DNA of 64,000 bases from Cystobacter ferrugineus (GTDB lineage: Bacteria; Myxococcota; Myxococcia; Myxococcales; Myxococcaceae). The position numbers and the translations under genes were made by a program. How positions within the stretch are numbered: position 1 is the stretch's first letter; each line of letters starts with the position of its first letter. The DNA lies in NCBI RefSeq assembly GCF_001887355.1, contig NZ_MPIN01000024.1, positions 1 through 64,000 of the forward strand, in the 5' to 3' direction. Under the pieces are notes generated by a model. The model was not told where the DNA came from and did not search any database. It worked only from the letters and a program-made list of their open reading frames with translations. Shown piece after piece: positions 1 to 64,000 of the stretch.

Positions 1-1914
<1,914 letters not shown>

Positions 1915-2079
1915 CAATCTCTCAGCAGCCCCACCGAGAGGGTGGGTGGTACGAGAGTCGAGGCCAGGGTCGAGGCCCCGAGCGAGCGCGACGACGCGCG
2001 GCGCCGGGCCCGGAAGAAGGCACACGAGCTTCGCAGTGGAAGTTGATTTCCCTACCCTTTGTATGAACTGTCCTGTTTT

Positions 2080-2194
<115 letters not shown>

Positions 2195-2196
<2 letters not shown>

Positions 2197-2247
2197 TTTT
2201 TTTGAAGGCCTCGAGTCCGCACCTCACGGTGCCGATTCGAGGCCTTC
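2195..2247 (+). terminator. rrn operon 3' hairpin
   Basis: A T-run at 2196-2203 is followed by an 11-bp perfect stem, GAAGGCCTCGA (2204-2214) with TCGAGGCCTTC (2237-2247), enclosing a second small stem GCACC/GGTGC. Its position directly after 5S suggests transcription ends here. The T-run precedes rather than follows the hairpin, so this is not a canonical intrinsic terminator on the plus strand. Confidence 0.6.
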
Positions 2248-2854
2248 GCCTTTGCGGGCTTCGCGCACGATGCTCTCCTCGCCTGGGCGGGCCCTCACGT
2301 CGAACCAGGTAAGCTCCACGCAGGCCTGCTTCCCAGGACGCGCAGTGTGGGTCGTTGGTGCGTACCTACCCACTGGCCTCGGGTTCAGCTGCGCCCTTAC
2401 CAGCTCGCAGAAGAGCGTTCATTTACCTGCTCGCTCGCTGCCTCGAGCATCATCACCGACACGTTGGCTCCGCGCAGGGCTCGGTTCGCGCACACTCCCG
2501 ATACTCCAGCCCTGACCACAACACATCGACCTTGTCCCCGCTGCGCATGTGTTCGTCCCTCCACGTTGCGCCCGCTTTGGGTCTCTTTCCCCCGGCAGAG
2601 AGCCAGGGCCTCATGTCATGCTCATCCTGTCGATGGCTGCTTCTAGAGTGGGCCATGCGCTGGGGGGGCAAGGGTTTGGAACTCAATCGCGAGATCCTGG
2701 AGGGTGCTCTCCTCTTTGCTGGAGTTGTGGTTGTCTTTGACTGTCTGTGTTTGGGGCACACATCCTGTGCGAGCTCGTTCCACCGCAACGCAAGAGGTTT
2801 GAGGACCAGATAGACTGTTCACCGACGGAAACTCCAGCCGAGACAGTTCGCGAC
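2248..2854. other. Intergenic region between rrn and histidine kinase
   Basis: About 600 bp with no convincing coding sequence: the short open frames have no family signature and overlap on both strands. A TTGACT element near 2736 could be a -35 box for the downstream kinase gene, but no good -10 was found. Nothing else is visible. Confidence 0.5.
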
Positions 2855-5104
2855 ATGCCGCTTCCGCTCCGCTCGCCAGCATCCCTGTCCCGCTCGACGC
2901 TCCTCAAGATGGGTGTACGCATCGCCGGGGTCATCGTCCTGGCCACGTTTTTCAGCTACCTCCACGTACTGCACACCGTGCGCACCGAGAACCTCGCCCG
3001 GCTGGAGCGATACGTCGTGGAACGCAGCCAGCGCGAGGAGGGCATCTTCCTGCTGGCCCAGGACAACCACTCCGTCCTCAAGTCGGTCCTGGAGGAGCGG
3101 CTACGGGGCGTCTCTCGGAGCGAGGAGGTGGATGCGCGCTTCGACAGCCTCTTTGTCCGGATGCCCGACGGCACCCTGCGCAATCGCTCCGAGCACTTCG
3201 ATGGCACGCGGATGCCCTGTGTCTTCGTCCCCGGTCACCTGAAGCTCGATGCCGAGCTGCGTCAGCGCATCCTGGCCTCGTATGACATGCTCGCCCAGTA
3301 CGGGCCTGCCTTCCATACGCGCTTCACCAACACGTTTGTCGTGCTCCCCGAAGACGCGCTCATGCTCTTCTGGCCAGATCGGCCCTCCTGGTGCATGGAT
3401 GCCGAGCGCGATTTCTCGGTCATCACCCTGGATTTCTTCCTCCGCAGCCTTCCCAAGAACAACCCCTCGCGGAAGACGGTCTGGTGCGACATCTACCCGG
3501 ATCCGGTCACTCATGGCCCCATGGTCACGGTCTCCACTCCGTTGGATGTCGAAGGTCGCCATGTCGCGACCTTCGGTCACGACGTGCTCTTGGAGGAGTT
3601 GATGGCCCGCACCAGCAACGATCACCTGCCCGGCTCGCACAACATGATCCTCGGCGATAGGGGACAGCCTATCGCCCATCCCGAACTGACCCTGAAGAAC
3701 ACCGGCGTTCACCATTCCAGTTCTCAAGATGCCAGCAACTCCAGCGCGGGCGCCCTGGGCACCGAGGCGCAAAGGCTCCACCTGCGGCACCTGTTCGAGC
3801 AGCTGCGCGATACTCCGCCCGGCCAGTCGGTGGAACTGCCGGAATACGGCGAGTACCTCGCCCGCGCGCGGCTCGAGGGTCCTGGGTGGAACTTCGTCAC
3901 GGTGCTGCCCGCGAGCGTCGTGTCCCAGCCCGCCTTGCAGTCGGCTCGCTATGTTCTGCTGTTCGGCGTCGCTTCACTGCTGCTGGAACTGGCCATCATG
4001 TACTGGGTGCTCAAGCAGCAGATCACCCGTCCGCTGGCCGCCTTCACCCAGGCCACCAGTCGGGTGGCCGCCGGAGACTTCCTCGTCGAACTGGAGACCT
4101 CGCGCGACGACGAGTTGGGGCAGCTCGCCTGCGCCTTCCGCCGCATGGCCGATCAAGTGCAGCGGCGAGAGGAGGAACTGCGGCAAGCCAACGAGGAACT
4201 GGAACGACGCGTCGCGGAGCGCACTCGCGAGTTGTCGGACATCCATCGACGGCTCGTGGAGTCGGCCAGGCGGGAGGGAATGGCGGAGATCGCCACCAAC
4301 GTCCTCCACAACGTGGGCAATGTGCTCAACAGCGTCTACACCTCCGCCCAACTCGCCAGGACACGTCTCGCCCGGATCCGGCTCGAGCAGGTGGAACGGG
4401 TGGCGGAACTGCTCCAGGCGCACCAGGAGGACCTCGCCTCCTTCCTGACCCACGACAAGCGCGGCTGCCTCCTCATCCCCTTCATGGACAAGCTCGGGCA
4501 GAACCTCAGGGAGGAGCGCCAGGACATCCTCTCGCTGCTCAACGACGTCGGCCGGTACACCGAACAGATCGGCGCCATCGTCAAGGTGCAGCAGAACTAT
4601 GCCCGGACACCCCGCTCGCACGAGCCCGTCCTCCTGGGGGAACTCGTGGAAGATGCTCTGCGCATCGGCTCGGCCGGTCTCTCCCGTTGCCACGTGAGGG
4701 TGGAAAAGCAGCTCTTCCCCCTTCCTCCCGTGCTGACCGATAAACACAAGACGTTGATGATCCTCGTCAATCTCATCAGCAACGCCGAGTCCGCCCTGGA
4801 AACCGTCCCGGCGGACGAGCGCTGTCTGACAGTGCGGTTGGGGCTCCCCACGTCCGAACACTTCCGCCTGGAAGTCCAGGACAACGGAATAGGCATCGCG
4901 CCGGAAATGCTCACCCGCATCTTCCAGTTCGGCTTCTCCACCCGGGAGGAGGGGGGACTCGGCTTTGGTCTGCACTCCAGTGCGCTCGCGGCCCAGGAGA
5001 TGAAAGGCTCACTCACGGCCTACAGCGAGGGGCCCGGTCAAGGCGCCACGTTCACGCTGGAACTGCCCTACCTGCCAGTCCAGGAGATGAAAGGCTCCGC
5101 CTGA
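2855..5104 (+). CDS. Membrane sensor histidine kinase
   Basis: A 749-residue two-component sensor kinase. An N-terminal membrane helix (about residues 20-40) is followed by a roughly 320-residue periplasmic sensor region, probably of the double-Cache type, and a second membrane helix near 365-390. A HAMP linker and a long charged coiled coil follow. The likely phosphoacceptor is His485 in the motif VLHNVGNVLNSV, typical of a kinase family common in myxobacteria. The ATPase domain shows an N box (LVNLISNAESAL), a G1 box (DNGIGI) and a G2 box (GLGFGLHSS). The ATG at 2855 was preferred over an upstream in-frame ATG at 2747, which would add a non-membrane leader. No response regulator is adjacent, so it is an orphan kinase and its signal is unknown. 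Confidence 0.9.
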   Translation: MPLPLRSPASLSRSTLLKMGVRIAGVIVLATFFSYLHVLHTVRTENLARLERYVVERSQREEGIFLLAQDNHSVLKSVLEERLRGVSRSEEVDARFDSLFVRMPDGTLRNRSEHFDGTRMPCVFVPGHLKLDAELRQRILASYDMLAQYGPAFHTRFTNTFVVLPEDALMLFWPDRPSWCMDAERDFSVITLDFFLRSLPKNNPSRKTVWCDIYPDPVTHGPMVTVSTPLDVEGRHVATFGHDVLLEELMARTSNDHLPGSHNMILGDRGQPIAHPELTLKNTGVHHSSSQDASNSSAGALGTEAQRLHLRHLFEQLRDTPPGQSVELPEYGEYLARARLEGPGWNFVTVLPASVVSQPALQSARYVLLFGVASLLLELAIMYWVLKQQITRPLAAFTQATSRVAAGDFLVELETSRDDELGQLACAFRRMADQVQRREEELRQANEELERRVAERTRELSDIHRRLVESARREGMAEIATNVLHNVGNVLNSVYTSAQLARTRLARIRLEQVERVAELLQAHQEDLASFLTHDKRGCLLIPFMDKLGQNLREERQDILSLLNDVGRYTEQIGAIVKVQQNYARTPRSHEPVLLGELVEDALRIGSAGLSRCHVRVEKQLFPLPPVLTDKHKTLMILVNLISNAESALETVPADERCLTVRLGLPTSEHFRLEVQDNGIGIAPEMLTRIFQFGFSTREEGGLGFGLHSSALAAQEMKGSLTAYSEGPGQGATFTLELPYLPVQEMKGSA

Positions 5105-5197
5105 CCGGCCCTGGCCGCTTCTTCACACTGTTGCTTTCGGACATCCCCTCGCGCCCGCGGTGGAGTCCGGACTCTCGCCACGCTACGCCCCCGTTCC

Positions 5198-6367
5198 ATG
5201 AGCGAGCGAGACCTGCTGATGATCCCCGGCCCGGTGGAGTTTGATCCCGAGGTGATGCGCGCCCTGGGCGCCAAGACGGCCAGCCACGTGTCCCCCGAGT
5301 TCATCGCCGTATTCGGCCGCGCCCTCCAGCGCCTGCGTGAGGTGTGTCTGGCCCCCTCGGCCCAACCCTTCGTGGTGGCGGGCAGCGGCACGTGGGCCAT
5401 GGAAATGGCGGTGGCCAATCTGGTGGAGCCGGGCGAACGCGCCCTGGTCGTGAACACCGGCTACTTCAGCGACCGCATGGCCACGTTGCTCGAGCGCTAC
5501 GGGGCCGAGGTGGTGCAGGCGCGGGCCACCCCGGGCGAGGTGCCGGACCTGACGGAGGTGGAGAGGCTGCTCGCGGGCGGTCGCTTCAAGCTGATGACCG
5601 TCACGCACGTGGACACGAGCACCGGGGTGCTCACTCCCGCGGAGACGCTCGTGCGGGCGGCCCACCGTCACGGGGTGCTGTCGGTGGTGGACGGGGTGTG
5701 TGCCACCGCCGGCGAGACGTTCCACCAGGACGCGTGGGGCGCGGACGTCTACCTCACCGCGAGTCAAAAGGCGCTCGGCGTGCCGCCGGGACTGGCGCTC
5801 TTGAGCGTGAGCCGGCGGGCCCTGGACTCCTGGCGCGCCCGCCGTACCCCCGTGCGCTCCTTGTACGCGGACTTCGCCGAGTGGCTTCCCATCATGGAGG
5901 CCTATGAGGCGGGCCGGGCCGCGTACTTCGCTACCCCTCCCGTCAACCTCGTGTATGCACTGGATGTGAGCCTCGGACAGCTCCTGCGTGAGGGCATGGA
6001 GGCGCGCTTCGCTCGGCACCGTCTCATGGCGCGGGCCTTCCGGGCCGCCTGGCGCGCGCTGGGTCTGCGCACGCTGCCCGTGTCCGAGTCCGTGGCCGCC
6101 CACACCCTCAGTGCCCTCTACTTCCCGGAGGGCGTCGATGCCGCGTGGGTGGGCAAGGTGCGCGAGCAGGGAGTGGTGCTCGCTGGCGGTCTCCACCCCC
6201 AGCTCAAGGCGCGCTACTTCCGCGTGGGGCATATGAACGTCGTCAGCCCGGGGGATGTGCTGGCCACCGTGGGCGCCATCGAGCGAGCTCTCGCCGTGGC
6301 GGGACATCGCTTTGCACCGGACTCGGCCGTGGCCGCGGCCCAGGCGGCCCTTCTTCCACCCGGGTGA
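5198..6367 (+). CDS. Class V aminotransferase (alanine-glyoxylate/serine-pyruvate type)
   Basis: A 389-residue PLP enzyme of fold type I, the length expected for the alanine-glyoxylate/serine-glyoxylate aminotransferase family. The N-terminal PGPVEFDPEV motif, the SGTWAMEMA cofactor loop and the VVDGVCATAGE strand with its PLP-contacting Asp are present. Lys191 in ASQKALG should form the Schiff base. It would move an amino group from alanine, serine or a similar donor to glyoxylate or pyruvate in the cytoplasm. The exact substrate cannot be read from sequence. It stands alone, 93 bp after the kinase gene, and may be cotranscribed with it. Confidence 0.9.
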   Translation: MSERDLLMIPGPVEFDPEVMRALGAKTASHVSPEFIAVFGRALQRLREVCLAPSAQPFVVAGSGTWAMEMAVANLVEPGERALVVNTGYFSDRMATLLERYGAEVVQARATPGEVPDLTEVERLLAGGRFKLMTVTHVDTSTGVLTPAETLVRAAHRHGVLSVVDGVCATAGETFHQDAWGADVYLTASQKALGVPPGLALLSVSRRALDSWRARRTPVRSLYADFAEWLPIMEAYEAGRAAYFATPPVNLVYALDVSLGQLLREGMEARFARHRLMARAFRAAWRALGLRTLPVSESVAAHTLSALYFPEGVDAAWVGKVREQGVVLAGGLHPQLKARYFRVGHMNVVSPGDVLATVGAIERALAVAGHRFAPDSAVAAAQAALLPPG

Positions 6368-6483
6368 GTCGCGTGTGCCGCTCTCTCCGGTGTGGGGGGG
6401 GGCCCTCGGGGCCCTGGGGGGGCCCGTGGTAGACTCCCGTACCCTGGGGTGACGAGGCTTCGCTCCAGAGCCACAGGGAATCC

Positions 6484-7107
6484 ATGAGCACGATCTCGCA
6501 AGGGCTGTCGGACAGTGAATTGCCCCTGTTCTGGCAGCAAGAAATGGAACAACGGCTGGCGCTGGCGACACCGCGGGACACCGTGCGAGGACTCTTCTTC
6601 AAGAGCATGCTCGACAAGGTGCGCGCTCTCGATGGCGAAGCGGCCGCGAAGCACTGCCTGTTGGCCAGCGGAGAGCGCCACTTCGTGGAGTTCTTCAACT
6701 ATCCCACCAGCTCGCTCATCCGCTTGACCTACGCCGCGGGGCATGTGCTGAGTCCCCGGTACGGTGGCTTCGACAAGGCCGTGTGGTTGTTGGGTCATCA
6801 GGCGATGACGGACTTCCTCGACTCCCTCATGGGCAGGGCGTTGAAGCACCTCACCGGCCAGGACACCCGGAGCCTGATGATCAGCATTCAGGGCATCTAC
6901 CGGATGACGACGAGTTATGGGACTCGCCAACTGGTGTGGGATGGGCCCACGACGGGCCGGCTCCTCCTCACGCGCAACTTCATTCCCCGCTCGTTCCACG
7001 AGGGGGGCCTGCGGGCCACGCTTGACCGGATGGGCGCCCAGGACGTGAAGATCAGCGGGCGGCAGCCGGCTCCCCTCGATTACGAGTTTGAATTTTCCTG
7101 GGAATGA
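6484..7107 (+). CDS. DUF2378 family protein (Myxococcota-specific)
   Basis: A 207-residue soluble protein matching the myxobacterial paralogous family DUF2378 (TIGR02265). Recognisable points are RDTVRGLFFKSML near residues 32-45, the YPTSSLIRLTY segment near 79, and the C-terminal pattern where a basic FIPRSFHEGGLRA stretch precedes a final strand. Members occur in many copies in Myxococcus-like genomes and have no established biochemical function. No signal peptide or membrane helix is seen. The upstream 116 bp is a G/C homopolymer-rich stretch with no clear promoter. Confidence 0.85.
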   Translation: MSTISQGLSDSELPLFWQQEMEQRLALATPRDTVRGLFFKSMLDKVRALDGEAAAKHCLLASGERHFVEFFNYPTSSLIRLTYAAGHVLSPRYGGFDKAVWLLGHQAMTDFLDSLMGRALKHLTGQDTRSLMISIQGIYRMTTSYGTRQLVWDGPTTGRLLLTRNFIPRSFHEGGLRATLDRMGAQDVKISGRQPAPLDYEFEFSWE

Positions 7108-7267
7108 GCACTCCCCAGGACGGAGCGTTTCAGAGAAAGGCTTCTCACCTCGCCAGGATTGAGAGGCGCTGCTCGCGGCGACGAGCTTCGTCGTGACATT
7201 CACATTCCTCGAAGCGTTGAGTCCATGACATGGCGTAGTCTGGCGCTCCCTTTCATCGGAGACAGCC

Positions 7268-8089
7268 ATGTTCGTGTTCAATCGTCTGTTCGAGAAGAAA
7301 ACCCTTGCGCGCGAGTTGCTCGCGCTTTCGTTGGTTCTGGGCGCCACGGCCGCACAGGCTGAGGGGCCGAGTCTGGCCGACGCCTACAAGGTGCTCGCCT
7401 CCCGCAGGATGGTCGACCTCACCCACAGCTTCAGTCCCAGCTCTCCGGTATGGCAGGGCTTTGGCCAGGCCACCTTCACCACCGCGTCGGACCCGAAGAC
7501 CTACCGGCCTTATACCCTGGAGCAGGATGGCTTCCGCACGACCTTCTATTCCATGGTGGGCCAGTACGGCACCCACGTGGATCCTCCCGCGCACTTCCAC
7601 GAGAACGGCATCACCATGGATCAGATCCCCCTGCGGGAGATGATCCTTCCACTGGTGGTGCTCGACATCACCCCGTTGCTCGGCACGGACCCCAATCACG
7701 CGATCACCGTGCAGGACATCCAGGAGTGGGAGAGGAAGCACGGCCGCATACCAGAGGGTGCTTTCGCCGCGCTGCGCACGGACATGTACAAGGACTGGGG
7801 CAATCCCGAGCGCTTCAAGCGCTACCCATTCCCCGCCTGGTCCCTGGCGGCCGTCCAGTTCCTCTTCGAGCAGCGGAGGATCACCGCCATCGGTCACGAG
7901 TCGCTCGACACCGACATCACGCCGACGCTGGACTCGGAGAAGTGGGTGCTGGGCCGGGGGCGCTATCAGATCGAGGTCATGGCCCACCTGGACAAGGTAC
8001 CGCCCGCGGGAGCGCTGATCGTCGTGACCTGGCCCAAGGTGGCCAATGGACTGGGCTTCCCGGCACGCGCCTTCGCCATCGTCCCGTGA
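7268..8089 (+). CDS. Exported cyclase-family (kynurenine formamidase-like) hydrolase
   Basis: A 273-residue protein of the cyclase/arylformamidase family (PF04199). The metal-binding signature is GTHVDPPAHFH (around residues 101-111), and VDLTHSFSP near 47-55 is the family's opening motif. A further His and Glu (GHES near 212) would complete the metal site. The first 30 residues form a basic stretch, a hydrophobic core and an AQA cleavage site, so it is probably secreted to the periplasm, unlike cytoplasmic kynurenine formamidase. There are no tryptophan-catabolism neighbours, so the substrate is open; members also act on other amides and lactones. Confidence 0.85.
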   Translation: MFVFNRLFEKKTLARELLALSLVLGATAAQAEGPSLADAYKVLASRRMVDLTHSFSPSSPVWQGFGQATFTTASDPKTYRPYTLEQDGFRTTFYSMVGQYGTHVDPPAHFHENGITMDQIPLREMILPLVVLDITPLLGTDPNHAITVQDIQEWERKHGRIPEGAFAALRTDMYKDWGNPERFKRYPFPAWSLAAVQFLFEQRRITAIGHESLDTDITPTLDSEKWVLGRGRYQIEVMAHLDKVPPAGALIVVTWPKVANGLGFPARAFAIVP

Positions 8090-8141
8090 CTCTCCTGTTG
8101 CCTGAAGGGGTCGACGTGAGGATTTGAGTTTTCCCTGAAGG

Positions 8142-8330
8142 CAATGTGGATTTTGAGCAGGCTCTCGATCGAGTCGATGACGCGCGTAAGCGCCCGTTGA
8201 GCACGTCCGCGCTCGTCCCTGTCCCTCTACGAGGGCATCATCTTGTACGGGATGGGGAAAATCGAGGAATCCGGAGAGGCTTTCCAGGTGGCGCTGATGC
8301 TCCGGCCCAATGAGAAGCTTCCCAATGCAC
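8142..8330 (+). pseudogene. Remnant of a TPR-repeat gene
   Basis: Two adjacent pieces in different frames together read like part of a tetratricopeptide protein. One begins VDFEQALDRVDDARKRPLS (frame from about 8142). The other, starting near 8222, reads [18 protein letters not shown] and continues into an [13 protein letters not shown] helix. A frameshift separates them, the second frame is closed by TGA at 8198, and there is no start codon. The fragment ends where an oppositely oriented kinase remnant begins. This is inference from motif pattern; both flanks of the ancestral gene are missing. Confidence 0.55.
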
Positions 8331-8753
8331 CTTCACCGCTCCCTGCCGGGACAACAAGATGTTGTCCGGGCTGATATCCTGGTGGATGAGCCTCAGGGGC
8401 TGGCCCGTGTCGGGGTCGGCGAAGTCGTGGGTGAAGGCCAATCCCTCGCACGCGTCGGCGATGAGCCGGGCGCACACGGCGGGCGGCAGGTCCAACCCCT
8501 GGGCCACGGCGCGCTTGATAAGCGTGCGCAGACTGGGGCCGTCGATGTACTCCATGGCGAGCGCGAGTTGAGGCAGGATGCGCTTGAGCACCAGGGTCTT
8601 CTCGAAACCCATGGGCCCCGCGGCCTTGGCGAGGAACACCTCGGCCATGCCGCCCGCGGCGAGCTTGCGGATCAACTGGTACTTTCCCACCTGCCGTGTC
8701 GCGTCCGACGCTCTCTCCCGACGACGCCGGAGGTCTCGCTCCGGTCCGGGCAC
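8328..8753 (-). pseudogene. Truncated Ser/Thr protein kinase
   Basis: The minus strand encodes an N-terminal kinase lobe ([22 protein letters not shown], then [11 protein letters not shown]). It then jumps directly to [11 protein letters not shown], so the roughly 45 residues that carry helix C and the following strands are deleted in frame. The catalytic loop reads HQDISPDN instead of HRD..., and the reading frame is broken just after GAVKV, before the DFG motif. Without DFG, the activation loop and the C-lobe it cannot be an active kinase. The break coincides with the junction to the TPR remnant, which points to a deletion or recombination event. Confidence 0.8.
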
Positions 8754-8804
8754 TCGTGGGGATTGCTCCTCACGTGACGGGACCAGGGGATATCAGGTGG
8801 CGTT

Positions 8805-10151
8805 TCACTTGTCGTGCTTCTGGCTGGACGAGAGCGGCGAGGTGAGTGCCGGTGCCGATGGCGACTCCCAGGAGCCGCGCTCGCACTGCAGCAGACGCTC
8901 GAGGACGGCGAGCGCCGGAGCGCTTCCCGACGCGCGGACCTTGTGCTCCATGCCGATGTTGAGCAGCTCCATGCGCAGGCGCATGGCATCCGCTTCACGC
9001 TCCGCCGTCTCCAGTTCCACGGCCTGGACGTTGTCGAGCCAGGAGCGCTCGGCGACGAAGTGCAGCCTGCGCACGAGCGACTCCACGACATGGCGCTGCT
9101 CGGGGCGCCCGGTGCGCGACACCTCGAGAATGGGCTTGGAGAGGAAGGCGCGCATGTCCGCGCCCCGGACGCGCCGTTGCAGCCAGGCCTCCGACGTGGA
9201 GATGGGCAGGTCCGTCGTCTCGCCGTCGACCTTGGCGAACGCATGGGCCTCGGCGTAGCTCACCCGTCCATCCCCGTCATGGTCGGCCGAGGCCACCGCG
9301 CTCCCCGTCCGGCTGACGCCCGCGAGCCCCGCGAAGAAGCTGGAGCTGTAGTCCCGGTAATCCGACTCATCCACCTCCGGGGTGCACCCGACGGACGGGA
9401 GGTACTCCACCGTGGCGAAGAAGCCACACCGGGGCTGCGCCACCACGGGCCGCTGGGGGTTGGCGTCCTGGTAGATGAAGTTGGCGAACGAGCCGGAGTA
9501 GCACTGTGACATCATCGTGACGACGGGAGTGGTGCTCGGGAGCTGGCCCAGGAAGAGACCAAAGGCGCGTACCGTCAGCGTGTCCGAGTCCCAGAGCGCC
9601 AGGTGGTTGTTGTTCAGGTTGTTGCCGTTCATTCCCCCGTGGCCCGTGAAGTAGAGGAAGACCGGGCGCTCGGGCGCGTTGCGGGCGCTGTCCTCCAGCC
9701 ACTCCAGGAAGTGCTCCAGGGTCGCCGCTCCCTTGAGGTGGGGAATCTCCAGGGATTTGAACGAATCGCGTGCGCCCCTGCCTCCGGCGCGGTAGCGCAC
9801 CGTGGCCTTCCCGTCCGTCCCATTGGCGAAATAGATGGAAGCCGATTCGGGAGCGAGTCCGAGCGACTGGAGCGTCCGCTGGAAGTAGAGGACGTTCTTC
9901 TCCAAGGCGATCTCATTGCTGGCGGGCTCTCCACCTCCCCCCAGCACGAGGAAGCTGGAGGCTCGCGGAGGGGCACGCAGGGGCTCGAAGTCGGCCTCGG
10001 GCTCGGAGGCCTCGGGCTCCGGATCCTCGAACGAGGAGTCCATCCATTCGGCGACCTCTCCGCCCCACTCGGGAGGCGGAGCCCTCTTGCAGCCGGATGC
10101 GCTCAGCAGGAGCACGGCCAGGCTGATCTCGAATCTCGATCCCCGTGTCAT
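8805..10151 (-). CDS. Caspase-like lipoprotein with EF-hand motif
   Basis: A 448-residue protein of the caspase-fold (clan CD) peptidases. The signal peptide ends in a lipobox (SASGC, Cys21), so it should be lipid-anchored. After an acidic linker, the predicted catalytic dyad is His171 in YFTGHGG and Cys217 in MMSQCYSGSF. The 46-residue spacing and the small/hydrophobic strand before each residue fit the fold. An EF-hand-like DHDGDGRVSYAEAHAF loop near 289-304 suggests calcium binding, as in metacaspases. The C-terminal 130 residues look helical and unassigned. It lies 67 bp downstream of rtcB on the same strand and could be cotranscribed. Whether it cleaves after Arg/Lys or Asp is unknown. 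Confidence 0.8.
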   Translation of the reverse strand: MTRGSRFEISLAVLLLSASGCKRAPPPEWGGEVAEWMDSSFEDPEPEASEPEADFEPLRAPPRASSFLVLGGGGEPASNEIALEKNVLYFQRTLQSLGLAPESASIYFANGTDGKATVRYRAGGRGARDSFKSLEIPHLKGAATLEHFLEWLEDSARNAPERPVFLYFTGHGGMNGNNLNNNHLALWDSDTLTVRAFGLFLGQLPSTTPVVTMMSQCYSGSFANFIYQDANPQRPVVAQPRCGFFATVEYLPSVGCTPEVDESDYRDYSSSFFAGLAGVSRTGSAVASADHDGDGRVSYAEAHAFAKVDGETTDLPISTSEAWLQRRVRGADMRAFLSKPILEVSRTGRPEQRHVVESLVRRLHFVAERSWLDNVQAVELETAEREADAMRLRMELLNIGMEHKVRASGSAPALAVLERLLQCERGSWESPSAPALTSPLSSSQKHDK

Positions 10152-10218
10152 ACCGGGAATCTAGACCCAACGCGTCGACGCCCGCACCCTCCACGCGGGT
10201 CGTCGACACGAGGACTGT

Positions 10219-11376
10219 TCAGCCCTTGAGTACCGTGATGGGCGTGAGCCGCAGCAACGGCGTCACGAGCTCCTGCTCATCCTCCAGCACCTCGGTGAGG
10301 TCGCGGTAGACGGCCGGAGCCTCCTCGACCAGGGCGGAGGAGCGTCCCACGTCGAACACCACGCGGCGCAGGGCGTGCTCCAGTGCGTCCGGACGGATGC
10401 GGGCTCGCGCCTCCTTGCGCGTCATCACCCGGCCCGCCCCATGCGAGCACGAGCCGAAGGAGCGATGTTCGCCTCTTCCCGTGACGAGGTACGAGGCCGT
10501 CCCCATGCTGCCGGGGATGAGGCCTGTCTGTCCGGGTGCCAGGCCAATGGCTCCCTTGCGATGGACGAGCAACGTGCGGCCGAAGTGCGGCTCGGCCGCG
10601 ACGTGGTTGTGGTGGACGTCCACGCGTGAGTCCGGCAGCGGCTCCCTCCCGAGCAGGTCGGCGAGCACCGCCCCCGCGCGAGACAGGAGCGCGTCGCGAT
10701 TGGCGCGGGCGAAGTGGCACGCCAGCTTGGTGTCCGCGAGGCAGGCGACGCCCTCGGGAGTCTCCGTGCTCAGTCCGGGCAGCGAGCCCTCCCCATGGAC
10801 CTGGGCCACGCGCACATGGTGGGCGGCGATGGCGGCACCGACGCCCCGTGAGCCCGTGTGGAGCAACAGCCAGAGGTCTCCTCCCGCGTCCCGGTCCAGC
10901 TCGAGGAAGTGGTTGCCGCCCCCGAGCGTTCCGAGATGCCGGGGCGCCAGTCGTTCCCACTCGCGCTGGAGGCGGTGGGTGGACAGGCTCGCGCCTTCGA
11001 GCCCCGGGGGCAGCGGCAGCCCCCGTCCCCGGTGGACCGCGTCGCCCACGGGCACGGCCCGCGCGAACGCGGCGAGGAGGCGTGTCAGCCCCGCTCGATC
11101 GATCGCGGCGGCGGGGTAGTCGAAGCGCACGGCGCTCACCCCGCAGCCGAGATCTCCCCCGAGCGCTCCGGGGACGATGTGGCGCTCGGTGGCGAAGACG
11201 GTGCCCACCGCGACCCCCTCGGACATGTGGACATCCGGCATGGCCGCCACATGCTCGACGACGTAGGGCTGGCTCGCGATGTGTTGGAGTTGTTTCTCCG
11301 CGCCCGCCGGCACCGCGCGGGCCCAGGCGAGGATGGGGACGGCTCCCGGTGGGCTTTCGAGGACGCGCGGCATCAT
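10219..11376 (-). CDS. rtcB: RtcB-family RNA ligase
   Basis: A 385-residue RNA-splicing ligase RtcB homologue, which joins 2',3'-cyclic-phosphate or 3'-phosphate ends to 5'-OH RNA ends using GTP and Mn2+. Conserved motifs are all visible: MPDVHMSEG (about 47-55), GGDLGCGVSAVRFD with the metal-binding Asp and Cys, LGTLGGGNHFLEL, a VHHNH metal motif, and GSCSHGAGR with the His that becomes guanylylated. Its ATG overlaps the stop of the upstream rbfA-like gene by 4 bp, indicating translational coupling. It is slightly shorter than E. coli RtcB. Pairing with a ribosome factor suggests RNA or ribosome repair, which is inference. Confidence 0.93.
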   Translation of the reverse strand: MMPRVLESPPGAVPILAWARAVPAGAEKQLQHIASQPYVVEHVAAMPDVHMSEGVAVGTVFATERHIVPGALGGDLGCGVSAVRFDYPAAAIDRAGLTRLLAAFARAVPVGDAVHRGRGLPLPPGLEGASLSTHRLQREWERLAPRHLGTLGGGNHFLELDRDAGGDLWLLLHTGSRGVGAAIAAHHVRVAQVHGEGSLPGLSTETPEGVACLADTKLACHFARANRDALLSRAGAVLADLLGREPLPDSRVDVHHNHVAAEPHFGRTLLVHRKGAIGLAPGQTGLIPGSMGTASYLVTGRGEHRSFGSCSHGAGRVMTRKEARARIRPDALEHALRRVVFDVGRSSALVEEAPAVYRDLTEVLEDEQELVTPLLRLTPITVLKG

Positions 11377-11792
11377 GCCTCACCCCCTTCCTCGTGCTCC
11401 TCGCGCCAGGCGGGCGCCACGCCCACGTAGATGAAGCGCAGGTGCGGCACCCGCTTGAGATCCAACCCCAGCGCGAGCTGCGAGCGGATGAAGCCGCTCG
11501 CGCGCTCGAGGGCCTTCTCGACCGGCGCGGGCTCGGTGGCCGCGGTTTCGGGGGGCAGGGTGAAGCCGATACGGGCGTTGCGCCCGTCCGGCGTGAGCTC
11601 GAGAGACGTCACCGCGACGCCCTCGAGCAAGGGATCGGATAGCTCTCCACGGAAGAGGCGGGACACCTCCTGGAACAAGGTGGACTGGATGCGCAGGTGG
11701 CGCGCGGGGATGGAATCGATTTCGGAAGACAGCAGGGAAGAATCCGCGCCCCTGCGTGAGGCGCGGCCACGGCGATGCTTGGAAGAAGTCAT
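11373..11792 (-). CDS. RbfA-like ribosome-binding factor
   Basis: A 139-residue protein resembling ribosome-binding factor A, a KH-domain factor that matures the 30S subunit by binding near the 5' end of 16S rRNA. The RbfA pattern runs through RIQSTLFQEVSRLFRGELSDPLL, VAVTSLELTPDGRNARIGF, an ALERASGFIRSQLALGLDLKRVPHLRF helix-loop and a C-terminal acidic tail (segments at about residues 34-57, 60-78, 93-120). The N-terminus is basic. It is coupled to rtcB by a 4-bp overlap and is not beside infB/truB, where housekeeping rbfA usually sits, so it may be a second, specialised copy. Confidence 0.75.
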   Translation of the reverse strand: MTSSKHRRGRASRRGADSSLLSSEIDSIPARHLRIQSTLFQEVSRLFRGELSDPLLEGVAVTSLELTPDGRNARIGFTLPPETAATEPAPVEKALERASGFIRSQLALGLDLKRVPHLRFIYVGVAPAWREEHEEGGEA

Positions 11793-12172
11793 GAAGACAA
11801 ACGGTTCCCGTCAGGCCGCACGGGCCCCAGCGGCTCCAGAGGCGGAGCACGCGGGAGACACGTCGGCCGAGTCAGATCGACAGAACTCCGTGCTGGCACC
11901 CGCGCACCGAAGGCGGCAGGCCCGTTCGTCTCGACTTCAGCGAGGGAGCGGAACGCGCCCGGTCAGGCGAGCGTCAGCGTGGAGAGACCCGAGACACCGT
12001 TCAGTACAGTTCCCATGGCACACCTCCCGCCGCGCGACTCATTCGCACGATCCAATGGGCGCAAGGTGCCACCGCACCTCGTCCGAGTCAACGCCCGGAC
12101 CGGATGCGCTCCCGGGCAGCCATGCCACCCGATGTCCTGTTGGCGCTGGAAATGAGTAGCCTGGAGTCCTCC
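11793..12172. promoter_or_regulatory. Divergent intergenic region, rbfA/rtcB and kinase
   Basis: About 380 bp separate the minus-strand rbfA-rtcB operon from the plus-strand kinase gene, so it must hold both promoters. Apart from the possible 17-codon frame at 11963-12016, nothing coding is seen. No convincing -35/-10 pair or palindrome was found. Confidence 0.4.
11963..12016 (-). CDS. Possible 17-residue leader peptide ahead of rbfA/rtcB
   Basis: A tiny frame reads MGTVLNGVSGLSTLTLA and stops. It is preceded by a strong GGGAGG ribosome-binding site at 12023-12028 with 6-nt spacing, better than that of most genes here. It lies 170 nt upstream of the rbfA-like start, on the same strand, in an otherwise empty region. 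It could be a leader peptide, a small protein or chance. It has no run of one codon that would suggest classical attenuation. Confidence 0.35.
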   Translation of the reverse strand: MGTVLNGVSGLSTLTLA

Positions 12173-13192
12173 ATGCCGCAGGCACCGAGCCTCGATGACT
12201 TCGTTCTTCTCAAGCGCCTGGCCATGGGCGCCATGTCCGAGGTGTTCCTCGCGGAGGTGAAGGGTGGGGTGGGACCGGACCGCCTGGTGGCGCTCAAGCG
12301 GATGCGCCCGGAGGTCGCCGGAGACGAGACCTGGGTGAAGCAGTTCCTGGACGAGGCCCACCTGTCCACCCTGCTTCATCATCCGTTCCTGGCGCGGCTG
12401 CGCTCCTTCGGCCAGCAGGATGGGCTGCTGTTCCTCGTGTTCGATTACGTGCACGGCCTCACCCTGGCGCAGCTCCTGGAGTCACGCCGCGCCGTGGGGC
12501 AGGGGCCGTTGCCCTGGGCTCACTCGGCGCGCATCGCCACGTACGTGGCCGAGTGTCTGGCCTACCTGCACGCCCTCCGGGGCCGGGAGGGTCAATCCCT
12601 GGGCCTCGTCCACCGGGACATCCATCCTGGCAACATCATGATCGCCGACACCGGAGCCGTGAAGCTGCTCGACTTCGGCATTGCCCGCCGGAGTGGACGG
12701 CTGACGGAGACGCAGCCCGGCCGCGTCAAGGCCCGCCTGGAGTACGCCGCGCCCGAGCAGCTTCGCGAGGCGCCGCTGGATGGTCAGACGGACGTGCATG
12801 GACTGGCGCTGACGCTCTACGAGCTGCTCTCGGGCGTGCAGCCCTCGCGGCGGGACACTCCGGTGCGGACGATGGAAGCGGTGCTGAAGGAAGTCCCTCG
12901 CGGACTCGGCACGGTGCGGCCCGCCGTGCCCGAGGCGCTCCAGCGGAGCGTGACGGCGGCCCTCGCCAAGGAGCCCTCGCGGAGACCCTCGCTGATGGAG
13001 CTGCGCACGTCGCTCGACCTCGCCCTGCGCGCCGAGGCTCCCCTGGTGGGCCTGCCCGAGCTGGCCGCGCTGGTGGCTCCCTGGCTCCCCGGGTCCGGGC
13101 GTCTTGCCTGGGGTCAGGAGCGCTCGCGGGAGGGTGCCACCGTCACCCATACCGCCGACGTGTCCCGTCCGACTCGAGGGACGAAGGGCTGA
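12173..13192 (+). CDS. Cytoplasmic Ser/Thr protein kinase
   Basis: A Hanks-type kinase of about 339 residues with little beyond the catalytic domain. The glycine loop is degenerate (LAMGAMSEVFLAEV), which is common in myxobacterial kinases. It is followed by VALKRM with the ATP-contacting Lys, a catalytic loop HRDIHPGN (Asp149) and DFG (Asp167). The activation-segment end reads EYAAPEQL. No membrane helix or sensor domain is present. The ATG at 12173 is used; an in-frame ATG at 12152 is equally possible. It is convergent with the sigma54 activator gene, separated by 3 bp. Substrates are unknown. Confidence 0.88.
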   Translation: MPQAPSLDDFVLLKRLAMGAMSEVFLAEVKGGVGPDRLVALKRMRPEVAGDETWVKQFLDEAHLSTLLHHPFLARLRSFGQQDGLLFLVFDYVHGLTLAQLLESRRAVGQGPLPWAHSARIATYVAECLAYLHALRGREGQSLGLVHRDIHPGNIMIADTGAVKLLDFGIARRSGRLTETQPGRVKARLEYAAPEQLREAPLDGQTDVHGLALTLYELLSGVQPSRRDTPVRTMEAVLKEVPRGLGTVRPAVPEALQRSVTAALAKEPSRRPSLMELRTSLDLALRAEAPLVGLPELAALVAPWLPGSGRLAWGQERSREGATVTHTADVSRPTRGTKG

Positions 13193-13195
13193 CGC

Positions 13196-14533
13196 TCAGT
13201 CGCCCGCCTTCAGCCCGTAGCGGTTGAGCAGTCCGTGGACGTGGCTGCGCGCCAGCCCCGCCGTCCGCGCCACCTCCGAGATGTTGTTGCCGCACCGCGC
13301 GAGCAGCGCCGTCAGGTACTCACGGGTGAAGGCCTCCACCATGCGCTCCTTGGCCTCCTTGAAGGTCAGGCCGCTCAAGTCCTCGGCCGCGGTGACCGCG
13401 CTCACTGGCCGCGTGTCCGGCAGCTCCGCGTCTCCCGCCGCGAGGACGCGGTGCACGAAGTTGCGCAGCTCACGCACGTTGCCCGGCCAGTCGTAGCCCA
13501 TCAGCCGCTGCACCAGCTCCTCGGTCAGGGGAAAGTCCGGCTGGCCGGCCTGTTGGAAGAGGTGTCGCGCCAGCAGGGGGATATCCTCCGCGCGCTCTCG
13601 CAGCGCGGGAACGCGCACTGGCACCACCGCCAGCCGGTAGTAGAGGTCCGCCCGGAAGCGCCCCGCGGCCACCTCCGCCTTCAAGTCTCGGTGCGTGGCC
13701 GCCACCACGCGCACGTCCACGTCCTTCGCGGCGTTGTCGCCCACCCGGCGCACCGTGCCCGACTCCAGCACCCGGAGCAGCTTCGGCTGGAGCTCCAGGG
13801 GAAGCTCGCCCACTTCGTCGAGGAAGACAGTGCCGCCATCCGCCTGCACCAGGTGTCCCCGGCGATCGGCATGCGCACCCGTGAAAGCCCCCTTCGCGTG
13901 CCCGAACAGCTCGCTCTCGATGAGCGAGGGCACCACCGCCCCACAGTCCACGATGACGAAGGGCTGGTTGCTCCGGGGCGAGGCCCGGTGGATCGCCTCG
14001 GCCAGCAACTCCTTGCCGGTGCCCGTCTCGCCGAGCAACAGCACGGAAAAAGAGGAGCGCGCGGTGCGCTCCAGCACGCCGAACAGCTTCTGCATCGCGG
14101 CGCTCTGCCCCAGCGCGCGCCCGAAGGTGGTGCGGGGCGCGGGCTCGGCTGCCTCCTCGGTCGGCTCGGGCATGACGAGCAGCGTCGTCTTGCCCAGCGT
14201 GAAGCGAGCCTCGCCAGCGAGGGTGACCTCGTGGATGCGCACGCCCAGGGACCAGGTGCCGTTGCGAGAGCCCACATCCCGGACTCGCACGCCCTCCGGC
14301 CGGGCCTGGAGCTCCAGGTGGACCCGCGACACCGTCGGATCGCTCAGCCGCAGGCCCCCTTCGACCTGGGTGCCCACCAGCAACGTTCCTTCGAGGGGAA
14401 TCTCCTGCCGCGCGTCTGGTCCCGTCTCCACCACCACGCGGAAGCGGGGGCCGCGCGCTTCTGGTCGCCCCTCCGCCAGGGCACCGGGGGTCAATGGTTC
14501 GGTGGAGGAGAAGCCCATGCGGTATGGCAACAT
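13196..14533 (-). CDS. FHA-domain sigma54-dependent transcriptional activator
   Basis: A roughly 445-residue enhancer-binding protein. The N-terminal FHA domain (about residues 25-120; GTQVEGGLRLSDPTVSRVHLEL and GSRNGTW) binds phosphothreonine, so a Ser/Thr kinase probably controls it. The AAA+ core has Walker A GETGTGKE, the sigma54-contacting GAFTGA loop, Walker B TVFLDEVGEL and the GNVRELRN sensor II. A Fis-type helix-turn-helix lies at the C-terminus (NNISEVARTAGLARSHVHGLL). This architecture is a hallmark of Myxococcus. The ATG at 14533 has a G-rich upstream stretch; 14518 is an alternative. The start is only 10 bp from that of the divergent kinase, its likely partner. Confidence 0.93.
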   Translation of the reverse strand: MLPYRMGFSSTEPLTPGALAEGRPEARGPRFRVVVETGPDARQEIPLEGTLLVGTQVEGGLRLSDPTVSRVHLELQARPEGVRVRDVGSRNGTWSLGVRIHEVTLAGEARFTLGKTTLLVMPEPTEEAAEPAPRTTFGRALGQSAAMQKLFGVLERTARSSFSVLLLGETGTGKELLAEAIHRASPRSNQPFVIVDCGAVVPSLIESELFGHAKGAFTGAHADRRGHLVQADGGTVFLDEVGELPLELQPKLLRVLESGTVRRVGDNAAKDVDVRVVAATHRDLKAEVAAGRFRADLYYRLAVVPVRVPALRERAEDIPLLARHLFQQAGQPDFPLTEELVQRLMGYDWPGNVRELRNFVHRVLAAGDAELPDTRPVSAVTAAEDLSGLTFKEAKERMVEAFTREYLTALLARCGNNISEVARTAGLARSHVHGLLNRYGLKAGD

Positions 14534-14543
14534 AGAGCCCCCC

Positions 14544-16211
14544 ATGCATCCCCACAAGCAAGCCTCCTCGTGTGCCACCTGCGGGCTGCCCGTTCCCTTT
14601 CCGGGGGCCGCCTGCTCGGAGTGCACCGCCATCACCCTGCACGCCGGGGAAGCGGGAGGGCGCCCACGGGGGCCGACGCGGCCATCGCTCGCCCCGGGGG
14701 ACGTGCTGGAGGGCAAGTGGCGGCTGGAGGAATTGCTGGGCGCCGGAGGCATGGGACAGGTGTACCGGGCCCGGGATCTCGCGCTCGAGCGCACCGTGGC
14801 CATCAAGCTGCTCCACGAGCCGTTGTGCGAGGATCCGGAGAGCGTGGCGCGCTTCGAGCGGGAAGCGCGGGCGATGGCGCGGCTGGAGCACTCGCACATC
14901 ACTCCCATCCACGCGGTGGGCCGCGAGGGCGGGCGTCCGTTCATCGTGATGAAGCACCTGGAGGGCATGTCCCTGGCGCGCTACCTGCGCTCGGTGCCCG
15001 GGCCCATGCCAGTACCGGAGGTGCTCGCCCTGGCGCGGCAGTTGTGCGCCGGGTTGGACTTCATCCACCAGCGCGGCTGCGTCCACCGCGACATCAAGCC
15101 AGGCAATATCTTCGTCTCGCCCGGTGGGCACGCCACGTTGCTCGACTTCGGCATCCTCTGGGAGCACCGTGGTGAGGACCGCACCCAGAGCGGCGTGCGG
15201 CTCGGCACGCCCAGCTACATGGCGCCGGAGCAGGCCCGGGGCGAGCCCGTCGACAGCCGCGCGGATCTCTTCTCGCTGGGGCTGGTGTTGCTGGAGGCGC
15301 TGACGGGATTGCCTCCGTCGAGCACCTGCCGGCTGCTGGGCGAGGGGCCACGGGCGGCGAGCCCGGCGCTCCAGGCTCAGGCCCCGTGGCTCCCGCTCCC
15401 CTGGGCCGAGGTCCTCGTCCGGGCCACCGCGATGAATCCAGAGCAGCGCCACGAGAGCGCACTCGCGCTGCTCGCGGCGCTGGAGGAGGCGGAGCGTGCG
15501 AGCGCGAGCCCCCCCGTGGCGTTGGCGTCCCCCTCTTCGACGCCCCCTCCGGCGCCGGTTTCCGCGGGGCGTGGCGAGCACGTGCGGCGTGTGTCCCTGG
15601 TGCTGTTGGGTGGGGCGAGCGTAGGCGCGCTCCTCCTCGCGACCTTCACACACCGCGGCACGGTGGAGGCCCCGGCCCCGCACGTGGTGACGGCTCCGGA
15701 CTCCTCCGTGTCGACCGCTCCGGCCAGCGCCGCCGCCACTCCGAGCCTGGCGCGGGAAGCTCCCCCGGTTCGAGACTCCACTCCGGCGCGAGACACCGAG
15801 CCGGTCCCCGCCGCTCCGAGCGCGGCGACCGTGGCCGCCCTGGTGCCAGCTCCGGTGACTCCCGCTTCCAGTCCGCCCGCCTCCAACACGTCCGCTTCTC
15901 CGACGACGGCTTCCCGCCGGACCCGGGGAGCGCAGGCCCCGCTCGCGTCCTCTTCCATGGGAAGCGACTCCCGCAAGCGGACGAAGCAGGGCAGGGGAGA
16001 GGTGCGTGTGGTGACCCTGCACCAGGGCCGGGCGGTCTGGGCCAATGTCAGCGTGGACGGCAAGCACCATGGAGCCACTCCGGTGTCGCTGGAGCTGCCC
16101 GAGGGGCGTCACTCCGTGCGTGTGGAGCGTGATGGCTTCGCCCCGCAGGAACGCCCCATCGAGGTTTTGCCGGGCTCGAAAGCAGTGGTACGCATCGAGC
16201 TTCACGAATGA
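14544..16211 (+). CDS. Membrane Ser/Thr kinase with zinc ribbon and PEGA tail
   Basis: A 555-residue kinase. The N-terminus has four cysteines in two CxxC pairs (Cys10/13 and 24/27), likely a zinc ribbon. The kinase domain covers about residues 55-310: glycine loop LGAGGMGQVY, HRDIKPGN (Asp183), DFG (Asp201) and GTPSYMAPEQ. A Pro/Ala-rich segment contains one membrane helix near 350-370. The last 70 residues form a PEGA domain (VSVDGKHHGATPVSLELPEG), an extracytoplasmic beta domain thought to bind envelope components. It overlaps the downstream gene by 4 bp (ATGA), so the two are translationally coupled. The divergent FHA activator is a plausible phosphorylation target. Confidence 0.92.
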   Translation: MHPHKQASSCATCGLPVPFPGAACSECTAITLHAGEAGGRPRGPTRPSLAPGDVLEGKWRLEELLGAGGMGQVYRARDLALERTVAIKLLHEPLCEDPESVARFEREARAMARLEHSHITPIHAVGREGGRPFIVMKHLEGMSLARYLRSVPGPMPVPEVLALARQLCAGLDFIHQRGCVHRDIKPGNIFVSPGGHATLLDFGILWEHRGEDRTQSGVRLGTPSYMAPEQARGEPVDSRADLFSLGLVLLEALTGLPPSSTCRLLGEGPRAASPALQAQAPWLPLPWAEVLVRATAMNPEQRHESALALLAALEEAERASASPPVALASPSSTPPPAPVSAGRGEHVRRVSLVLLGGASVGALLLATFTHRGTVEAPAPHVVTAPDSSVSTAPASAAATPSLAREAPPVRDSTPARDTEPVPAAPSAATVAALVPAPVTPASSPPASNTSASPTTASRRTRGAQAPLASSSMGSDSRKRTKQGRGEVRVVTLHQGRAVWANVSVDGKHHGATPVSLELPEGRHSVRVERDGFAPQERPIEVLPGSKAVVRIELHE

Positions 16212-17155
16212 GCGTTCCCCTGTTGGTGATGTCGCTGCTGCTCGCCGCCGGTCCATCCACCGGAGAGCACCGCGAACTGGATGCGGCGCTCGAGGCCCTG
16301 TCCGAAGGGGACTTCGAGTCCGCGCTCTCCCGTGTGGACGCGGGATTGAAGAAGACCCGGGACGAGACGGAGATCGCTCGGCTGCATGTGGTCCGGGGCG
16401 AGGCGTACGCGGCGCTCCGCCGCTACTCCCAGATGGAGGCCTCCTTCGCCCAGGCGCTCGAGTCGGACCCGGACGTGCGTCTGGATCCGGAGCGCGTGCA
16501 GCCCACCGTGGTGGCGCTCTTCGAGAGCCTGCGTGAGCGGCTCCGGGGAGAGCTGGCCGTGGAGGTCGAGCCTTCCGGCGCGGCGCTGCGGCTGGATGGA
16601 CAGCCGCTCGGACAGGCGCCCTGGCGAGGCCCGGTTCCCATCGGAACGCACACGTTGGACGTGGACGAGGGGAGGACCTCGCTCCAGGTCAAGGTACGGC
16701 CCAGCCGGACGGAGCAGGTGCGCGTCGTCCTTCCCCCCGCGGCTTCAATGGAGGCGCCCTGGTCCGGACTCGTCTTCAGCGCCCAGGCTCGGGCCACGCT
16801 GGGCGTGTCTCCCCTGTCGGGAGTGGGGCTGGAGGCCGGAGCGAGGCTGGCGGGCACGTATGTCTACGGCGAGCTCAACGCCACCGTGGGGAGCCGGTTC
16901 GGGGCGTCCGCGCGACTGGGCGCCCAGGCGCCGGAGCTCGTGGGGCCGCTGACCTTCTTCCTCTCGCTCGATGCGTATGCCCTGGGGGGACCGTTCCTTT
17001 TCGGTGGCGGACTGTCCGCCGGAGCGAGCCTCCCCCTGTCCAGCAAGTTCGATCTCTTCGTGGAGTTGAGCGGGCGCCTGCTCCCGGCGAGCGCCTCGTA
17101 CAGCACCACGCACCTGCTGGGCGTCACCGGCTTGCGCTTCACTCCTGGCGGGTAG
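16208..17155 (+). CDS. TPR/PEGA outer-envelope protein coupled to kinase
   Basis: A 315-residue exported protein. A short signal peptide (about residues 1-19) precedes one or two TPR-like helical repeats (20-100) and a PEGA domain (about 112-175; VEVEPSGAALRLDGQPLG and a THTLDVDEG turn). The C-terminal 130 residues alternate Gly/aromatic strands and end in a strand finishing FTPGG, which looks like a small beta-barrel. Both this protein and the kinase that overlaps it carry PEGA domains, so they probably act together at the envelope. The function itself is unknown. Its 3' end overlaps the convergent gene by 17 bp. Confidence 0.75.
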   Translation: MSVPLLVMSLLLAAGPSTGEHRELDAALEALSEGDFESALSRVDAGLKKTRDETEIARLHVVRGEAYAALRRYSQMEASFAQALESDPDVRLDPERVQPTVVALFESLRERLRGELAVEVEPSGAALRLDGQPLGQAPWRGPVPIGTHTLDVDEGRTSLQVKVRPSRTEQVRVVLPPAASMEAPWSGLVFSAQARATLGVSPLSGVGLEAGARLAGTYVYGELNATVGSRFGASARLGAQAPELVGPLTFFLSLDAYALGGPFLFGGGLSAGASLPLSSKFDLFVELSGRLLPASASYSTTHLLGVTGLRFTPGG

Positions 17156-18356
17156 CCGCCGCCGGCCTTCCCCGGAGACTCCGTCGCCACCAGGGCCACA
17201 GCAGCACCGGCAGCGACACGAGCGCCCCTGGCGCCGAGGTGCAGCCCAGGCCCATCGTCCAGGGCCCCACCGCGCCGCCGTCCGCATCTCCCACGGAAGT
17301 GCCGTCTCCCTCCACCTGGAGCGTCGCGGGGAGGAAGTCCGGATGCGAGGCCGCCAACGTCACCATTCCCGGGGGGCCACCAGGATGGAAGTACACGCGC
17401 CGCTCGAAGCTTCCCGTGGAAAGGCGCACGCGCTCCACCGGGGACTTGCAGGACTCATCCGCGTGGAAGCGGCCCTCTCCCGTCGTCGTGGACAGGGACA
17501 CCTCCGTGTCGTACGGCGCGGGCGCGAGCGCCCCGGTGGCGGAGTTCCGCAAGGACACGTTCACGGCGATGCACCCCGGGGACGCGCCCGCGTCCATCGG
17601 CTGCTGGAGTCGCAGCCGGCTCGCCATGGGCGTGGCGCTCACCCGCACGTCGTCGAAGTCGATGGAGCCGGTGAAAAACCCCTGGTCCGTCCACGGCTCG
17701 CCCACCTGGAACCACTCCAACACGTAGTTCGCTTCGCGCCAGTCGATCCGGGAGAGCGTGGCGAGTTCGGAGGTGGACCCCTGCTCGACACCGTCCACCC
17801 ACAACCTGGCCTCTCCGTTGGTGGTGCCCAGTCCCCGGGCGCTGAACTCGACCAGGTACCAGCGGTCCTGCTCCACCCGCGCTCCATGCAGGCTGGCGTA
17901 GGTCTGCTCCGTGCCCTTCCTCACGGCCAGTTCCCAGATGGGGCCCGGCGTCAGGAGCCGCAGCTCCACCTTCACGGGATTGGCCTGGATGGCCACCACT
18001 CGCCCGGGGGTGCCGACGTCGCGCAAGCGCATCCACGAGCGGAGGAAGAACTCCGAGGTCAGGGGGGTCCTCTCGACGTCGGCGCTCCCCTGGAATTCCG
18101 AAGCGCTGCTGTTGATGCGATCGATCAGGGTGAGCCCGTATTGCCCCCGGTGGGCCCCCTCCGCCCCGCTGACGAGGGTGTTGGGGCTGATGCTCCTGGC
18201 ATTGTCCCACCGCCCCTCGGGGGCGATCAGCGCACCCGTCTCGAAGTCATCCGAGAACCAGTCGATGGGGGCGGCGGCCACGGACAGGGGCTGGAGCAGC
18301 ACGCAGCTTCCCAGCACCAGGCCCCCCCACGAGGGTCTGACCCATTCAGTGCTCAT
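17139..18356 (-). CDS. Surface protein with MYXO-CTERM-like tail
   Basis: A secreted protein of about 405 residues. A signal peptide ends near SVAAA. Residues about 30-230 look like a concanavalin-type lectin/polysaccharide-lyase fold (WFSDDFETGAL, RSWMRLRD, DRWYLVEFSARGLG, FDDVRVS), the pattern of glycan-binding or -degrading jelly-roll domains. An Ig-like region follows. The extreme C-terminus (LGCTSAPGALVSLPVLLWPWWRRS) has a Gly-Cys, a hydrophobic helix and an Arg cluster. This is a MYXO-CTERM-like sorting signal, in myxobacteria linked to type II secretion and surface anchoring. Start at 18356 chosen because it leads straight into the signal peptide; 18377 also possible. Confidence 0.7.
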   Translation of the reverse strand: MSTEWVRPSWGGLVLGSCVLLQPLSVAAAPIDWFSDDFETGALIAPEGRWDNARSISPNTLVSGAEGAHRGQYGLTLIDRINSSASEFQGSADVERTPLTSEFFLRSWMRLRDVGTPGRVVAIQANPVKVELRLLTPGPIWELAVRKGTEQTYASLHGARVEQDRWYLVEFSARGLGTTNGEARLWVDGVEQGSTSELATLSRIDWREANYVLEWFQVGEPWTDQGFFTGSIDFDDVRVSATPMASRLRLQQPMDAGASPGCIAVNVSLRNSATGALAPAPYDTEVSLSTTTGEGRFHADESCKSPVERVRLSTGSFERRVYFHPGGPPGMVTLAASHPDFLPATLQVEGDGTSVGDADGGAVGPWTMGLGCTSAPGALVSLPVLLWPWWRRSLRGRPAAATRQE

Positions 18357-18783
18357 CCTGACGAAGTCTAGCAGCATGGGGTGTGGGGGGACCCGTGTGA
18401 CCAGGCCCCCTCGGGCATGGCGTTGCACGCGGCCAGCAGGGACAGCGAGTCGGGATGGGATCTCGCGGTCCGTCGCACCCCAAAAGCAAGTTCGAGGCCA
18501 ATTCTCGTGTTCCAGGAATTCCAGGGGTTTGTATGAGCATACGCTCCTGGCGAGCCCACTCGCGCGGGGCCCCTGACCTCTGCCAAGGACAGGACCTGTT
18601 CACTCGACAGGACAGGCCGCGCAAGGCCGCCTCCGTCTCCGAGCCACCATCCGTGGCCCCGGCGCACCGCTCTTCCTGGCCTCGTGATGCCGAGGGATAG
18701 GCGCATGTGGAGCACCGTGTCACACAGTGACACCCGTGTGAAATTCGCGAAGCCCTGGCATAGAGCTGACATGGCATGGGTAG
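18357..18783. promoter_or_regulatory. Divergent intergenic region with palindromes
   Basis: About 430 bp between the minus-strand surface-protein gene and the plus-strand ketosynthase gene. No coding sequence is convincing. It contains the 17-bp palindrome annotated separately and an imperfect repeat, TTCCAGGAATTCCAGG, near 18510-18525. Confidence 0.4.
18717..18733. promoter_or_regulatory. Palindromic operator candidate, GTGTCAC-ACA-GTGACAC
   Basis: Two perfect 7-bp arms flank a 3-bp spacer, ending 50 bp before the ketosynthase start. The size and symmetry suit a TetR- or GntR-type dimer. No regulator gene is adjacent, so the binder is unknown. Confidence 0.5.
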
Positions 18784-19797
18784 ATGACAGCCATGTTCCT
18801 CCACGCACTCGGACACTTCCACCCGGAGAACCTCATCACCAACGCGTTCCTCCAGGACATCGGCCTGGAGACGAATGATTCATGGATCGTCGAGCGGGTA
18901 GGCATCCGCACCCGGCACACGGTGCTGCCGCTCGACTACATCCGTGAGACCCGCAACCGGGACGTGCGTGGAGCGCAGGAAGCCGCGCTGTATTCCAACG
19001 CGGAGACGGGCAGGCGAGCGGCGCTGATGGCCCTGCAGCGCGCGGGACGCGACGTGAAGGACGTGGGGATGGTGGTGGCGGGCGGCTGCTCGCCCGACGA
19101 GTGCATTCCAGCGGAGGCTTGCCGCATCGCCGAGGCGCTGGGCATCGAGGCGCCCTCCCTGGACCTCAACGCCGCCTGCTCGTCCTTCTGTGCCCAGCTC
19201 CACTTCCTGGCGGGCATGCGGCCGGAGCGCCTCCCGGACTTCATCCTCGTGGTGAACCCGGAGAACTCCACCCGCGTGGTGGACTACTCGGACCGCTCGA
19301 GCTGTGTGCTGTGGGGCGACGGCACCAGCGCCGCGCTGATCAGCCCGCGCATCCCCGGTCCCTGGCGCATCATCCACACGCTGCTCGGCGGAAGCCCTTC
19401 GGGCGCGGACAAGGTGAAGGTGCCCCGCGCCGGCCACTTCACCCAGCAGGGAGCGGCCGTCCAGGCCTTCGCCATCAAGCGCGCCAGCGAGACCTTCCTC
19501 GAACTGCGCGCGCACTACCTCGCGGCCTCGCCGGAACGCACCCCGGAGGGGCTGAGCCTCATCGGGCACCAGGCGAACCTGCGCATGCTGGAGGCGGTGC
19601 AGCGGCGCACCGAGGTCGCGCAGGAGCGTCACTTCTCCAACGTGGCGTACCGCGGCAACTGCGGTGCCTCGGGCGCGCCCACCGTGCTCTCGGAGAACTG
19701 GGACAACCCCCAGGTGGGGGACGCGGTGGTGCTCGCGGTGGTGGGCAGCGGCCTCACCTGGGCGGGCGCCCTGCTGGAGCGTTGCCGCGCGGAGTAG
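18784..19797 (+). CDS. FabH-like ketoacyl-ACP synthase III
   Basis: A 337-residue thiolase-fold ketosynthase. The complete catalytic triad of KAS III is present: Cys132 in NAACSSF, His262 in GHQAN and Asn292 in GNCGAS, with the usual 30-residue spacing between His and Asn. It would condense an acyl-CoA or acyl thioester with malonyl-ACP or another nucleophile. No other fatty-acid or polyketide gene is adjacent and the N-terminal region differs from housekeeping FabH, so it may be a specialised enzyme (DarB/CerJ-like). That is inference. A 17-bp palindrome upstream suggests dedicated control. Confidence 0.88.
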   Translation: MTAMFLHALGHFHPENLITNAFLQDIGLETNDSWIVERVGIRTRHTVLPLDYIRETRNRDVRGAQEAALYSNAETGRRAALMALQRAGRDVKDVGMVVAGGCSPDECIPAEACRIAEALGIEAPSLDLNAACSSFCAQLHFLAGMRPERLPDFILVVNPENSTRVVDYSDRSSCVLWGDGTSAALISPRIPGPWRIIHTLLGGSPSGADKVKVPRAGHFTQQGAAVQAFAIKRASETFLELRAHYLAASPERTPEGLSLIGHQANLRMLEAVQRRTEVAQERHFSNVAYRGNCGASGAPTVLSENWDNPQVGDAVVLAVVGSGLTWAGALLERCRAE

Positions 19798-19821
19798 TTC
19801 CACGCGCGGCACCGCGTCCGC

Positions 19822-20295
19822 TCACGCCTTCGGGCCGAGGTCGAGGCCCAGCGCCTCACTCGCGAAGCGGGCCATGCGCTCGAGGAGCTGCCGGTTCTCA
19901 TCGAGCGCATTCCGGCCGGCCAGATTCGTCGTCGACTCGAGCCGCTCGTTGCAGCGCAGATCCAGGCAGAGATTCACGCCCACCCGGCGCTTCGCGTCGA
20001 CATCCGTGGTGAGCAGCCCGATCTGGTCCGCCGAGCCGGAGGAGCGGCACCAGTCACACACCCGGAGCCCCAGGGTCTTGTCCCCCTGCTGATCTCGGCG
20101 GAAGGCGATGCCCGTGGGCCGCTTGCCTCCCGGTGGGGCGAACACGAGGAAGACGCGAACCCCGTGGGGATCCACCCACGCGAGGTAGTCGCGGACGAAG
20201 AGGGGGAACTGGGTGCCCTTGGGCGGTTCGACGAACTTGCGATCCCTCGAGCGGAAGGCGCTCAGGAACTCTTTCTCTGTATCGATGAGGAACAT
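19822..20295 (-). CDS. FBP-type treble-clef zinc-finger protein
   Basis: A 157-residue protein resembling the C-terminal treble-clef zinc finger of elongation factor G-binding proteins (FBP/FusB-like, PF16571). The four likely zinc ligands are the cysteines of RVCDWCRSSG (about residues 79-82) and NLCLDLRCN (about 108-114). Aromatic strands FPLFVRDYLAWVD precede them. Family members bind EF-G and release it from stalled post-translocation ribosomes, which can give fusidic acid tolerance. Whether this protein keeps that activity is unknown. It is convergent with the ketosynthase gene, 24 bp apart. Confidence 0.75.
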   Translation of the reverse strand: MFLIDTEKEFLSAFRSRDRKFVEPPKGTQFPLFVRDYLAWVDPHGVRVFLVFAPPGGKRPTGIAFRRDQQGDKTLGLRVCDWCRSSGSADQIGLLTTDVDAKRRVGVNLCLDLRCNERLESTTNLAGRNALDENRQLLERMARFASEALGLDLGPKA

Positions 20296-20524
20296 GACTG
20301 GCTCCGCAGGTTAGCACCTCGCGCACGACGACCGTGGGCCGCCGGGACTGACGAACACGTTGGCCCGAGAGCGGCGGTGAGGCCAGCCCGGTCGGGATGT
20401 GTCCGGCCGCTGCCAGCCCTTCACCCTTCGAGCCGAGAACAGAAAACTTCGGCGCGGCCGCTCGACCGGATACGGTCGCACAACGACCGCCACCATGGCT
20501 GCGCGCGGTCGTTCTGGAGGCCGT

Positions 20525-21544
20525 ATGCGGCGTCGGGATGTCCTGGCTGGAGCGGCGCTCCTCGTGACGGGGCTTGCGCCATCGCGCCTTCACGCGCGTG
20601 AGGCTTCGGAGCGGTTGTCGCCGCTCCTCGCACGCTGGGGCCAGGACGAGCATCCCGACCTGCACGGTGTCGTCGTTCGCGTCAACGGGACCGTGGTGGC
20701 CGAACGGCACTATCACGGCGCGGACCCACAGGCGCTGCACGATATCCGGTCGGCCGGGAAGAGCATCACCTCGCTCCTGGTGGGTGCCGCGCTCGAGCGT
20801 GGACTCCTGGGCGCACTGGATGCGCCCATCGAACGCGGCTGGCCGGAGGCGCGTGGCAGCGCTGTCGGTCGGGCCTCGCTCGTGGACCTGCTGACCATGC
20901 GCTCCGGTCTGGCCGCGAACGACGAGGAGCCTGACTCGCCCGGCAATGAGGATCGGATGGATGCGGCGAGTGATCCGGTCGCCTTCCTGCTCGGCGTTCC
21001 CTCCGTCGACAAACCCGGCACACGCTACGTCTACAACTCGCTGACGTCCTATGCGGTCGGACTGTTGCTGGAACGCGCGACGGGGAAAAGCCTGCTGGCC
21101 TTCGCGCGCGAAGCGCTGTTCGAACCGCTGGGAATCCAACGCGTCGACTGGGCCAGCGACGTGGCCGGTCATACCAAGGGCCAGGGCAACCTGTCCTTGA
21201 CCACCAGCGACTTTGCCCGGATCGGACAGATGCTCCTCGATGGTGGCCGATGGCGGAAGCGGCGGATCCTTCCCTCCAACTGGCTCGAGACCAGCATGCG
21301 GCCGCACGTCCCGATCAGCGCGGTCGATCCCTATGCCGACTCCTACGGCTATTTCTGGTACACGAAAACGCACCGGCTGAAGGGCGGGGCGGTGACGGTG
21401 CGGTTCGCGTCGGGCAATGGCGGCAACAAGCTCTATCTCGTCCCATCCCGGCGCATGGTCGTGGCGATCACCTCACGCGCCTACGGGCGCGGCTACGGAC
21501 AACGCCGCTCCGAGGAGATCCTGACGGCACTCCTGTCCGCCTGA
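20525..21544 (+). CDS. Exported serine hydrolase, beta-lactamase family
   Basis: A 339-residue member of the class C beta-lactamase/penicillin-binding-protein superfamily. The start MRRRDVLAGAALLVTGL is a signal peptide resembling a twin-arginine or lipidless Sec leader; an upstream ATG at 20495 would also be in frame. The nucleophile motif SAGK (SxxK) is followed by YNS (YxN) in RYVYNSLTSYAVG, and the C-terminal part has a GGNKLYLVPSRRMVVAI strand replacing the KTG motif. The pattern resembles 6-aminohexanoate-dimer hydrolases and esterases more than true beta-lactamases. It probably acts in the periplasm on an ester, amide or peptide; substrate unknown. Confidence 0.83.
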   Translation: MRRRDVLAGAALLVTGLAPSRLHAREASERLSPLLARWGQDEHPDLHGVVVRVNGTVVAERHYHGADPQALHDIRSAGKSITSLLVGAALERGLLGALDAPIERGWPEARGSAVGRASLVDLLTMRSGLAANDEEPDSPGNEDRMDAASDPVAFLLGVPSVDKPGTRYVYNSLTSYAVGLLLERATGKSLLAFAREALFEPLGIQRVDWASDVAGHTKGQGNLSLTTSDFARIGQMLLDGGRWRKRRILPSNWLETSMRPHVPISAVDPYADSYGYFWYTKTHRLKGGAVTVRFASGNGGNKLYLVPSRRMVVAITSRAYGRGYGQRRSEEILTALLSA

Positions 21545-21592
21545 GCCCGGGGCCGCAAGCGCCGTTGGACCTCCTCCACACGGGCGGAGGAC

Positions 21593-23038
21593 TCAGAGCC
21601 GCTTCAAGAACTCCAGCAGGTCCTGCTTCTGTTTGGGACTGAGTGCCTCGGGCAGACCTCCGGGCGTCTCGGGGGGGTGGACGGGCGGCAGGTTCATCCC
21701 CTCGGTGAAGGGCAGGATGAGCTGGCTGTAGCCGTCGACGACGTCGCGCAGGGTCTCGTGGCTGTTGTCGTGGAAATACGGAGCCGTCCCCGCGATGCCT
21801 CGAAGCGGCGGCACGTCGAAGGCCTCGAAATCCAAGGGATCGCCCGTGATGAGCGCGCGGCCGGGATCCGTGGTGAACCACTGAGGCAGGCCGTTGGGAC
21901 CGACGATGGGCAGTCCGTTCTCGTCGAGCGCCGGAGTCGGATCGAAGGGCTCACCACTGGCCGTGACCGGGATGGGCGGAAGTTCGGTGACGGCGTGCTG
22001 GCGCGTGCCGTCCGTATAGAAGCGGAAGCGGTAGCGCGGCAGCTCCACGGAGGAGGTGTACAACGGGAGCTGTCCGATCTGCCCGAGATAGGAAAGCGAC
22101 CCGAACCCGATGTTCACGAACTCGTTGCCCGGGCGAGGTACCCGCACGCGAACGGGCCCCTGACCTGGCACCTGGGTGAAGAGGATGTTGCCGTCTGGCT
22201 TGAGCGCGGCGGAGAGTGCCGCGTGGACGGCTCGGTTCGTGATCTGGTTCGTGGTGGGGCCGCCATGACATGCGGCGCAGGCCAGCTCGAAGACCTCGCG
22301 GCCACGCTGCTCCTGGGCGGTGAGCAGCATGAAGTCCTCGGGAGAGGGAATCTGGTCGCGGGGGACGCCGGCCTTGAGCAGCTCCGAGACGAACCGGGCC
22401 CGGGGGGACGAGAACACACTCCGCTCGAAGTCGGCGATCTGCTTCAGCGGCGCGAGCCCCACCTCGTGTCCCTCGCTGTGACTGAGGATCGCGGCCTGTG
22501 CCTGCTCCTCCAGCGTGGCCGCCCGGCCATCGAGCTGATACGGCCCGGAGATGGCCAGGTCCTCGATGGTTGGCACTCCACGCCAGACGGAGATCTTCCG
22601 GTCGGCGGGGGTGATGACGTTGCCCGCGTCGTCGATGACATCCATATTGCTGGGGAGCGGCAGGACCACACGGACGAGCCCCTTCTTGAGATGCTCATAC
22701 GTGGGCCGTGCCGCGTCGGGGTCATCCGCGTCGATGCGATGGAAGAGCGGATCCCCCGGGTCGGCGGCCAGTCTCGCCTCGACGCTCGCGGGCCTCAGCG
22801 TCGTGTGTTCGCTCAGGGTATGGCACGTGGCGCAGGAGCGCCCGTTGCTCTGGGGAAACGCCTCGCTGAAGAGACGCTTGCCGGCGGCGACATGACCCAG
22901 GGGGGCCTGGGCTTCGGTCATGGCCTGGGCGTTGGTGGCCCGCGCGCCATCCACGTCTGGAGCTGGGTTCGAGCAACTCGCGAGTCCGCCCCATGCCAGC
23001 GCACTGGCCAGACTCGCGAGGAATCGATTGGAAACCAT
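21593..23038 (-). CDS. Dihaem cytochrome c peroxidase/MauG-like lipoprotein
   Basis: A 481-residue exported protein with two c-type haem sites, CATCH at Cys69 and CAACH at Cys254. This is the arrangement of bacterial dihaem peroxidases and MauG relatives. The signal peptide ends at a lipobox-like LASC near residue 22, so it may be a lipoprotein. A C-terminal stretch GIAGTAPYFHDNSHETLRDVVDGY is the family's conserved end. It is longer than typical CcpA peroxidases (about 330 residues) because of inserts in both halves. It would reduce peroxide or oxidise a protein or small substrate in the periplasm. The PheRS-like gene lies 87 bp upstream on the same strand. Confidence 0.88.
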   Translation of the reverse strand: MVSNRFLASLASALAWGGLASCSNPAPDVDGARATNAQAMTEAQAPLGHVAAGKRLFSEAFPQSNGRSCATCHTLSEHTTLRPASVEARLAADPGDPLFHRIDADDPDAARPTYEHLKKGLVRVVLPLPSNMDVIDDAGNVITPADRKISVWRGVPTIEDLAISGPYQLDGRAATLEEQAQAAILSHSEGHEVGLAPLKQIADFERSVFSSPRARFVSELLKAGVPRDQIPSPEDFMLLTAQEQRGREVFELACAACHGGPTTNQITNRAVHAALSAALKPDGNILFTQVPGQGPVRVRVPRPGNEFVNIGFGSLSYLGQIGQLPLYTSSVELPRYRFRFYTDGTRQHAVTELPPIPVTASGEPFDPTPALDENGLPIVGPNGLPQWFTTDPGRALITGDPLDFEAFDVPPLRGIAGTAPYFHDNSHETLRDVVDGYSQLILPFTEGMNLPPVHPPETPGGLPEALSPKQKQDLLEFLKRL

Positions 23039-23125
23039 GTGTGCGTCTCCCGGTGAGGAATTCACCAGGAAACACCGGGGAGCCGCGGAGGTGTCACCGG
23101 GGGCTCGAGATTTCCCCGTCACGCG

Positions 23126-24268
23126 TCACGGAGGAGTGGCGGAGGCCGACGCCCACTGCCAGGCGGAGCCGCGGTGCAGGGCCGCGTAGATGCGGTCCCT
23201 CAATTCGTTGCACTCGGCGTGGGTGAGTGAGCGATCGAGCGCGCGCAGCACCACGCGCAGCAGCACGTTCTTCTGCCCGGGGGAGATGCCGAGCCGCTCC
23301 ACGGCGGCGGGCGGCAGCGCCTCATAGGGCGTCTCCGATCGCACCTCGACGGCTTCCACCACCTCGGCCTGGGGGCCGAGCGCGGCGCGCACCACGTCTC
23401 CCAGCTCCTCGCTGGTGGCGTCCCCCTCGAGCACCAGGGACAAGTCCCTGCGCACCGCGGGCATGGAGGACACCTCGCGGTAGGGCTCCAGGTCGAGCAT
23501 CTGCGAGCGGATGCGCGGATCCTCGGCACGCAGCAGGCGGATGTCGTCCAGGCCCTTGCGCAGCATGAGGATGCGATCCATCCCCAGACCCATGGCCAGC
23601 CCCGAGGTGTGCGCCGTATCGAGCCCGCTCTCGGCGAGCAGCTCGGGATGGGCGAGGCCGCACTCGCCAACCTCCACCCACTCGCCGCCCTGGCGGACGT
23701 CGATTTGCAGCCCATCCGTGGTGTAGGGATGCCGGGCCGGGGTGATGCGCCACTCCCGCCCGGGAAGCAGCGCGCGTACCACCGTCTCCACCATGTGGCG
23801 CAACTCCTCGACTCCGAGCGGAGCGCCCCGCCGTACGCGCCAGAGATCCATCTGGTGGGGCTCGCCGGTGTGCAGCCGATCGATGCAGTCGCGGCGGTAG
23901 ACGAGCCCGGGACAAGCGAGCAACACGTCCTCAGGGGATTGAGGAGAGGTGGCGAGCTGGCGCAGCAGCGGCGGAATCATCGCCGAGGTCTGGGTGCGCA
24001 GCAGCGCGGTGTCACAGACATAGCGTGTGTAGCGCTCGTCGCGGGCGGCACCGCCGGGCGGGTAGCGCAGCCGGTCATAATTGTCGGAAACGGAGACGAT
24101 GGGGCTTCGCCGGTGCGGCCGCACGTCACAACGCCACGCCTCGCGGAGGGCGGCCAGCACGTCGTCGATGAGGCGTTGCAGGGCATGCGGACCGGAGGAG
24201 GGATCGGTCAGGTCACGAATGGACAGGGCACGGCGGACAGCGTCGATGCTGAGAATGCGGACGGACAT
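23126..24268 (-). CDS. Single-chain phenylalanyl-tRNA synthetase-like protein
   Basis: A 380-residue class II aminoacyl-tRNA synthetase-like protein. The catalytic core has DLTDPSSGPHALQ, LLRTQTSAMIP, motif 2 (GLVYRRDCIDRLH...HQMDLWRV) and motif 3 (GLAMGLGMDRILMLRKGLDDIRLL). The last 90 residues (about 290-380, from MPAVRRDLSLVLEG) form an FDX-ACB anticodon-binding domain. PheS core fused to FDX-ACB in one chain is the layout of mitochondrial PheRS, whereas bacterial PheRS is an alpha2beta2 enzyme without that fusion. The usual N-terminal coiled coil is absent. It is probably a paralogue of housekeeping pheST, which is not in the window. The start at 24268 is preferred; 24349 would add 27 Pro-rich residues. 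Confidence 0.82.
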   Translation of the reverse strand: MSVRILSIDAVRRALSIRDLTDPSSGPHALQRLIDDVLAALREAWRCDVRPHRRSPIVSVSDNYDRLRYPPGGAARDERYTRYVCDTALLRTQTSAMIPPLLRQLATSPQSPEDVLLACPGLVYRRDCIDRLHTGEPHQMDLWRVRRGAPLGVEELRHMVETVVRALLPGREWRITPARHPYTTDGLQIDVRQGGEWVEVGECGLAHPELLAESGLDTAHTSGLAMGLGMDRILMLRKGLDDIRLLRAEDPRIRSQMLDLEPYREVSSMPAVRRDLSLVLEGDATSEELGDVVRAALGPQAEVVEAVEVRSETPYEALPPAAVERLGISPGQKNVLLRVVLRALDRSLTHAECNELRDRIYAALHRGSAWQWASASATPP

Positions 24269-24832
24269 GAAAGGGCTCTCGGACTGGAGTGGAAGGAAGA
24301 CAGCTCCAGGCGACGCCGGGTCCTCGGGCAGAGGAGCAGGCGGCGCCACGCTCGGACACCCCCCGAACCCCTGGTCCAGGTGGGCGTCACGCCGAGAGGC
24401 GATCCGCCGAGGGAGAACGGGCTAGCGACGCAGCACGGCCTCCCGGCACCTGGTGGGGCTCGGGGGGCGGCTAAATCGACGCTGACACGTCAGGAGAATC
24501 ATCGCTCGTGGAATGTAACCGCGCTTCGGGCTGGAATCAATCCGGGACTCGCGGAATCGTTGGGCATGGACATCATCATCTTTTCATCCAATTCCTGTCC
24601 ATGCGGGCTCACTCGCTCGAAGTCCATCCAGTCAATCGGACGAATATCCGATACACGGCGGGCGCTTGAGACAAATCCCATGCTTTCAAGCTTCCTCATT
24701 TCAGGAATACTGGAAAATCGTGACATCCTTTTGGGGCTCAGATTATATGGCGCACGGTTCGTTGGCGGTGAGGTGCATGCCTCATCGTCGACGAACTCCT
24801 TGCCACGCCGTACGACCGCGAAAGGACTCATC
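24269..24832. promoter_or_regulatory. Divergent intergenic region before the GH140 gene
   Basis: About 560 bp between divergent genes. The first 200 bp are GC-rich; the stretch from about 24480 to 24830 is clearly AT-richer, as expected for a promoter region of a regulated secreted enzyme. No palindrome or clear promoter could be assigned, and no coding sequence is convincing. Confidence 0.4.
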
Positions 24833-27004
24833 GTGCGCAAATCGTTGCTCTCCCTGCTGTGTCTTTCATTCTTGTCGGCCTGTGGATCCGAGACGACGCC
24901 GTTCGACATGCCGGAGACGGGCTCGGCGCCGGACACGATGGGGACGGACACCGCCTCGCTGGCGGCGCTTCCCAAGCTGCGTGTGAGCAACAACAAGCGC
25001 TTCCTGGAGAAGGAGGACGGCACGCCGTTCTTCTGGTTGGGGGACACGGCCTGGCAGGTCCTTCCCTATCTCAACCGTTCGGAGATCCAGACGTACCTGA
25101 ACAACCGCGCGGATAATCGCTTCAACGTCGTCCAGGCAGTTGCCCTCGGCCCGGAGACCGGCACGGGTGCCAATGCCCAAGGTGACGTGCCCTTCCTGAA
25201 TGGCAATTACACGACCCCCGCCACCACGACGGGCAATGATCCGAACAACGCCACCCAGTACGACTTCTGGGATCATGTCGACTACTTCATCAACGAGGCC
25301 GAGGCGCGCGGCATCTACACGGCGCTGCTGCCCACCTGGGGCGGGCCCGTGGCGGAGGGCGCGCTCTCCGCGTCCGCTGCCCAGTCCTATGGCGAGTTCC
25401 TGGGCCGCCGCTATGCCAGCAAGCCCATCATCTGGGTGCTCGGGGGAGACACCTCGCCCGTGGGAAGGGAGGCCGTCTGGCGCGCGCTGGCCAAGGGCAT
25501 TGCCATCGGCGTTTCCAGCACCGAGGACTACAGCAAGGTGTTGATGACCTTCCACCCGAAGGGCGGGACGAAGTCCTCTCTCTGGTTCCACAACGAGCCG
25601 TGGTTGGACTTCAACATGCAGCAGAATGGCCACAGCACGAGCAAGACTGTCTGGAAGGATATCTCGTACGACTACAACCTCCCGTCGCCGAAACCCACGC
25701 TGGACGGAGAGCCCACCTACGAGCAGATCCTCATCGATCTCCAGGGACCTGGTCATACCAACGACGCCGACGTGCGGAGGTTCGCGTATTTGACCGTGTT
25801 CGCCGGAGCCTTCGGCATCACCTACGGACACAACTCGGTGTGGCAGATGTACGCCCCGGGCCGCCCAGCGCGGTTCTCGCCCGTGAACTACTGGTACGAG
25901 GGCATCAAGGCTCCGGGCGCGGCGCAGATGAAGTATCTGCGCCAGCTCATGGAGTCGCGCCCGGTGCTGGTGCGCATCCCGGACCAGGGCGTGCTGACCA
26001 CGGTCATCAACGATGCCAACCAGTACCAGCGCATCCAGGCCACGCGGGCCTCGGACAAGAGCTACGCCTTCGTCTACAGCGCGTCCGGTCTGGCCTTCAC
26101 GGTGAACATGGACCGCATCGCTGGCGGAACGGTCCGCGCCCACTGGTATGACCCGCGTACCGGCAAGGCGCAGTTGCTGGGCACCTATCCCAACACGGGC
26201 ACCCGGCAGTTCACTCCTCCCAGCAGCGGTCTGGGCAATGACTGGGTGCTGGTGCTGGACAATGCCTCGCTCGACTTCCCGGCGCCGGGCGGCTCGACGT
26301 CGCAGCCCACCGAGCCTCCGGTGAGCGAGGGGTACACGACGGCCGCCGCCTCGGCCTCGCCCTCCAGCGTGGCCCCGGGACAGACCGTCATGCTCTCGGT
26401 GTCCATCCGGGCCGCCGCCGCGGTGTCGGGCCGCAACGTGAAGCTCTCGGTGCGCAACGCCGCGAACGCCGTCCAGACCGACCTCAACTTCGTGAGCCAG
26501 AACTTCGCCCAGGGCGAGTCCAAGACGTACCAGTTCGACTACAGCGTGCCCTCGAACCTGGCCAGCGGCACGTACTGCGTGACCTCGGGCGTGACCGATT
26601 CGGGCTGGGCCACGTGGTACTACTGGGACAACTGCGCCACCTCGTTCACGGTTTCCACCGCGCCCGCGCCGACCGTCGGTTTCTCCCTCGTGTCCGCGAC
26701 GGTCTCCCCCACGACGGTGAGCCGCGGCGGCACGGTGAGACTCTCCAGCACCTTCAAGTCGAACGCGGCCGCCAGCGGCGTGAACGTGAAGCTCGACGTG
26801 CGTGACTCCACCGGCGCGAATTCCGTCAACAGCCACCCGATTGGCAACCTGAGCTTCACCCAGGGGCAGTCGCAGACGTTCCAGCGCGACTACACCGTCC
26901 CGTCGACCCCGGGCACCTACTGCCTGGCCACGGGCGTGGCCGATCCGACCTGGGCGACCTGGTACGTGTGGAGCAACTGCGCGGCGAAGTTCACGGTCCA
27001 GTAA
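24833..27004 (+). CDS. GH140/apiosidase-like (DUF4038) lipoprotein
   Basis: A 723-residue exported enzyme starting at GTG 24833, with AAAGGA 7 nt upstream. The signal peptide ends in a lipobox (LSACGS). After a short linker comes an apiosidase-like TIM-barrel domain (about residues 40-400), recognised by KRFLEKEDGTPFFWLGDTAW and HVDYFINEAEARG. A collagen-binding-domain-like segment follows (about 400-485). Two tandem beta-sandwich repeats of about 110 residues close the protein, each ending W-x-x-W-Y-x-W-x-N-C followed by FTV. GH140 enzymes release apiose from rhamnogalacturonan II, but the family is broad. It is probably surface-exposed and acts on plant or microbial glycans. An intrinsic terminator follows. 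Confidence 0.85.
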   Translation: MRKSLLSLLCLSFLSACGSETTPFDMPETGSAPDTMGTDTASLAALPKLRVSNNKRFLEKEDGTPFFWLGDTAWQVLPYLNRSEIQTYLNNRADNRFNVVQAVALGPETGTGANAQGDVPFLNGNYTTPATTTGNDPNNATQYDFWDHVDYFINEAEARGIYTALLPTWGGPVAEGALSASAAQSYGEFLGRRYASKPIIWVLGGDTSPVGREAVWRALAKGIAIGVSSTEDYSKVLMTFHPKGGTKSSLWFHNEPWLDFNMQQNGHSTSKTVWKDISYDYNLPSPKPTLDGEPTYEQILIDLQGPGHTNDADVRRFAYLTVFAGAFGITYGHNSVWQMYAPGRPARFSPVNYWYEGIKAPGAAQMKYLRQLMESRPVLVRIPDQGVLTTVINDANQYQRIQATRASDKSYAFVYSASGLAFTVNMDRIAGGTVRAHWYDPRTGKAQLLGTYPNTGTRQFTPPSSGLGNDWVLVLDNASLDFPAPGGSTSQPTEPPVSEGYTTAAASASPSSVAPGQTVMLSVSIRAAAAVSGRNVKLSVRNAANAVQTDLNFVSQNFAQGESKTYQFDYSVPSNLASGTYCVTSGVTDSGWATWYYWDNCATSFTVSTAPAPTVGFSLVSATVSPTTVSRGGTVRLSSTFKSNAAASGVNVKLDVRDSTGANSVNSHPIGNLSFTQGQSQTFQRDYTVPSTPGTYCLATGVADPTWATWYVWSNCAAKFTVQ

Positions 27005-27012
27005 GGATTCAG

Positions 27013-27035
27013 GGGTGGGCGCGAGCCCACCCTTT
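27013..27035 (+). terminator. Intrinsic terminator after the GH140 gene
   Basis: An 8-bp perfect stem GGGTGGGC/GCCCACCC with a GCGA tetraloop, followed by TTT, 8 bp behind the stop codon. Confidence 0.75.
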
Positions 27036-27139
27036 CCAGAGACGAAAGGCACCCTTCACGCCCTGGTCGTATCCGACGGCGCGCGTTTCACGCATTCATT
27101 CATCCCAGGACGCGTGACGAACACGCTCAACCACGGGAG

Positions 27140-27688
27140 ATGCCCATGCGTATCGCGACTCACATCCTGGCCGCTTTTGTTGGTTTCACCGCCCTCGTTG
27201 GCTCATCCACCTACGCGGCCGAGGAGCTGCCTCAGCCCAGGAAGCTCACGGTGGACCGGGGCCTGTCCCACTACCAGGCGTACACGCAGCTTCTGGCGGC
27301 ACGGCGTTACTACGCCTTCTGGAACACGGGGGTGGAGGCGTACGCCAGGGCGGCGCTCGCCGAGAACTTCATCGACCTGAACCTCCCCGAGGGCCGGCCC
27401 CAGGGACCGACGGGTCCCATCGTCGCCTCGCGCACCTTCCGTGCGGCGGTGCCGGATCTCTCGGTCTCGGTCGAGGAGGCCTGGGTGGTGGGTGAGCAGG
27501 TCATCAGCCGCCTGCGCTTCACCGGCCACTTCTCCGGCCAGTTCGGTGACCTCCAGGGCGATGGCCGCTCCATCCAATTCGACGCCGTGGACATCTACAC
27601 GATCAAGGATGGCCGCATCTCCACGAACTGGCACCTGGAGGACAACCTCACGTTCCTCACGAGGATCGGCGCCGTCGTGAAGTCTTGA
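27140..27688 (+). CDS. Exported SnoaL-like (NTF2-fold) protein
   Basis: A 182-residue protein with a clear signal peptide (cleavage near STYAAE). The mature part follows the SnoaL-like/ester-cyclase pattern of the NTF2 fold: a first helix with YYAFWNTGVEAYARAAL, an ENFIDLNLP segment, GPIVASRTFRAAVPDLSVSVEEAWV and the closing IQFDAVDIYTIKDGRISTNWHLED. Such domains act as small-molecule isomerases, cyclases or binding proteins. Export makes a polyketide-cyclase role unlikely, and the function is unknown. The gene stands alone and is convergent with the LysR gene. Confidence 0.72.
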   Translation: MPMRIATHILAAFVGFTALVGSSTYAAEELPQPRKLTVDRGLSHYQAYTQLLAARRYYAFWNTGVEAYARAALAENFIDLNLPEGRPQGPTGPIVASRTFRAAVPDLSVSVEEAWVVGEQVISRLRFTGHFSGQFGDLQGDGRSIQFDAVDIYTIKDGRISTNWHLEDNLTFLTRIGAVVKS

Positions 27689-27726
27689 GCGTGTGTCCCG
27701 GAACGAGCGGGCCCTCTCGCGAGCCC

Positions 27727-28662
27727 TTACCTGGAGGTTGTGTTCTCCACCCGCTCCATGCCGTCCCACCGATAGGCCGCGTGAAGCTCTCCGCCGAGGA
27801 ACTCGATGAAGACCTTCACCTTCGCCGCGACCCCACGGGTGTGGGGGTAGATGGCATGGATGGGAGCGGCGGGGACCCGGTAGTTGGGCAGGGCCACTTC
27901 GAGCCGTCCAGCCTCGAGGTCCGCTCCGACGTCCCAGATCGACTTGAGCACGAGCCCTCCACCTTCGAGCGCCCACTCGTGCGCTACCTCGCCATTGTTG
28001 CTCACCAGCGGGCCCGCGACGCGCACCGTCGTCGTCTCCCCACCAGGCCCCTCGAACTGCCAGTCCTGGTTCGGCGGGTTGCCGAAGGCGATGCAGTCAT
28101 GGTTCTTCAAATCAGCGGGGCGCTGGGGCCTGCCCTTCCTGGCGAAGTAGGAGGGCGCTCCACACACCACACGGTGATTGGGCGCGAGCCGTCTGGCGAT
28201 CAGGCCCGAGTCGGGCAGGGCGCCGAAGCGGATGGCGACGTCGTAGCCCGACTCCACGAGGCCGACCACCGAGTCCGACACGTCGAGCTGCACGCGGATG
28301 TCGGGATAGCGCTCCAGGAAACGGGGGATGAGCCGCCCGAGGTGTCGCCGGGCGAAGGCCGCGGTCGCGGTCACCTTCAGCAGTCCACTCGCCCCATGCC
28401 GCAGGGAGCGCACCTTCTCCTCGGCTTCACCAATCTCGCCGAGCACGCGCACGCACCGCGCATGGAACTCGGTGCCCTCTTCGGTCAGGTTCAAGCTGCG
28501 GGTGGTGCGGTTCACGAGCCGTACCCCGAGCCGCTCCTCCAGCCGCGCGAGGCGCTTGCTGACGACGGCCAGCGACATTCCCAATTCCCTTGCCGCAGCC
28601 GAGAGACTCCCCGCGCTCACGACCCGCGTGAAGACGGTCACGTCGAGCAGGCTGTCGATCAT
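27727..28662 (-). CDS. LysR-family transcriptional regulator
   Basis: A 311-residue LysR regulator. Residues 1-60 form the winged helix-turn-helix (VFTRVVSAGSLSAAARELGMSLAVVSKRLARLEERLGVRL), and the rest is the periplasmic-binding-protein-like effector domain. The R-x-T-R-S-L-N-L-T-E-E-G stretch matches the DNA-binding subgroup most similar to DsdC/AaeR-like orphan regulators. LysR genes usually regulate a divergent neighbour; here that is the PhoX-like/cytochrome operon, but 440 bp separate them and no T-N11-A box could be assigned. Confidence 0.92.
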   Translation of the reverse strand: MIDSLLDVTVFTRVVSAGSLSAAARELGMSLAVVSKRLARLEERLGVRLVNRTTRSLNLTEEGTEFHARCVRVLGEIGEAEEKVRSLRHGASGLLKVTATAAFARRHLGRLIPRFLERYPDIRVQLDVSDSVVGLVESGYDVAIRFGALPDSGLIARRLAPNHRVVCGAPSYFARKGRPQRPADLKNHDCIAFGNPPNQDWQFEGPGGETTTVRVAGPLVSNNGEVAHEWALEGGGLVLKSIWDVGADLEAGRLEVALPNYRVPAAPIHAIYPHTRGVAAKVKVFIEFLGGELHAAYRWDGMERVENTTSR

Positions 28663-29105
28663 GGCCGGAGAGTATAGGCACCCGCCCAGGCAAGGGGGCG
28701 TCCGCCTGGAAAGCCATGGGGAGGCCGTGGGGCGGGCAGCCGTCTCGAGGCCATCCAGCCCTACCTGGCATCGAGCTCATCACCGAGGCCACCTGGCCCG
28801 GCACGGTGCACGTTGACGCGGTGAGTTGTGAGTTCCGGGAGCCGCGTGCGGAAGTCGCGGATGCGGCTCCTCCCGCTTCAACGCGTTCATCCGGCAAGAC
28901 GCCACATGCGCGGAGCGCGCACCGCCATGCACCAGCCATGCCGAGAGTCATCGGTTGAACTCCTCGTATGAGCGGCGGAGCAGGCCGTGACGCTTTTGTT
29001 ACAAACATCTTCAGGTCGACTACCCGCCGCCAGTAGCATTCGTCGGCAATCGGAGCCGACTCGGCACAGCCGCTCCGTCCCCTTTCTTTCAAGACGAGGA
29101 CACAG
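28663..29105. promoter_or_regulatory. Divergent intergenic region, lysR and phoX-like operon
   Basis: About 440 bp with no credible gene. An inverted repeat GTCGGC-N7-GCCGAC at 29042-29060, 46 bp before the PhoX-like start, is a candidate operator. Nothing else was recognised. Confidence 0.4.
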
Positions 29106-31034
29106 ATGAGATCGACTCATTCGGGATGGGTGCGCCGGACGGGGCGCCTGGTATGCGCGTCCCTGACCACGCTCACGCTCTCCGCTTGCACGGGTGAGCC
29201 CGGAGCCCCGGGGTCCCCGGGGCCTCAGGGTCCGGCCGGCCAGAGCAAGTCGCTCAGCTTCACTCCGGTCAATGCCGCGCGCACCCAGGAAGAGAAGAGG
29301 GCCGTCTACGCCAGCCCCAAGGCGAACGTGAACGGGAAGGAGGTCTCCCTCGGTTACGAAACCGTGCTGCGCTCCGGTCAGCCCCTGGGCGAGCACATCT
29401 TCGGGCGCATGATCCAGAAGGATGGTGGCCCGGTGAAGAACACGGATGGCTCGGACTTCATCTCCCCGTCCAACGACTTCTCGGCGCTCATCCAGAAGGG
29501 CAACAGGCTCTTCGAGCTCACCCAGTTCGAGACCACGCCCGCGTCGATGTACCTCTCCGAGCTGCGCCAGGATCCCGACGGAAAGCTCACCGCCATCAGC
29601 ACCCGCCCCATCGACTTCTCGAGCGTGCAGGGCTACTGGACTCCCTGCGCGGGCAGCGTGTCCCCCTGGAACACCAACTTGAGCAGCGAGGAGTACCCGA
29701 CGGACGCGCGCGTCTATGAGAGCGCGGCCTCGGTGAGCGCGCTCACCCAGGCGGAGCGCTCGATGCTGCGCTACTGGGGGCTGGATCCGGCCACCGCCTC
29801 CATCGCCGAGGCCAAGGCCGTCTACTCCCCCTACCGCTATGGCTATGTGGTCGAGGTCTCGGTCGACGACTCGGGCGCCACGACCGTCGCCAAGCACTAC
29901 GCGGCGGGCCGGCGGGCACTCGAGCTCGCCTATGTGATGCCGGATCGCAAGACCGTCTACTTGAGCGACGATGGCAGCAACGACGGCTTCTACATGTTCG
30001 TGGCGACGCGGCCGGGAGACCTGTCCGAGGGACAGCTCTACGCGGCGCGGTGGTTCCAGACCACCCCATCGGGCCAGCCCTCGGGCCGGGCGGACATCTA
30101 CTGGTTGCCCCTGGGCCCCAGCGCGACGGACGCGGAGGTGAAGGCGCTGATCGAGGGTGGCATCCAGTTCTCCCACATCTTCGAGACCGAGCCCCAGGCC
30201 AGCGATGGCTCCTGCCCGAACGTGGCCTCCGGGTTCCGCGCCATCAACACGGAGACTGGCCGCGAGTGCTTGCGGCTCAAGCCCGGTCAGGAGCTGGCGG
30301 CCTCGCGCCTGGAGAGCCGCCGGTACGCGGCCTACGTCGGAGCCACCACCGAGTTCCGCAAGACCGAGGGAATCACGTACAACCCCGCCGCCCACCGGCT
30401 CTACGTGTCCTTCAGCGAGCTGAACCACGGCATGATCAACGATCCGACGGGCAAGGATCTGGGTGGAGGCAATCACATCCAGGTCGCCCGCAACGATTGT
30501 GGCGCGGTCTACGAGATGGTCGTCTCGTCCAATGTGGCCGTTGGCAGTGACTATGTCGTCGAGTCCGCCGCGCCGCTCGTCGAGGGCATGTGGCTGAAGG
30601 CGCCCGGCGCCAGCCTCTACCCGAGCAACAGCCCCTTCTACGATCCCACCTTCACGTCCGTGGACAGCAACGGGATCTCCAATCCGGGGACCGTGAACGT
30701 CTGCAGCGTGAATGGCATCGCCAATCCCGACAACCTGTCCTTCATCAACGGGTACGACACGCTGCTCATCGGCGAGGACTCCGTCGATGGCCATCAGAAC
30801 GACATGGTGTGGGCCTACAACATCGTCACGCGGGAGCTGACCCGCATCTTCTCCGCCCCCTATGGCTCGGAGACGACGGGCGTCTACTTCTACCCGGACA
30901 TCAACGGCTACGCGTACATCAAGGCCCAGGTCCAGCACCCCTATGGGGAGTCCGACATCGAGAAGGCGGGGACCGATGCGAGCGTGAAGCAGTCGTACAC
31001 CGGCTACATCGGCCCGTTCCCGGCGATGAACTGA
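29106..31034 (+). CDS. PhoX-like (DUF839) lipoprotein
   Basis: A 642-residue exported protein. The leader ends in a lipobox (LSACT) and is followed by a short collagen-like Gly-x-x stretch (GEPGAPGSPGPQGPAGQ). The rest resembles the DUF839/PhoX beta-propeller family of Ca/Fe-dependent phosphatases: GYETVLRSGQPLG, EYPTDARVYES, SDDGSNDGFYMFVA and the C-terminal FSAPYGSETTGVYFYPD. PhoX itself is Tat-exported, whereas this one looks like a lipid-anchored Sec protein. Substrate and phosphatase activity are unproven. The dihaem cytochrome gene begins 21 bp downstream, so the two are probably one operon and a redox role is possible. Confidence 0.8.
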   Translation: MRSTHSGWVRRTGRLVCASLTTLTLSACTGEPGAPGSPGPQGPAGQSKSLSFTPVNAARTQEEKRAVYASPKANVNGKEVSLGYETVLRSGQPLGEHIFGRMIQKDGGPVKNTDGSDFISPSNDFSALIQKGNRLFELTQFETTPASMYLSELRQDPDGKLTAISTRPIDFSSVQGYWTPCAGSVSPWNTNLSSEEYPTDARVYESAASVSALTQAERSMLRYWGLDPATASIAEAKAVYSPYRYGYVVEVSVDDSGATTVAKHYAAGRRALELAYVMPDRKTVYLSDDGSNDGFYMFVATRPGDLSEGQLYAARWFQTTPSGQPSGRADIYWLPLGPSATDAEVKALIEGGIQFSHIFETEPQASDGSCPNVASGFRAINTETGRECLRLKPGQELAASRLESRRYAAYVGATTEFRKTEGITYNPAAHRLYVSFSELNHGMINDPTGKDLGGGNHIQVARNDCGAVYEMVVSSNVAVGSDYVVESAAPLVEGMWLKAPGASLYPSNSPFYDPTFTSVDSNGISNPGTVNVCSVNGIANPDNLSFINGYDTLLIGEDSVDGHQNDMVWAYNIVTRELTRIFSAPYGSETTGVYFYPDINGYAYIKAQVQHPYGESDIEKAGTDASVKQSYTGYIGPFPAMN

Positions 31035-31055
31035 GCACGCGGGGGAGCAGAAGAC

Positions 31056-32816
31056 ATGGGCCGCCGAAGGGCGACAGGCGTCGTGCTGGGGGTTGGGCTG
31101 CTCGTGGTTGGAGCGGCCCTCGTGTGGCGCTCGGGCGGCGCGCGACGCCCCGCGCCGACGCCCGTCGTCCAGATGCGCGAGGCGCTCGTGGCCTCCCTGC
31201 CGACGGACACGCGAGAGCCTCCACGGCTCTCGAATCCGGCCGCCTACCTGCCCGCGCAGTGCTACGCGGTTACTCAAGACTCACCTGGTGGCCGCACCCG
31301 CAACGGCTGCTTCGCGTGTCACCAGACTCCGCGCGCGCCCAACTTCGTCGAGGACGCCGAGGTCCAGACGGTCCTCTCGGTGGCGCGCTCCGCGGAGGAG
31401 AACCGTTGGACGAACCTCGTCCAGCCGCCACCTCCCGTCGAGCTGTCGGACGACGAGCTGCTGGCCTGGGTGCGGTCGAACAATTACGTGGATGAACGCG
31501 GCGGGCTCCGGCTCGCGGCGGCGCTGGCGCATCCGCCCGCCGCCTGGGATGGGAATGGCGATGGCCAGTGGGGCGGCTACACCCCGGACTGCTGGTTCGA
31601 GCCAGACTCCGAGGGCTTCGATCATTCTCCGGACGGGGCCATGACGGGCTGGCGGGCGTTCGCCTATGCCCCTTTTCCCGGCATGTTCTGGCCAACCAAC
31701 GGGAGCGCGGGTGACGTGTTCATCCGCCTTCCCGCGGCGTACCGGCGCGACTCGACCGGGCGCGAGAGCAAGGCCGTGTACCGCGTCAACCTCGCCATCC
31801 TGGAGGCATCCATCCGCCGGGTGGATGTGCCGCTACCGTCCACGGACGAGCGGGAACTCGGCTCGGATCTCGATGGGGACGGTGTGCTCGGCTCGGCGAC
31901 GCGCGTGGCCTTCGTGTGGCCGCCCAAGCCCGGACGCCTCTTCGGCTACGTGGGACAGGCGGCCGGGCTGGACCGGGCGCGCGAGGGCTGGCCCGCCGCT
32001 GGCCTCTTCCCGCGAGGTACCGAGTTCCTCCACAGCTTGCGCTACCTCGATGTGGAGGGAGGGCAGGTGCGCATGGCCGCCCGGATGAAGGAACTGCGTT
32101 ACATGAGGAAGACCCGCTGGTTGACGTACAGCGATCTCCAACTGGCGGCCGAGGCGGAAGCCCGGGAGAAGATGAAGCAGCCCGACACGCTGAAACTCGT
32201 GCTCGCGGATGTGGAGCGCGGGGTGGGAACGGGCACCGGTTGGCTGATGCAGGGCTTCATCGAGGACGCGCGTGGTGAGCTGCGCCCGCAGAACGTCGAG
32301 GAGACCGCTGCCTGCATTGGTTGCCATGGCGGCGTGGGGGCCACCACGGACAGCACCTTCAGCTTCGCGCGCAAGCTCGACCCGGGCTCGGCCTGGCAGG
32401 AGGGCTGGTACCACTGGGGGCGGCGAGGGCTGAAGGGGATTCCAGAGCCCAGGCGCGCCGATGGACAGGGTGAGTACGCTCACTGGCTCGCGCAGGTCGG
32501 GGCCGGAGACGACTATGGGAGCAACGACGAGGTCCAGGCCCGCTTCTTCCGGCGGGACGGGACGCTCCGGCCCGACGCGGTGAAGGCACTGACGAAGGAC
32601 ATCTCGGTGCTGCTCGTCCCCTCACCGCGCCGGGCGCTCCTGTTGGACCGGGCTACCCTGGCGCTGGTGAAGGCCCAGCGCTTCGAGCGCGGGCGGGATG
32701 TGGTGGTGGGGGCTCCTCCCAAGGTGAGGGCCCGGCTGGAGCAGGACGGAGCGACGGGCATCGACGAGCCCGTGCTCCCGGGTTGGGTAAGCCCGGCGAA
32801 GACCGCGGCTCGCTGA
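31056..32816 (+). CDS. Membrane-anchored dihaem c-type cytochrome
   Basis: A 586-residue protein with one N-terminal membrane helix (about residues 8-25) and two haem c motifs, CFACH near residue 87 and CIGCH near 424. The sequence between and after them has no familiar domain; acidic Asp-Gly repeats such as DGNGDGQWGG near 166 and DLDGDGVLG near 272 may bind calcium. The likely role is electron transfer on the periplasmic face. It follows the PhoX-like gene by 21 bp, so the two probably act together. I cannot name the family precisely. Confidence 0.75.
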   Translation: MGRRRATGVVLGVGLLVVGAALVWRSGGARRPAPTPVVQMREALVASLPTDTREPPRLSNPAAYLPAQCYAVTQDSPGGRTRNGCFACHQTPRAPNFVEDAEVQTVLSVARSAEENRWTNLVQPPPPVELSDDELLAWVRSNNYVDERGGLRLAAALAHPPAAWDGNGDGQWGGYTPDCWFEPDSEGFDHSPDGAMTGWRAFAYAPFPGMFWPTNGSAGDVFIRLPAAYRRDSTGRESKAVYRVNLAILEASIRRVDVPLPSTDERELGSDLDGDGVLGSATRVAFVWPPKPGRLFGYVGQAAGLDRAREGWPAAGLFPRGTEFLHSLRYLDVEGGQVRMAARMKELRYMRKTRWLTYSDLQLAAEAEAREKMKQPDTLKLVLADVERGVGTGTGWLMQGFIEDARGELRPQNVEETAACIGCHGGVGATTDSTFSFARKLDPGSAWQEGWYHWGRRGLKGIPEPRRADGQGEYAHWLAQVGAGDDYGSNDEVQARFFRRDGTLRPDAVKALTKDISVLLVPSPRRALLLDRATLALVKAQRFERGRDVVVGAPPKVRARLEQDGATGIDEPVLPGWVSPAKTAAR

Positions 32817-32892
32817 CCCGCGAAGCGCAACGGCGAGGCCGGGGGAATCACAGGAAGCCTATCGTGCGGTCATCGCACGTGTTCGTGTGCTC

Positions 32893-33600
32893 TCAGGGCC
32901 GCGCGCTGGAGCCGGAGATCACCACGTCGACACAGCCGTGGAATCGCTCATAGGTGTAGTGGTTGCGCCCCCACTCGGCGTAGATGACGTGGCGGCCCTC
33001 GCGCTGCGGCACGTTGCACGTGGTGTGGAAGAGCGAGTTGGCCTTGTCCGCGACCACCGCCGGATTGCCGGTGGGGTTCTTGTCGTTGTACTTGAGCACG
33101 CAGAACGCTTCCGTCTCGAAGTCGTCCCAGGTCAGGGGCTTGCCAACCTCATAGACGAAGCCGGGCTTGGTGATCCAGTAGCGGAACTCCTCGGTGTCAT
33201 CGTAATGCGGGCCCCAGGAGATGTTCCAGGTGATGGTGCGGGGACCAGGGCTGATGGTGCTGGTCGGCCAGTTGATGGACTTGTCCCAGGGCGTGGCACC
33301 GCCGCGCCAGGTCTCGCTGTTGAAGCCACAGACGTTCTGCGGCAGGGGGCTGACCACGGCCCGTCCCTGTGCGTGGGTGAGCACGCTCATGAATTGATAG
33401 CCGCCGGAGAAGTCATCGCGGAAGGCATCGGCGCACTCCGCGTACTCACCGGGTCTGCCCGTCTCATCCGGCTTGGTGAACGCGCCACAGTACCAGTTGC
33501 GCGAGGGCGGGTCCTGGATCAACCCGTGGCCGTGAGCAACCGAGGCGACTCCCAATGCCAGAGACAGGGTCAGCCACGTCTTCTTGATGTGCGTCTGCAT
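32893..33600 (-). CDS. AA10 lytic polysaccharide monooxygenase
   Basis: A 235-residue single-domain copper oxygenase. The ATG at 33600 is preceded by AAGGAG at good spacing. The signal peptide should be removed just before a His (AHG-HGLIQ; His25, or His23), creating the N-terminal histidine brace typical of AA10. The mature start GLIQDPPSRNWYCG is characteristic of chitin/cellulose-active members, and ISWGPHYDDTEEFRYWITKPGF carries the second copper His. Several Cys pairs suggest disulphides. It lacks an attached carbohydrate-binding module. It would cleave crystalline chitin or cellulose oxidatively outside the cell, which fits both fungal prey and plant debris. Confidence 0.92.
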   Translation of the reverse strand: MQTHIKKTWLTLSLALGVASVAHGHGLIQDPPSRNWYCGAFTKPDETGRPGEYAECADAFRDDFSGGYQFMSVLTHAQGRAVVSPLPQNVCGFNSETWRGGATPWDKSINWPTSTISPGPRTITWNISWGPHYDDTEEFRYWITKPGFVYEVGKPLTWDDFETEAFCVLKYNDKNPTGNPAVVADKANSLFHTTCNVPQREGRHVIYAEWGRNHYTYERFHGCVDVVISGSSARP

Positions 33601-34041
33601 GAGTTTTCTCCTTGGGGGACGACTGAGCCAAATACTGTTCATGGCGATGACATGTTCTTCTGGGGGGGACAACGCCATGAATGCACCACCGCCGCGTTGA
33701 GCTCCAAAGGCGAAGCGCTGACCGGCATGATTGAATAAGTCGTAATTCATGCCAAATGATATTTTCGTGGATTTGTTGGAGGGTAGACATTGCATCTCTG
33801 CTCGATTCTTTCGTGGATTCTGAATCCAGACTTCGCCGAGACGGCCGTGTCACGTGCTTGTTTCCAATCACTGCCAGACCGTTCCCTGGGGGGCGTGGCC
33901 TCTGTTCGTGAAGGTATCTTCCGGGCCGCCGCCGAGGGGCTCGGAGCGTGATAAAACTCCTCACGAGGAAGGATATGAGATTGTTCTCCGAGGCATATTC
34001 CCTCTTGCGACTGGGAGTTGTGGTTCATAATATTCCCAGCC
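33601..34041. promoter_or_regulatory. Divergent intergenic region, LPMO and tetR
   Basis: About 440 bp, AT-richer than the surroundings (for example near 33740-33790), between divergent genes. Both promoters must lie here. No clear palindrome, -35/-10 pair or sigma54 element was identified, and no gene is convincing. Confidence 0.4.
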
Positions 34042-34662
34042 ATGGGAAGAATATCGGGAGCGCGCAACCGCGATCATGAGGAGACGCGTTCGAGGCTCGC
34101 GCAGAGCCTCGCGCAGCAACTCCTCCTGGCGGGGGGCACGCACCCGAGCCTGCGGACGCTCGCGGAGGGCGCGGGGGTCGATCCTGGCACGCTGCGCCAC
34201 TACTTCGGTGATCGCCAGGGCGTGATGCAGGCCGCTTTCGGGCACCTGATGAAATTCGGACAGGAGCGCCAGGCCTGGGCGAAGAGCCTGGCGGAGCGTC
34301 CCGCGAGAGAGGCCTTCCACCACCTGCTGGAGCAGATCTCCGCGGCCTGGGCAGGCTCATTGGGTGGCATGCACGCCGCGGGCTTCGCCGAGGGCATGAG
34401 TGATTCGGAGCTGGGGCAGATCTACATCTCCTCCATCTTCGAGCCCACGCTCAACGCCATCGAGGAATTGCTCATCGTCTTCCACGCGCGCGGCGAGTTG
34501 TCGGTGCCGGATGCGCGGGTGGCGGGACTCGCGCTGTTGTCTCCGGTGCTGATGGCGCTCTTCCACCAGCACCAGTTGCACGGGCGCCGCTGCCGTCCGC
34601 TCGACCTGGCTGTCTTCATCGAGCGGCACCTGGACGGCTTCATGAAGGGCTACGCGAAGTAA
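34042..34662 (+). CDS. TetR-family transcriptional regulator
   Basis: A 206-residue TetR-type repressor. The N-terminal helix-turn-helix reads SLRTLAEGAGVDPGTLRHYFGDRQGVMQAAF (about residues 33-63), and the rest is a helical ligand domain. The ATG at 34042 is favoured over 34018. The divergent neighbour is the LPMO gene and the next gene downstream (31 bp) encodes a Cys-rich haem-motif lipoprotein; either could be its target. Ligand unknown. Confidence 0.88.
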   Translation: MGRISGARNRDHEETRSRLAQSLAQQLLLAGGTHPSLRTLAEGAGVDPGTLRHYFGDRQGVMQAAFGHLMKFGQERQAWAKSLAERPAREAFHHLLEQISAAWAGSLGGMHAAGFAEGMSDSELGQIYISSIFEPTLNAIEELLIVFHARGELSVPDARVAGLALLSPVLMALFHQHQLHGRRCRPLDLAVFIERHLDGFMKGYAK

Positions 34663-34692
34663 TCCAATGCCGTTCTCACCGGGAGTTCTCCA

Positions 34693-36075
34693 ATGGCCGC
34701 GTCGCGGTTGTTGTCGATGTGTGTCTTGTGGTCCGTCATCACGGGCTGTCAACCCAGGCAGGTGCCCCAGGTGCCGGACAAGATCGTGGGCCACTGCATC
34801 TACACGAACAAGTTCAGCGACGGCATGGAGTGCCGCGACTACGTCGGCGAGTGGACCGAGCAGGACGCGAAGGAGGACTGCGAGGATCAGGGCTCGACGG
34901 TCGTCCTGGGGTCGGCGTGTGGCATGGAGGAGCGGCTGGGCTACTGCTTCCTGGAGGAAGGTGACGAGCGGTGGACGCGCATCACGCTGCCAGGGGTGAA
35001 CCAGGAGAAGTGCGGTTCCATGCAGCGCGGGTGTGAGCTCTTCGGCGGTGGGGCGTTCGAGCCGGCGCCCGTCTGCGGGGGGAAGGTGGTGGACAGCGGA
35101 GACACGGGGCTGCCGACGTTCCAGCAGCCCGTGCTCTCGTGTGTGGACCCCAAGCCGGGGGAGCCGCCGGGCCAGTCGGAAGGGGGAAAGGTCTGCACGT
35201 GGGAGATGATCTCCGGAGCCACCGAGCCAGGCCGTCATTTCGATGACTACGCGAGCTGCGACCGCGTGCGGACCCAGCGTCCGTACTACGCGGTGCCGCC
35301 CGCCCCGAACGCGGAGCGGGAGGATCCGCGCATGAAGGACGCGGCGTACGCCACCGAGGTCGCCTGGGTGCGCACCCAGATCGAGGCGACGGCCTGTGTC
35401 TGCTGCCACTCGACGCGCGCGCCCAAGGGGACGTCCAACTGGTTCGTCGAGTCTCCGGGCAACTTCATCAACTCCTTCAACCCCCGTGGACTGGCCATGG
35501 GCGCCGGGTGGATCAGCACCGTGGGCTTCGGCGCCTACCCGCGCGAGCACAACAACGGCTTCTCGCGCGCGTCTCCGGAGCGTCCGCAGGACTCCATCTT
35601 CGTCACGACCGACCCCGAGCGGATGGCGCGCTTCTTCCAGTCCGAGCTCTTCCAGCGCGGCTTCAAGCGCGAGGATTTCGCCGATCAGCCGTACGGCGCG
35701 GGCCCCCTGGACGCTCAGCGCCTCTACCGGCCGGCGGCGTGCACGAATGGCGAGGGCGTCGACGCGCGGGGCCTCCTGCAGTGGCGAGGGGGCAAGGCCC
35801 GCTACGTGTACGTCCTCGAGCAGGAGAGCACCTCTCCGACGGTGCCGCCCAACCTCGACCTGCCCCAGGGCACGCTCTGGCGGCTCGACGCGTCCGCCGA
35901 GGGAGCGGGGGTGGAGGGTGGAACGGTGCGCTACGGAGTCGTCCCCGCCAGCATGTCACAGCGCTTGCCGGCGAGTGGCCAGCCTCCGGCGCTGACGCCG
36001 GGCAAGACGTATTACCTGTACGTGCTCGCCGACATCATCGTCCCCATCACCCGCTGTCTCTTCGTCGCGCCGTGA
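34693..36075 (+). CDS. Cys-rich lipoprotein with one haem c motif
   Basis: A 460-residue exported protein of unknown family. The leader ends in a lipobox-like ITGCQ (Cys19). The first 170 residues hold about 12 cysteines and may form several disulphides. A single CVCCHS motif near residue 234 matches CxxCH and could bind haem c. The following segment (GNFINSFNPRGLAMGAGW) is Gly/aromatic-rich, and the C-terminus (about 385-460) looks like an Ig-type beta domain. It begins 31 bp after tetR and may be in its operon. The function is not known; the CxxCH could also be a metal or disulphide site. Confidence 0.65.
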   Translation: MAASRLLSMCVLWSVITGCQPRQVPQVPDKIVGHCIYTNKFSDGMECRDYVGEWTEQDAKEDCEDQGSTVVLGSACGMEERLGYCFLEEGDERWTRITLPGVNQEKCGSMQRGCELFGGGAFEPAPVCGGKVVDSGDTGLPTFQQPVLSCVDPKPGEPPGQSEGGKVCTWEMISGATEPGRHFDDYASCDRVRTQRPYYAVPPAPNAEREDPRMKDAAYATEVAWVRTQIEATACVCCHSTRAPKGTSNWFVESPGNFINSFNPRGLAMGAGWISTVGFGAYPREHNNGFSRASPERPQDSIFVTTDPERMARFFQSELFQRGFKREDFADQPYGAGPLDAQRLYRPAACTNGEGVDARGLLQWRGGKARYVYVLEQESTSPTVPPNLDLPQGTLWRLDASAEGAGVEGGTVRYGVVPASMSQRLPASGQPPALTPGKTYYLYVLADIIVPITRCLFVAP

Positions 36076-36279
36076 CGGTCCTCCCGGGTTGATACCTGGA
36101 GCGAGCGGCCAGACGGCGCTGGGGCGCTTGTGCCTGTCGCCTTTCCGCCCCGAGTCTGGAGTCCAGACTCCGGACTCGCGGGCTGGCCCCTGAAGATTCC
36201 GGCCTGCTGTTGCGGTTCCGAGGGATTGCTCATTTGGGCCACAATGGCGTGTGGATTGCTCTTCCGCGCGACCGCACCC

Positions 36280-37866
36280 ATGACCTGGTTCTACGATCTG
36301 AAGATTTCCTCGAAGCTGGTTATCGCCTTCCTTTGTCTGAGCTCCCTCACCCTGGTGCTGGGCTTCCTGGCCATCCGCCAGATGGAGTCGATGGCCAAGG
36401 CGGCCGATGAGTTGACGGACAATCGCATACCGAGCCTGGTCTACGTCTCGGACGCGAACACGGACACCTCGGACTTCCTCATCGCCGGGGTGCAGCACGT
36501 CCTCTCGACGGATGACTCGGAGATGGCACAGCACGAGCGGAGGATGCGAGCCCAGCGGGAGGCCATCGAGCGGATCCTCGCCAGGTACGAGCCCCTCATC
36601 GTTCGCGAGGAGGAGCGGCGCCTGTACGAGGAGTTCAAGCGGCTCTGGGATGAGTTCCTGACGGAGTGCGACAAGGTCATCATGCACTCGCGGGCACACC
36701 AGAAGGACGAGGCCCGGCGGGTGATCCACGATCGCTCGCGGCGGGCCTACGTGGCCGCCAGGGAGAAGCTGGAGGCGTTGGTGGTCGCCATCCAGGTGTC
36801 CTCGAAGAGCGCGTCGGCGCGCTCGGATGCCACCTATATGAGTGCGCGCGGGTGGATCATCGGCGCCATGGCGGGCAGCTTCCTCCTCGGCCTGATCCTC
36901 AGCCTCTTCATCGCCCGGCTCATCTCCCGGCCGCTGAGCAGCGCGGTGCAGTTGGCGGATCGGATCGCCGAGGGCGACCTCACCGTGCGCATCTCCTCGA
37001 ACGCTCGGGACGAGACGGGCCGGTTGCTGGCGGCCCTGCAGCGCATGGTCCAGAACCTGGCCCAGGTGATTGGCGAGGTGCGGGAGGGGGCCAGCGCGCT
37101 CGCCTCCGCGTCGGCGCAGCTATCGTCCTCCTCGCAGCTTCTGTCGCAGGGCACCAGCGAGCAGGCCAGCAGTGTGGAGGAGACCACCTCCAGCCTGGAG
37201 CAGATAACGGCCAGCATCACCCAGAACCGTGACCATGGCCGGCAGATGGAGCGGATGTCCGCGCAGGGCGCACGGGATGCGCAGGAGAGCGGCGAGGTGG
37301 TGAAGGAGACGGTGGAGGCCATGGGCTCCATCGCGGAGAAGATCTCCATCATCGAGGAGATCGCCTACAAGACGAACCTGCTCGCGCTCAACGCGGCCAT
37401 CGAGGCGGCGAGGGCGGGAGAGCACGGCAAGGGCTTCGCGGTGGTGGCCACGGAGGTGCGCAAGCTGGCCGAGCGCAGCCAGACGGCGGCGCGGGAGATC
37501 TCGACGCTGGCCTCCCGCAGCGTGAAGGTGGCGGCGCGCTCGGGAGAGCTGTTGTCGGAGCTGGTGCCTTCTCTTCGCAAGACGGCGGACCTGGTGCAGG
37601 AGGTGGTGGCGGCCTCGGTGGAGCAGGCCAGCGGGGTGGGGCAGATCAACAAGGCGATGGCCCTCGTGGACCAGGTGACGCAACGCAATGCGTCGGCCTC
37701 CGAGGAGGTGGCGTCCACGGCGGAGGAACTCTCCTCCCAGGCGGAGGCGCTCAGCCAGCTCGTGTCCTTCTTCCGTGTGGGCAATGGCTCCGAGCGCGGA
37801 AGTGCTCCACCCAGGTCCCTCGCGCCCATGGGCTCCGCGGGGCATGGGCTGAACGTGGCCGCGTGA
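36280..37866 (+). CDS. Methyl-accepting chemotaxis protein
   Basis: A chemoreceptor of about 528 residues starting at ATG 36280. Membrane helices lie near residues 10-32 and 190-215, enclosing a roughly 160-residue helical periplasmic domain of the four-helix-bundle type. A HAMP domain follows ([21 protein letters not shown]). The signalling domain has the hairpin tip [32 protein letters not shown], diagnostic for MCPs. No C-terminal CheR-binding pentapeptide is seen. There are no che genes nearby, so it probably feeds a distant chemosensory cluster. Ligand unknown. Confidence 0.93.
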
Positions 37867-38219
37867 AGTGTCGATGGGGGAGAAGACGGTCGGTGGAGTG
37901 GCTTTTCACCCGTTTACTTCAATCCAGACACTCCACGCGCCGCTTCGTCCCGCGATGAGCGCTTCTCGCCGCGGAGCCATCACGTCTTCGCGAAGCTGTG
38001 TCACGAATGGGAACACGGTTCTCGGCCCTGACTGAGAACCTACAACCACGGCGAAAATCGACACGGTGTGTCAAGCCAATCTGGCGCACCGTGACGCTGA
38101 AATCTCAGTTCCAGTTCGTTTTTCCTGGTTTTTACAGCTTGTCACTCCCACAGTGCGAGAGCGGTATAAAACGTTTAACCCGGTCTGGTTTTTGGACCAG
38201 GTTGAATGGTTCCAATCGC
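37867..38219. promoter_or_regulatory. Upstream region of the GH74 gene
   Basis: About 350 bp, AT-richer from 38090 on. It contains two inverted repeats that could be operators: GGTTCTC-N10-GAGAACC (38017-38040) and CTGGT-N6-ACCAG near 38185-38200, 20-35 bp before the start codon. No coding sequence is convincing. Confidence 0.4.
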
Positions 38220-41200
38220 ATGGGGGTCACGGCGGTGTACACGAGACATTCCGGTAAGACTGGCATTTTACTTCTATTGGCCGCGGCCATGGGTTCGGTC
38301 TGGAGTGGCCTTGTCCCCGAGGCGAGAGCGGCTCCGAGTGCCGCCTACAACTGGCGCAACGTCGTGACCGGGGGCGGGGGTGGTTTCATTCCGGGAATCA
38401 TCTTCAACAAGAAGCAGAAGGATTTGATCTACGCCCGGACGGACATTGGCGGCGCGTACCGTTGGAATGCCGTGACCTCGAGCTGGATTCCGCTCTCCGA
38501 CACGACGGGCTGGGTGGATTGGAACAAGAATGGTGTCGATGCCCTGGCCACCGACCCGGTCGAGCCGAACCGCGTCTACATGGCAACCGGCACCTATACG
38601 AACGACTGGGATACGAACGGTCAGATCATGCGTTCGACCGACAAGGGGGATACGTGGCAGGTGACGCCCCTCCCGTTCAAGGTCGGCGGCAACATGCCCG
38701 GACGCTCCATGGGGGAGCGGCTGGTGATTGATCCGAACAAGAACAACATCCTGTTCTTCGGCGCGCGCAGCGGCAACGGGCTGTGGAAGAGCACGGACTA
38801 CGGAGCGACCTGGACGAAGGTCACCCAATTCCCCAACCCCGGGACCTACGTTCAAGACCCGAACAACTCCTACGGGAATGACATCGTCGGGCTGGCGTGG
38901 ATCACGTTCGACCCTGGCACGGGGACGGCTGGCAGCGCGACGCAGACGCTCTACGTGGGGGTCGCGGACAAGGAGAACAACATCTTCCGCAGCACGGACG
39001 GCGGCGCCACCTGGGAGGCGGTTGCCGGCCAGCCCGTCGGCTACCTGCCGCACCATGGTGAGCTTTCCTCCAATGGCAACCTCTACATCTCCTATAGCGA
39101 TGGCGTCGGTCCCTACGACGGCACCAAGGGGGATGTCTGGAAGTTCAACACGCAGACGGGAGTCTGGACGAACATCAGCCCCGTGCCGAGCAGCAGCACG
39201 GACAATTATTTCGGCTACGGCGGCCTCGCCGTGGACGCGCAACACCCGGACACGCTCGTGGTCGCCACGCTGAATAGCTGGTGGCCGGATGCCAAGCTCT
39301 TCCGCAGCACGAACGGCGGTGCGACCTGGACGGGGATCTGGGACTGGGATGGCTACCCGACCCGGAAGCTCCGCTACACGCAAGACATCTCGGGGGCGCC
39401 CTGGCTGACGATGGGTATCGAGCCCATCCCGCCGACGCCTTCTCCCAAGCTGGGCTGGATGATCGGGGATCTCGAGATCGATCCCTTCAACTCCAACCGG
39501 ATGATGTACGGAACGGGCGCGACCCTGTACGGTACGAACAACCTGACGGACTGGGACAGCGGCGGCAAGGTGAATATCTCCGTCATGGCCAAGGGAATCG
39601 AGGAGACGGCCATCATGGAGCTGATCAGCCCACCGGCTGGCGCGCCGCTCCTCAGCGCGATGGGTGACATCTCCGGCTTCCGCCATGATGACCTGACGGC
39701 GCCACCCGCCAAGACGATGTCCGTGCCGGCGTGGAGCACGACGTACGGCATCGACTACGCGGAACTCAACCCGGGCTTCACGGTTCGTGTGGGAATGGCG
39801 GATTACTCGGCGGATGCCAATGCCAGGTCGGTGGGCCTCTCCCATGATGGAGGCGCGAACTGGTACAAGGCGTCCTCCGAGCCGACGGGGACGAAGGGCG
39901 GGGGGACGGTCGCGGTCTCGGCCGACGGCAACGCCATCGTGTGGAGCACGTCGGATGTGGGGGTGTACTACTCGAAGTCGGGCGGCAACTCCTGGACGGC
40001 CAGCAGCGGCATTCCGGCGGGTGCGAAGCTCGCCTCCGACCGCGTGAACCCGAACAAGTTCTACGCCTACTCGGCCGGCAGGTTCTATCTCAGCACCAAT
40101 GGGGGCGCCACGTTCACCCAGACAGCCGCGGCGGGTCTTCCCAGCAGCGGTGCCGCCTCGCTCGAGGCCGTTCCTGGCCGCGAGGGCGACGTCTGGTACG
40201 CTGGTGGCAATGAGAACCCTGGCCCCTATGGCCTGTGGCATTCGACCGATTCCGGCGCGACCTTCACGAAGCTGGCGAACGTGCAGGAGGCCGACGGAGT
40301 CGGGTTCGGGAAGGCGGCACCGGGACAGAGCTACATGGCCTTGTACGTCATCGCCAGGATCGATGATGTGCGCGGCTTCTTCCGCTCGGACGATGGGGGT
40401 GCTTCCTGGGTGAGGGTGAATGACGCTCAGCATCAGTACGCGAGGGTCACGACGATCACCGGTGATCCGCGGGTGTATGGCCGCGTCTATGTGGGCACGA
40501 ACGGCCGCGGCATCGTCTATGGCGACCCGGTGGGTGGTACGCCGGATCCGGATCCGGTCAAGCAGTCGACCATCAGTCCGACGAGCTCTTCTTTCGACAA
40601 GAAGACGGCCAATCAAGCGGACATCACCGTGACGATGACGCTGAACGGGAACACCTTCGGCGGCATCAAGAATGGCACGGCGACGCTCGTGTCCGGCACG
40701 GATTACACCGTCTCCGGCTCGATCGTGACCCTGTCGAAGAGCTATCTGGCCGGGCAGCCCGTCGGGACGACGAGCCTGACCTTCCAGTTCAGCGCGGGCA
40801 CGTCACCCGTTCTGGCCATCACGGTGATCGACACGACCTCCGCTGGCTCGGGGAACATCAAGGTGCAGATGTACAACGGGTCCACGGCGGCGGCCGTCAA
40901 TGGCGTCAACCCGAGACTCAAACTGGTCAATACGGGAACGAGCGCCGTCGCGCTCTCGACCGTCAAGCTCCGCTACTACTACACCATTGACGGGGAGAAG
41001 CCGCAGAGCTTCTTCTGCGACTGGTCCCACGTGGGCGGCTCGAATGTCACCGGAACCTTCGTCAAGATGGCGACACCGGCGGCTGGTGCCGATCACTATC
41101 TCGAGGTTGGCTTCACGAGCGGAGCAGGCAGCCTCGCGGCTGGACAGAGCATCGAGGTCCAGGCCCGGTTCTCCAAATCCGATTGGAGCAACTACACGCA

Positions 41201-41303
41201 GCCGGGCGACTACTCCTTTGCCTCGACGGGCGCGGCATATGCGGACTGGAGCAAGGTGACTGGATACATCTCCGGTGGCCTCCAGTGGGGACTCGAGCCC
41301 TGA
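38220..41303 (+). CDS. Modular GH74 xyloglucanase (GH74-X2-CBM3)
   Basis: A 1027-residue secreted enzyme. The signal peptide ends near EARAAP. The GH74 domain (about residues 45-770) is a double seven-bladed propeller with many Asp-box turns (STDKGDTW, STDYGATW, STNGGATW); the catalytic Asp75 lies in YARTDIGGAYRW. An X2 immunoglobulin-like module (about 780-870; STISPTSSSFDKKTANQADITVT) and a C-terminal CBM3 cellulose-binding module (about 875-1027; IKVQMYNGSTAAAVNGVNPRLKLVNTG ending GLQWGLEP) follow. GH74 enzymes cut the glucan backbone of xyloglucan. This X2-CBM3 tail is typical of Paenibacillus/Clostridium cellulases, so lateral transfer is likely. Start 38220 chosen because it leads into the signal peptide. 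Confidence 0.93.
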   Translation: MGVTAVYTRHSGKTGILLLLAAAMGSVWSGLVPEARAAPSAAYNWRNVVTGGGGGFIPGIIFNKKQKDLIYARTDIGGAYRWNAVTSSWIPLSDTTGWVDWNKNGVDALATDPVEPNRVYMATGTYTNDWDTNGQIMRSTDKGDTWQVTPLPFKVGGNMPGRSMGERLVIDPNKNNILFFGARSGNGLWKSTDYGATWTKVTQFPNPGTYVQDPNNSYGNDIVGLAWITFDPGTGTAGSATQTLYVGVADKENNIFRSTDGGATWEAVAGQPVGYLPHHGELSSNGNLYISYSDGVGPYDGTKGDVWKFNTQTGVWTNISPVPSSSTDNYFGYGGLAVDAQHPDTLVVATLNSWWPDAKLFRSTNGGATWTGIWDWDGYPTRKLRYTQDISGAPWLTMGIEPIPPTPSPKLGWMIGDLEIDPFNSNRMMYGTGATLYGTNNLTDWDSGGKVNISVMAKGIEETAIMELISPPAGAPLLSAMGDISGFRHDDLTAPPAKTMSVPAWSTTYGIDYAELNPGFTVRVGMADYSADANARSVGLSHDGGANWYKASSEPTGTKGGGTVAVSADGNAIVWSTSDVGVYYSKSGGNSWTASSGIPAGAKLASDRVNPNKFYAYSAGRFYLSTNGGATFTQTAAAGLPSSGAASLEAVPGREGDVWYAGGNENPGPYGLWHSTDSGATFTKLANVQEADGVGFGKAAPGQSYMALYVIARIDDVRGFFRSDDGGASWVRVNDAQHQYARVTTITGDPRVYGRVYVGTNGRGIVYGDPVGGTPDPDPVKQSTISPTSSSFDKKTANQADITVTMTLNGNTFGGIKNGTATLVSGTDYTVSGSIVTLSKSYLAGQPVGTTSLTFQFSAGTSPVLAITVIDTTSAGSGNIKVQMYNGSTAAAVNGVNPRLKLVNTGTSAVALSTVKLRYYYTIDGEKPQSFFCDWSHVGGSNVTGTFVKMATPAAGADHYLEVGFTSGAGSLAAGQSIEVQARFSKSDWSNYTQPGDYSFASTGAAYADWSKVTGYISGGLQWGLEP

Positions 41304-41313
41304 TGTGAACGTC

Positions 41314-41350
41314 CCGGCCCGGAGTGGAATGGAGGTCCGCTCCGGGCCGG
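41314..41350. terminator. Hairpin between convergent GH74 and ABA4-like genes
   Basis: An 11-bp perfect stem, CCGGCCCGGAG (41314-41324) with CTCCGGGCCGG (41340-41350), lies 11 bp after the GH74 stop. There is no T-run, so it may act as a bidirectional or factor-assisted terminator. Confidence 0.5.
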
Positions 41351-41390
41351 AGTGCGATCGATGACGCTTGCGTTGGCGAGCGGATGAGCC

Positions 41391-41858
41391 TCATGCGGCC
41401 TTCTCGGTCTCGGGTTCCTCGTGGAGGGTGAGTGCCCTGCGCATGAAGAACCGGAGGATGAGGTACACCAGGAGCCCTGTCGGGCCAAACATCATGGTCA
41501 ACAGGACACAGGGGGCCACCGCCAGATGGGGGAGTCCGCGACGCCCCGAATCCCGGACGATCCACGCGCCGACGAACAGGTCGAACGCCAGGTAGTGGAT
41601 CCAGCAGAGCACCGCCACCCAGGGGTCGCTGAAGAGCAGCATGGCGCCCCGGAGGTTCGCCGCGCTGGCTCCCTCGGGGATGGACGCACTCAGATTCAAG
41701 CCCAGCATCAGGCCCAGATGCGCCACGCCCAGCAACACGGGTATCAGCACGGAGTGGATCAGCCTCCGTGTCCACTTCCAGCGAGGTGCGAACAGCAGCA
41801 GCGCCCACGCGGGAAACACACCATAGTTGAAGAGATTGAATACGGTTTCGACTCTCAT
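41391..41858 (-). CDS. ABA4-like (DUF4281) membrane protein
   Basis: A 155-residue integral membrane protein with about four helices. The pattern NLFNYGVFPAWALLLFAPRW at the start, a central SDPWVAVLCWIHYLAFDLFVGAWI and a MFGPTGLLVYLILRF helix match the ABA4-like family. In plants ABA4 is needed for neoxanthin synthesis; bacterial members are of unknown role, and no carotenoid genes are near. The ATG at 41858 begins the first helix directly; the longer upstream frame has no support. Confidence 0.82.
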   Translation of the reverse strand: MRVETVFNLFNYGVFPAWALLLFAPRWKWTRRLIHSVLIPVLLGVAHLGLMLGLNLSASIPEGASAANLRGAMLLFSDPWVAVLCWIHYLAFDLFVGAWIVRDSGRRGLPHLAVAPCVLLTMMFGPTGLLVYLILRFFMRRALTLHEEPETEKAA

Positions 41859-42338
41859 ACAGCCCTCCAGTTCGGCACTGCGGATGGGACTCGCGGATGA
41901 ATCGACGCAGCGAAGGAGAGCCGTGGCGCTGGATGCCTTTCGGGCTGCTCGCCCCGTCGGACGACAGGCGGCGAGCGAGCGCGAGGCAGCCATCCGTCGG
42001 TCAGCAACGGGGCCTCGGAGCGTTCGCTTGTCGGGTTGCTCACTCCGCCATCACCGGCTCATGACGTGAACTCCCGCGGAAATCCGCGGATCGTTGTCGC
42101 GATGGCGCAATCGAGCGACCAATGGGCGACCGGCCTACCAGGAGCGATAGGCGATTCACCTCGAAAGGCCGCGTGGCGGAGGATGTCAGCGAGAGGAGAT
42201 CATGAGAGACGCGGGGGACGCGTCGAGACAGAAGCTACACCTCGTCGCCGGATTTGCAATGGCTTTTTCGCGGGCAAAGCCCGGGCAGGCGGCGGCCTGG
42301 AGGCTGGCGCCGAGAGCGTGACGTGGGAGAATTCAGCC
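41859..42338. other. Intergenic region, ABA4-like and GNAT genes
   Basis: About 480 bp between divergent genes. An open frame continuous with the GNAT gene crosses part of it but has no similarity to acetyltransferases and no good start. No operator or promoter was recognised. Confidence 0.35.
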
Positions 42339-43205
42339 ATGACCCCTCCCGCCGTCGTGGAAATCGACCACCGCGACCCCGCGCTGCAAGCCGCCTTCTG
42401 TGACTACGTGCCTCGGGTCTTCCGCACCGTGGACTTCCGGCGCTGGTGCGAGTGGGGTGAATGGAACGATGACTACCGAGCCTTCGCGGTGCTCGACGAG
42501 GGGCGCGTGGTGGCCAATGCCTCGGTGATGCGGATGCGGCTGCGGATCGAGGGGCGCGAGGTCATCGGCTACCAGCTCGGCGCGGTCGGCTGCGTGCCCT
42601 CCCACCGGGGGAGGGGGTTGTCGCGGGGGGTGATGAGCGCGGCGCTCGAGTCTTGCGGCGAAGCGCCCGTGCTGTTGTTCGCCAACAAGAACGTGCTCGG
42701 CTTCTATCCGCGCTTCGGGTTCAAGCCTTGGGAGCAGGCGTTGTTCGGCGCGGCGTTCCACGCGGTGCCTGGAGGTGAGCCCGCACCGGTGCTCGACCTG
42801 GTGGAGGCTCACGTGCGCGAGGGGCTGGTCTCCCTGTCCGAAGAGGGGCTCGCGGTGACCGAGCGCTTTGGCTCACGCGGCCATGCGAGGATCGCGAGCT
42901 GGTATGCGGCGAATGCCTTCTCGCGACCCCTTCGCCAGTTGCACGCCGATGCCTGGGTGTTCGCCGGCGTCGAGAACGGCACGCTCTACATCGACGACAT
43001 CTTCGCGCGTGAGCCCTTTGACCCGCGGCCCCACATTCCGCGATTGATTGACCAGCCCATTACCGCGGTCCATTTCGGCTTCACTCCCGAGCGTTGGTGG
43101 CCTTGGGCGGGTGTCGCCGGCGAGGACTCGGAGGCCTACCTCTTCGTGCGCAACCTGGGGCCCCCGTCCGGTCCGCATCGGTTTCCGGTGATGGCACGAA
43201 CCTGA
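42339..43205 (+). CDS. GNAT-family N-acetyltransferase
   Basis: A protein of about 288 residues. The acetyl-CoA binding motif VPSHRGRGLSRGVM lies near residues 87-101, preceded by the VIGYQLGAVGCV strand. The FANKNVLGFYPRFGFKPW segment is the usual C-terminal GNAT signature. The last 120 residues are an extra domain of unclear fold, as in Eis-like acetyltransferases. The substrate is unknown. The start at 42339 is taken because it begins the conserved domain and has GGGAG 9 nt upstream. Confidence 0.8.
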   Translation: MTPPAVVEIDHRDPALQAAFCDYVPRVFRTVDFRRWCEWGEWNDDYRAFAVLDEGRVVANASVMRMRLRIEGREVIGYQLGAVGCVPSHRGRGLSRGVMSAALESCGEAPVLLFANKNVLGFYPRFGFKPWEQALFGAAFHAVPGGEPAPVLDLVEAHVREGLVSLSEEGLAVTERFGSRGHARIASWYAANAFSRPLRQLHADAWVFAGVENGTLYIDDIFAREPFDPRPHIPRLIDQPITAVHFGFTPERWWPWAGVAGEDSEAYLFVRNLGPPSGPHRFPVMART

Positions 43206-43249
43206 TGCCTCGGCTTCGACGAGCCGCGGCATGGGGTCCTCTTGGGGCG

Positions 43250-43819
43250 TCATGTTCCGTAAGGGATGGCCTCCCGTGCGTCGCGCAGGGCCTTGGCCCA
43301 CCAGCCGAGTCGCGTGAGCAGCAGGTCCATGGCCTTCCGGACGCGCTCGGGCTCGCGCGGCTCACCGGCTTCGTCGAACTGCTGCCAGGCGTTGGTGAAG
43401 CTCACGCAGTCCCGGATGGTGACCGCGTGCAGTTCCGCGAAGACCTGGCGCAACTGCTCCACGGCGCGCAGACCTCCCGAGATGCCTCCGTAGGAGACGA
43501 ACGCCACGGGTCTGGCCTGCCAGGGCGTGTGGATCGCGTCGATGAGGAACTTGAGCGCCGCGGGGTAGCCGTGGTTGTACTCCGGCGTGACGACGATGAA
43601 GGCATCCGCCCTCGCGAGGCGCTCATGCAGCGCGAGCACCTCGGCGCCGGCCTGCTGTTCATGTCGTCCTGGGAGTGCCAGGGCGGCCGGGTCCACCACT
43701 TCCAGGGTGAACGTGCCCTGCCGGGCAATCTCGGCGGCGGCCCACCTCGCCACGGTGTCGCAGAAGCGGCCCTCGCGGGTGCTGCCGTAGATCAGTGCGA
43801 CCTTCATCTTTCGCTCCAT
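43250..43819 (-). CDS. NAD(P)H-dependent FMN reductase
   Basis: A 189-residue flavodoxin-like reductase. VALIYGSTREGRFCDTVA is the FMN-phosphate loop, and AFIVVTPEYNHGYPAALKFLIDA is the family's hallmark. It should reduce FMN or quinones with NAD(P)H in the cytoplasm. The start at 43819 has AAGGA 8 nt upstream. It is the second gene of an operon with the monooxygenase at 43853-44638 (33-bp gap), read from the SoxR-box promoter. Two-electron quinone reduction would fit a redox-cycling stress response, which is inference. Confidence 0.9.
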   Translation of the reverse strand: MERKMKVALIYGSTREGRFCDTVARWAAAEIARQGTFTLEVVDPAALALPGRHEQQAGAEVLALHERLARADAFIVVTPEYNHGYPAALKFLIDAIHTPWQARPVAFVSYGGISGGLRAVEQLRQVFAELHAVTIRDCVSFTNAWQQFDEAGEPREPERVRKAMDLLLTRLGWWAKALRDAREAIPYGT

Positions 43820-43852
43820 GGGGTTGTCCTTCCTCTCTCGGGTGGGTGTGCG

Positions 43853-44638
43853 TCAGGTCGTGGTCGGCGGAAGAAACAAGCCCCGGTAGGGAAGGTGTCG
43901 CCTCGCCTGAGCCCAGCTCGGAGTGCCTGTTGCCCCGTTGCCCTTCAGCCCGGGGAAGTGCATCACGCGGTGCCACTGGGGAGAGGCGCTCGCGGGCGTT
44001 GTGGTGGAGCTCTCCAGGAATGCACGGTGTGCCGCGGCATCCGTCCACTCGGCCAGGTTGAGTACCCGCATGCCGTCGGTGCTCAGGTGGAAGTGGGCGG
44101 CGAGCAGCCCGGACTGTGCGCGACTCCCCGTGGCGGCGGCCTCGAGCACGGCTTCCACCCAGCGCTGCTGTCGCTCCGGGTCCGGGCCCTCGAAGGTGAT
44201 GTCGACGGTGACGATGCAGCCGGGCGGTTCCGACGGACCCTCCACGACGAAGTCGCGAAAGGGACGGTAGGTGACGACTCCGTGGCGTTCGATGCCGGGG
44301 ACAGCGGCGAGGATGCCCTGGACACGCTCCGGTGGGTCGTTTCTCCGGAAGAGCTGGAGGGCCTCGTCGCCGGTCCACTGGGAGTAATGGGTCACCGTCG
44401 TCCCGTCTTCGCCCAGCAAGCAACTGTATGAGAGCAGCCCCTCCGGCCACGGTACGTGCTCCCACGCGTCCATGGCCGCATTGGCGGCGGCCTGCTGGGC
44501 CTCACGCGTGGGCACCGTCCATCGGCTCGAGAGAACGAGGCCGACGTCGGGACGCTGGATGGGGGGGAGGCGGGCGGACAGATGCTCCGGGGGCCGGAGG
44601 GCTGGATGCTTCGGGGTTCGTGGCGCTTGAAAGTTCAT
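43853..44638 (-). CDS. Antibiotic biosynthesis monooxygenase (ABM) family protein
   Basis: A 261-residue protein with two tandem ferredoxin-like ABM domains (about residues 35-130 and 135-245). Both halves show the dimeric alpha-beta-barrel pattern: [11 protein letters not shown]...[25 protein letters not shown], then [11 protein letters not shown]...[29 protein letters not shown]. Such proteins oxidise quinone-like or phenolic compounds without cofactor, or act as haem/quinone chaperones. Its start lies only a few bases from the predicted transcription start of the SoxR-box promoter, so the message may be nearly leaderless. The substrate is unknown. Confidence 0.85.
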
Positions 44639-44643
44639 GCCCC

Positions 44644-44680
44644 TATCCCTAAGACCTCAACAATACTTGAGGTCAAGGGG
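44644..44680 (-). promoter_or_regulatory. SoxR-dependent promoter with consensus SoxR box
   Basis: The 18-bp box CCTCAA-N6-TTGAGG (44655-44672) matches the E. coli soxS consensus, and symmetry extends to GACCTCAA/TTGAGGTC (44653-44674). Read on the minus strand, a TTGACC -35 element and a TAGGGA -10 element are separated by 19 bp, the over-long spacer typical of MerR-family promoters. The direction is toward the monooxygenase gene; soxR starts 15 bp to the right. Confidence 0.9.
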
Positions 44681-44689
44681 TGGAAGTGC

Positions 44690-45160
44690 ATGGCACGAAT
44701 CGACCCGAAGCATTTCACGAAGGAGCTCAGCGTCGGCGAGGTGGCGGCGCGCAGCGGGGTGGCTGTCTCCACACTGCACTTCTACGAGGCGCAGGGCCTC
44801 ATCACCGGCTGGCGCAACGCGGGCAATCACCGCCGCTACGCGAGGGACGTGCTGCGCCGGGTGGCCATCATCAAGGTGGCGCAGCGCGCGGGCGTTCCCC
44901 TGGCGACCATCCGAGAAGCCCTGCAATCGCTGCCGGAGGGGCGCACGCCCTCGGCCGCGGATTGGGCCACGTTGTCGGCCGCGTGGAGGGATGAGCTGAA
45001 CGGCCGCATCCAGAGGCTGACGCGGCTGCGCGATCAGATGGACAGCTGCATCGGCTGCGGCTGCCTGTCGCTGGAGTCCTGCCCACTGCGCAACCCCTGG
45101 GACGAGCTCTCCGAGCAGGGACCGGGCCCGAGGCTGCTCGACCCGGGCTCGGGCGATTAG
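44690..45160 (+). CDS. soxR: Redox-sensing regulator SoxR
   Basis: A 156-residue MerR-family regulator. The N-terminal winged helix has [26 protein letters not shown], then a long dimerisation helix, then the [2Fe-2S] ligands [12 protein letters not shown] (CxxCxCx5C) near residues 119-130, the diagnostic feature of SoxR. Oxidation of the cluster by redox-cycling compounds turns on the target promoter. Its SoxR box lies between it and the divergent monooxygenase-reductase operon, so those are the direct targets, as in non-enteric bacteria that lack SoxS. Its stop overlaps that of the convergent DHFR-like gene by 4 bp. Confidence 0.97.
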
Positions 45161-45726
45161 CCGGGAGAGGGGGCTTGAGCGGTTGGGGTGCCCGCGGGGA
45201 GGACATAGCGCAGCTCCACCAGCCCCTGTCCGAAGCGCTTCACACCCGCGAGTTCGAGCGGCGTGTGCAGGGCCGCCGCCAGGAGGGGCGCCCCCGCGCG
45301 GAGGAAGACGGGGACGACGCACAGGTGCAACTCGTCGACGAGGCCATGCGCCGCGAATTGCGCGGCCAGGTCTCCGCCCCCCATCATCCAGATGTTCTTG
45401 CCCCCGGCGGCCTCGACCATCCGGGCATGCACCGCCCGGACGTCCTCCGAGGTGAAGCGCACGTCCGCGCCCGGGAGGGCGGGTAGCTGCCGGTGGGTGA
45501 ACACCCAGGTCGGGAGCCCCGAATAGGGCCACTCCTTGCCCTCGCCGAGGAGGAACTCATACGTCCGAGCTCCCATGGCGAGGGCGCCAATGCCCGAGAG
45601 GAAGCTCTGGTAGTGCTCCATCACTCCTTCGGCATCGTTGAACTGGAAGAGCCACTCGAGCCGCCCCTGCGCATCCGCGATGTATCCGTCGAGGCTCGCC
45701 GCCACGTAGTACTGGGTTCTGGTCAT
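45157..45726 (-). CDS. Dihydrofolate reductase-like (RibD C-terminal fold) protein
   Basis: A 189-residue protein of the DHFR/RibD_C family. [13 protein letters not shown] is the family's opening strand and loop; [15 protein letters not shown] and [31 protein letters not shown] are the NADPH-binding pieces. Members often use unknown substrates and are not true folate enzymes. The ATG at 45726 is chosen because it starts the conserved strand. It is divergent from the WYL regulator, with a palindrome between them, so it is likely that regulator's target. Confidence 0.88.
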
Positions 45727-45748
45727 GGGCGGGAGCCTGCGCGCCTCT

Positions 45749-45769
45749 CCCTGACACCTCCTGTCAGGG
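45749..45769. promoter_or_regulatory. Palindromic operator between DHFR-like and WYL genes
   Basis: A perfect inverted repeat CCCTGACA-N5-TGTCAGGG in the 64-bp gap between divergent genes. Arms containing TGACA/TGTCA are typical of operators for WYL-domain YafY-type regulators, which commonly control a divergent small enzyme. Confidence 0.65.
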
Positions 45770-45790
45770 ATTCTCGGGCACAATGTGGCC

Positions 45791-46774
45791 ATGAAATCGA
45801 GCCGACTGCTGGCGTTGCTCCTGCAGCTCCAGCGCCGTGGGAAGGCCACCGCGCCGCAACTCGCCGCCGAGCTGGAGGTGTCCGTCCGGACGCTCTACCG
45901 GGACGTCGCCGCGCTGATGGCCGCGGGCGTGCCGCTGTGGACGGAGCCCGGGCCGCAGGGCGGCATCCGCCTGGTGGAGGGGTGGCGGACGCGGCTGGAT
46001 GGACTGACGGCGCCCGAGGCGACGGCCCTCCTGCTCTCCGGCGCGCCCCGGGCCGTGTCGGACCTGGGGCTCGCCGCGGTGGCGGCAAGCGCTCGTGCGA
46101 AGGTGGACGCCACGCTCCCCGAGGCCCTGCGCGCGAGGGCGGGCGCCCTGCGTGAGCGCTTCCACCTGGATGCGCCCGGGTGGTTCTCGCGGCCCGAGCC
46201 GCTCGAGGCGCTGCCCGCCGTGGCCGAGGCCGTGTGGGAGTGCCGACGGCTGGACCTGCGCTACGGGAAGGAGGGCGTCAGGCGACGCGTGGACCCGCTC
46301 GGGCTCGTCCTCAAGGGAGGCACCTGGTACCTCGTCGCACGCCACCGCGGGCAGGTGCGCACCTACCGGGTGAGCCGCGTGGCGCGCGCCACGCTCACCG
46401 AAGCGCGCTTCACACGCCCCGCGGGCTTCGAGCTGGCCGCCTGGTGGGAGCAGACCTCGGCGGAGTTCGACCGCTCGCTGCTGCGCCATCCCTGCACGGT
46501 GCGCCTGTCGCGGCGGGCCTGCCGCCTGCTGCCGCACCTCCTGCCTCATGATGCCGTGCGGGAGATGCTCGCGGCGGCAGGGCCGGAGGACGAGGAGGGG
46601 TGGAGGACGGCGGAGCTCCGGCTGGAGAGCGAAGAGGTGGCGGTGGACCAGCTCGCCGGGCTCGGTGATGGCGTGGAGGTCCTCGCGCCCCTCTCGCTCC
46701 GCTCCCGTCTCCACGCGGTTGCCCTGCGCATGGCGGCCCTCAATGCCGGGGAGCCGCGCGCACGGAAACAGTGA
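45791..46774 (+). CDS. WYL-domain transcriptional regulator (YafY type)
   Basis: A 327-residue regulator. The N-terminal helix-turn-helix (RRGKATAPQLAAELEVSVRTLYRDVAALMAAGVPL) is a DeoR-like HTH_11. The central WYL domain has GGTWYLVARHRGQVRTYRVSRV with the W-Y-L signature, followed by a C-terminal WCX extension ending near LNAGEPRARKQ. WYL proteins sense small molecules or nucleic acid. The ATG at 45791 is preferred over the GTG two codons earlier. The palindrome just upstream, shared with the divergent DHFR-like gene, is its likely binding site. Confidence 0.9.
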   Translation: MKSSRLLALLLQLQRRGKATAPQLAAELEVSVRTLYRDVAALMAAGVPLWTEPGPQGGIRLVEGWRTRLDGLTAPEATALLLSGAPRAVSDLGLAAVAASARAKVDATLPEALRARAGALRERFHLDAPGWFSRPEPLEALPAVAEAVWECRRLDLRYGKEGVRRRVDPLGLVLKGGTWYLVARHRGQVRTYRVSRVARATLTEARFTRPAGFELAAWWEQTSAEFDRSLLRHPCTVRLSRRACRLLPHLLPHDAVREMLAAAGPEDEEGWRTAELRLESEEVAVDQLAGLGDGVEVLAPLSLRSRLHAVALRMAALNAGEPRARKQ

Positions 46775-46864
46775 ACCCACGCGCGACGTCACGAGCGTCG
46801 TGGGCAATCATCACCCGTGGTGTGATAGAAAGGGCCGTCACCACACCCCTCCAGGTCCTCACAC

Positions 46865-47335
46865 ATGCGCGTTCACCTTTCCGGCATCCGACTCGTACCG
46901 GTCGTTCTCGTGCTTGCCTCAGGATGTAGGAAGGAACCCCAGACAGAGGGGGAGGTGGCCCTCGAAACGGACAACCTGCCTGGCGCGGACACCAATGGCA
47001 ATGGAGTCCGTGACGATCTGGATGCTTATATAGATGCAAAGCCAGACACGGTCGCTCAGAAGAAAGCATTGCGCCAGCTCTCGGCGGCCTTGAGCGGTAC
47101 GCTCATCGTGGACGCCACCCGTGAAACAGCACTGCGCGAGGCGGCATCCAGGCTCAGCGATGGTATCAACTGCGTCTGGAGGAACTACGATGCGGCAACC
47201 GCCATGAAGAGGGTGGAGGAGATGGAGAAGGTTGGGATGAATACTCGCGCGCGCGTCGATGCCTACGACAGATACAACACCGCCCGGAGTGGGAGCGTGA
47301 TGTCACTTCCCGAGGGGGATACCTGTATCAAATAA
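46865..47335 (+). CDS. Small lipoprotein with thrombospondin type 3-like Ca loop
   Basis: A 156-residue lipoprotein: signal peptide, then a lipobox (LASGC, Cys21). The mature N-terminus contains DTNGNGVRDDLDAYI (about residues 42-56), a calcium-binding loop of the thrombospondin type 3 kind common in myxobacterial surface proteins. The rest is helical with two cysteines (about residues 102 and 154) that may pair. No known family. The next, apparently decayed, gene begins one base after its stop. Confidence 0.65.
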   Translation: MRVHLSGIRLVPVVLVLASGCRKEPQTEGEVALETDNLPGADTNGNGVRDDLDAYIDAKPDTVAQKKALRQLSAALSGTLIVDATRETALREAASRLSDGINCVWRNYDAATAMKRVEEMEKVGMNTRARVDAYDRYNTARSGSVMSLPEGDTCIK

Positions 47336-47336
47336 C

Positions 47337-47793
47337 ATGAGAGGCATCATTGTCCGGGCCGCCGCGCTGTTGATGGTGGTGAGTCCTCCAAGGGAAGTGG
47401 GAGACAACTCCGCCTGCTCATCCCTTTGGAAAACGAGAAAGCCATTCTCAAGGCATCAAATCCTTGAAGTTCCTCTTCTTCTTTTGATTTTGATTCATGC
47501 GATGCAACTAAATCATAGGACGGCAACGGAGGGATGCGGATGTCACCCTCCGTGTTCAGCGGGACTCGGGTCCTGATGGGCAAGTCTTTCTGATGAATGA
47601 GGGAACCGAAACCGACCCCACGCGGCTGGGAACCTCGCTCGGAAAGACCTTTCTCAGCGGCACCCAGGATTGGACGACCGTGAGGATCACGCGGCTGACC
47701 TCGACTCCGGGAACCTACACGGCCTATGTGGATGGCCATGACATGGTGACGGGCGCACCCTTGCGTGCCGAAATCCCCGCCTACATCCAGTGA
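47337..47793 (+). pseudogene. Decayed exported protein gene
   Basis: The first frame begins MRGIIVRAAALLMVVS, a good signal peptide start, one base after the preceding stop, but then runs into sequence without protein-like character. A separate frame, open from about 47515 to the TAA/TGA near 47793, reads like a beta domain (VTLRVQRDSGPDGQVFLMNEG ... GTYTAYVDGHDMVTGAPLRAEIP). A third frame is protein-like between about 47390 and 47465. Together they look like one small exported protein broken by at least two frameshifts. The middle is AT-richer than its surroundings. Alternatively the 3' frame is a short real gene starting at ATG 47593. Confidence 0.4.
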
Positions 47794-47818
47794 GCCGAGG
47801 CGGGCCGCGCGTTCCGAC

Positions 47819-48838
47819 TCACTTCTCCGCGAGGCCTTCGAGCACCCGGGACCAGTGCTCGCGCATGGCCTCGCGGGCCTTCGCGTCCGGCAGCTTCTCC
47901 AGGTGTACGTGGAGGGAGGCGCCTCGTGCCTTCGGCACCAGGGTGAGCTGCAGCGTCGCGGGTTTCTTCCAGCCGTCTGGCTGCCAGGTCATGCGGATGC
48001 GCTGTCCGGGCTTCACCACGCGGACCTCGCCGCGTGCGCCGGGGGCTCCACGGCGCTTGGGAACTTCGTAGCCCGCTCCCGGCTCGAGCGTCAGCTTCGC
48101 GCCGGCACCGAGCCACCGCTCCGCCTGGGTGGCAATCCGCTCCCACAGTTCATCGGCACGCAGCGGCAGCGTGCGCACGACGCCTACTTGGAAGCCCGTG
48201 GCCGCCGTCTCGCCCACGACCCGCTTGCCGCGGGCCTGCTCGTACGCCACGGCAATGGACTGCTGCCACCACGTGGACTCCACCTCCCGGGCCAGGTGCG
48301 CGACGAGCTGCTTGTGGTTCAGCTCGCCTGCACCCGCCGCGTCCAGCGCGCGCATCCACGCCTTCCAGTCCCGCCCGGTCGCCTCCTTGACGGCGCTGTC
48401 CGTCACGCGGTCGGTGATGAGCGCCTTCTTCGTGGCCGCCTTCTTCTTCACGCTCGAGGGCTTCTTCCCGCGCGCGGCGATTTCCGCGAGTCGTGCCTGC
48501 ACCAACGCCTTCACCAGCTTCGCCGGAAGCGGCTTGTCGGGCGGAAAGGTCACGCCGCTCTTCGACGTGGTGTAGCCGTCTAGCTGCTCCTTCAGCGCCG
48601 GTACCACGCCGCCGCTGAAGGGGTAGTAGCCGCAGTGGTTCTTGAAGAAGGCGAAGCCGGCCACGGCGTTCCCGTCCACCTTGAAGGTGGGCATCTGGTA
48701 GCTGATGGTCTCGACCGCTCCCGGAAGCAGCTTGCGGAGCTGCATGCGCAGCGCCCCTAGCGTCTTCTTCGCCGCCGGGTTCTCCAGTCCCGCCAGGTAT
48801 GCGTCGATGGGTTGCAGACCTCTGCTCTTCGTCGCCAT
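47819..48838 (-). CDS. YdeI-like fusion: DUF1801, DUF4287 and SRPBCC domains
   Basis: A 339-residue cytoplasmic protein joining three pieces usually found separately. Residues 1-115 are DUF1801/YdhG-like (ETISYQMPTFKVDG...AFFKNHCGYYPFSGG). A lysine-rich linker follows. Residues about 145-205 are DUF4287-like (GRDWKAWMRALDAAGAGELNHKQLVAHL). Residues 210-339 resemble an AHSA1/SRPBCC domain (LPLRADELWERI, RIRMTWQPDGW). These domains bind small hydrophobic ligands or stress-related partners; function unknown. It is divergent from the araC gene, 143 bp apart. Confidence 0.8.
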   Translation of the reverse strand: MATKSRGLQPIDAYLAGLENPAAKKTLGALRMQLRKLLPGAVETISYQMPTFKVDGNAVAGFAFFKNHCGYYPFSGGVVPALKEQLDGYTTSKSGVTFPPDKPLPAKLVKALVQARLAEIAARGKKPSSVKKKAATKKALITDRVTDSAVKEATGRDWKAWMRALDAAGAGELNHKQLVAHLAREVESTWWQQSIAVAYEQARGKRVVGETAATGFQVGVVRTLPLRADELWERIATQAERWLGAGAKLTLEPGAGYEVPKRRGAPGARGEVRVVKPGQRIRMTWQPDGWKKPATLQLTLVPKARGASLHVHLEKLPDAKAREAMREHWSRVLEGLAEK

Positions 48839-48981
48839 GGTTTTTGGTCCCCAGGTGTTCTCGGAACGGATTGTCCCCGCCCAGAGCCTCCAGCGCCACC
48901 GCGACGTACCTGGTTACAGGCGACCGAGGGGAGGCCAAGCCCAGGATTGACACATCTGGCGGGGACTTATAGTCCAGCCGC

Positions 48982-49824
48982 ATGAGCGGGCAACGGCTGG
49001 GCGAGACCCTCGTGGAACGACGTCCCCGAATTGAACTCGGTGTCGAGCTGCGCGCGACATCCGTGGGTGAGGTCCGACACCTGCTGCCTTCCGCCCATTC
49101 CATCATTGTCCATGCTGGGGAGCCCGTTCGAACGTCGTGTCATTCGAACCGCATGCGCTCGATTCGCACACGAGGCGACATCTTCTTCATTCCCGCCGGA
49201 GTACTTGATGAGTGGGTCGATGACGATGCGAGCAGTTCCGTGGAGCTCCGGCTGCCAGCAGCGCTCTTGCGTCGGGTCGCGGAAGACATGGGGCTGGATC
49301 CCGACCGTATAGGACTCGAGCCGCGACACCAGTTCAGAGAAGCGCAGATCGAGCATCTCGCATGGGCGCTCGAGGCGGAGTGCCGCGCCGGTTTCCCGAA
49401 CGGGCTGCTCTACAGCGAGAGCCTGGGCCTGGCGCTCGCGGCGCACCTGCTGACCCGCTACCGAGCGCCCGTGGAGGCGCGAGGAGGCCTGTCGAAACGA
49501 CAGCTTCAGCGCGTCATCGAGTACATCGAGGCGCACCTCGATCAGAACCTCTCGCTCACACGCCTCGCGAGTGTGGCCGAAGCCAGCACATCGCATTTCA
49601 AGGTCTTGTTCAAGCGCTCGATGGGACTACCGGTGCATGAGTACGTGATGCACCGGCGGGTGGAGCGCGCCAGGAGCTTGCTCGTGCACGGAGAGCTTCC
49701 CGCGAGCGAAGTCGCGCTGGAAGCCGGGTTCTCGCACCAGAGCCATATGGCGCGCTGGATGAGGCGTGTTCTCGGCGTGACCCCGACGTCTGTCGTGCGT
49801 CGCCGCAACCACGTCACTTCATGA
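48982..49824 (+). CDS. AraC-family transcriptional regulator
   Basis: A 280-residue regulator. The N-terminal half is a cupin-like ligand domain; the C-terminal 100 residues hold two helix-turn-helix units (LSLTRLASVAEASTSHFKVLFKRSMGLPVHEYV and LPASEVALEAGFSHQSHMARWMRRVLG). The layout is that of the AraC/XylS group. Its 3' end overlaps the convergent oxidoreductase gene by 11 bp, and the divergent fusion-protein gene is a possible target. Ligand unknown. Confidence 0.9.
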   Translation: MSGQRLGETLVERRPRIELGVELRATSVGEVRHLLPSAHSIIVHAGEPVRTSCHSNRMRSIRTRGDIFFIPAGVLDEWVDDDASSSVELRLPAALLRRVAEDMGLDPDRIGLEPRHQFREAQIEHLAWALEAECRAGFPNGLLYSESLGLALAAHLLTRYRAPVEARGGLSKRQLQRVIEYIEAHLDQNLSLTRLASVAEASTSHFKVLFKRSMGLPVHEYVMHRRVERARSLLVHGELPASEVALEAGFSHQSHMARWMRRVLGVTPTSVVRRRNHVTS

Positions 49825-50689
49825 ACTTGTTGAGAACGGCGAAGTCATCCTGAGCGTGGCCAGCCTGGAGGGCCGCTTGGAAGAGCTGGCCGAACGCGGC
49901 TGGTACGGCATGATGAATTCCGTGCTCCTCGCACAGCTCGATCAGGTGTCGAAGCGCCCCATGGTGTGCCTCGACCGTCGCAAGCGTCTTCTCATCGCCG
50001 GCGAAGCGGCCAGTCTGGATCCGTTTCACGAAATCGGTCACGGCTCCGTCCACCATAGGCTTGGTCGCCTGGACGTATTCCATGTAGGCCCCGAGCGGAA
50101 GCCCTTCGGCTTCGCAGACGGACACTGCCTGAAGCACACCGAACATCGAGCCCCACAAGAAAGAGAGAAGTGCGCTGTCGAGAGCGGAGGCGTGGCCCAC
50201 GTCGCTTCCCACATGGAGGGAATTTCCCCCGAGCACGAGGAGGACGGGTTTGTATTTCTCGAAGAGCGCACCCGGTCCAGAATACAGAATGGTGCCTCCA
50301 GGCTCGCCGATGAAGTTCGGAGTCCCCATGATGGCTCCATCCAGGTATTGGAGCTCGTGCTGTCGAGCCCACGCGGCCATTTCCCTCGCCTGTCTGGGCG
50401 AGCCCGACGTCAACTGGACGATCAGTTTTCCACGCAATCCTTTCGTCACGTCGTCCTGCCGAAGCAGCGCCTCGCTGGTGACGTAGTCGTTCACATTCAC
50501 GACGACGACCTCCGCATCGGCGACGGCGTCCCGCACCGTCGTCGCGACCCGTGCTCCCAAGGCGGCGAGCGGCGCACACTTGGACTTCGTGCGATTCCAG
50601 ACTGCAACATTGTACCCCTGCTTGAGAAAAGCACCCACGAGCGCGGAGCCCATACGCCCCGTACCGAGAACCGAAATGCCAGGCTTCAT
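49814..50689 (-). CDS. NADP-dependent oxidoreductase, imine reductase-like
   Basis: A 291-residue member of the beta-hydroxyacid dehydrogenase/imine reductase superfamily. The Rossmann motif is SVLGTGRMGSALVGAFL, with VWNRTKSK marking NADP preference. The substrate-binding region GSPRQAREMAAWARQHELQYLDGAIMG and a C-terminal helical domain complete the fold. In 6-phosphogluconate-type enzymes a Lys takes the catalytic place; here the equivalent is not obvious, as in imine reductases. Start at 50689 with AGAGAGGA upstream. Confidence 0.83.
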   Translation of the reverse strand: MKPGISVLGTGRMGSALVGAFLKQGYNVAVWNRTKSKCAPLAALGARVATTVRDAVADAEVVVVNVNDYVTSEALLRQDDVTKGLRGKLIVQLTSGSPRQAREMAAWARQHELQYLDGAIMGTPNFIGEPGGTILYSGPGALFEKYKPVLLVLGGNSLHVGSDVGHASALDSALLSFLWGSMFGVLQAVSVCEAEGLPLGAYMEYVQATKPMVDGAVTDFVKRIQTGRFAGDEKTLATVEAHHGALRHLIELCEEHGIHHAVPAAFGQLFQAALQAGHAQDDFAVLNKFMK

Positions 50690-50867
50690 GACGATGTTCC
50701 TCTCTCTCCTCTTGCTGGAGAAATGCACTCACGTGTTCAGCCATGAGTACCGCCTCCCCTCCTGATGGGCGCGCACGAATGGATGATTCGAGAGCACGAT
50801 TGGATGGTTCCCCCATGGCTGTTCGCGCTCTGCTTCCCTAGATTCAGACGGGAGACGGGAGCGCGCC

Positions 50868-51329
50868 ATGGGCACGGACGACAAGCAGCCTTCCTCCGAG
50901 ACGGTCCGGACGGGAGGCACCGGGAATTCGCGAGAGCAACAGGTGAAGGACTTCCTCGAGGAATATGGCCGCGTCGTGGTTCGGGGCGATGGCAAGCAGG
51001 TAGCGGAGCGGTGGGAGGTGCCCGCACTCGTCGTGGCGGACGCGGGCAGCCGGGCGGTGGGGTCGCTCGAGGAGGTGGCGGCCTTCTTTTCGAGTGCCGG
51101 CGCGCAGTACATCTCGCGAGGCATCGTCGGCACCCATCCGGTACTCCAACGGCTCGAATGGGTGACGGAGAGACTGGCCCATGTGGACGTGCGCTGGCTC
51201 TACCTGGATCAGACGGGGGCCGAGCGTGGGGCGGAGCAGTCCACCTACACCCTGAGGCGCGATGACGCGGGCCGCCTGCGAATCCTGGTCGCACTGCTGC
51301 GGGACGTGACACCTCCGACTTCGAATTGA
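50868..51329 (+). CDS. NTF2-fold (SnoaL-like) hypothetical protein
   Basis: A 153-residue cytoplasmic protein. After a polar N-terminus, residues about 25-145 follow an NTF2-like pattern: VKDFLEEYGRVVVRGDGKQVAERWEVPALVVAD, then GSLEEVAAFFSSAG, then LAHVDVRWLYLDQTGAERGAEQSTYTLRR. No catalytic residues can be assigned and no partner is adjacent. The leader has no signal peptide. Confidence 0.62.
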   Translation: MGTDDKQPSSETVRTGGTGNSREQQVKDFLEEYGRVVVRGDGKQVAERWEVPALVVADAGSRAVGSLEEVAAFFSSAGAQYISRGIVGTHPVLQRLEWVTERLAHVDVRWLYLDQTGAERGAEQSTYTLRRDDAGRLRILVALLRDVTPPTSN

Positions 51330-51496
51330 GGTGGAGGGCCGCGCGCTCCGAGTCGTCCTCGTGGGCCGTGGCGTGAGGTGAGGGAAACGCCAGGGATGGT
51401 GTGGCGCGTACTGCAAATCACTCCCTCATCCGCCGATGTCGACCGGCTCCTCGCCGCGCTACCCTGTGCATGCACATGGACAGCAACGAGGGACAC

Positions 51497-51964
51497 ATGA
51501 GACCGGAAGACAAGCAGCACCTGGTGCGCGCCATCGACCTCGCACGACGGGCCCGGGCTCGGGGGGACCACCCCTTCGGCTCGGTGCTGGTGGATGCGAA
51601 GGGACGCGTGCTGGTGGAAGGGGAGAACACCCAAGGAACGACGGGCGCCTGCACCGGCCACGCGGAGTCCAACCTCATGGGCGAGGCCACCCGGCGATAC
51701 CGTCCCGAGGAACTCGTCGGTTCCACCCTCTACGCCAGTACCGAGCCCTGCGCCATGTGCGCGGGTGCCATCTTCTGGGGCGGTGTGCGGCGGGTCGTCT
51801 TCGCGCTCTCCTCCGAGGAACTGAGCCAGTTCCTCGACCCCTCCGCGCCCACCCTTCGCATGTCCTGCCGCGACGTCTTCGCCCGCGGCTCCGCGCCCAC
51901 CGAGGTGGTGGGCCCGGTGGCGCTGCCGGAGGCCCGTGAGGTGCACGAGGGCTTCTGGAAATAA
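51497..51964 (+). CDS. Nucleoside/cytidine deaminase-fold enzyme
   Basis: A 155-residue zinc deaminase. The zinc site is CTGHAESN (HAE) and STEPCAMCAGAIFW (PCxxC), with the Glu of HAE as proton shuttle. The overall sequence (AIDLARRARARGDHPFGSVLVDAKGRVL) fits guanine/nucleoside deaminases of the TadA-like family more than tRNA-A34 TadA. The ATG at 51497 follows GAGG by 5 nt; starts at 51476 or 51470 are possible. It stands alone. Substrate not determined. Confidence 0.85.
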   Translation: MRPEDKQHLVRAIDLARRARARGDHPFGSVLVDAKGRVLVEGENTQGTTGACTGHAESNLMGEATRRYRPEELVGSTLYASTEPCAMCAGAIFWGGVRRVVFALSSEELSQFLDPSAPTLRMSCRDVFARGSAPTEVVGPVALPEAREVHEGFWK

Positions 51965-52066
51965 GAGCTTGCCCCCCTCGCGCACGTGCACCGCCCGGGT
52001 GCGTCCAGCCCTTTCCCTCCTTTCATCCTGTTTCATTCAGGGAATCCAGGTATATAACCTTTTCCC

Positions 52067-53494
52067 ATGAAAACCTATAAGTGGGCTGCATCCCTCACGC
52101 TGGTGGGGGCGACGATGGCGGTGGTGCCGGGCTGTGGAAGCGGTGAGGGCGAGGAGGGGACGGCGCAAGAGGCGGTCACCTCCGCCCCCGCGGAGCTCGC
52201 GGCGTGTACGACCCGCATCACCTACGGCGACACGTGGATCCACCCGGGCCGCACGAGCATGGTGGACACGGTGGATGGGCCGGTGACGTGGGATGGCACC
52301 TGCGTCAACGAGGGCAGCAATTCCTATGCGGTGCTCTCCAATGGCTGGAAGCCGTACTTCACCGGCAAGAACGCGTGCGTGATGGCCTTCGACACGACGT
52401 GCGCGGGCGCGTCCGCGTGCACCACGCGCATCACCTACAACGCGTCGTGGATCCACTCCGGCTCGAACCAGTATGACAACGTGGGCGGGCGGGTGTTCTG
52501 GGACCGCTCGTGCACCAACCAGAGCCCCAACTCCTACGCGGTGCTCTCCAATGGCTGGAAGCCCTTCTTCACGGGCTCGAACGCGTGCGGCATGTCGTTC
52601 ATGTACTCGGGCTGTGGCGGCCTCTACCAGAACCCGGTGGTGGACAGTAGCTGTCCGGACCCGGGCGTCCTCCAGGACGGCAACCGGTACATCGCCGCCT
52701 GTACGGGCGGAAACTATGCGCTGCGCACCTCGACGGACCTCGTGACGTGGACGTCCGCGGGCTCCATCTTCTCGTCCACGACCAAACCCACGTGGGCCAA
52801 GGGAGACTTCTGGGCGCCGGAGATCCACAAGGTGGGCTCGCGCTACATCGCCTACTTCACCGCGCGCCACACCAATGGCGCGCTGTCGATCGGCGCCGCC
52901 ACGGCGACCAACCCCCTCGGCCCCTACACCGACCTGGGCCGCCCGCTCATCAACGACACGAGCATGGGGATGATCGACGCCACGATCATGAAGGCCAGCA
53001 ATGGCACGCCCTACCTCGTGTGGAAGGCGGACGGGAACGCGGTGGGCAAGAAGACGCCCATCTACGGCCAGCAGCTCTCGGCGGATGGCCTGTCGCTCGT
53101 GGGCAACCGCGTGCAGCTCATCACCAATGATCTGTCGTGGGAGGGCGGCGTCGTCGAGGCGCCGTGGGTGGTGACGCGCGACGGCTACTACTACCTCTTC
53201 TACAGCGGCAACGCCTACTACAACGGCACGTATGCCATTGGCGTGGCGCGCGCGACGAGCCCCCTGGGCCCCTACACGAAGCTCGGCGCCCCCATCCTCA
53301 AGACGGTGCCGGGATGGGAGGGCCCCGGTCACGGCTCGGTGGTGACCACGCCCGCGGGTGGCTCGGCCATGGTCTATCACGCGTGGAACGAGGGCCACAC
53401 GTCGCGCGTGATGCTCGTGGACAACATCATCTGGAGCGGCGGCTGGCCGTCCATGCCCGCCGCTCCCTCGGTGGGCTCGCGTCCCCGCTTCTAG
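52067..53494 (+). CDS. GH43-type secreted glycosidase with N-terminal repeats
   Basis: A 475-residue exported enzyme, possibly a lipoprotein (VVPGC near residue 23). Two tandem repeats of about 65 residues (about 46-180) share ACTTRITY..WIH, VTWDGTC/VFWDRSC, NSYAVLSNGWKPYF/FTG and a Cys pair; they look like carbohydrate-binding beta domains. The GH43 five-bladed propeller follows (about 190-470) with the base Asp in SCPDPGVL, the pKa-modulating Asp in GMIDATIMK and the acid Glu in GGVVEAPWV. Family activities are arabinofuranosidase, xylosidase or arabinanase. A TATATAA element lies about 15-20 bp upstream of the start. Confidence 0.9.
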   Translation: MKTYKWAASLTLVGATMAVVPGCGSGEGEEGTAQEAVTSAPAELAACTTRITYGDTWIHPGRTSMVDTVDGPVTWDGTCVNEGSNSYAVLSNGWKPYFTGKNACVMAFDTTCAGASACTTRITYNASWIHSGSNQYDNVGGRVFWDRSCTNQSPNSYAVLSNGWKPFFTGSNACGMSFMYSGCGGLYQNPVVDSSCPDPGVLQDGNRYIAACTGGNYALRTSTDLVTWTSAGSIFSSTTKPTWAKGDFWAPEIHKVGSRYIAYFTARHTNGALSIGAATATNPLGPYTDLGRPLINDTSMGMIDATIMKASNGTPYLVWKADGNAVGKKTPIYGQQLSADGLSLVGNRVQLITNDLSWEGGVVEAPWVVTRDGYYYLFYSGNAYYNGTYAIGVARATSPLGPYTKLGAPILKTVPGWEGPGHGSVVTTPAGGSAMVYHAWNEGHTSRVMLVDNIIWSGGWPSMPAAPSVGSRPRF

Positions 53495-53501
53495 CCGGGC
53501 C

Positions 53502-53612
53502 ATGTGCCGGAAGCGTCAGCGCGCCCGGAGGCTGGAGTGGGCGGGGTTGCTCCGCAAGACGTTCGCAGTGGACGTCTTCTCCTGCCCGAGGTGCGGAGGA
53601 AGGCGAATGTAG
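53502..53612 (+). pseudogene. 3' remnant of an IS91-type transposase gene
   Basis: A 36-codon frame reads RRLEWAGLLRKTFAVDVF and then SCPRCGGRRM before TAG. LLR-x-x-F-x-V-D-x-x-x-CPRCGGRM is the conserved C-terminal zinc motif of IS91/IS801-family transposases. The rest of the gene and the element ends are missing, so this is a scar of an old insertion just behind the GH43 gene. Confidence 0.65.
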
Positions 53613-53634
53613 CGCGGGCCGGGACGTCACGGGC

Positions 53635-54636
53635 TCAGGAGACCCGCCCCGCCTCGCGGAACCACGCCACCTCGTCGGCGAGCGTGTGCGCCAGGGGCCG
53701 GAAGCTCGCGCCCAGTTCCGTTCGGGCCTTGCTCGCGGAGACGGTGTTGCGGGCGTGCATGGTGCTCACGCCCTCCACGCTCATCGCCGTGCTCTTCCCG
53801 CTCAGCCGCGCCCACAGCTCGAAGGTGGCGGCCACGCCCAACACCAGCGGGTAGGGGAGCTTCTTCGGAGGCTTCCGGCCCGAGAGCGCCGCCAGCTCCC
53901 GCATCACGTCCACGAGCGAGGCGTACTCCCCGGACAGGATGTACCGCTCCCCCGCGCGTCCCTGCTCCGCCGCGCGCAGCATGCCGTCCGCCACGTCACG
54001 GGCGTCCGTCACGGGGGCCCCACCCTCGAAGACGCCGGGCAGCTTGCCCTGGAGGAAGTCCAGCACCAGTTGCCCGCTCCCCGTGGGCGCCGCGTCGTAC
54101 GGGCCGAACATCCACCCCGGCAGCACTTCCACTACCTCCATGGGGCGCAACTCGGGCGCGAGCGCATGGAGGCGCTCGCTCGCGACCACCTTGCTACGCG
54201 CGTACAGGTTGGTCTGTGCCAGCCGGTCCGGAGGGGAGCTCTCGTCCCCGGGGCCACCGTCCTTCGCGCGGCCAATCACGCTCGATGAGCCGGTGTGCAC
54301 GAAGCGGCGCACCCCGGCGCGCGACGCCACCCTCGCGAGCTGGAGGGGGGCGTGGACGTTGAGCCGCTCCAGCGCGGGCCAGTGGTCCCCGGGGCCGAAG
54401 TACTCCCGGAAGTAGGCGGCCGTGTGGAACACCACGTCGCAGCCGCCCAGCGCCGAGGCGAAGGCGTCCACGTCCTCCAAGTCCCCCGCCACCACCTCCG
54501 CGCCGGTGTCCCCCAACAGCCGCCGGGCCTTCTCCGGCGAGCGGGCCAGCGCGCGCACCTCATGGCCCCGCTCGCGCAGCAGCCGCACCAGGTTGACGCC
54601 CAACAGCCCCGTGCTTCCCGTCACGAACGCCTTCAT
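53635..54636 (-). CDS. Extended SDR epimerase/dihydroflavonol reductase-like
   Basis: A 333-residue NAD(P)-binding protein of the extended short-chain dehydrogenase family. The cofactor motif is VTGSTGLLGVNLV; FHTAAYFREYFGPGD and the active-site YARSK (YxxxK, about residues 175-179) are in place. The C-terminus (KSTAMSVEGVSTMHARNTVSASKARTELG) is typical of dihydroflavonol-4-reductase-like members. Substrate probably an aldehyde, ketone or sugar nucleotide; unknown. It is divergent from tetR with a palindromic half-site region between, so it is probably that regulator's target. Confidence 0.88.
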   Translation of the reverse strand: MKAFVTGSTGLLGVNLVRLLRERGHEVRALARSPEKARRLLGDTGAEVVAGDLEDVDAFASALGGCDVVFHTAAYFREYFGPGDHWPALERLNVHAPLQLARVASRAGVRRFVHTGSSSVIGRAKDGGPGDESSPPDRLAQTNLYARSKVVASERLHALAPELRPMEVVEVLPGWMFGPYDAAPTGSGQLVLDFLQGKLPGVFEGGAPVTDARDVADGMLRAAEQGRAGERYILSGEYASLVDVMRELAALSGRKPPKKLPYPLVLGVAATFELWARLSGKSTAMSVEGVSTMHARNTVSASKARTELGASFRPLAHTLADEVAWFREAGRVS

Positions 54637-54649
54637 GCCGCCTCCAATC

Positions 54650-54679
54650 TGAACAGTGCTCAAATCAAGTAACGGTTCA
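54650..54679. promoter_or_regulatory. Imperfect palindrome between SDR and tetR genes
   Basis: TGAACAGTGCTCA (54650-54662) is itself a near-perfect palindrome, and with the downstream GGTTCA (54674-54679) it makes a 30-bp imperfect symmetric site. It lies in the 100-bp gap between divergent genes, as expected for a TetR operator. Confidence 0.45.
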
Positions 54680-54736
54680 TCTAAGCGGTGTCAAGATGAG
54701 CGTCCGGAGCCCGGGGGCGGTAAGGAGGGGGAAGCG

Positions 54737-55375
54737 ATGGCGCAGCGAGGCACGGGTGAAAAGAGGCGGGCTCGGTACCACCACGGCGACCTGCGGCGGG
54801 CGCTGGTGGAGGCGGCGCTCGAGGTGTTGGCGCGGGAGGGCGTGGCGGAGCTGTCGCTGCGCGAGGTGGCGCGGCGGGCGGGTGTCAGCGCGGCGGCGCC
54901 CTATCATCACTTTCCGGACAAGCAGTCACTCCTGGCGGCGGTGGCGGAGGAGGGCTTCGTCGCGCTGAACGCGGCGATGAAGCAGGCCCGGGAGGCGAGC
55001 GGCGGCTGGGCGGAGCGCCTGGAGGGGATGGCGGCGGCCTACATCCAGTTCGCGGTGACGCACGTGGCGCACTACCGCGTCATGTTCCTGCCGGAGCTGA
55101 AGGAGCCGCGCTTCGAGGAGTACCACCGCCTGGGCACGGAGTCGTTCGAGCTGATGCGCGGCGCGGTGGCCGAGGCCCGCCCGGAGCTGTCCGAGCCGGA
55201 CACGTGGGTGGTGGCGGTGTCCGCCTGGAGCGCGGTGCATGGCTTCACCTCGCTGTGGACGGAGGGGTTCCTCGGGCATAAGGCGGCGCGCCTGCCGGAG
55301 CTGGAGGGGATGGGCCGCGCGGTGGGCGTCTCCGTCGCGAGCCTCGTCCTCCACGCGCCCGCCACGAAGCGCTGA
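54737..55375 (+). CDS. TetR-family transcriptional regulator
   Basis: A 212-residue TetR-type protein. The start at 54737 follows a strong AAGGAGGGGG. The helix-turn-helix reads LSLREVARRAGVSAAAPYHHFPDKQSLLAAVA (about residues 38-69). The C-terminal region resembles the WHG-type TetR ligand domain (HVAHYRVMFLPELKEP, SAVHGFTSLWTEGFLG). It most likely represses itself and the divergent SDR gene. Confidence 0.92.
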   Translation: MAQRGTGEKRRARYHHGDLRRALVEAALEVLAREGVAELSLREVARRAGVSAAAPYHHFPDKQSLLAAVAEEGFVALNAAMKQAREASGGWAERLEGMAAAYIQFAVTHVAHYRVMFLPELKEPRFEEYHRLGTESFELMRGAVAEARPELSEPDTWVVAVSAWSAVHGFTSLWTEGFLGHKAARLPELEGMGRAVGVSVASLVLHAPATKR

Positions 55376-55380
55376 GCGGG

Positions 55381-55483
55381 TCAGCGCTGCCGGGCCAGGC
55401 GCAGCCGCCACGGCGTGAGCGGCAGGCGCACGCTGGTGCCGGCCACGAGCCACGGCCAGGGGGCAGCCGGGCATCGCGGCCAT
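55381..55483 (-). pseudogene. Possible C-terminal remnant of an unknown gene
   Basis: A minus-strand frame ending at TGA 55381 reads PWPWLVAGTSVRLPLTPWRL and then RLARQR, which is more protein-like than the plus-strand frame overlapping it. It has no start and fades beyond about 55480. It may be the tail of a gene lost when the region at about 55480-55510 was rearranged. Confidence 0.3.
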
Positions 55484-58201
55484 CGCCGGCTTCGGTCTGC
55501 GAGCGCTCAGCAGCCTCCGCCGACCACGCTTCGGCATCCTTCCCTGCCGGCGGGCACCAGCCTGTTGCTTCAGGTCATCGATGACTCGGGCCACCCGGTT
55601 TCAGGTGCGGCCGTCTCCTCCCGGGAGGCGCTCTTCCCCGTCGACAGCACCGGCCACCTGCTCCTGGAGAATCTTCCGTCCGGGCGCTTCCTGGCCCGCG
55701 TGGACGCGCTCGGCTTCACGTCGGCCACGGCGGTGATGGAGTTGCAGAAGGGGACGCACGTGGGTGCGCAGGTGAAGCTGCTGCGGCTGCCCGACCCGCT
55801 TCCCTTCCAGGCCGAGGCGGGCGGCATCCTCGAGACGCCGCAGGTGCGCGTCACCCTTCCCGCGAGCGCCGTCGTGGATGCACTCGGCCAGCCCGTCACC
55901 GGCACCGTGAATGTCACCATCGCCCCGTTGGACCCCACGCGCCAGCTCGGCTCCATGCCGGGCCCGCTCGAGGGCACCTCCGCGGTGGATGGACAGCCGG
56001 TGCAGCTCGAGAGCTTCTTCATGGCCGAGGTGGGCCTGTGGAGCAATGGCGCTCCCGTGCAGCTCGCGCCGGGGAAGTCCGCTACCCTGGAGTTCCTCCT
56101 GCCGGAGGCCCTGGCCAGCCAATTCCATGAGGGGGATACCGTGCCCGCGTGGTGGTTCGACCTGGACGCGGGCCAGTGGCGCGAGGAGGGGCAGGGCACC
56201 GTCCAGCCCTCCTCGACCCAGCCGGGAAGGCTGGCCTGGGTCGCCCAGGTGAAGCACTTCACGTGGTGGAACTGCGACATGCCCTGGACGGACAAGAGCT
56301 GCGTCAATGTGCTCTTCGTGGACGGCGCGGGAGCACCCGTCGCGGGCGCCGCGGTGAGGGCCGAGGGGCTCAGCTACTCGGGAGACAGCGGGATCTCATA
56401 CACCGGCGCCGATGGCCGGGTCTGCGTCGAGATCAAGCGAGGCAACACGGCGAGAATCGTCGCGCTCCAGGGAACGCTCAGCTCGGATGGGGTGGCGGTG
56501 ACGGGTTCGTCGACGGCGGCCGTCTGTGGTGGCAGCGGCCCCTGTACCGACGTCCGGCTCGTCGTGCGAGGCCCCGTCTGCGCGCCGGGTGCCTATCAGG
56601 CTTGCCCGTACACGGGGCCCGCTGGCACTGAGGGCCAGGGGTCGTGCCGGGCAGCCCGCCAGCGGTGCAACGTCTCGGGGGCGGAGTGGAGCGCCTGCGC
56701 GGGGCAGGTGTTGCCCACGGCCGAGAGCTGCCGGACTCCTTTCGATGATGACTGCGATGGGACGGTGAACGAGGGCTGCTCCTGTTCCGACCTGATGGGT
56801 CTGCCCTGCTATGGCGGCTCCTCGGGGACGCAGGGGGTGGGGGCCTGCCACGCGGGGACGGTGAGGTGCGACAGCTTCGGCAACGTCGTCTGTTTGGGGC
56901 AACAACTCCCAAGGCCGGAGAACTGCTCGACGCTCGAGGATGAAGACTGCAATGGCAGGAGCGAGGGATGCGAGCCCGTGTCCCCATGGTTCTGGCAGCT
57001 GGACACGACCTGCTCCTCCACGTCGAAGCCGCTGGGCGTGGCCGTGGACCGCCAGGGCAACACGCTGACCCTGAACAGCCTCTCGGGCACCGTCACCCTC
57101 GGCGGCACCGCCTTCACGGGAGACGAGGGCGATATGCTCCTGGTGAAGGTGGATGGGAAGGGTCACCCCACCTGGGCCCAACTGATCGACATCTACGCGC
57201 GCTCCGCCTACCTCGCCACGAAGGAGGGCCTCGCCGTGGACGCGGCGGGGAACGTGGTGGTGTCGGGGTCGTTTTCCGGAGACCTGAAGGTGGGAGGGAT
57301 TTCGCTGGCCAATTACGCCCCTCCGAAGACCTTCGTGGTGAAGTTCGCTCCCGATGGCAGCCCGTTGTGGGCCCAGACCTTTGGTGGGGAGCTCGGCAGT
57401 GCGGCCGTGGCCACCGACGCCGCTGGCAACATCGCCCTCCTGGCCATTCCCAGCGGCAGCGGATTCTACGTGGCGAAGCTCGATGGGAACACGGGAGCGA
57501 CTCTCTGGAGTCGGTTCTTCGTCGGCCCGGTGGCATTTGCCACCGCCATCGACATGGATGAGGAGGGCAACGTCCTGCTGGCGGCGGACATGTTCGCGGA
57601 GATCGACCTCGATGGAATCGTGCTCCGCCCTCCCGCGGCAGCGACGTTCGCGTTCGTCACGAAGTTCGACGGCGCCACGGGCAAGGCCCGCTGGGGCCGG
57701 GTCGTGGCAAGGGTATCGGGGGAGGGAGGCGTACCGCTGTACTTGAAGGCCGCCAGGGCCGGCAAGATATGGGTGCTCACACCGCAATCGGGAGGCACGC
57801 GGCTGGTCGCGCTCTCCTCGGAGGGCGAGGAACTCTGGGCTCGCGGCACCTCGGCGTACCTGGACTCCCTGCATCTGGGAACCGACGCCTCGGGCAATGC
57901 CCGGGTCTCCGGGGCGTTCTCGGGCAGTGTCGACCTGGGCGGTGGGAGCCGCGCGTCCAGCAACCCCGCCGCGTTCGTGGCCTGGTACGACCCGGCGGGC
58001 AATTACTTGAAGGACCGCGTCTACCCCACGGCCGAGGGAGGTGGAGGGCACTCTGGGGGTGTTGGAACAGGCGTTGACCTCGAGGGAAGCGTGCTATTGG
58101 GAGGATGGTTCACCGGCGCCGCGAACTTCGGGCTGGGGCCGGTGAACGCGTGCTCCGACACCACCTTCGTGTTGAAGATGGAGCCCTCCTCTACGCCCTG
58201 A
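55415..58201 (+). CDS. MopE-like surface protein, 5' end uncertain
   Basis: A large envelope protein whose convincing part begins near 55520 (PPTTLRHPSLPAGTSLLLQV). It contains a carboxypeptidase-regulatory-like domain (VIDDSGHPVSGAAV), a second such domain around 56320, and a Cys-rich region with two MopE-type motifs (DDDCDGTVNEGCSC and DEDCNGRSEGC). A long propeller-like region of repeated Val-Asp-Gly-x-Gly-x strands follows (AVDAAGNVVVSGSFSGDL, ATDAAGNIALLAI, DASGNARVSGAFSGSVDLGG). Such proteins are secreted to the myxobacterial surface. No signal peptide or good start exists: the first 35 codons from GTG 55415 look non-coding and overlap a minus-strand remnant, so the gene may be truncated. 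Confidence 0.65.
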   Translation: MSGRRTLVPATSHGQGAAGHRGHRRLRSASAQQPPPTTLRHPSLPAGTSLLLQVIDDSGHPVSGAAVSSREALFPVDSTGHLLLENLPSGRFLARVDALGFTSATAVMELQKGTHVGAQVKLLRLPDPLPFQAEAGGILETPQVRVTLPASAVVDALGQPVTGTVNVTIAPLDPTRQLGSMPGPLEGTSAVDGQPVQLESFFMAEVGLWSNGAPVQLAPGKSATLEFLLPEALASQFHEGDTVPAWWFDLDAGQWREEGQGTVQPSSTQPGRLAWVAQVKHFTWWNCDMPWTDKSCVNVLFVDGAGAPVAGAAVRAEGLSYSGDSGISYTGADGRVCVEIKRGNTARIVALQGTLSSDGVAVTGSSTAAVCGGSGPCTDVRLVVRGPVCAPGAYQACPYTGPAGTEGQGSCRAARQRCNVSGAEWSACAGQVLPTAESCRTPFDDDCDGTVNEGCSCSDLMGLPCYGGSSGTQGVGACHAGTVRCDSFGNVVCLGQQLPRPENCSTLEDEDCNGRSEGCEPVSPWFWQLDTTCSSTSKPLGVAVDRQGNTLTLNSLSGTVTLGGTAFTGDEGDMLLVKVDGKGHPTWAQLIDIYARSAYLATKEGLAVDAAGNVVVSGSFSGDLKVGGISLANYAPPKTFVVKFAPDGSPLWAQTFGGELGSAAVATDAAGNIALLAIPSGSGFYVAKLDGNTGATLWSRFFVGPVAFATAIDMDEEGNVLLAADMFAEIDLDGIVLRPPAAATFAFVTKFDGATGKARWGRVVARVSGEGGVPLYLKAARAGKIWVLTPQSGGTRLVALSSEGEELWARGTSAYLDSLHLGTDASGNARVSGAFSGSVDLGGGSRASSNPAAFVAWYDPAGNYLKDRVYPTAEGGGGHSGGVGTGVDLEGSVLLGGWFTGAANFGLGPVNACSDTTFVLKMEPSSTP

Positions 58202-58581
58202 GCCCACGGGACCGGCGTCACGCCCGTCAGGAATGCGCGGGCGGACGCCACTTCACCTTCATCCTCAGGCCCTCGACGCCCGAGAAGGGTGTCAGCCGAT
58301 GCGTAGGCGACGTGGTGTCGGAACGAGTTTCGACCTTACCCATTTTTTGGGGGCTTTGGGCACAAGTACGAGCGGTGAACTGGCAGTACGAATCTCCATC
58401 TGGATAACAACACCCAACACTGTAAGTGCACAGAAGGACGTGCCTTCGCCGTCCTTCTGTCACCCAGTTCGCTCATTACGCGCGCCTGGTGCTACTACCA
58501 TTCGACGCTTGAAATCACGAATCGGCGTAGCGCCATGTTGGTCATGGCGGCCAAGAATGCCCATACCAACTAAAGAACAGA
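58202..58581. other. Gene-poor stretch with an 11-bp hairpin
   Basis: About 380 bp, AT-richer than the surroundings. It holds a perfect 11-bp inverted repeat, ACAGAAGGACG/CGTCCTTCTGT with a 9-nt loop (58430-58460), which could terminate either neighbour. A Cys-containing minus-strand frame at 58227-58463 (CCYPDGDSYCQFTARTC) might be a relic of a small protein but is not supported otherwise. Confidence 0.4.
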
Positions 58582-59061
58582 TCAGTCGGTATACAGGCAA
58601 TGCCCACCGTGAAGGTCTGGGCGGTTTGGTCCAACGTATATTCCACCATAGGGACAACTCTTGATGGTGGTGTAGAACGTGTAAAGAACCGTCCCATTCA
58701 ACTCGCGCAGGCAAACACCGCCATGAAGATCCGGCATGTTTGGCCCGGCGTAAACCCAGCCAGTGCCGCAGTTTTTGGTTAGAGTGTATCGCGAAGTGAG
58801 TATGCACTGCGGACCGGTGTACAAGCACACGCCACCATGCTCCTCCGGTTTGTTCGGACCCACATAAACGCCATCATATCCGCAGTCTTTTGTTGTTGTG
58901 TGCTGCGATACAATGTCACAAGAGTTGCCGAGTGCTTGCTTTTGAGAAACAATCACATCGACCAATTCTGTTGGCCCATCCACCGATCCTGCGGGCTCCT
59001 CACCGCACGAACTGACTGTTACAGCAAGCACACACAAACGCATTGCCTTGATCGCGGACAC
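58582..59061 (-). CDS. Low-GC lipoprotein built of three short repeats
   Basis: A 159-residue exported protein starting at GTG 59061, with GGAGG 6 nt upstream. The leader ends in a lipobox (TVSSC, Cys19). The mature protein has three tandem repeats of about 35-40 residues, each carrying a Cys-x-x-x-x... pair and the core G-x-x-Y-V-G-P-N-x-P-x-x-H-G-G-x-C-L (near residues 64-80, 102-118, 141-156). GC content is clearly lower than in the neighbouring genes, and codon third positions are often A/T. I do not recognise the family. It resembles small secreted Cys-repeat domains; lateral acquisition is likely. Confidence 0.7.
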   Translation of the reverse strand: MSAIKAMRLCVLAVTVSSCGEEPAGSVDGPTELVDVIVSQKQALGNSCDIVSQHTTTKDCGYDGVYVGPNKPEEHGGVCLYTGPQCILTSRYTLTKNCGTGWVYAGPNMPDLHGGVCLRELNGTVLYTFYTTIKSCPYGGIYVGPNRPDLHGGHCLYTD

Positions 59062-59474
59062 GTATCGCCTCCAATGCCAACGTGGACACCACAGCGATTG
59101 TCTTGTTGCTGTGGGTAAAATCGTATGCTTGCCTTAAACGAAGAAGGATGCATCACTCATTGTTAGCGTAGTGGGAGAATTTCTTCGCCACTGTTCTTTC
59201 TTTAACCTTGCGCAAGTTCCTTTGGGGCGGGGCGACACAGCGCCCCCCCCAGTTGGCTAGAGTTCTTCGGACTCACGAATCATTCAGGACTCCATCGCTC
59301 CGGTCGCCAAACGGGAGCGGTGCGGCGGACGCGCCTCTGTGGCGCGTCTGCGGGCTGAGGGACAATATCCTACTGGCGAGCAGGGCAGTCGACTGCCCTA
59401 AGTAGCAGCCATGGTCGCTGCACCTATCTGGTCTGTTTCAGCAGCACTGGCTACGTCATCTGCTAGGGTGGACC
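59062..59474. promoter_or_regulatory. Upstream region between repeat lipoprotein and DUF2381 operon
   Basis: About 410 bp between divergent genes, low in GC over its first 150 bp. It should contain both promoters. No operator, promoter or gene was recognised. Confidence 0.35.
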
Positions 59475-60377
59475 TTGGAGGTATCCACCCTGGCCCGACT
59501 TTTCCCGTGGCTACCGCTCGCGCTCCTGATGAGCGCCACCGCGGCAGCGCAGCCCCAGCCCCCCACCCGTGAGCGCCAGGAGCGGCGCGTCACCCTTCCC
59601 AGCAACCCCGAGGAGCCCGGGCCGGAGGTGCGCGTGGCCGCCGGCATCGCCACGTACCTGCGCTTCGACATGCCCGTGGACAGGGCCGCGGTGGAGGTGG
59701 AGGGACGCCCCGTCCGCTTCAAATGGGTGGAGGCAGGAGACACCCTCATCGGCCTGGAGCCCTCGGTGGACTTGGGCGCCGAGGAGAAGCTGGTGGTGCG
59801 CGTGCGCTACCGGGACGGTGCCTCCCCGGCCCGGGCCACGCTCACGCTGGTGACGCGCCCCGGGGTGGTCGACAAAGAGGTGGAGGTGGTGCGCCGCCCG
59901 CGCACGCTGGAGGCGCTGGAGGCCGCGCTGGTGGAGAAGGAGGCGGAGCTCGCAGCGCTGAAGGCCCAGTGCGGGGTGGGTGGGCACGCCGGGCTCGTCT
60001 TCTCGGGGCAGCTCGACGTGGACGGCGTACGGGCCCGGCGCCTCGAGGGTGAGCGTACAACCCCCCAGAATGGCTTGGAGTACATGGGAGGAGAGGCGTA
60101 CCGCGCCGCCCGCTGGGCACTCGCCGTCGTCCGCTTGCGCAACCTGCCGGGGCAACCACCGTGGGTGCCCGGCACCGCGCGCCTCGCCCGAGAGGACGGC
60201 ACCTCGGTGAAGGTGCTCTCCATGGCCATGGACAAAGCGCAGCTCGCGCCTGGCGAGGAGGGCCTCGTGGCGGTGGAGACGGAGGCTCACCTCTGGAAAG
60301 CGAAGGACGTTCTCCGCCTCGAGTTGGTGGACAAGAGCGGCCACCGGCACCTCTCCATTCCCAACGTGAAGCAGTAG
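59475..60377 (+). CDS. DUF2381 family protein (Myxococcota-specific)
   Basis: A 300-residue exported protein. A signal peptide ends near TAAAQPQ. The family (DUF2381, TIGR02268) is a myxobacterial paralogous group. Key stretches are VRVAAGIATYLRFDMPVDRAAVEVEGR, IGLEPSVDLGAEEKLVVRVRY, a coiled-coil LEALEAALVEKEAELAALKAQC, and WALAVVRLRNLPGQPPWVPG near residue 215. Members are usually paired with a Ser/Thr kinase, as here (13-bp gap). The protein may be a periplasmic sensor for that kinase; this is inference. Confidence 0.82.
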   Translation: MEVSTLARLFPWLPLALLMSATAAAQPQPPTRERQERRVTLPSNPEEPGPEVRVAAGIATYLRFDMPVDRAAVEVEGRPVRFKWVEAGDTLIGLEPSVDLGAEEKLVVRVRYRDGASPARATLTLVTRPGVVDKEVEVVRRPRTLEALEAALVEKEAELAALKAQCGVGGHAGLVFSGQLDVDGVRARRLEGERTTPQNGLEYMGGEAYRAARWALAVVRLRNLPGQPPWVPGTARLAREDGTSVKVLSMAMDKAQLAPGEEGLVAVETEAHLWKAKDVLRLELVDKSGHRHLSIPNVKQ

Positions 60378-60389
60378 GAGCGGCGACCC

Positions 60390-62279
60390 ATGACGACGCA
60401 TGCTCTGCACCCGGACCAGCTCAAGCCCGGCGACATGGTGGGGCCCTGGCTCATCACCCAGGTGCTGGGCCGCGGCGGCTCCTCGCGCGTCTTCAAGGTG
60501 GAGCGCGACGGCCAGCCCTACTCCATGAAGGTGGCGCTCCACCCCCTCTCCGACTCCCGGGCGCACCTCTTCGAGGACAAGTACCCGGAAGAGGCGTACG
60601 TGGAGGACAAGAACGCCTACCGTCGGCTGGCGCGCGAGGCTGCGGCGCTTTTCACCTATTCCTCCCACCCCAACCTCTTGCGAGTGTACGGGGTGGACTT
60701 CTGGCCCAGCCCCAGCACGGGCTACCCCTTCCTCGTCACGGACTACGTGGACGGGGACACCTGGCATGAGTGGCGCTGGCGCACGCCTCCTCACGCCCTT
60801 CGGCTGGCGCGCACCTTCGGCGAAGTGGTGCGCACCGTGGGTGCGCTGCACGCGCGCGGCGTCTACCACCGGGACTTGAAGGCGGAGAACATCCTCATCC
60901 GCCGCGCGGATGGCCGCCCCTTCCTCATCGACTTCGGCACCGCGCGCCTGCCCGGCGCTCTCACTCAAACCATGGGCCTGCCCGAGGGCGTGCTGCACCT
61001 GGTGCCGCCGGAGTTGCTCGCCTACGCCCGTAGCTAGGCATGGGAAAAGGGGAAGCCCTTCCGGGGAGGCGCGAGTGCGGACCTGTACGCCCTGGGGGTG
61101 CTGCTCTACCAGGCCCTCACGGACTTGCACCCCTTCAACCCGGAGTTGCCGGACAAGGAGCTGGTGGCGGCCATCGCCACCGTCCCTCCCATGGCCCCCC
61201 ACCTCCTCAACCCCCTGGCGCCGCGCTCCTTGAGCGACATCGCCATGAAGCTGCTGGAGAAGCGACCCGAGGATCGCTACCCCAACACCGAAGCGCTGCT
61301 CCAGGCGTTGGAGGAGGCTGCCGAGAAGGGGAGTTCGTCCCCCGCCTGGAAGGTGCCGCTCTTCCCCGCCGAGGAGGGCCTGGATGAGGCGGAAGAGGGC
61401 CTGGAGGAGCCACCGCCCCAGGAGGAAGAAGAAAGGGAGCCTTCGCCGGGGTGGCCGGAGCCGGAGCCCGAGGGACCGCAAGAGGTACAGCCGCTTGCCG
61501 AGGAGCGAGAGCCGCAGCCGCAAGCCGCAAGCGAGGCTCAGGGCGCGCCCCCGCCTTCACCCGAGGAGTCGGCACGGCAGGAGCCTCCCGCCGCAGCCAT
61601 CCCTCCGCGCCGCGCCTGGAGGTCCCGGCTCCTCTTCGGAATGGTGGGCCTGGGCGTGCTCGGCCTTGCCTTGGGGGTGGTGCTCTCCTCCACACTCGCG
61701 CCCCCGCCCGCGGCGCTGCCGCCCGGGCCTGGCCGCTCCGCGAAAGGAAGTCCGCCCATGTCCACCTCTCCTCGCTCCTCCTCCTCGAGTCTCCTCGCCG
61801 CCTGGTTGTGCGCCACCGCCGGGTTGGGGTGTCCCGCCGTTCAGGTGAAGCCCCCGGAGCCCGCTGACTGCCCCCAGCAGGCCACCGAGGCGATGGAGGC
61901 GTTGGAGCTCCGGACGGCCAGTCCGCTGGAGGCGATCATCGACATCAACCAGCCCGGGCGATTCGGTGAGGAAGGCGTCTACCAGGACGGCCCCATCACC
62001 AGCCGCATTACCCGGGGAGACGGCAACCTTCCGGAGGGGACATTGCTCCACGGCCAGCTCTGGACGGGCTCCGGCATCGACGAGGACTGGGGGGAGAGAA
62101 AGCGGCCGGCCGTCATGGGCCGATACACCCAGGCCGTGCTACCGGATGGCCGGAAGTACCCGGTGTGCATCGTGCTGGGCGACCGAGACGGGCGTATCGC
62201 CGTATGGGAGGGCTCCAAGCCAGGAGCCTTCCTCCTCAGCCGGAACGTGCCGGTGAGCGCCGTCTGGCGTTGGCCCTAA
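60390..62279 (+). pseudogene. Membrane Ser/Thr kinase interrupted by one in-frame TAG
   Basis: One continuous reading frame of 630 codons is broken only by TAG at 61035-61037. The part before it (215 residues) has the glycine loop LGRGGSSRVF, HRDLKAEN and DFG. Directly after the TAG, in the same frame, the C-lobe continues: AWEKGKPFRGG, ASADLYALGVLLYQALTDLHP, KLLEKRPEDRYP. Then come an acidic Pro/Glu linker, a membrane helix (LLFGMVGLGVLGLALGVVL) and a conserved extracytoplasmic tail with INQPGRFGEEGVYQDGPI. A single base change from GAG, CAG, TCG or TTG would explain it. Without readthrough the kinase is truncated. It partners the DUF2381 gene upstream. Confidence 0.85.
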
Positions 62280-62548
62280 AAGGCATAACACAAATGTACT
62301 GCCGGGCAGTGCCCTTTCGGAACAAGCGGTTTTTTCAGGCACTTTCCCAGGTTTCAGGTTGTTGACAACCGCCTGGGCTGAAGCCTTAATGAAAAAAGGG
62401 CCAGGTTTCCCTGGCCCCGGCAAATTGGGATTGAGACTCCCGATCTGCTCGACATACCCCCGTGGCGACGGAGGCATGACAGTGCACTTTGCTTATATAG
62501 CAAGGGTCGTGGTCCGTCAAACGGGGATGCCCATGAAAGGCACTCCAA
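62280..62548. other. Gene-free stretch with two structured hairpins
   Basis: No coding sequence is convincing. A nested hairpin lies at 62346-62377: outer stem CCCAGG/CCTGGG, inner GGTTGT/ACAACC. It is followed by a minus-strand intrinsic terminator. A possible decayed tRNA or attachment site on the minus strand, before the terminator, could not be confirmed. Confidence 0.45.
62392..62417 (-). terminator. Strong minus-strand intrinsic terminator
   Basis: An 8-bp perfect stem GGGCCAGG/CCTGGCCC with a GAAA tetraloop, followed on the minus strand by TTTTTT. No minus-strand gene ends just before it, so it may serve a small RNA or a lost gene. Confidence 0.75.
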
Positions 62549-62806
62549 GTGAAGTGGACCACCCTTGAAGACGAACTCCTCGAAGAAGAGATCCTCGGGA
62601 CTCAACCAGCAGAGGTCCCGCTCCAGCCACATGTGAGTCGTTACTACGTCCCTTTGCCTCGGGGCAGGGAGGGCGAAGAGCTCAGACGGCGCTTTGAGGA
62701 CAGGTTTGTCCATCTGGACATGCGCACCGGGAAGGTCTCGGATTCGCCGACGGTTCCTGGTGACGACGAGACTCGTAGTAGCGACCCGGCGACTGATTAC
62801 CCCTAG
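62549..62806 (+). CDS. Small hypothetical protein
   Basis: An 85-residue frame starting at GTG 62549, strongly acidic at first (TTLEDELLEEEILG) and charged later (GREGEELRRRFEDRF). There is no family match. It is supported mainly by a strong plus-strand terminator 37 bp after the stop. The opposite strand also has an open frame, so orientation is not certain. Confidence 0.4.
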   Translation: MKWTTLEDELLEEEILGTQPAEVPLQPHVSRYYVPLPRGREGEELRRRFEDRFVHLDMRTGKVSDSPTVPGDDETRSSDPATDYP

Positions 62807-62842
62807 CTTTAGGCTAGCGCTCAGGCGCCCTGAGTAGTCGGT

Positions 62843-62886
62843 GAGGACCGCCGCGGTAGAGCGACGCGGCGGTCCTCATTTTTTTG
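62843..62886 (+). terminator. Intrinsic terminator
   Basis: A 12-bp perfect stem GAGGACCGCCGC (62843-62854) with GCGGCGGTCCTC (62866-62877), followed by ATTTTTTTT. It ends plus-strand transcription and lies between convergent genes. Confidence 0.85.
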
Positions 62887-62903
62887 GGACTCGCTCGAAG
62901 GGC

Positions 62904-63449
62904 CTACGGGCCGACGAGCTCGCAGTCTCGTACGAGCACATCCATCATCAGCCCCGCGACGCGGCCGCGGATGGTGACGCGCGCCCCCTTGGAGAGAGAG
63001 GCCGCCTTCGCCGCCTGGGCTTTCCCGAGGGCGCACTGCACCCGGACGGCTTCGAACATGGCTCCATCGCTGAGCACCAGGTAGGCGTCGTTGAGCATGT
63101 CCTTCCTGATGTCGGTGACGGTGCCCGTCGTCTGAATGACGTGCCCCTTGAAGGTGCCGTCCGCGCGGAGCTCGTTGTCGCGGTACTCCCCGAGGAGCGT
63201 GCGGATCTCCACCGTCCGCGCCGGCCCCGACGAAGCGGAGCTCGTCGCCGTGGCGCCACCGCCCTTGAGTGCCGACACCAGCCCGCCGAGGAGGCAGGTG
63301 CCGAAGCAGAGCAGCCCCAGGCCCCCGAAAATGAGGGCCAGCACCTTGCCTGTGGACATGCCGCGCGGGCGTGGTGTCCCGCATTTCGGACAGGCCACCG
63401 CGTCGGTGGCCACCTCAGTACCGCACTGCTTGCACTTCACCAGCGCCAT
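62904..63449 (-). CDS. Zinc-ribbon membrane protein with OB-fold (tRNA_anti-like) domain
   Basis: A 181-residue protein. The N-terminus is a zinc ribbon (VKCKQCGTEVATDAVACPKCG, two CxxC pairs). One membrane helix follows (VLALIFGGLGLLCFGTCLLGGLV, about residues 35-57). The last 105 residues resemble the tRNA_anti-like OB-fold domain (EYRDNELRADGTFKGHVIQTTGTVTDI), which in bacteria is found in many small envelope proteins of unknown role. The ATG at 63449 begins the zinc ribbon. The XRE gene lies divergent, about 100 bp away. Confidence 0.8.
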   Translation of the reverse strand: MALVKCKQCGTEVATDAVACPKCGTPRPRGMSTGKVLALIFGGLGLLCFGTCLLGGLVSALKGGGATATSSASSGPARTVEIRTLLGEYRDNELRADGTFKGHVIQTTGTVTDIRKDMLNDAYLVLSDGAMFEAVRVQCALGKAQAAKAASLSKGARVTIRGRVAGLMMDVLVRDCELVGP

Positions 63450-63547
63450 GTCCGCTCTCCCGGGACGGAACGTCCACACACGACGCTAGAGACACGTCGC
63501 TAGCGTCGTGGTGCGCGGTTGTAGGCGTTCCTAGGGTCCGCCGCAAG

Positions 63548-63820
63548 ATGCTGCGGCCCCGCACACGCCGCCCAGAGAGGGCGGAGCAGTACGAGAGCGC
63601 GGCCTACCGTGAGCTGCAGGCCCGGCTGGCCACCGCCGTGCGGCGCCTGCGCGAGGAGCGAGGCTGGACGCAGGAGGAGGCCGCTCACCGCTGCGGCATG
63701 ACGACGCGCCTCTTTCAGCGTGTGGAAGGAGCGGACGTCAACCTCACCTTCACCTCGCTCGCCCGACTGTGCGAAGGCTTCGGGGTGGACGTGGTGCAGT
63801 TGCTCAAATCGTCCGCGTGA
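63548..63820 (+). CDS. XRE-family helix-turn-helix regulator
   Basis: A 90-residue DNA-binding protein. The Cro/C1-type helix-turn-helix runs LATAVRRLREERGWTQEEAAHRCGMTTRLFQRVEGADVNLTFTSLARLCEGFGVDVVQLL (about residues 28-88). The short basic N-terminus is disordered. Such proteins often control a neighbour; the divergent zinc-ribbon gene is closest. A strong hairpin follows the stop. Confidence 0.85.
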   Translation: MLRPRTRRPERAEQYESAAYRELQARLATAVRRLREERGWTQEEAAHRCGMTTRLFQRVEGADVNLTFTSLARLCEGFGVDVVQLLKSSA

Positions 63821-63836
63821 GAAGCCGCCAAACGAC

Positions 63837-63869
63837 GACGGGCCGAAGCCTTTTAGGCTTCGGCCCGTC
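63837..63869. terminator. Hairpin between convergent genes
   Basis: A 14-bp perfect stem GACGGGCCGAAGCC/GGCTTCGGCCCGTC with a TTTTA loop. It sits 16 bp after the XRE stop and 17 bp from the end of the minus-strand partial gene, so it probably terminates both. No T-run follows. Confidence 0.75.
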
Positions 63870-63885
63870 ACCACCGCACCAAGCT

Positions 63886-64000
63886 CTAGATGCGGCGCTT
63901 CCTGTTCGGACAACTGCGCTCGTGCAGGACGAAGCACTCCAAGCCGTACCAAGCCGCGTAAATCCTACGGCCGGCACGGGTGAAGTACGCCGTGCGCTTA
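63886..64000 (-). CDS. C-terminal part of an unknown protein, runs off the window
   Basis: The minus strand ends a coding frame at TAG (63888-63886) that stays open to the window edge. The visible 37 residues read AYFTRAGRRIYAAWYGLECF and then VLHERSCPNRKRRI: basic and aromatic, with two cysteines. Too little is present to assign a family. The convergent hairpin just below its stop supports it as a real gene. Confidence 0.45.
   Translation of the reverse strand, partial: KRTAYFTRAGRRIYAAWYGLECFVLHERSCPNRKRRI

Follow-up and report, generated by a model that had tools for sequence, protein, structure and literature searches.

Which genes a SoxR regulator controls in a myxobacterium, and from what kind of promoter, is the question raised by a short stretch of Cystobacter ferrugineus DNA in which soxR stands back to back with the genes of an ABM monooxygenase and an FMN reductase. 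We analysed this locus within a stretch of 64,000 nucleotides (the window), in the 12.05 Mb genome to which it belongs (G000; G-numbers denote the Myxococcia genomes compared) and in related genomes and plasmids. The answer that we favour, and hold to be quite probable, is a direct, SoxS-independent regulon of the non-enteric type, in which SoxR drives the ABM-FMN reductase operon and an NmrA-like gene.

The soxR locus and its promoter

The soxR gene (44690-45160, plus strand) encodes a [2Fe-2S] MerR-family activator of 156 aa. Its product reaches 226.8 bits against NCBIfam TIGR01950, above the curated equivalog cut-off of 116.9, carries the CxxCxCx5C ligand motif of the [2Fe-2S] cluster and has as its top solved relative the SoxR structure 2zhg (E 1.5e-57), which we take to be the E. 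coli protein. The original prediction of a soxR with this cluster is borne out by all three, and redox-dependent activation and DNA binding would be expected of the protein from its sequence. At its 3' end, soxR is overlapped by a few bases by a convergent RibD_C-domain gene (45157-45849, minus strand), whose 5' end as called overlaps a divergent WYL-domain regulator gene (45785-46774, plus strand).

On the other side of soxR, gene calls and Pfam domains agree with the predicted divergent enzyme pair: two minus-strand genes, 33 bp apart, point away from the regulator. The first (43853-44638) encodes an ABM monooxygenase of 261 aa, in which PF03992 (46.3 bits, gathering score 23.1) matches residues 143-211, in the C-terminal half only; Pfam gives no second ABM domain in the N-terminal half. 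A weak structural model from a two-sequence alignment (mean pLDDT 56.6) contains two similar alpha-beta repeats, and Foldseek places it closest to PenE (9kdp) and the anthrone oxidase-like protein 5f9p, two-domain structures with chains of 220-241 aa; judging from this model, the protein probably consists of tandem ferredoxin-like domains. The ActVA-Orf6 structure 1lq9 is matched at E 9e-6. The active site of ActVA-Orf6 has a conserved Asn/Trp pair; in an alignment made without superposition on 1lq9, N194 and W198 of the window protein are invariant in four aligned homologues, and a Prauserella homologue has F at W198. The second gene (43250-43819) encodes a 189-aa NAD(P)H-dependent FMN reductase, or quinone or chromate reductase-like flavoprotein, which matches PF03358 (145.7 bits, gathering score 24), reaches no NCBIfam cut-off and has YLR011w, a chromate reductase and YieF as PDB relatives; PDB matches to TAL effectors were set aside as stray. 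Membership of these families suggests quinone chemistry for both enzymes.

Between the divergent genes lies an exact SoxR box, CCTCAACAATACTTGAGG (44655-44672), which fits CCTCAA-N6-TTGAGG with 0 mismatches; as predicted, its arms are identical to those that PMC4411124 prints for the E. coli box. The box sits between the -35 and -10 elements of a minus-strand SoxR-type promoter (44646-44676), made up of TTGACC (44676-44671), a 19-bp spacer and TAGGGA (44651-44646), with 7 nt to the ATG of the ABM gene, and these elements, too, are arranged as originally described. The spacer is over-long, as in SoxR-type promoters (19-20 bp), and TAGGGA fits TATAAT poorly as a -10. The distance to the first codon had been put at about 15 bp, which holds for the box (16 bp), but the gap from TAGGGA to the ATG is just 7 nt. 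This gap is the only known distance that bears on a leaderless message, and a leaderless 5' end of the ABM-FMN reductase message is predicted from it; AGGGA inside the -10, 7 nt before the ATG, could instead serve ribosome binding in a longer transcript. No sigma-70 promoter with a spacer of 16-18 bp, a range that leaves the 19-bp MerR-type spacer outside the scan, and no terminator were found in 43050-45250. On the plus side, the box ends 17 bp before the soxR start, and only AAGACC stands where a TTGACC facing soxR would be.

Relatives, origin and placement of the ABM gene

SoxR was found above the cut-off in 17 of 147 Myxococcia genomes and ABM homologues at E <= 0.001 in 10 of 142. The original prediction made conservation of the box with the ABM gene in relatives a test of the circuit, and the outcome is mixed. 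In its favour, the four genomes of the 142 with an ABM homologue at E < 1e-20 (G000, G047, G045 and G044) all belong to the 17 that carry SoxR. At the window soxR, ABM followed by FMN reductase occupies the divergent side. G044 and G045 have soxR, FMN reductase and ABM adjacent, with the enzyme order swapped (reductase then ABM), but their TTGACC-N19 promoter points at soxR, away from the enzyme genes, which counts against a simple conservation of the ABM promoter. In the nearest relative, G047, whose SoxR is 87.5% identical to that of the window, the divergent side holds reductase fragments. This locus (G047:C1:9485270-9488689) keeps soxR, the box, the spacer, TAGAGA and ATGAACTTTCAA, and lacks about 1,010 bp of the window arrangement (most of ABM and the front of the reductase gene) plus another 98 bp; the comparison identifies it as a decayed version of the window operon, with ABM and part of the reductase deleted. 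Because ATGAACTTTCAA is shared at the deletion join, the window ABM start is supported. G047 has lost the ABM gene next to soxR, but its second ABM (38%), 3.4 Mb from the soxR locus and followed by an SDR gene, has a box of its own (one mismatch), and 4.7 kb separate this box from that of the NmrA-like gene described below.

Elsewhere among the 17 loci, soxR stands divergent to transketolase-like genes in five genomes that belong to a single genus (L021-L025, called by Pfam on L021 and by likeness for the others), from a zinc-type quinone oxidoreductase gene in five loci (L027, L028 and L030-L032) and from an NmrA-like gene at one (L033); the divergent neighbour at L026 had no Pfam match, and L029 was left out of the domain scan. 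The strict TTGAC[CT]-N19 pattern is present at 10 of the 17 loci, each time with [TC]A as the first two letters of the -10. The other myxobacterial SoxRs above the cut-off (n = 15) are at most 61% identical to the window SoxR. A 72-aa C-terminal soxR fragment in G092 (L034, 1513-1728), 79% identical to residues 82-153 of the window SoxR and with no front part found, is perhaps a relic of the window soxR lineage.

Beyond the myxobacteria, we sampled plasmid records and made one genome scan. The eight best plasmid SoxR matches come from Microvirga and Azospirillum (70.4-71.6% identity to the window SoxR). Neighbourhoods were inspected in 9 of 131 matching records, two of which hold a boxed soxR-reductase pair: in Microvirga lotononidis, soxR (about 72%) is divergent from an FMN reductase gene (64%), and on Sinorhizobium meliloti pSymB, the values are 61% and 56%. 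Within the stretches of these nine records, no match to the window ABM was found at E <= 1e-4, and the Microvirga pair is, by sequence identity, the closest outside one found. The phylogenetic tree joins the SoxRs of the window and G047 to that of Azospirillum (support 95/82) and separates them from G044, G045 and the other myxobacterial SoxRs. A first tree had placed the ABM-linked SoxRs in one clade (87/90), which was broken when nine outside SoxRs were added and the window SoxR joined Azospirillum. Given the short proteins and thin sampling, the Azospirillum grouping is suggestive only. We infer that the soxR-reductase pair is of alphaproteobacterium-like origin and that ABM was added later, and the window regulon was perhaps acquired horizontally.

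ABM homologues were detected in eight plasmid records, and the neighbourhoods of three were inspected. On one Streptomyces plasmid, soxR is divergent from DsbA-ABM-hydrolase genes, with NmrA next; this locus has no box at <=2 mismatches, and a diverged palindrome can be discerned by eye in TTGACT-N19-GAGGCT-N6-ATG. On the other two Streptomyces plasmids, the clusters around the ABM homologues have type II polyketide genes among their annotations, with no annotated soxR in the stretch around ABM. An ABM scan of genome contigs gave at least one relative, confirmed in Prauserella, among the matches listed, and therefore says little about the spread of ABM; the Prauserella locus has no box at <=3 mismatches. 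ABM thus stands before the reductase gene in the window, behind it in G044 and G045, behind a DsbA-like gene in Streptomyces, and unlinked but boxed in G047. The best reading of these placements is that the ABM gene was recruited more than once to SoxR regulons. A more speculative proposal, to which we give a low probability, is that this recruitment is repeated and independent because the two enzymes are coupled in their action and would disarm the inducing redox cycler, the flavoprotein making a hydroquinone or anthrone and the cofactor-free ABM oxygenating the product.

The same enzymes might serve a different end. The pair could tailor a secondary metabolite by oxygenation of a quinone or anthrone, with SoxR timing its expression with production rather than for detoxification. 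The top folds of the ABM protein are polyketide-type monooxygenases, its homologues occur in the two polyketide-annotated clusters and, in S. coelicolor, targets of SoxR are similar to tailoring enzymes of actinorhodin (PMC4146615, in the part available). Against this, the three further window neighbours examined are GNAT, RibD_C and WYL-regulator genes, and soxR paired with the reductase gene is seen again in Microvirga and S. meliloti, with neighbours in the latter that are non-biosynthetic by name. We regard tailoring as a minority possibility, though the most serious of the alternatives, and a detoxifying response under SoxR remains the preferred reading.

A second boxed gene and the specificity of the box

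Genome-wide counts were compared with expectations from an order-1 model of window composition. The exact 18-mer box occurs once in the window (0.0025 expected) and twice in the genome (0.47 expected). Looser matching is uninformative: at <=2 mismatches the window contains only the exact site, with no second box, against 1.97 expected, and at <=1 mismatch the genome has eight sites, the same number as for the reversed control and thus no enrichment. Among the six sites with one mismatch, C3:879866 was discarded, as it overlaps a possible start codon within a reading frame and has no promoter; the remaining five lie on C4 (two), C12, C20 and C23. The promoter-plus-box 22-mer, TTGACCTCAA-N6-TTGAGG, is found at exactly two places in the genome, against 0.0018 expected, and its reversed control at none, even at <=2 mismatches; nine further genomes were covered by the same search, and there the control gives 0 to 3 sites per strand.

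The second exact site (G000:C6:555934) forms TTGACC-N19-CACACT-N8-ATG, and the ATG starts a gene, unlinked to soxR, for an NmrA/epimerase-like, NAD(P)H-binding protein. The gap from -10 to ATG is 8 nt, nearly the same register as the 7 nt at ABM, so that the near-leaderless geometry originally noted is seen again at a second promoter. A two-gene response had been proposed; the ABM-reductase pair stands, but the account is incomplete, and with this second boxed gene the circuit has at least two predicted operons. The G047 ortholog (91%) also has an exact box, with N7 to the ATG. In a survey of 28 NmrA-like loci, a locus counted as boxed if the 250 bp before its gene held a site with <=1 mismatch to CYTCAA-N6-TTGARG; this was so for 4 of 9 loci in SoxR-positive genomes (G000, G047, G082 and G080) and for 0 of 19 elsewhere (p 0.006, kinship of genomes ignored). 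Two of the four (L095 and L097, in G082 and G080) are weaker evidence because their ACTTGAAC arm resembles that of non-SoxR MerR sites.

Indeed, judging from sequence, the arms of the box seem not to be specific to SoxR. Sites of the TTGACCTCAAGTCGACTTGAA type are also found at non-SoxR MerR genes, including one in the window's genome (G000:C1:475376), and cross-talk between SoxR and such sites is possible. A near-SoxR site of the type TTGACCTCAAGT-N2-ACTTGAA lies close to the starts at 9 of 12 non-SoxR MerR loci (L036-L038 and L041-L046 among L035-L046); the CxxCxCx5C motif is absent in the three of these genes tested (L036, L041 and L043). The part of PMC5045206 at hand offers no guidance on operators shared between MerR proteins. 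The site with similar arms in the window's genome, together with the soxR-facing promoters of G044 and G045, could be taken to mean that the main role of the box is autoregulation of soxR, or that a different MerR regulator recognising the same half-sites uses it, the ABM-reductase genes being constitutive. We consider this improbable: the activator-type promoter of the window faces ABM, in a register close to that of the NmrA promoter, and the plus strand has AAGACC instead of TTGACC. A chance palindrome, in whose favour stands the lack of enrichment at <=1 mismatch, is rejected with near certainty by the two exact 22-mers, one of them next to soxR and kept in G047.

Proposed circuit and known SoxR systems

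The direct SoxR regulon that we favour builds on what is directly seen, namely the genes, the box, the promoter geometry and a second boxed gene that is conserved in G047; SoxR binding, induction and enzyme chemistry are predicted. SoxR would occupy the box between TTGACC and TAGGGA, and phenazines, quinones or pigments of the cell itself or of a competitor would oxidise its [2Fe-2S] cluster. Oxidised SoxR would then untwist the over-long spacer, giving a nearly leaderless ABM-FMN reductase message, and would drive in trans the NmrA/epimerase-like oxidoreductase from the second, near-identical promoter. With the box so close ahead of the soxR start, SoxR probably restrains its own gene. The ABM enzyme would oxygenate hydroquinone- or anthrone-like rings, and two-electron reduction of quinones would fall to the flavoprotein, so that the two may jointly alter or disarm the inducer.

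An ABM protein had been thought an unusual SoxR target, a view that known systems overturn: PA2274 and SCO1909 are SoxR-regulated monooxygenases, and SCO2478 is a flavoprotein reductase (PMC4146615). Both enzyme classes are thus already known as SoxR targets elsewhere, on the part of that source available. What differs here is the ABM-reductase operon beside soxR with its leaderless-looking promoter; among the literature matches listed, titles and abstract openings contain no report of a soxR-ABM-FMN reductase operon.

Several known systems share features with the window. In Stenotrophomonas maltophilia, soxR and mfsA are likewise divergent around one common box, which serves both target activation and soxR autorepression, but the target is an MFS pump and the mfsA 5' UTR is relatively long, in contrast to the near-leaderless ABM-reductase operon (PMC4411124, in part). 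The Microvirga and S. meliloti pairs resemble the window in the divergent soxR-reductase arrangement and the TTGACC-N19 box promoter, and differ in having no ABM in the stretches covered and a start codon further from the -10. Within the Pseudomonas aeruginosa regulon (PA2274, PA4205-PA4208 and PA3718), the monooxygenase PA2274 is under SoxR control and resembles SCO1909 (PMC4146615); the window soxR, by comparison, has no adjoining transporter, and the likeness of its ABM to PA2274 is one of class, without alignment.

A further close parallel is that of Streptomyces coelicolor, where SoxR directly activates the monooxygenase SCO1909/ecaB, similar to PA2274 and ActVA-ORF6, the flavoprotein reductase SCO2478 and the NAD-dependent epimerase SCO1178/ecaC, and where the quinone oxidoreductase SCO0320ext is also a target, within a SoxR-dependent set that also takes in an oxidoreductase and an ABC transporter (PMC4146615, in the part available). 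These targets lie at separate loci, judging by locus numbers, whereas in the window the ABM and reductase genes share a single operon that diverges from soxR. Set beside this actinobacterial regulon, the myxobacterial one matches it in its monooxygenase, flavin reductase and NmrA/epimerase classes. The zinc-type quinone oxidoreductase and transketolase-like neighbours of other myxobacterial soxR genes also match Streptomyces target classes, a SoxR box at a transketolase gene being described in Streptomyces avermitilis (PMC4146615). These matching classes support the idea of small SoxR regulons for processing redox-active metabolites, and the two-gene, near-leaderless operon of the window is convenient for asking if its two enzymes operate as a pair.
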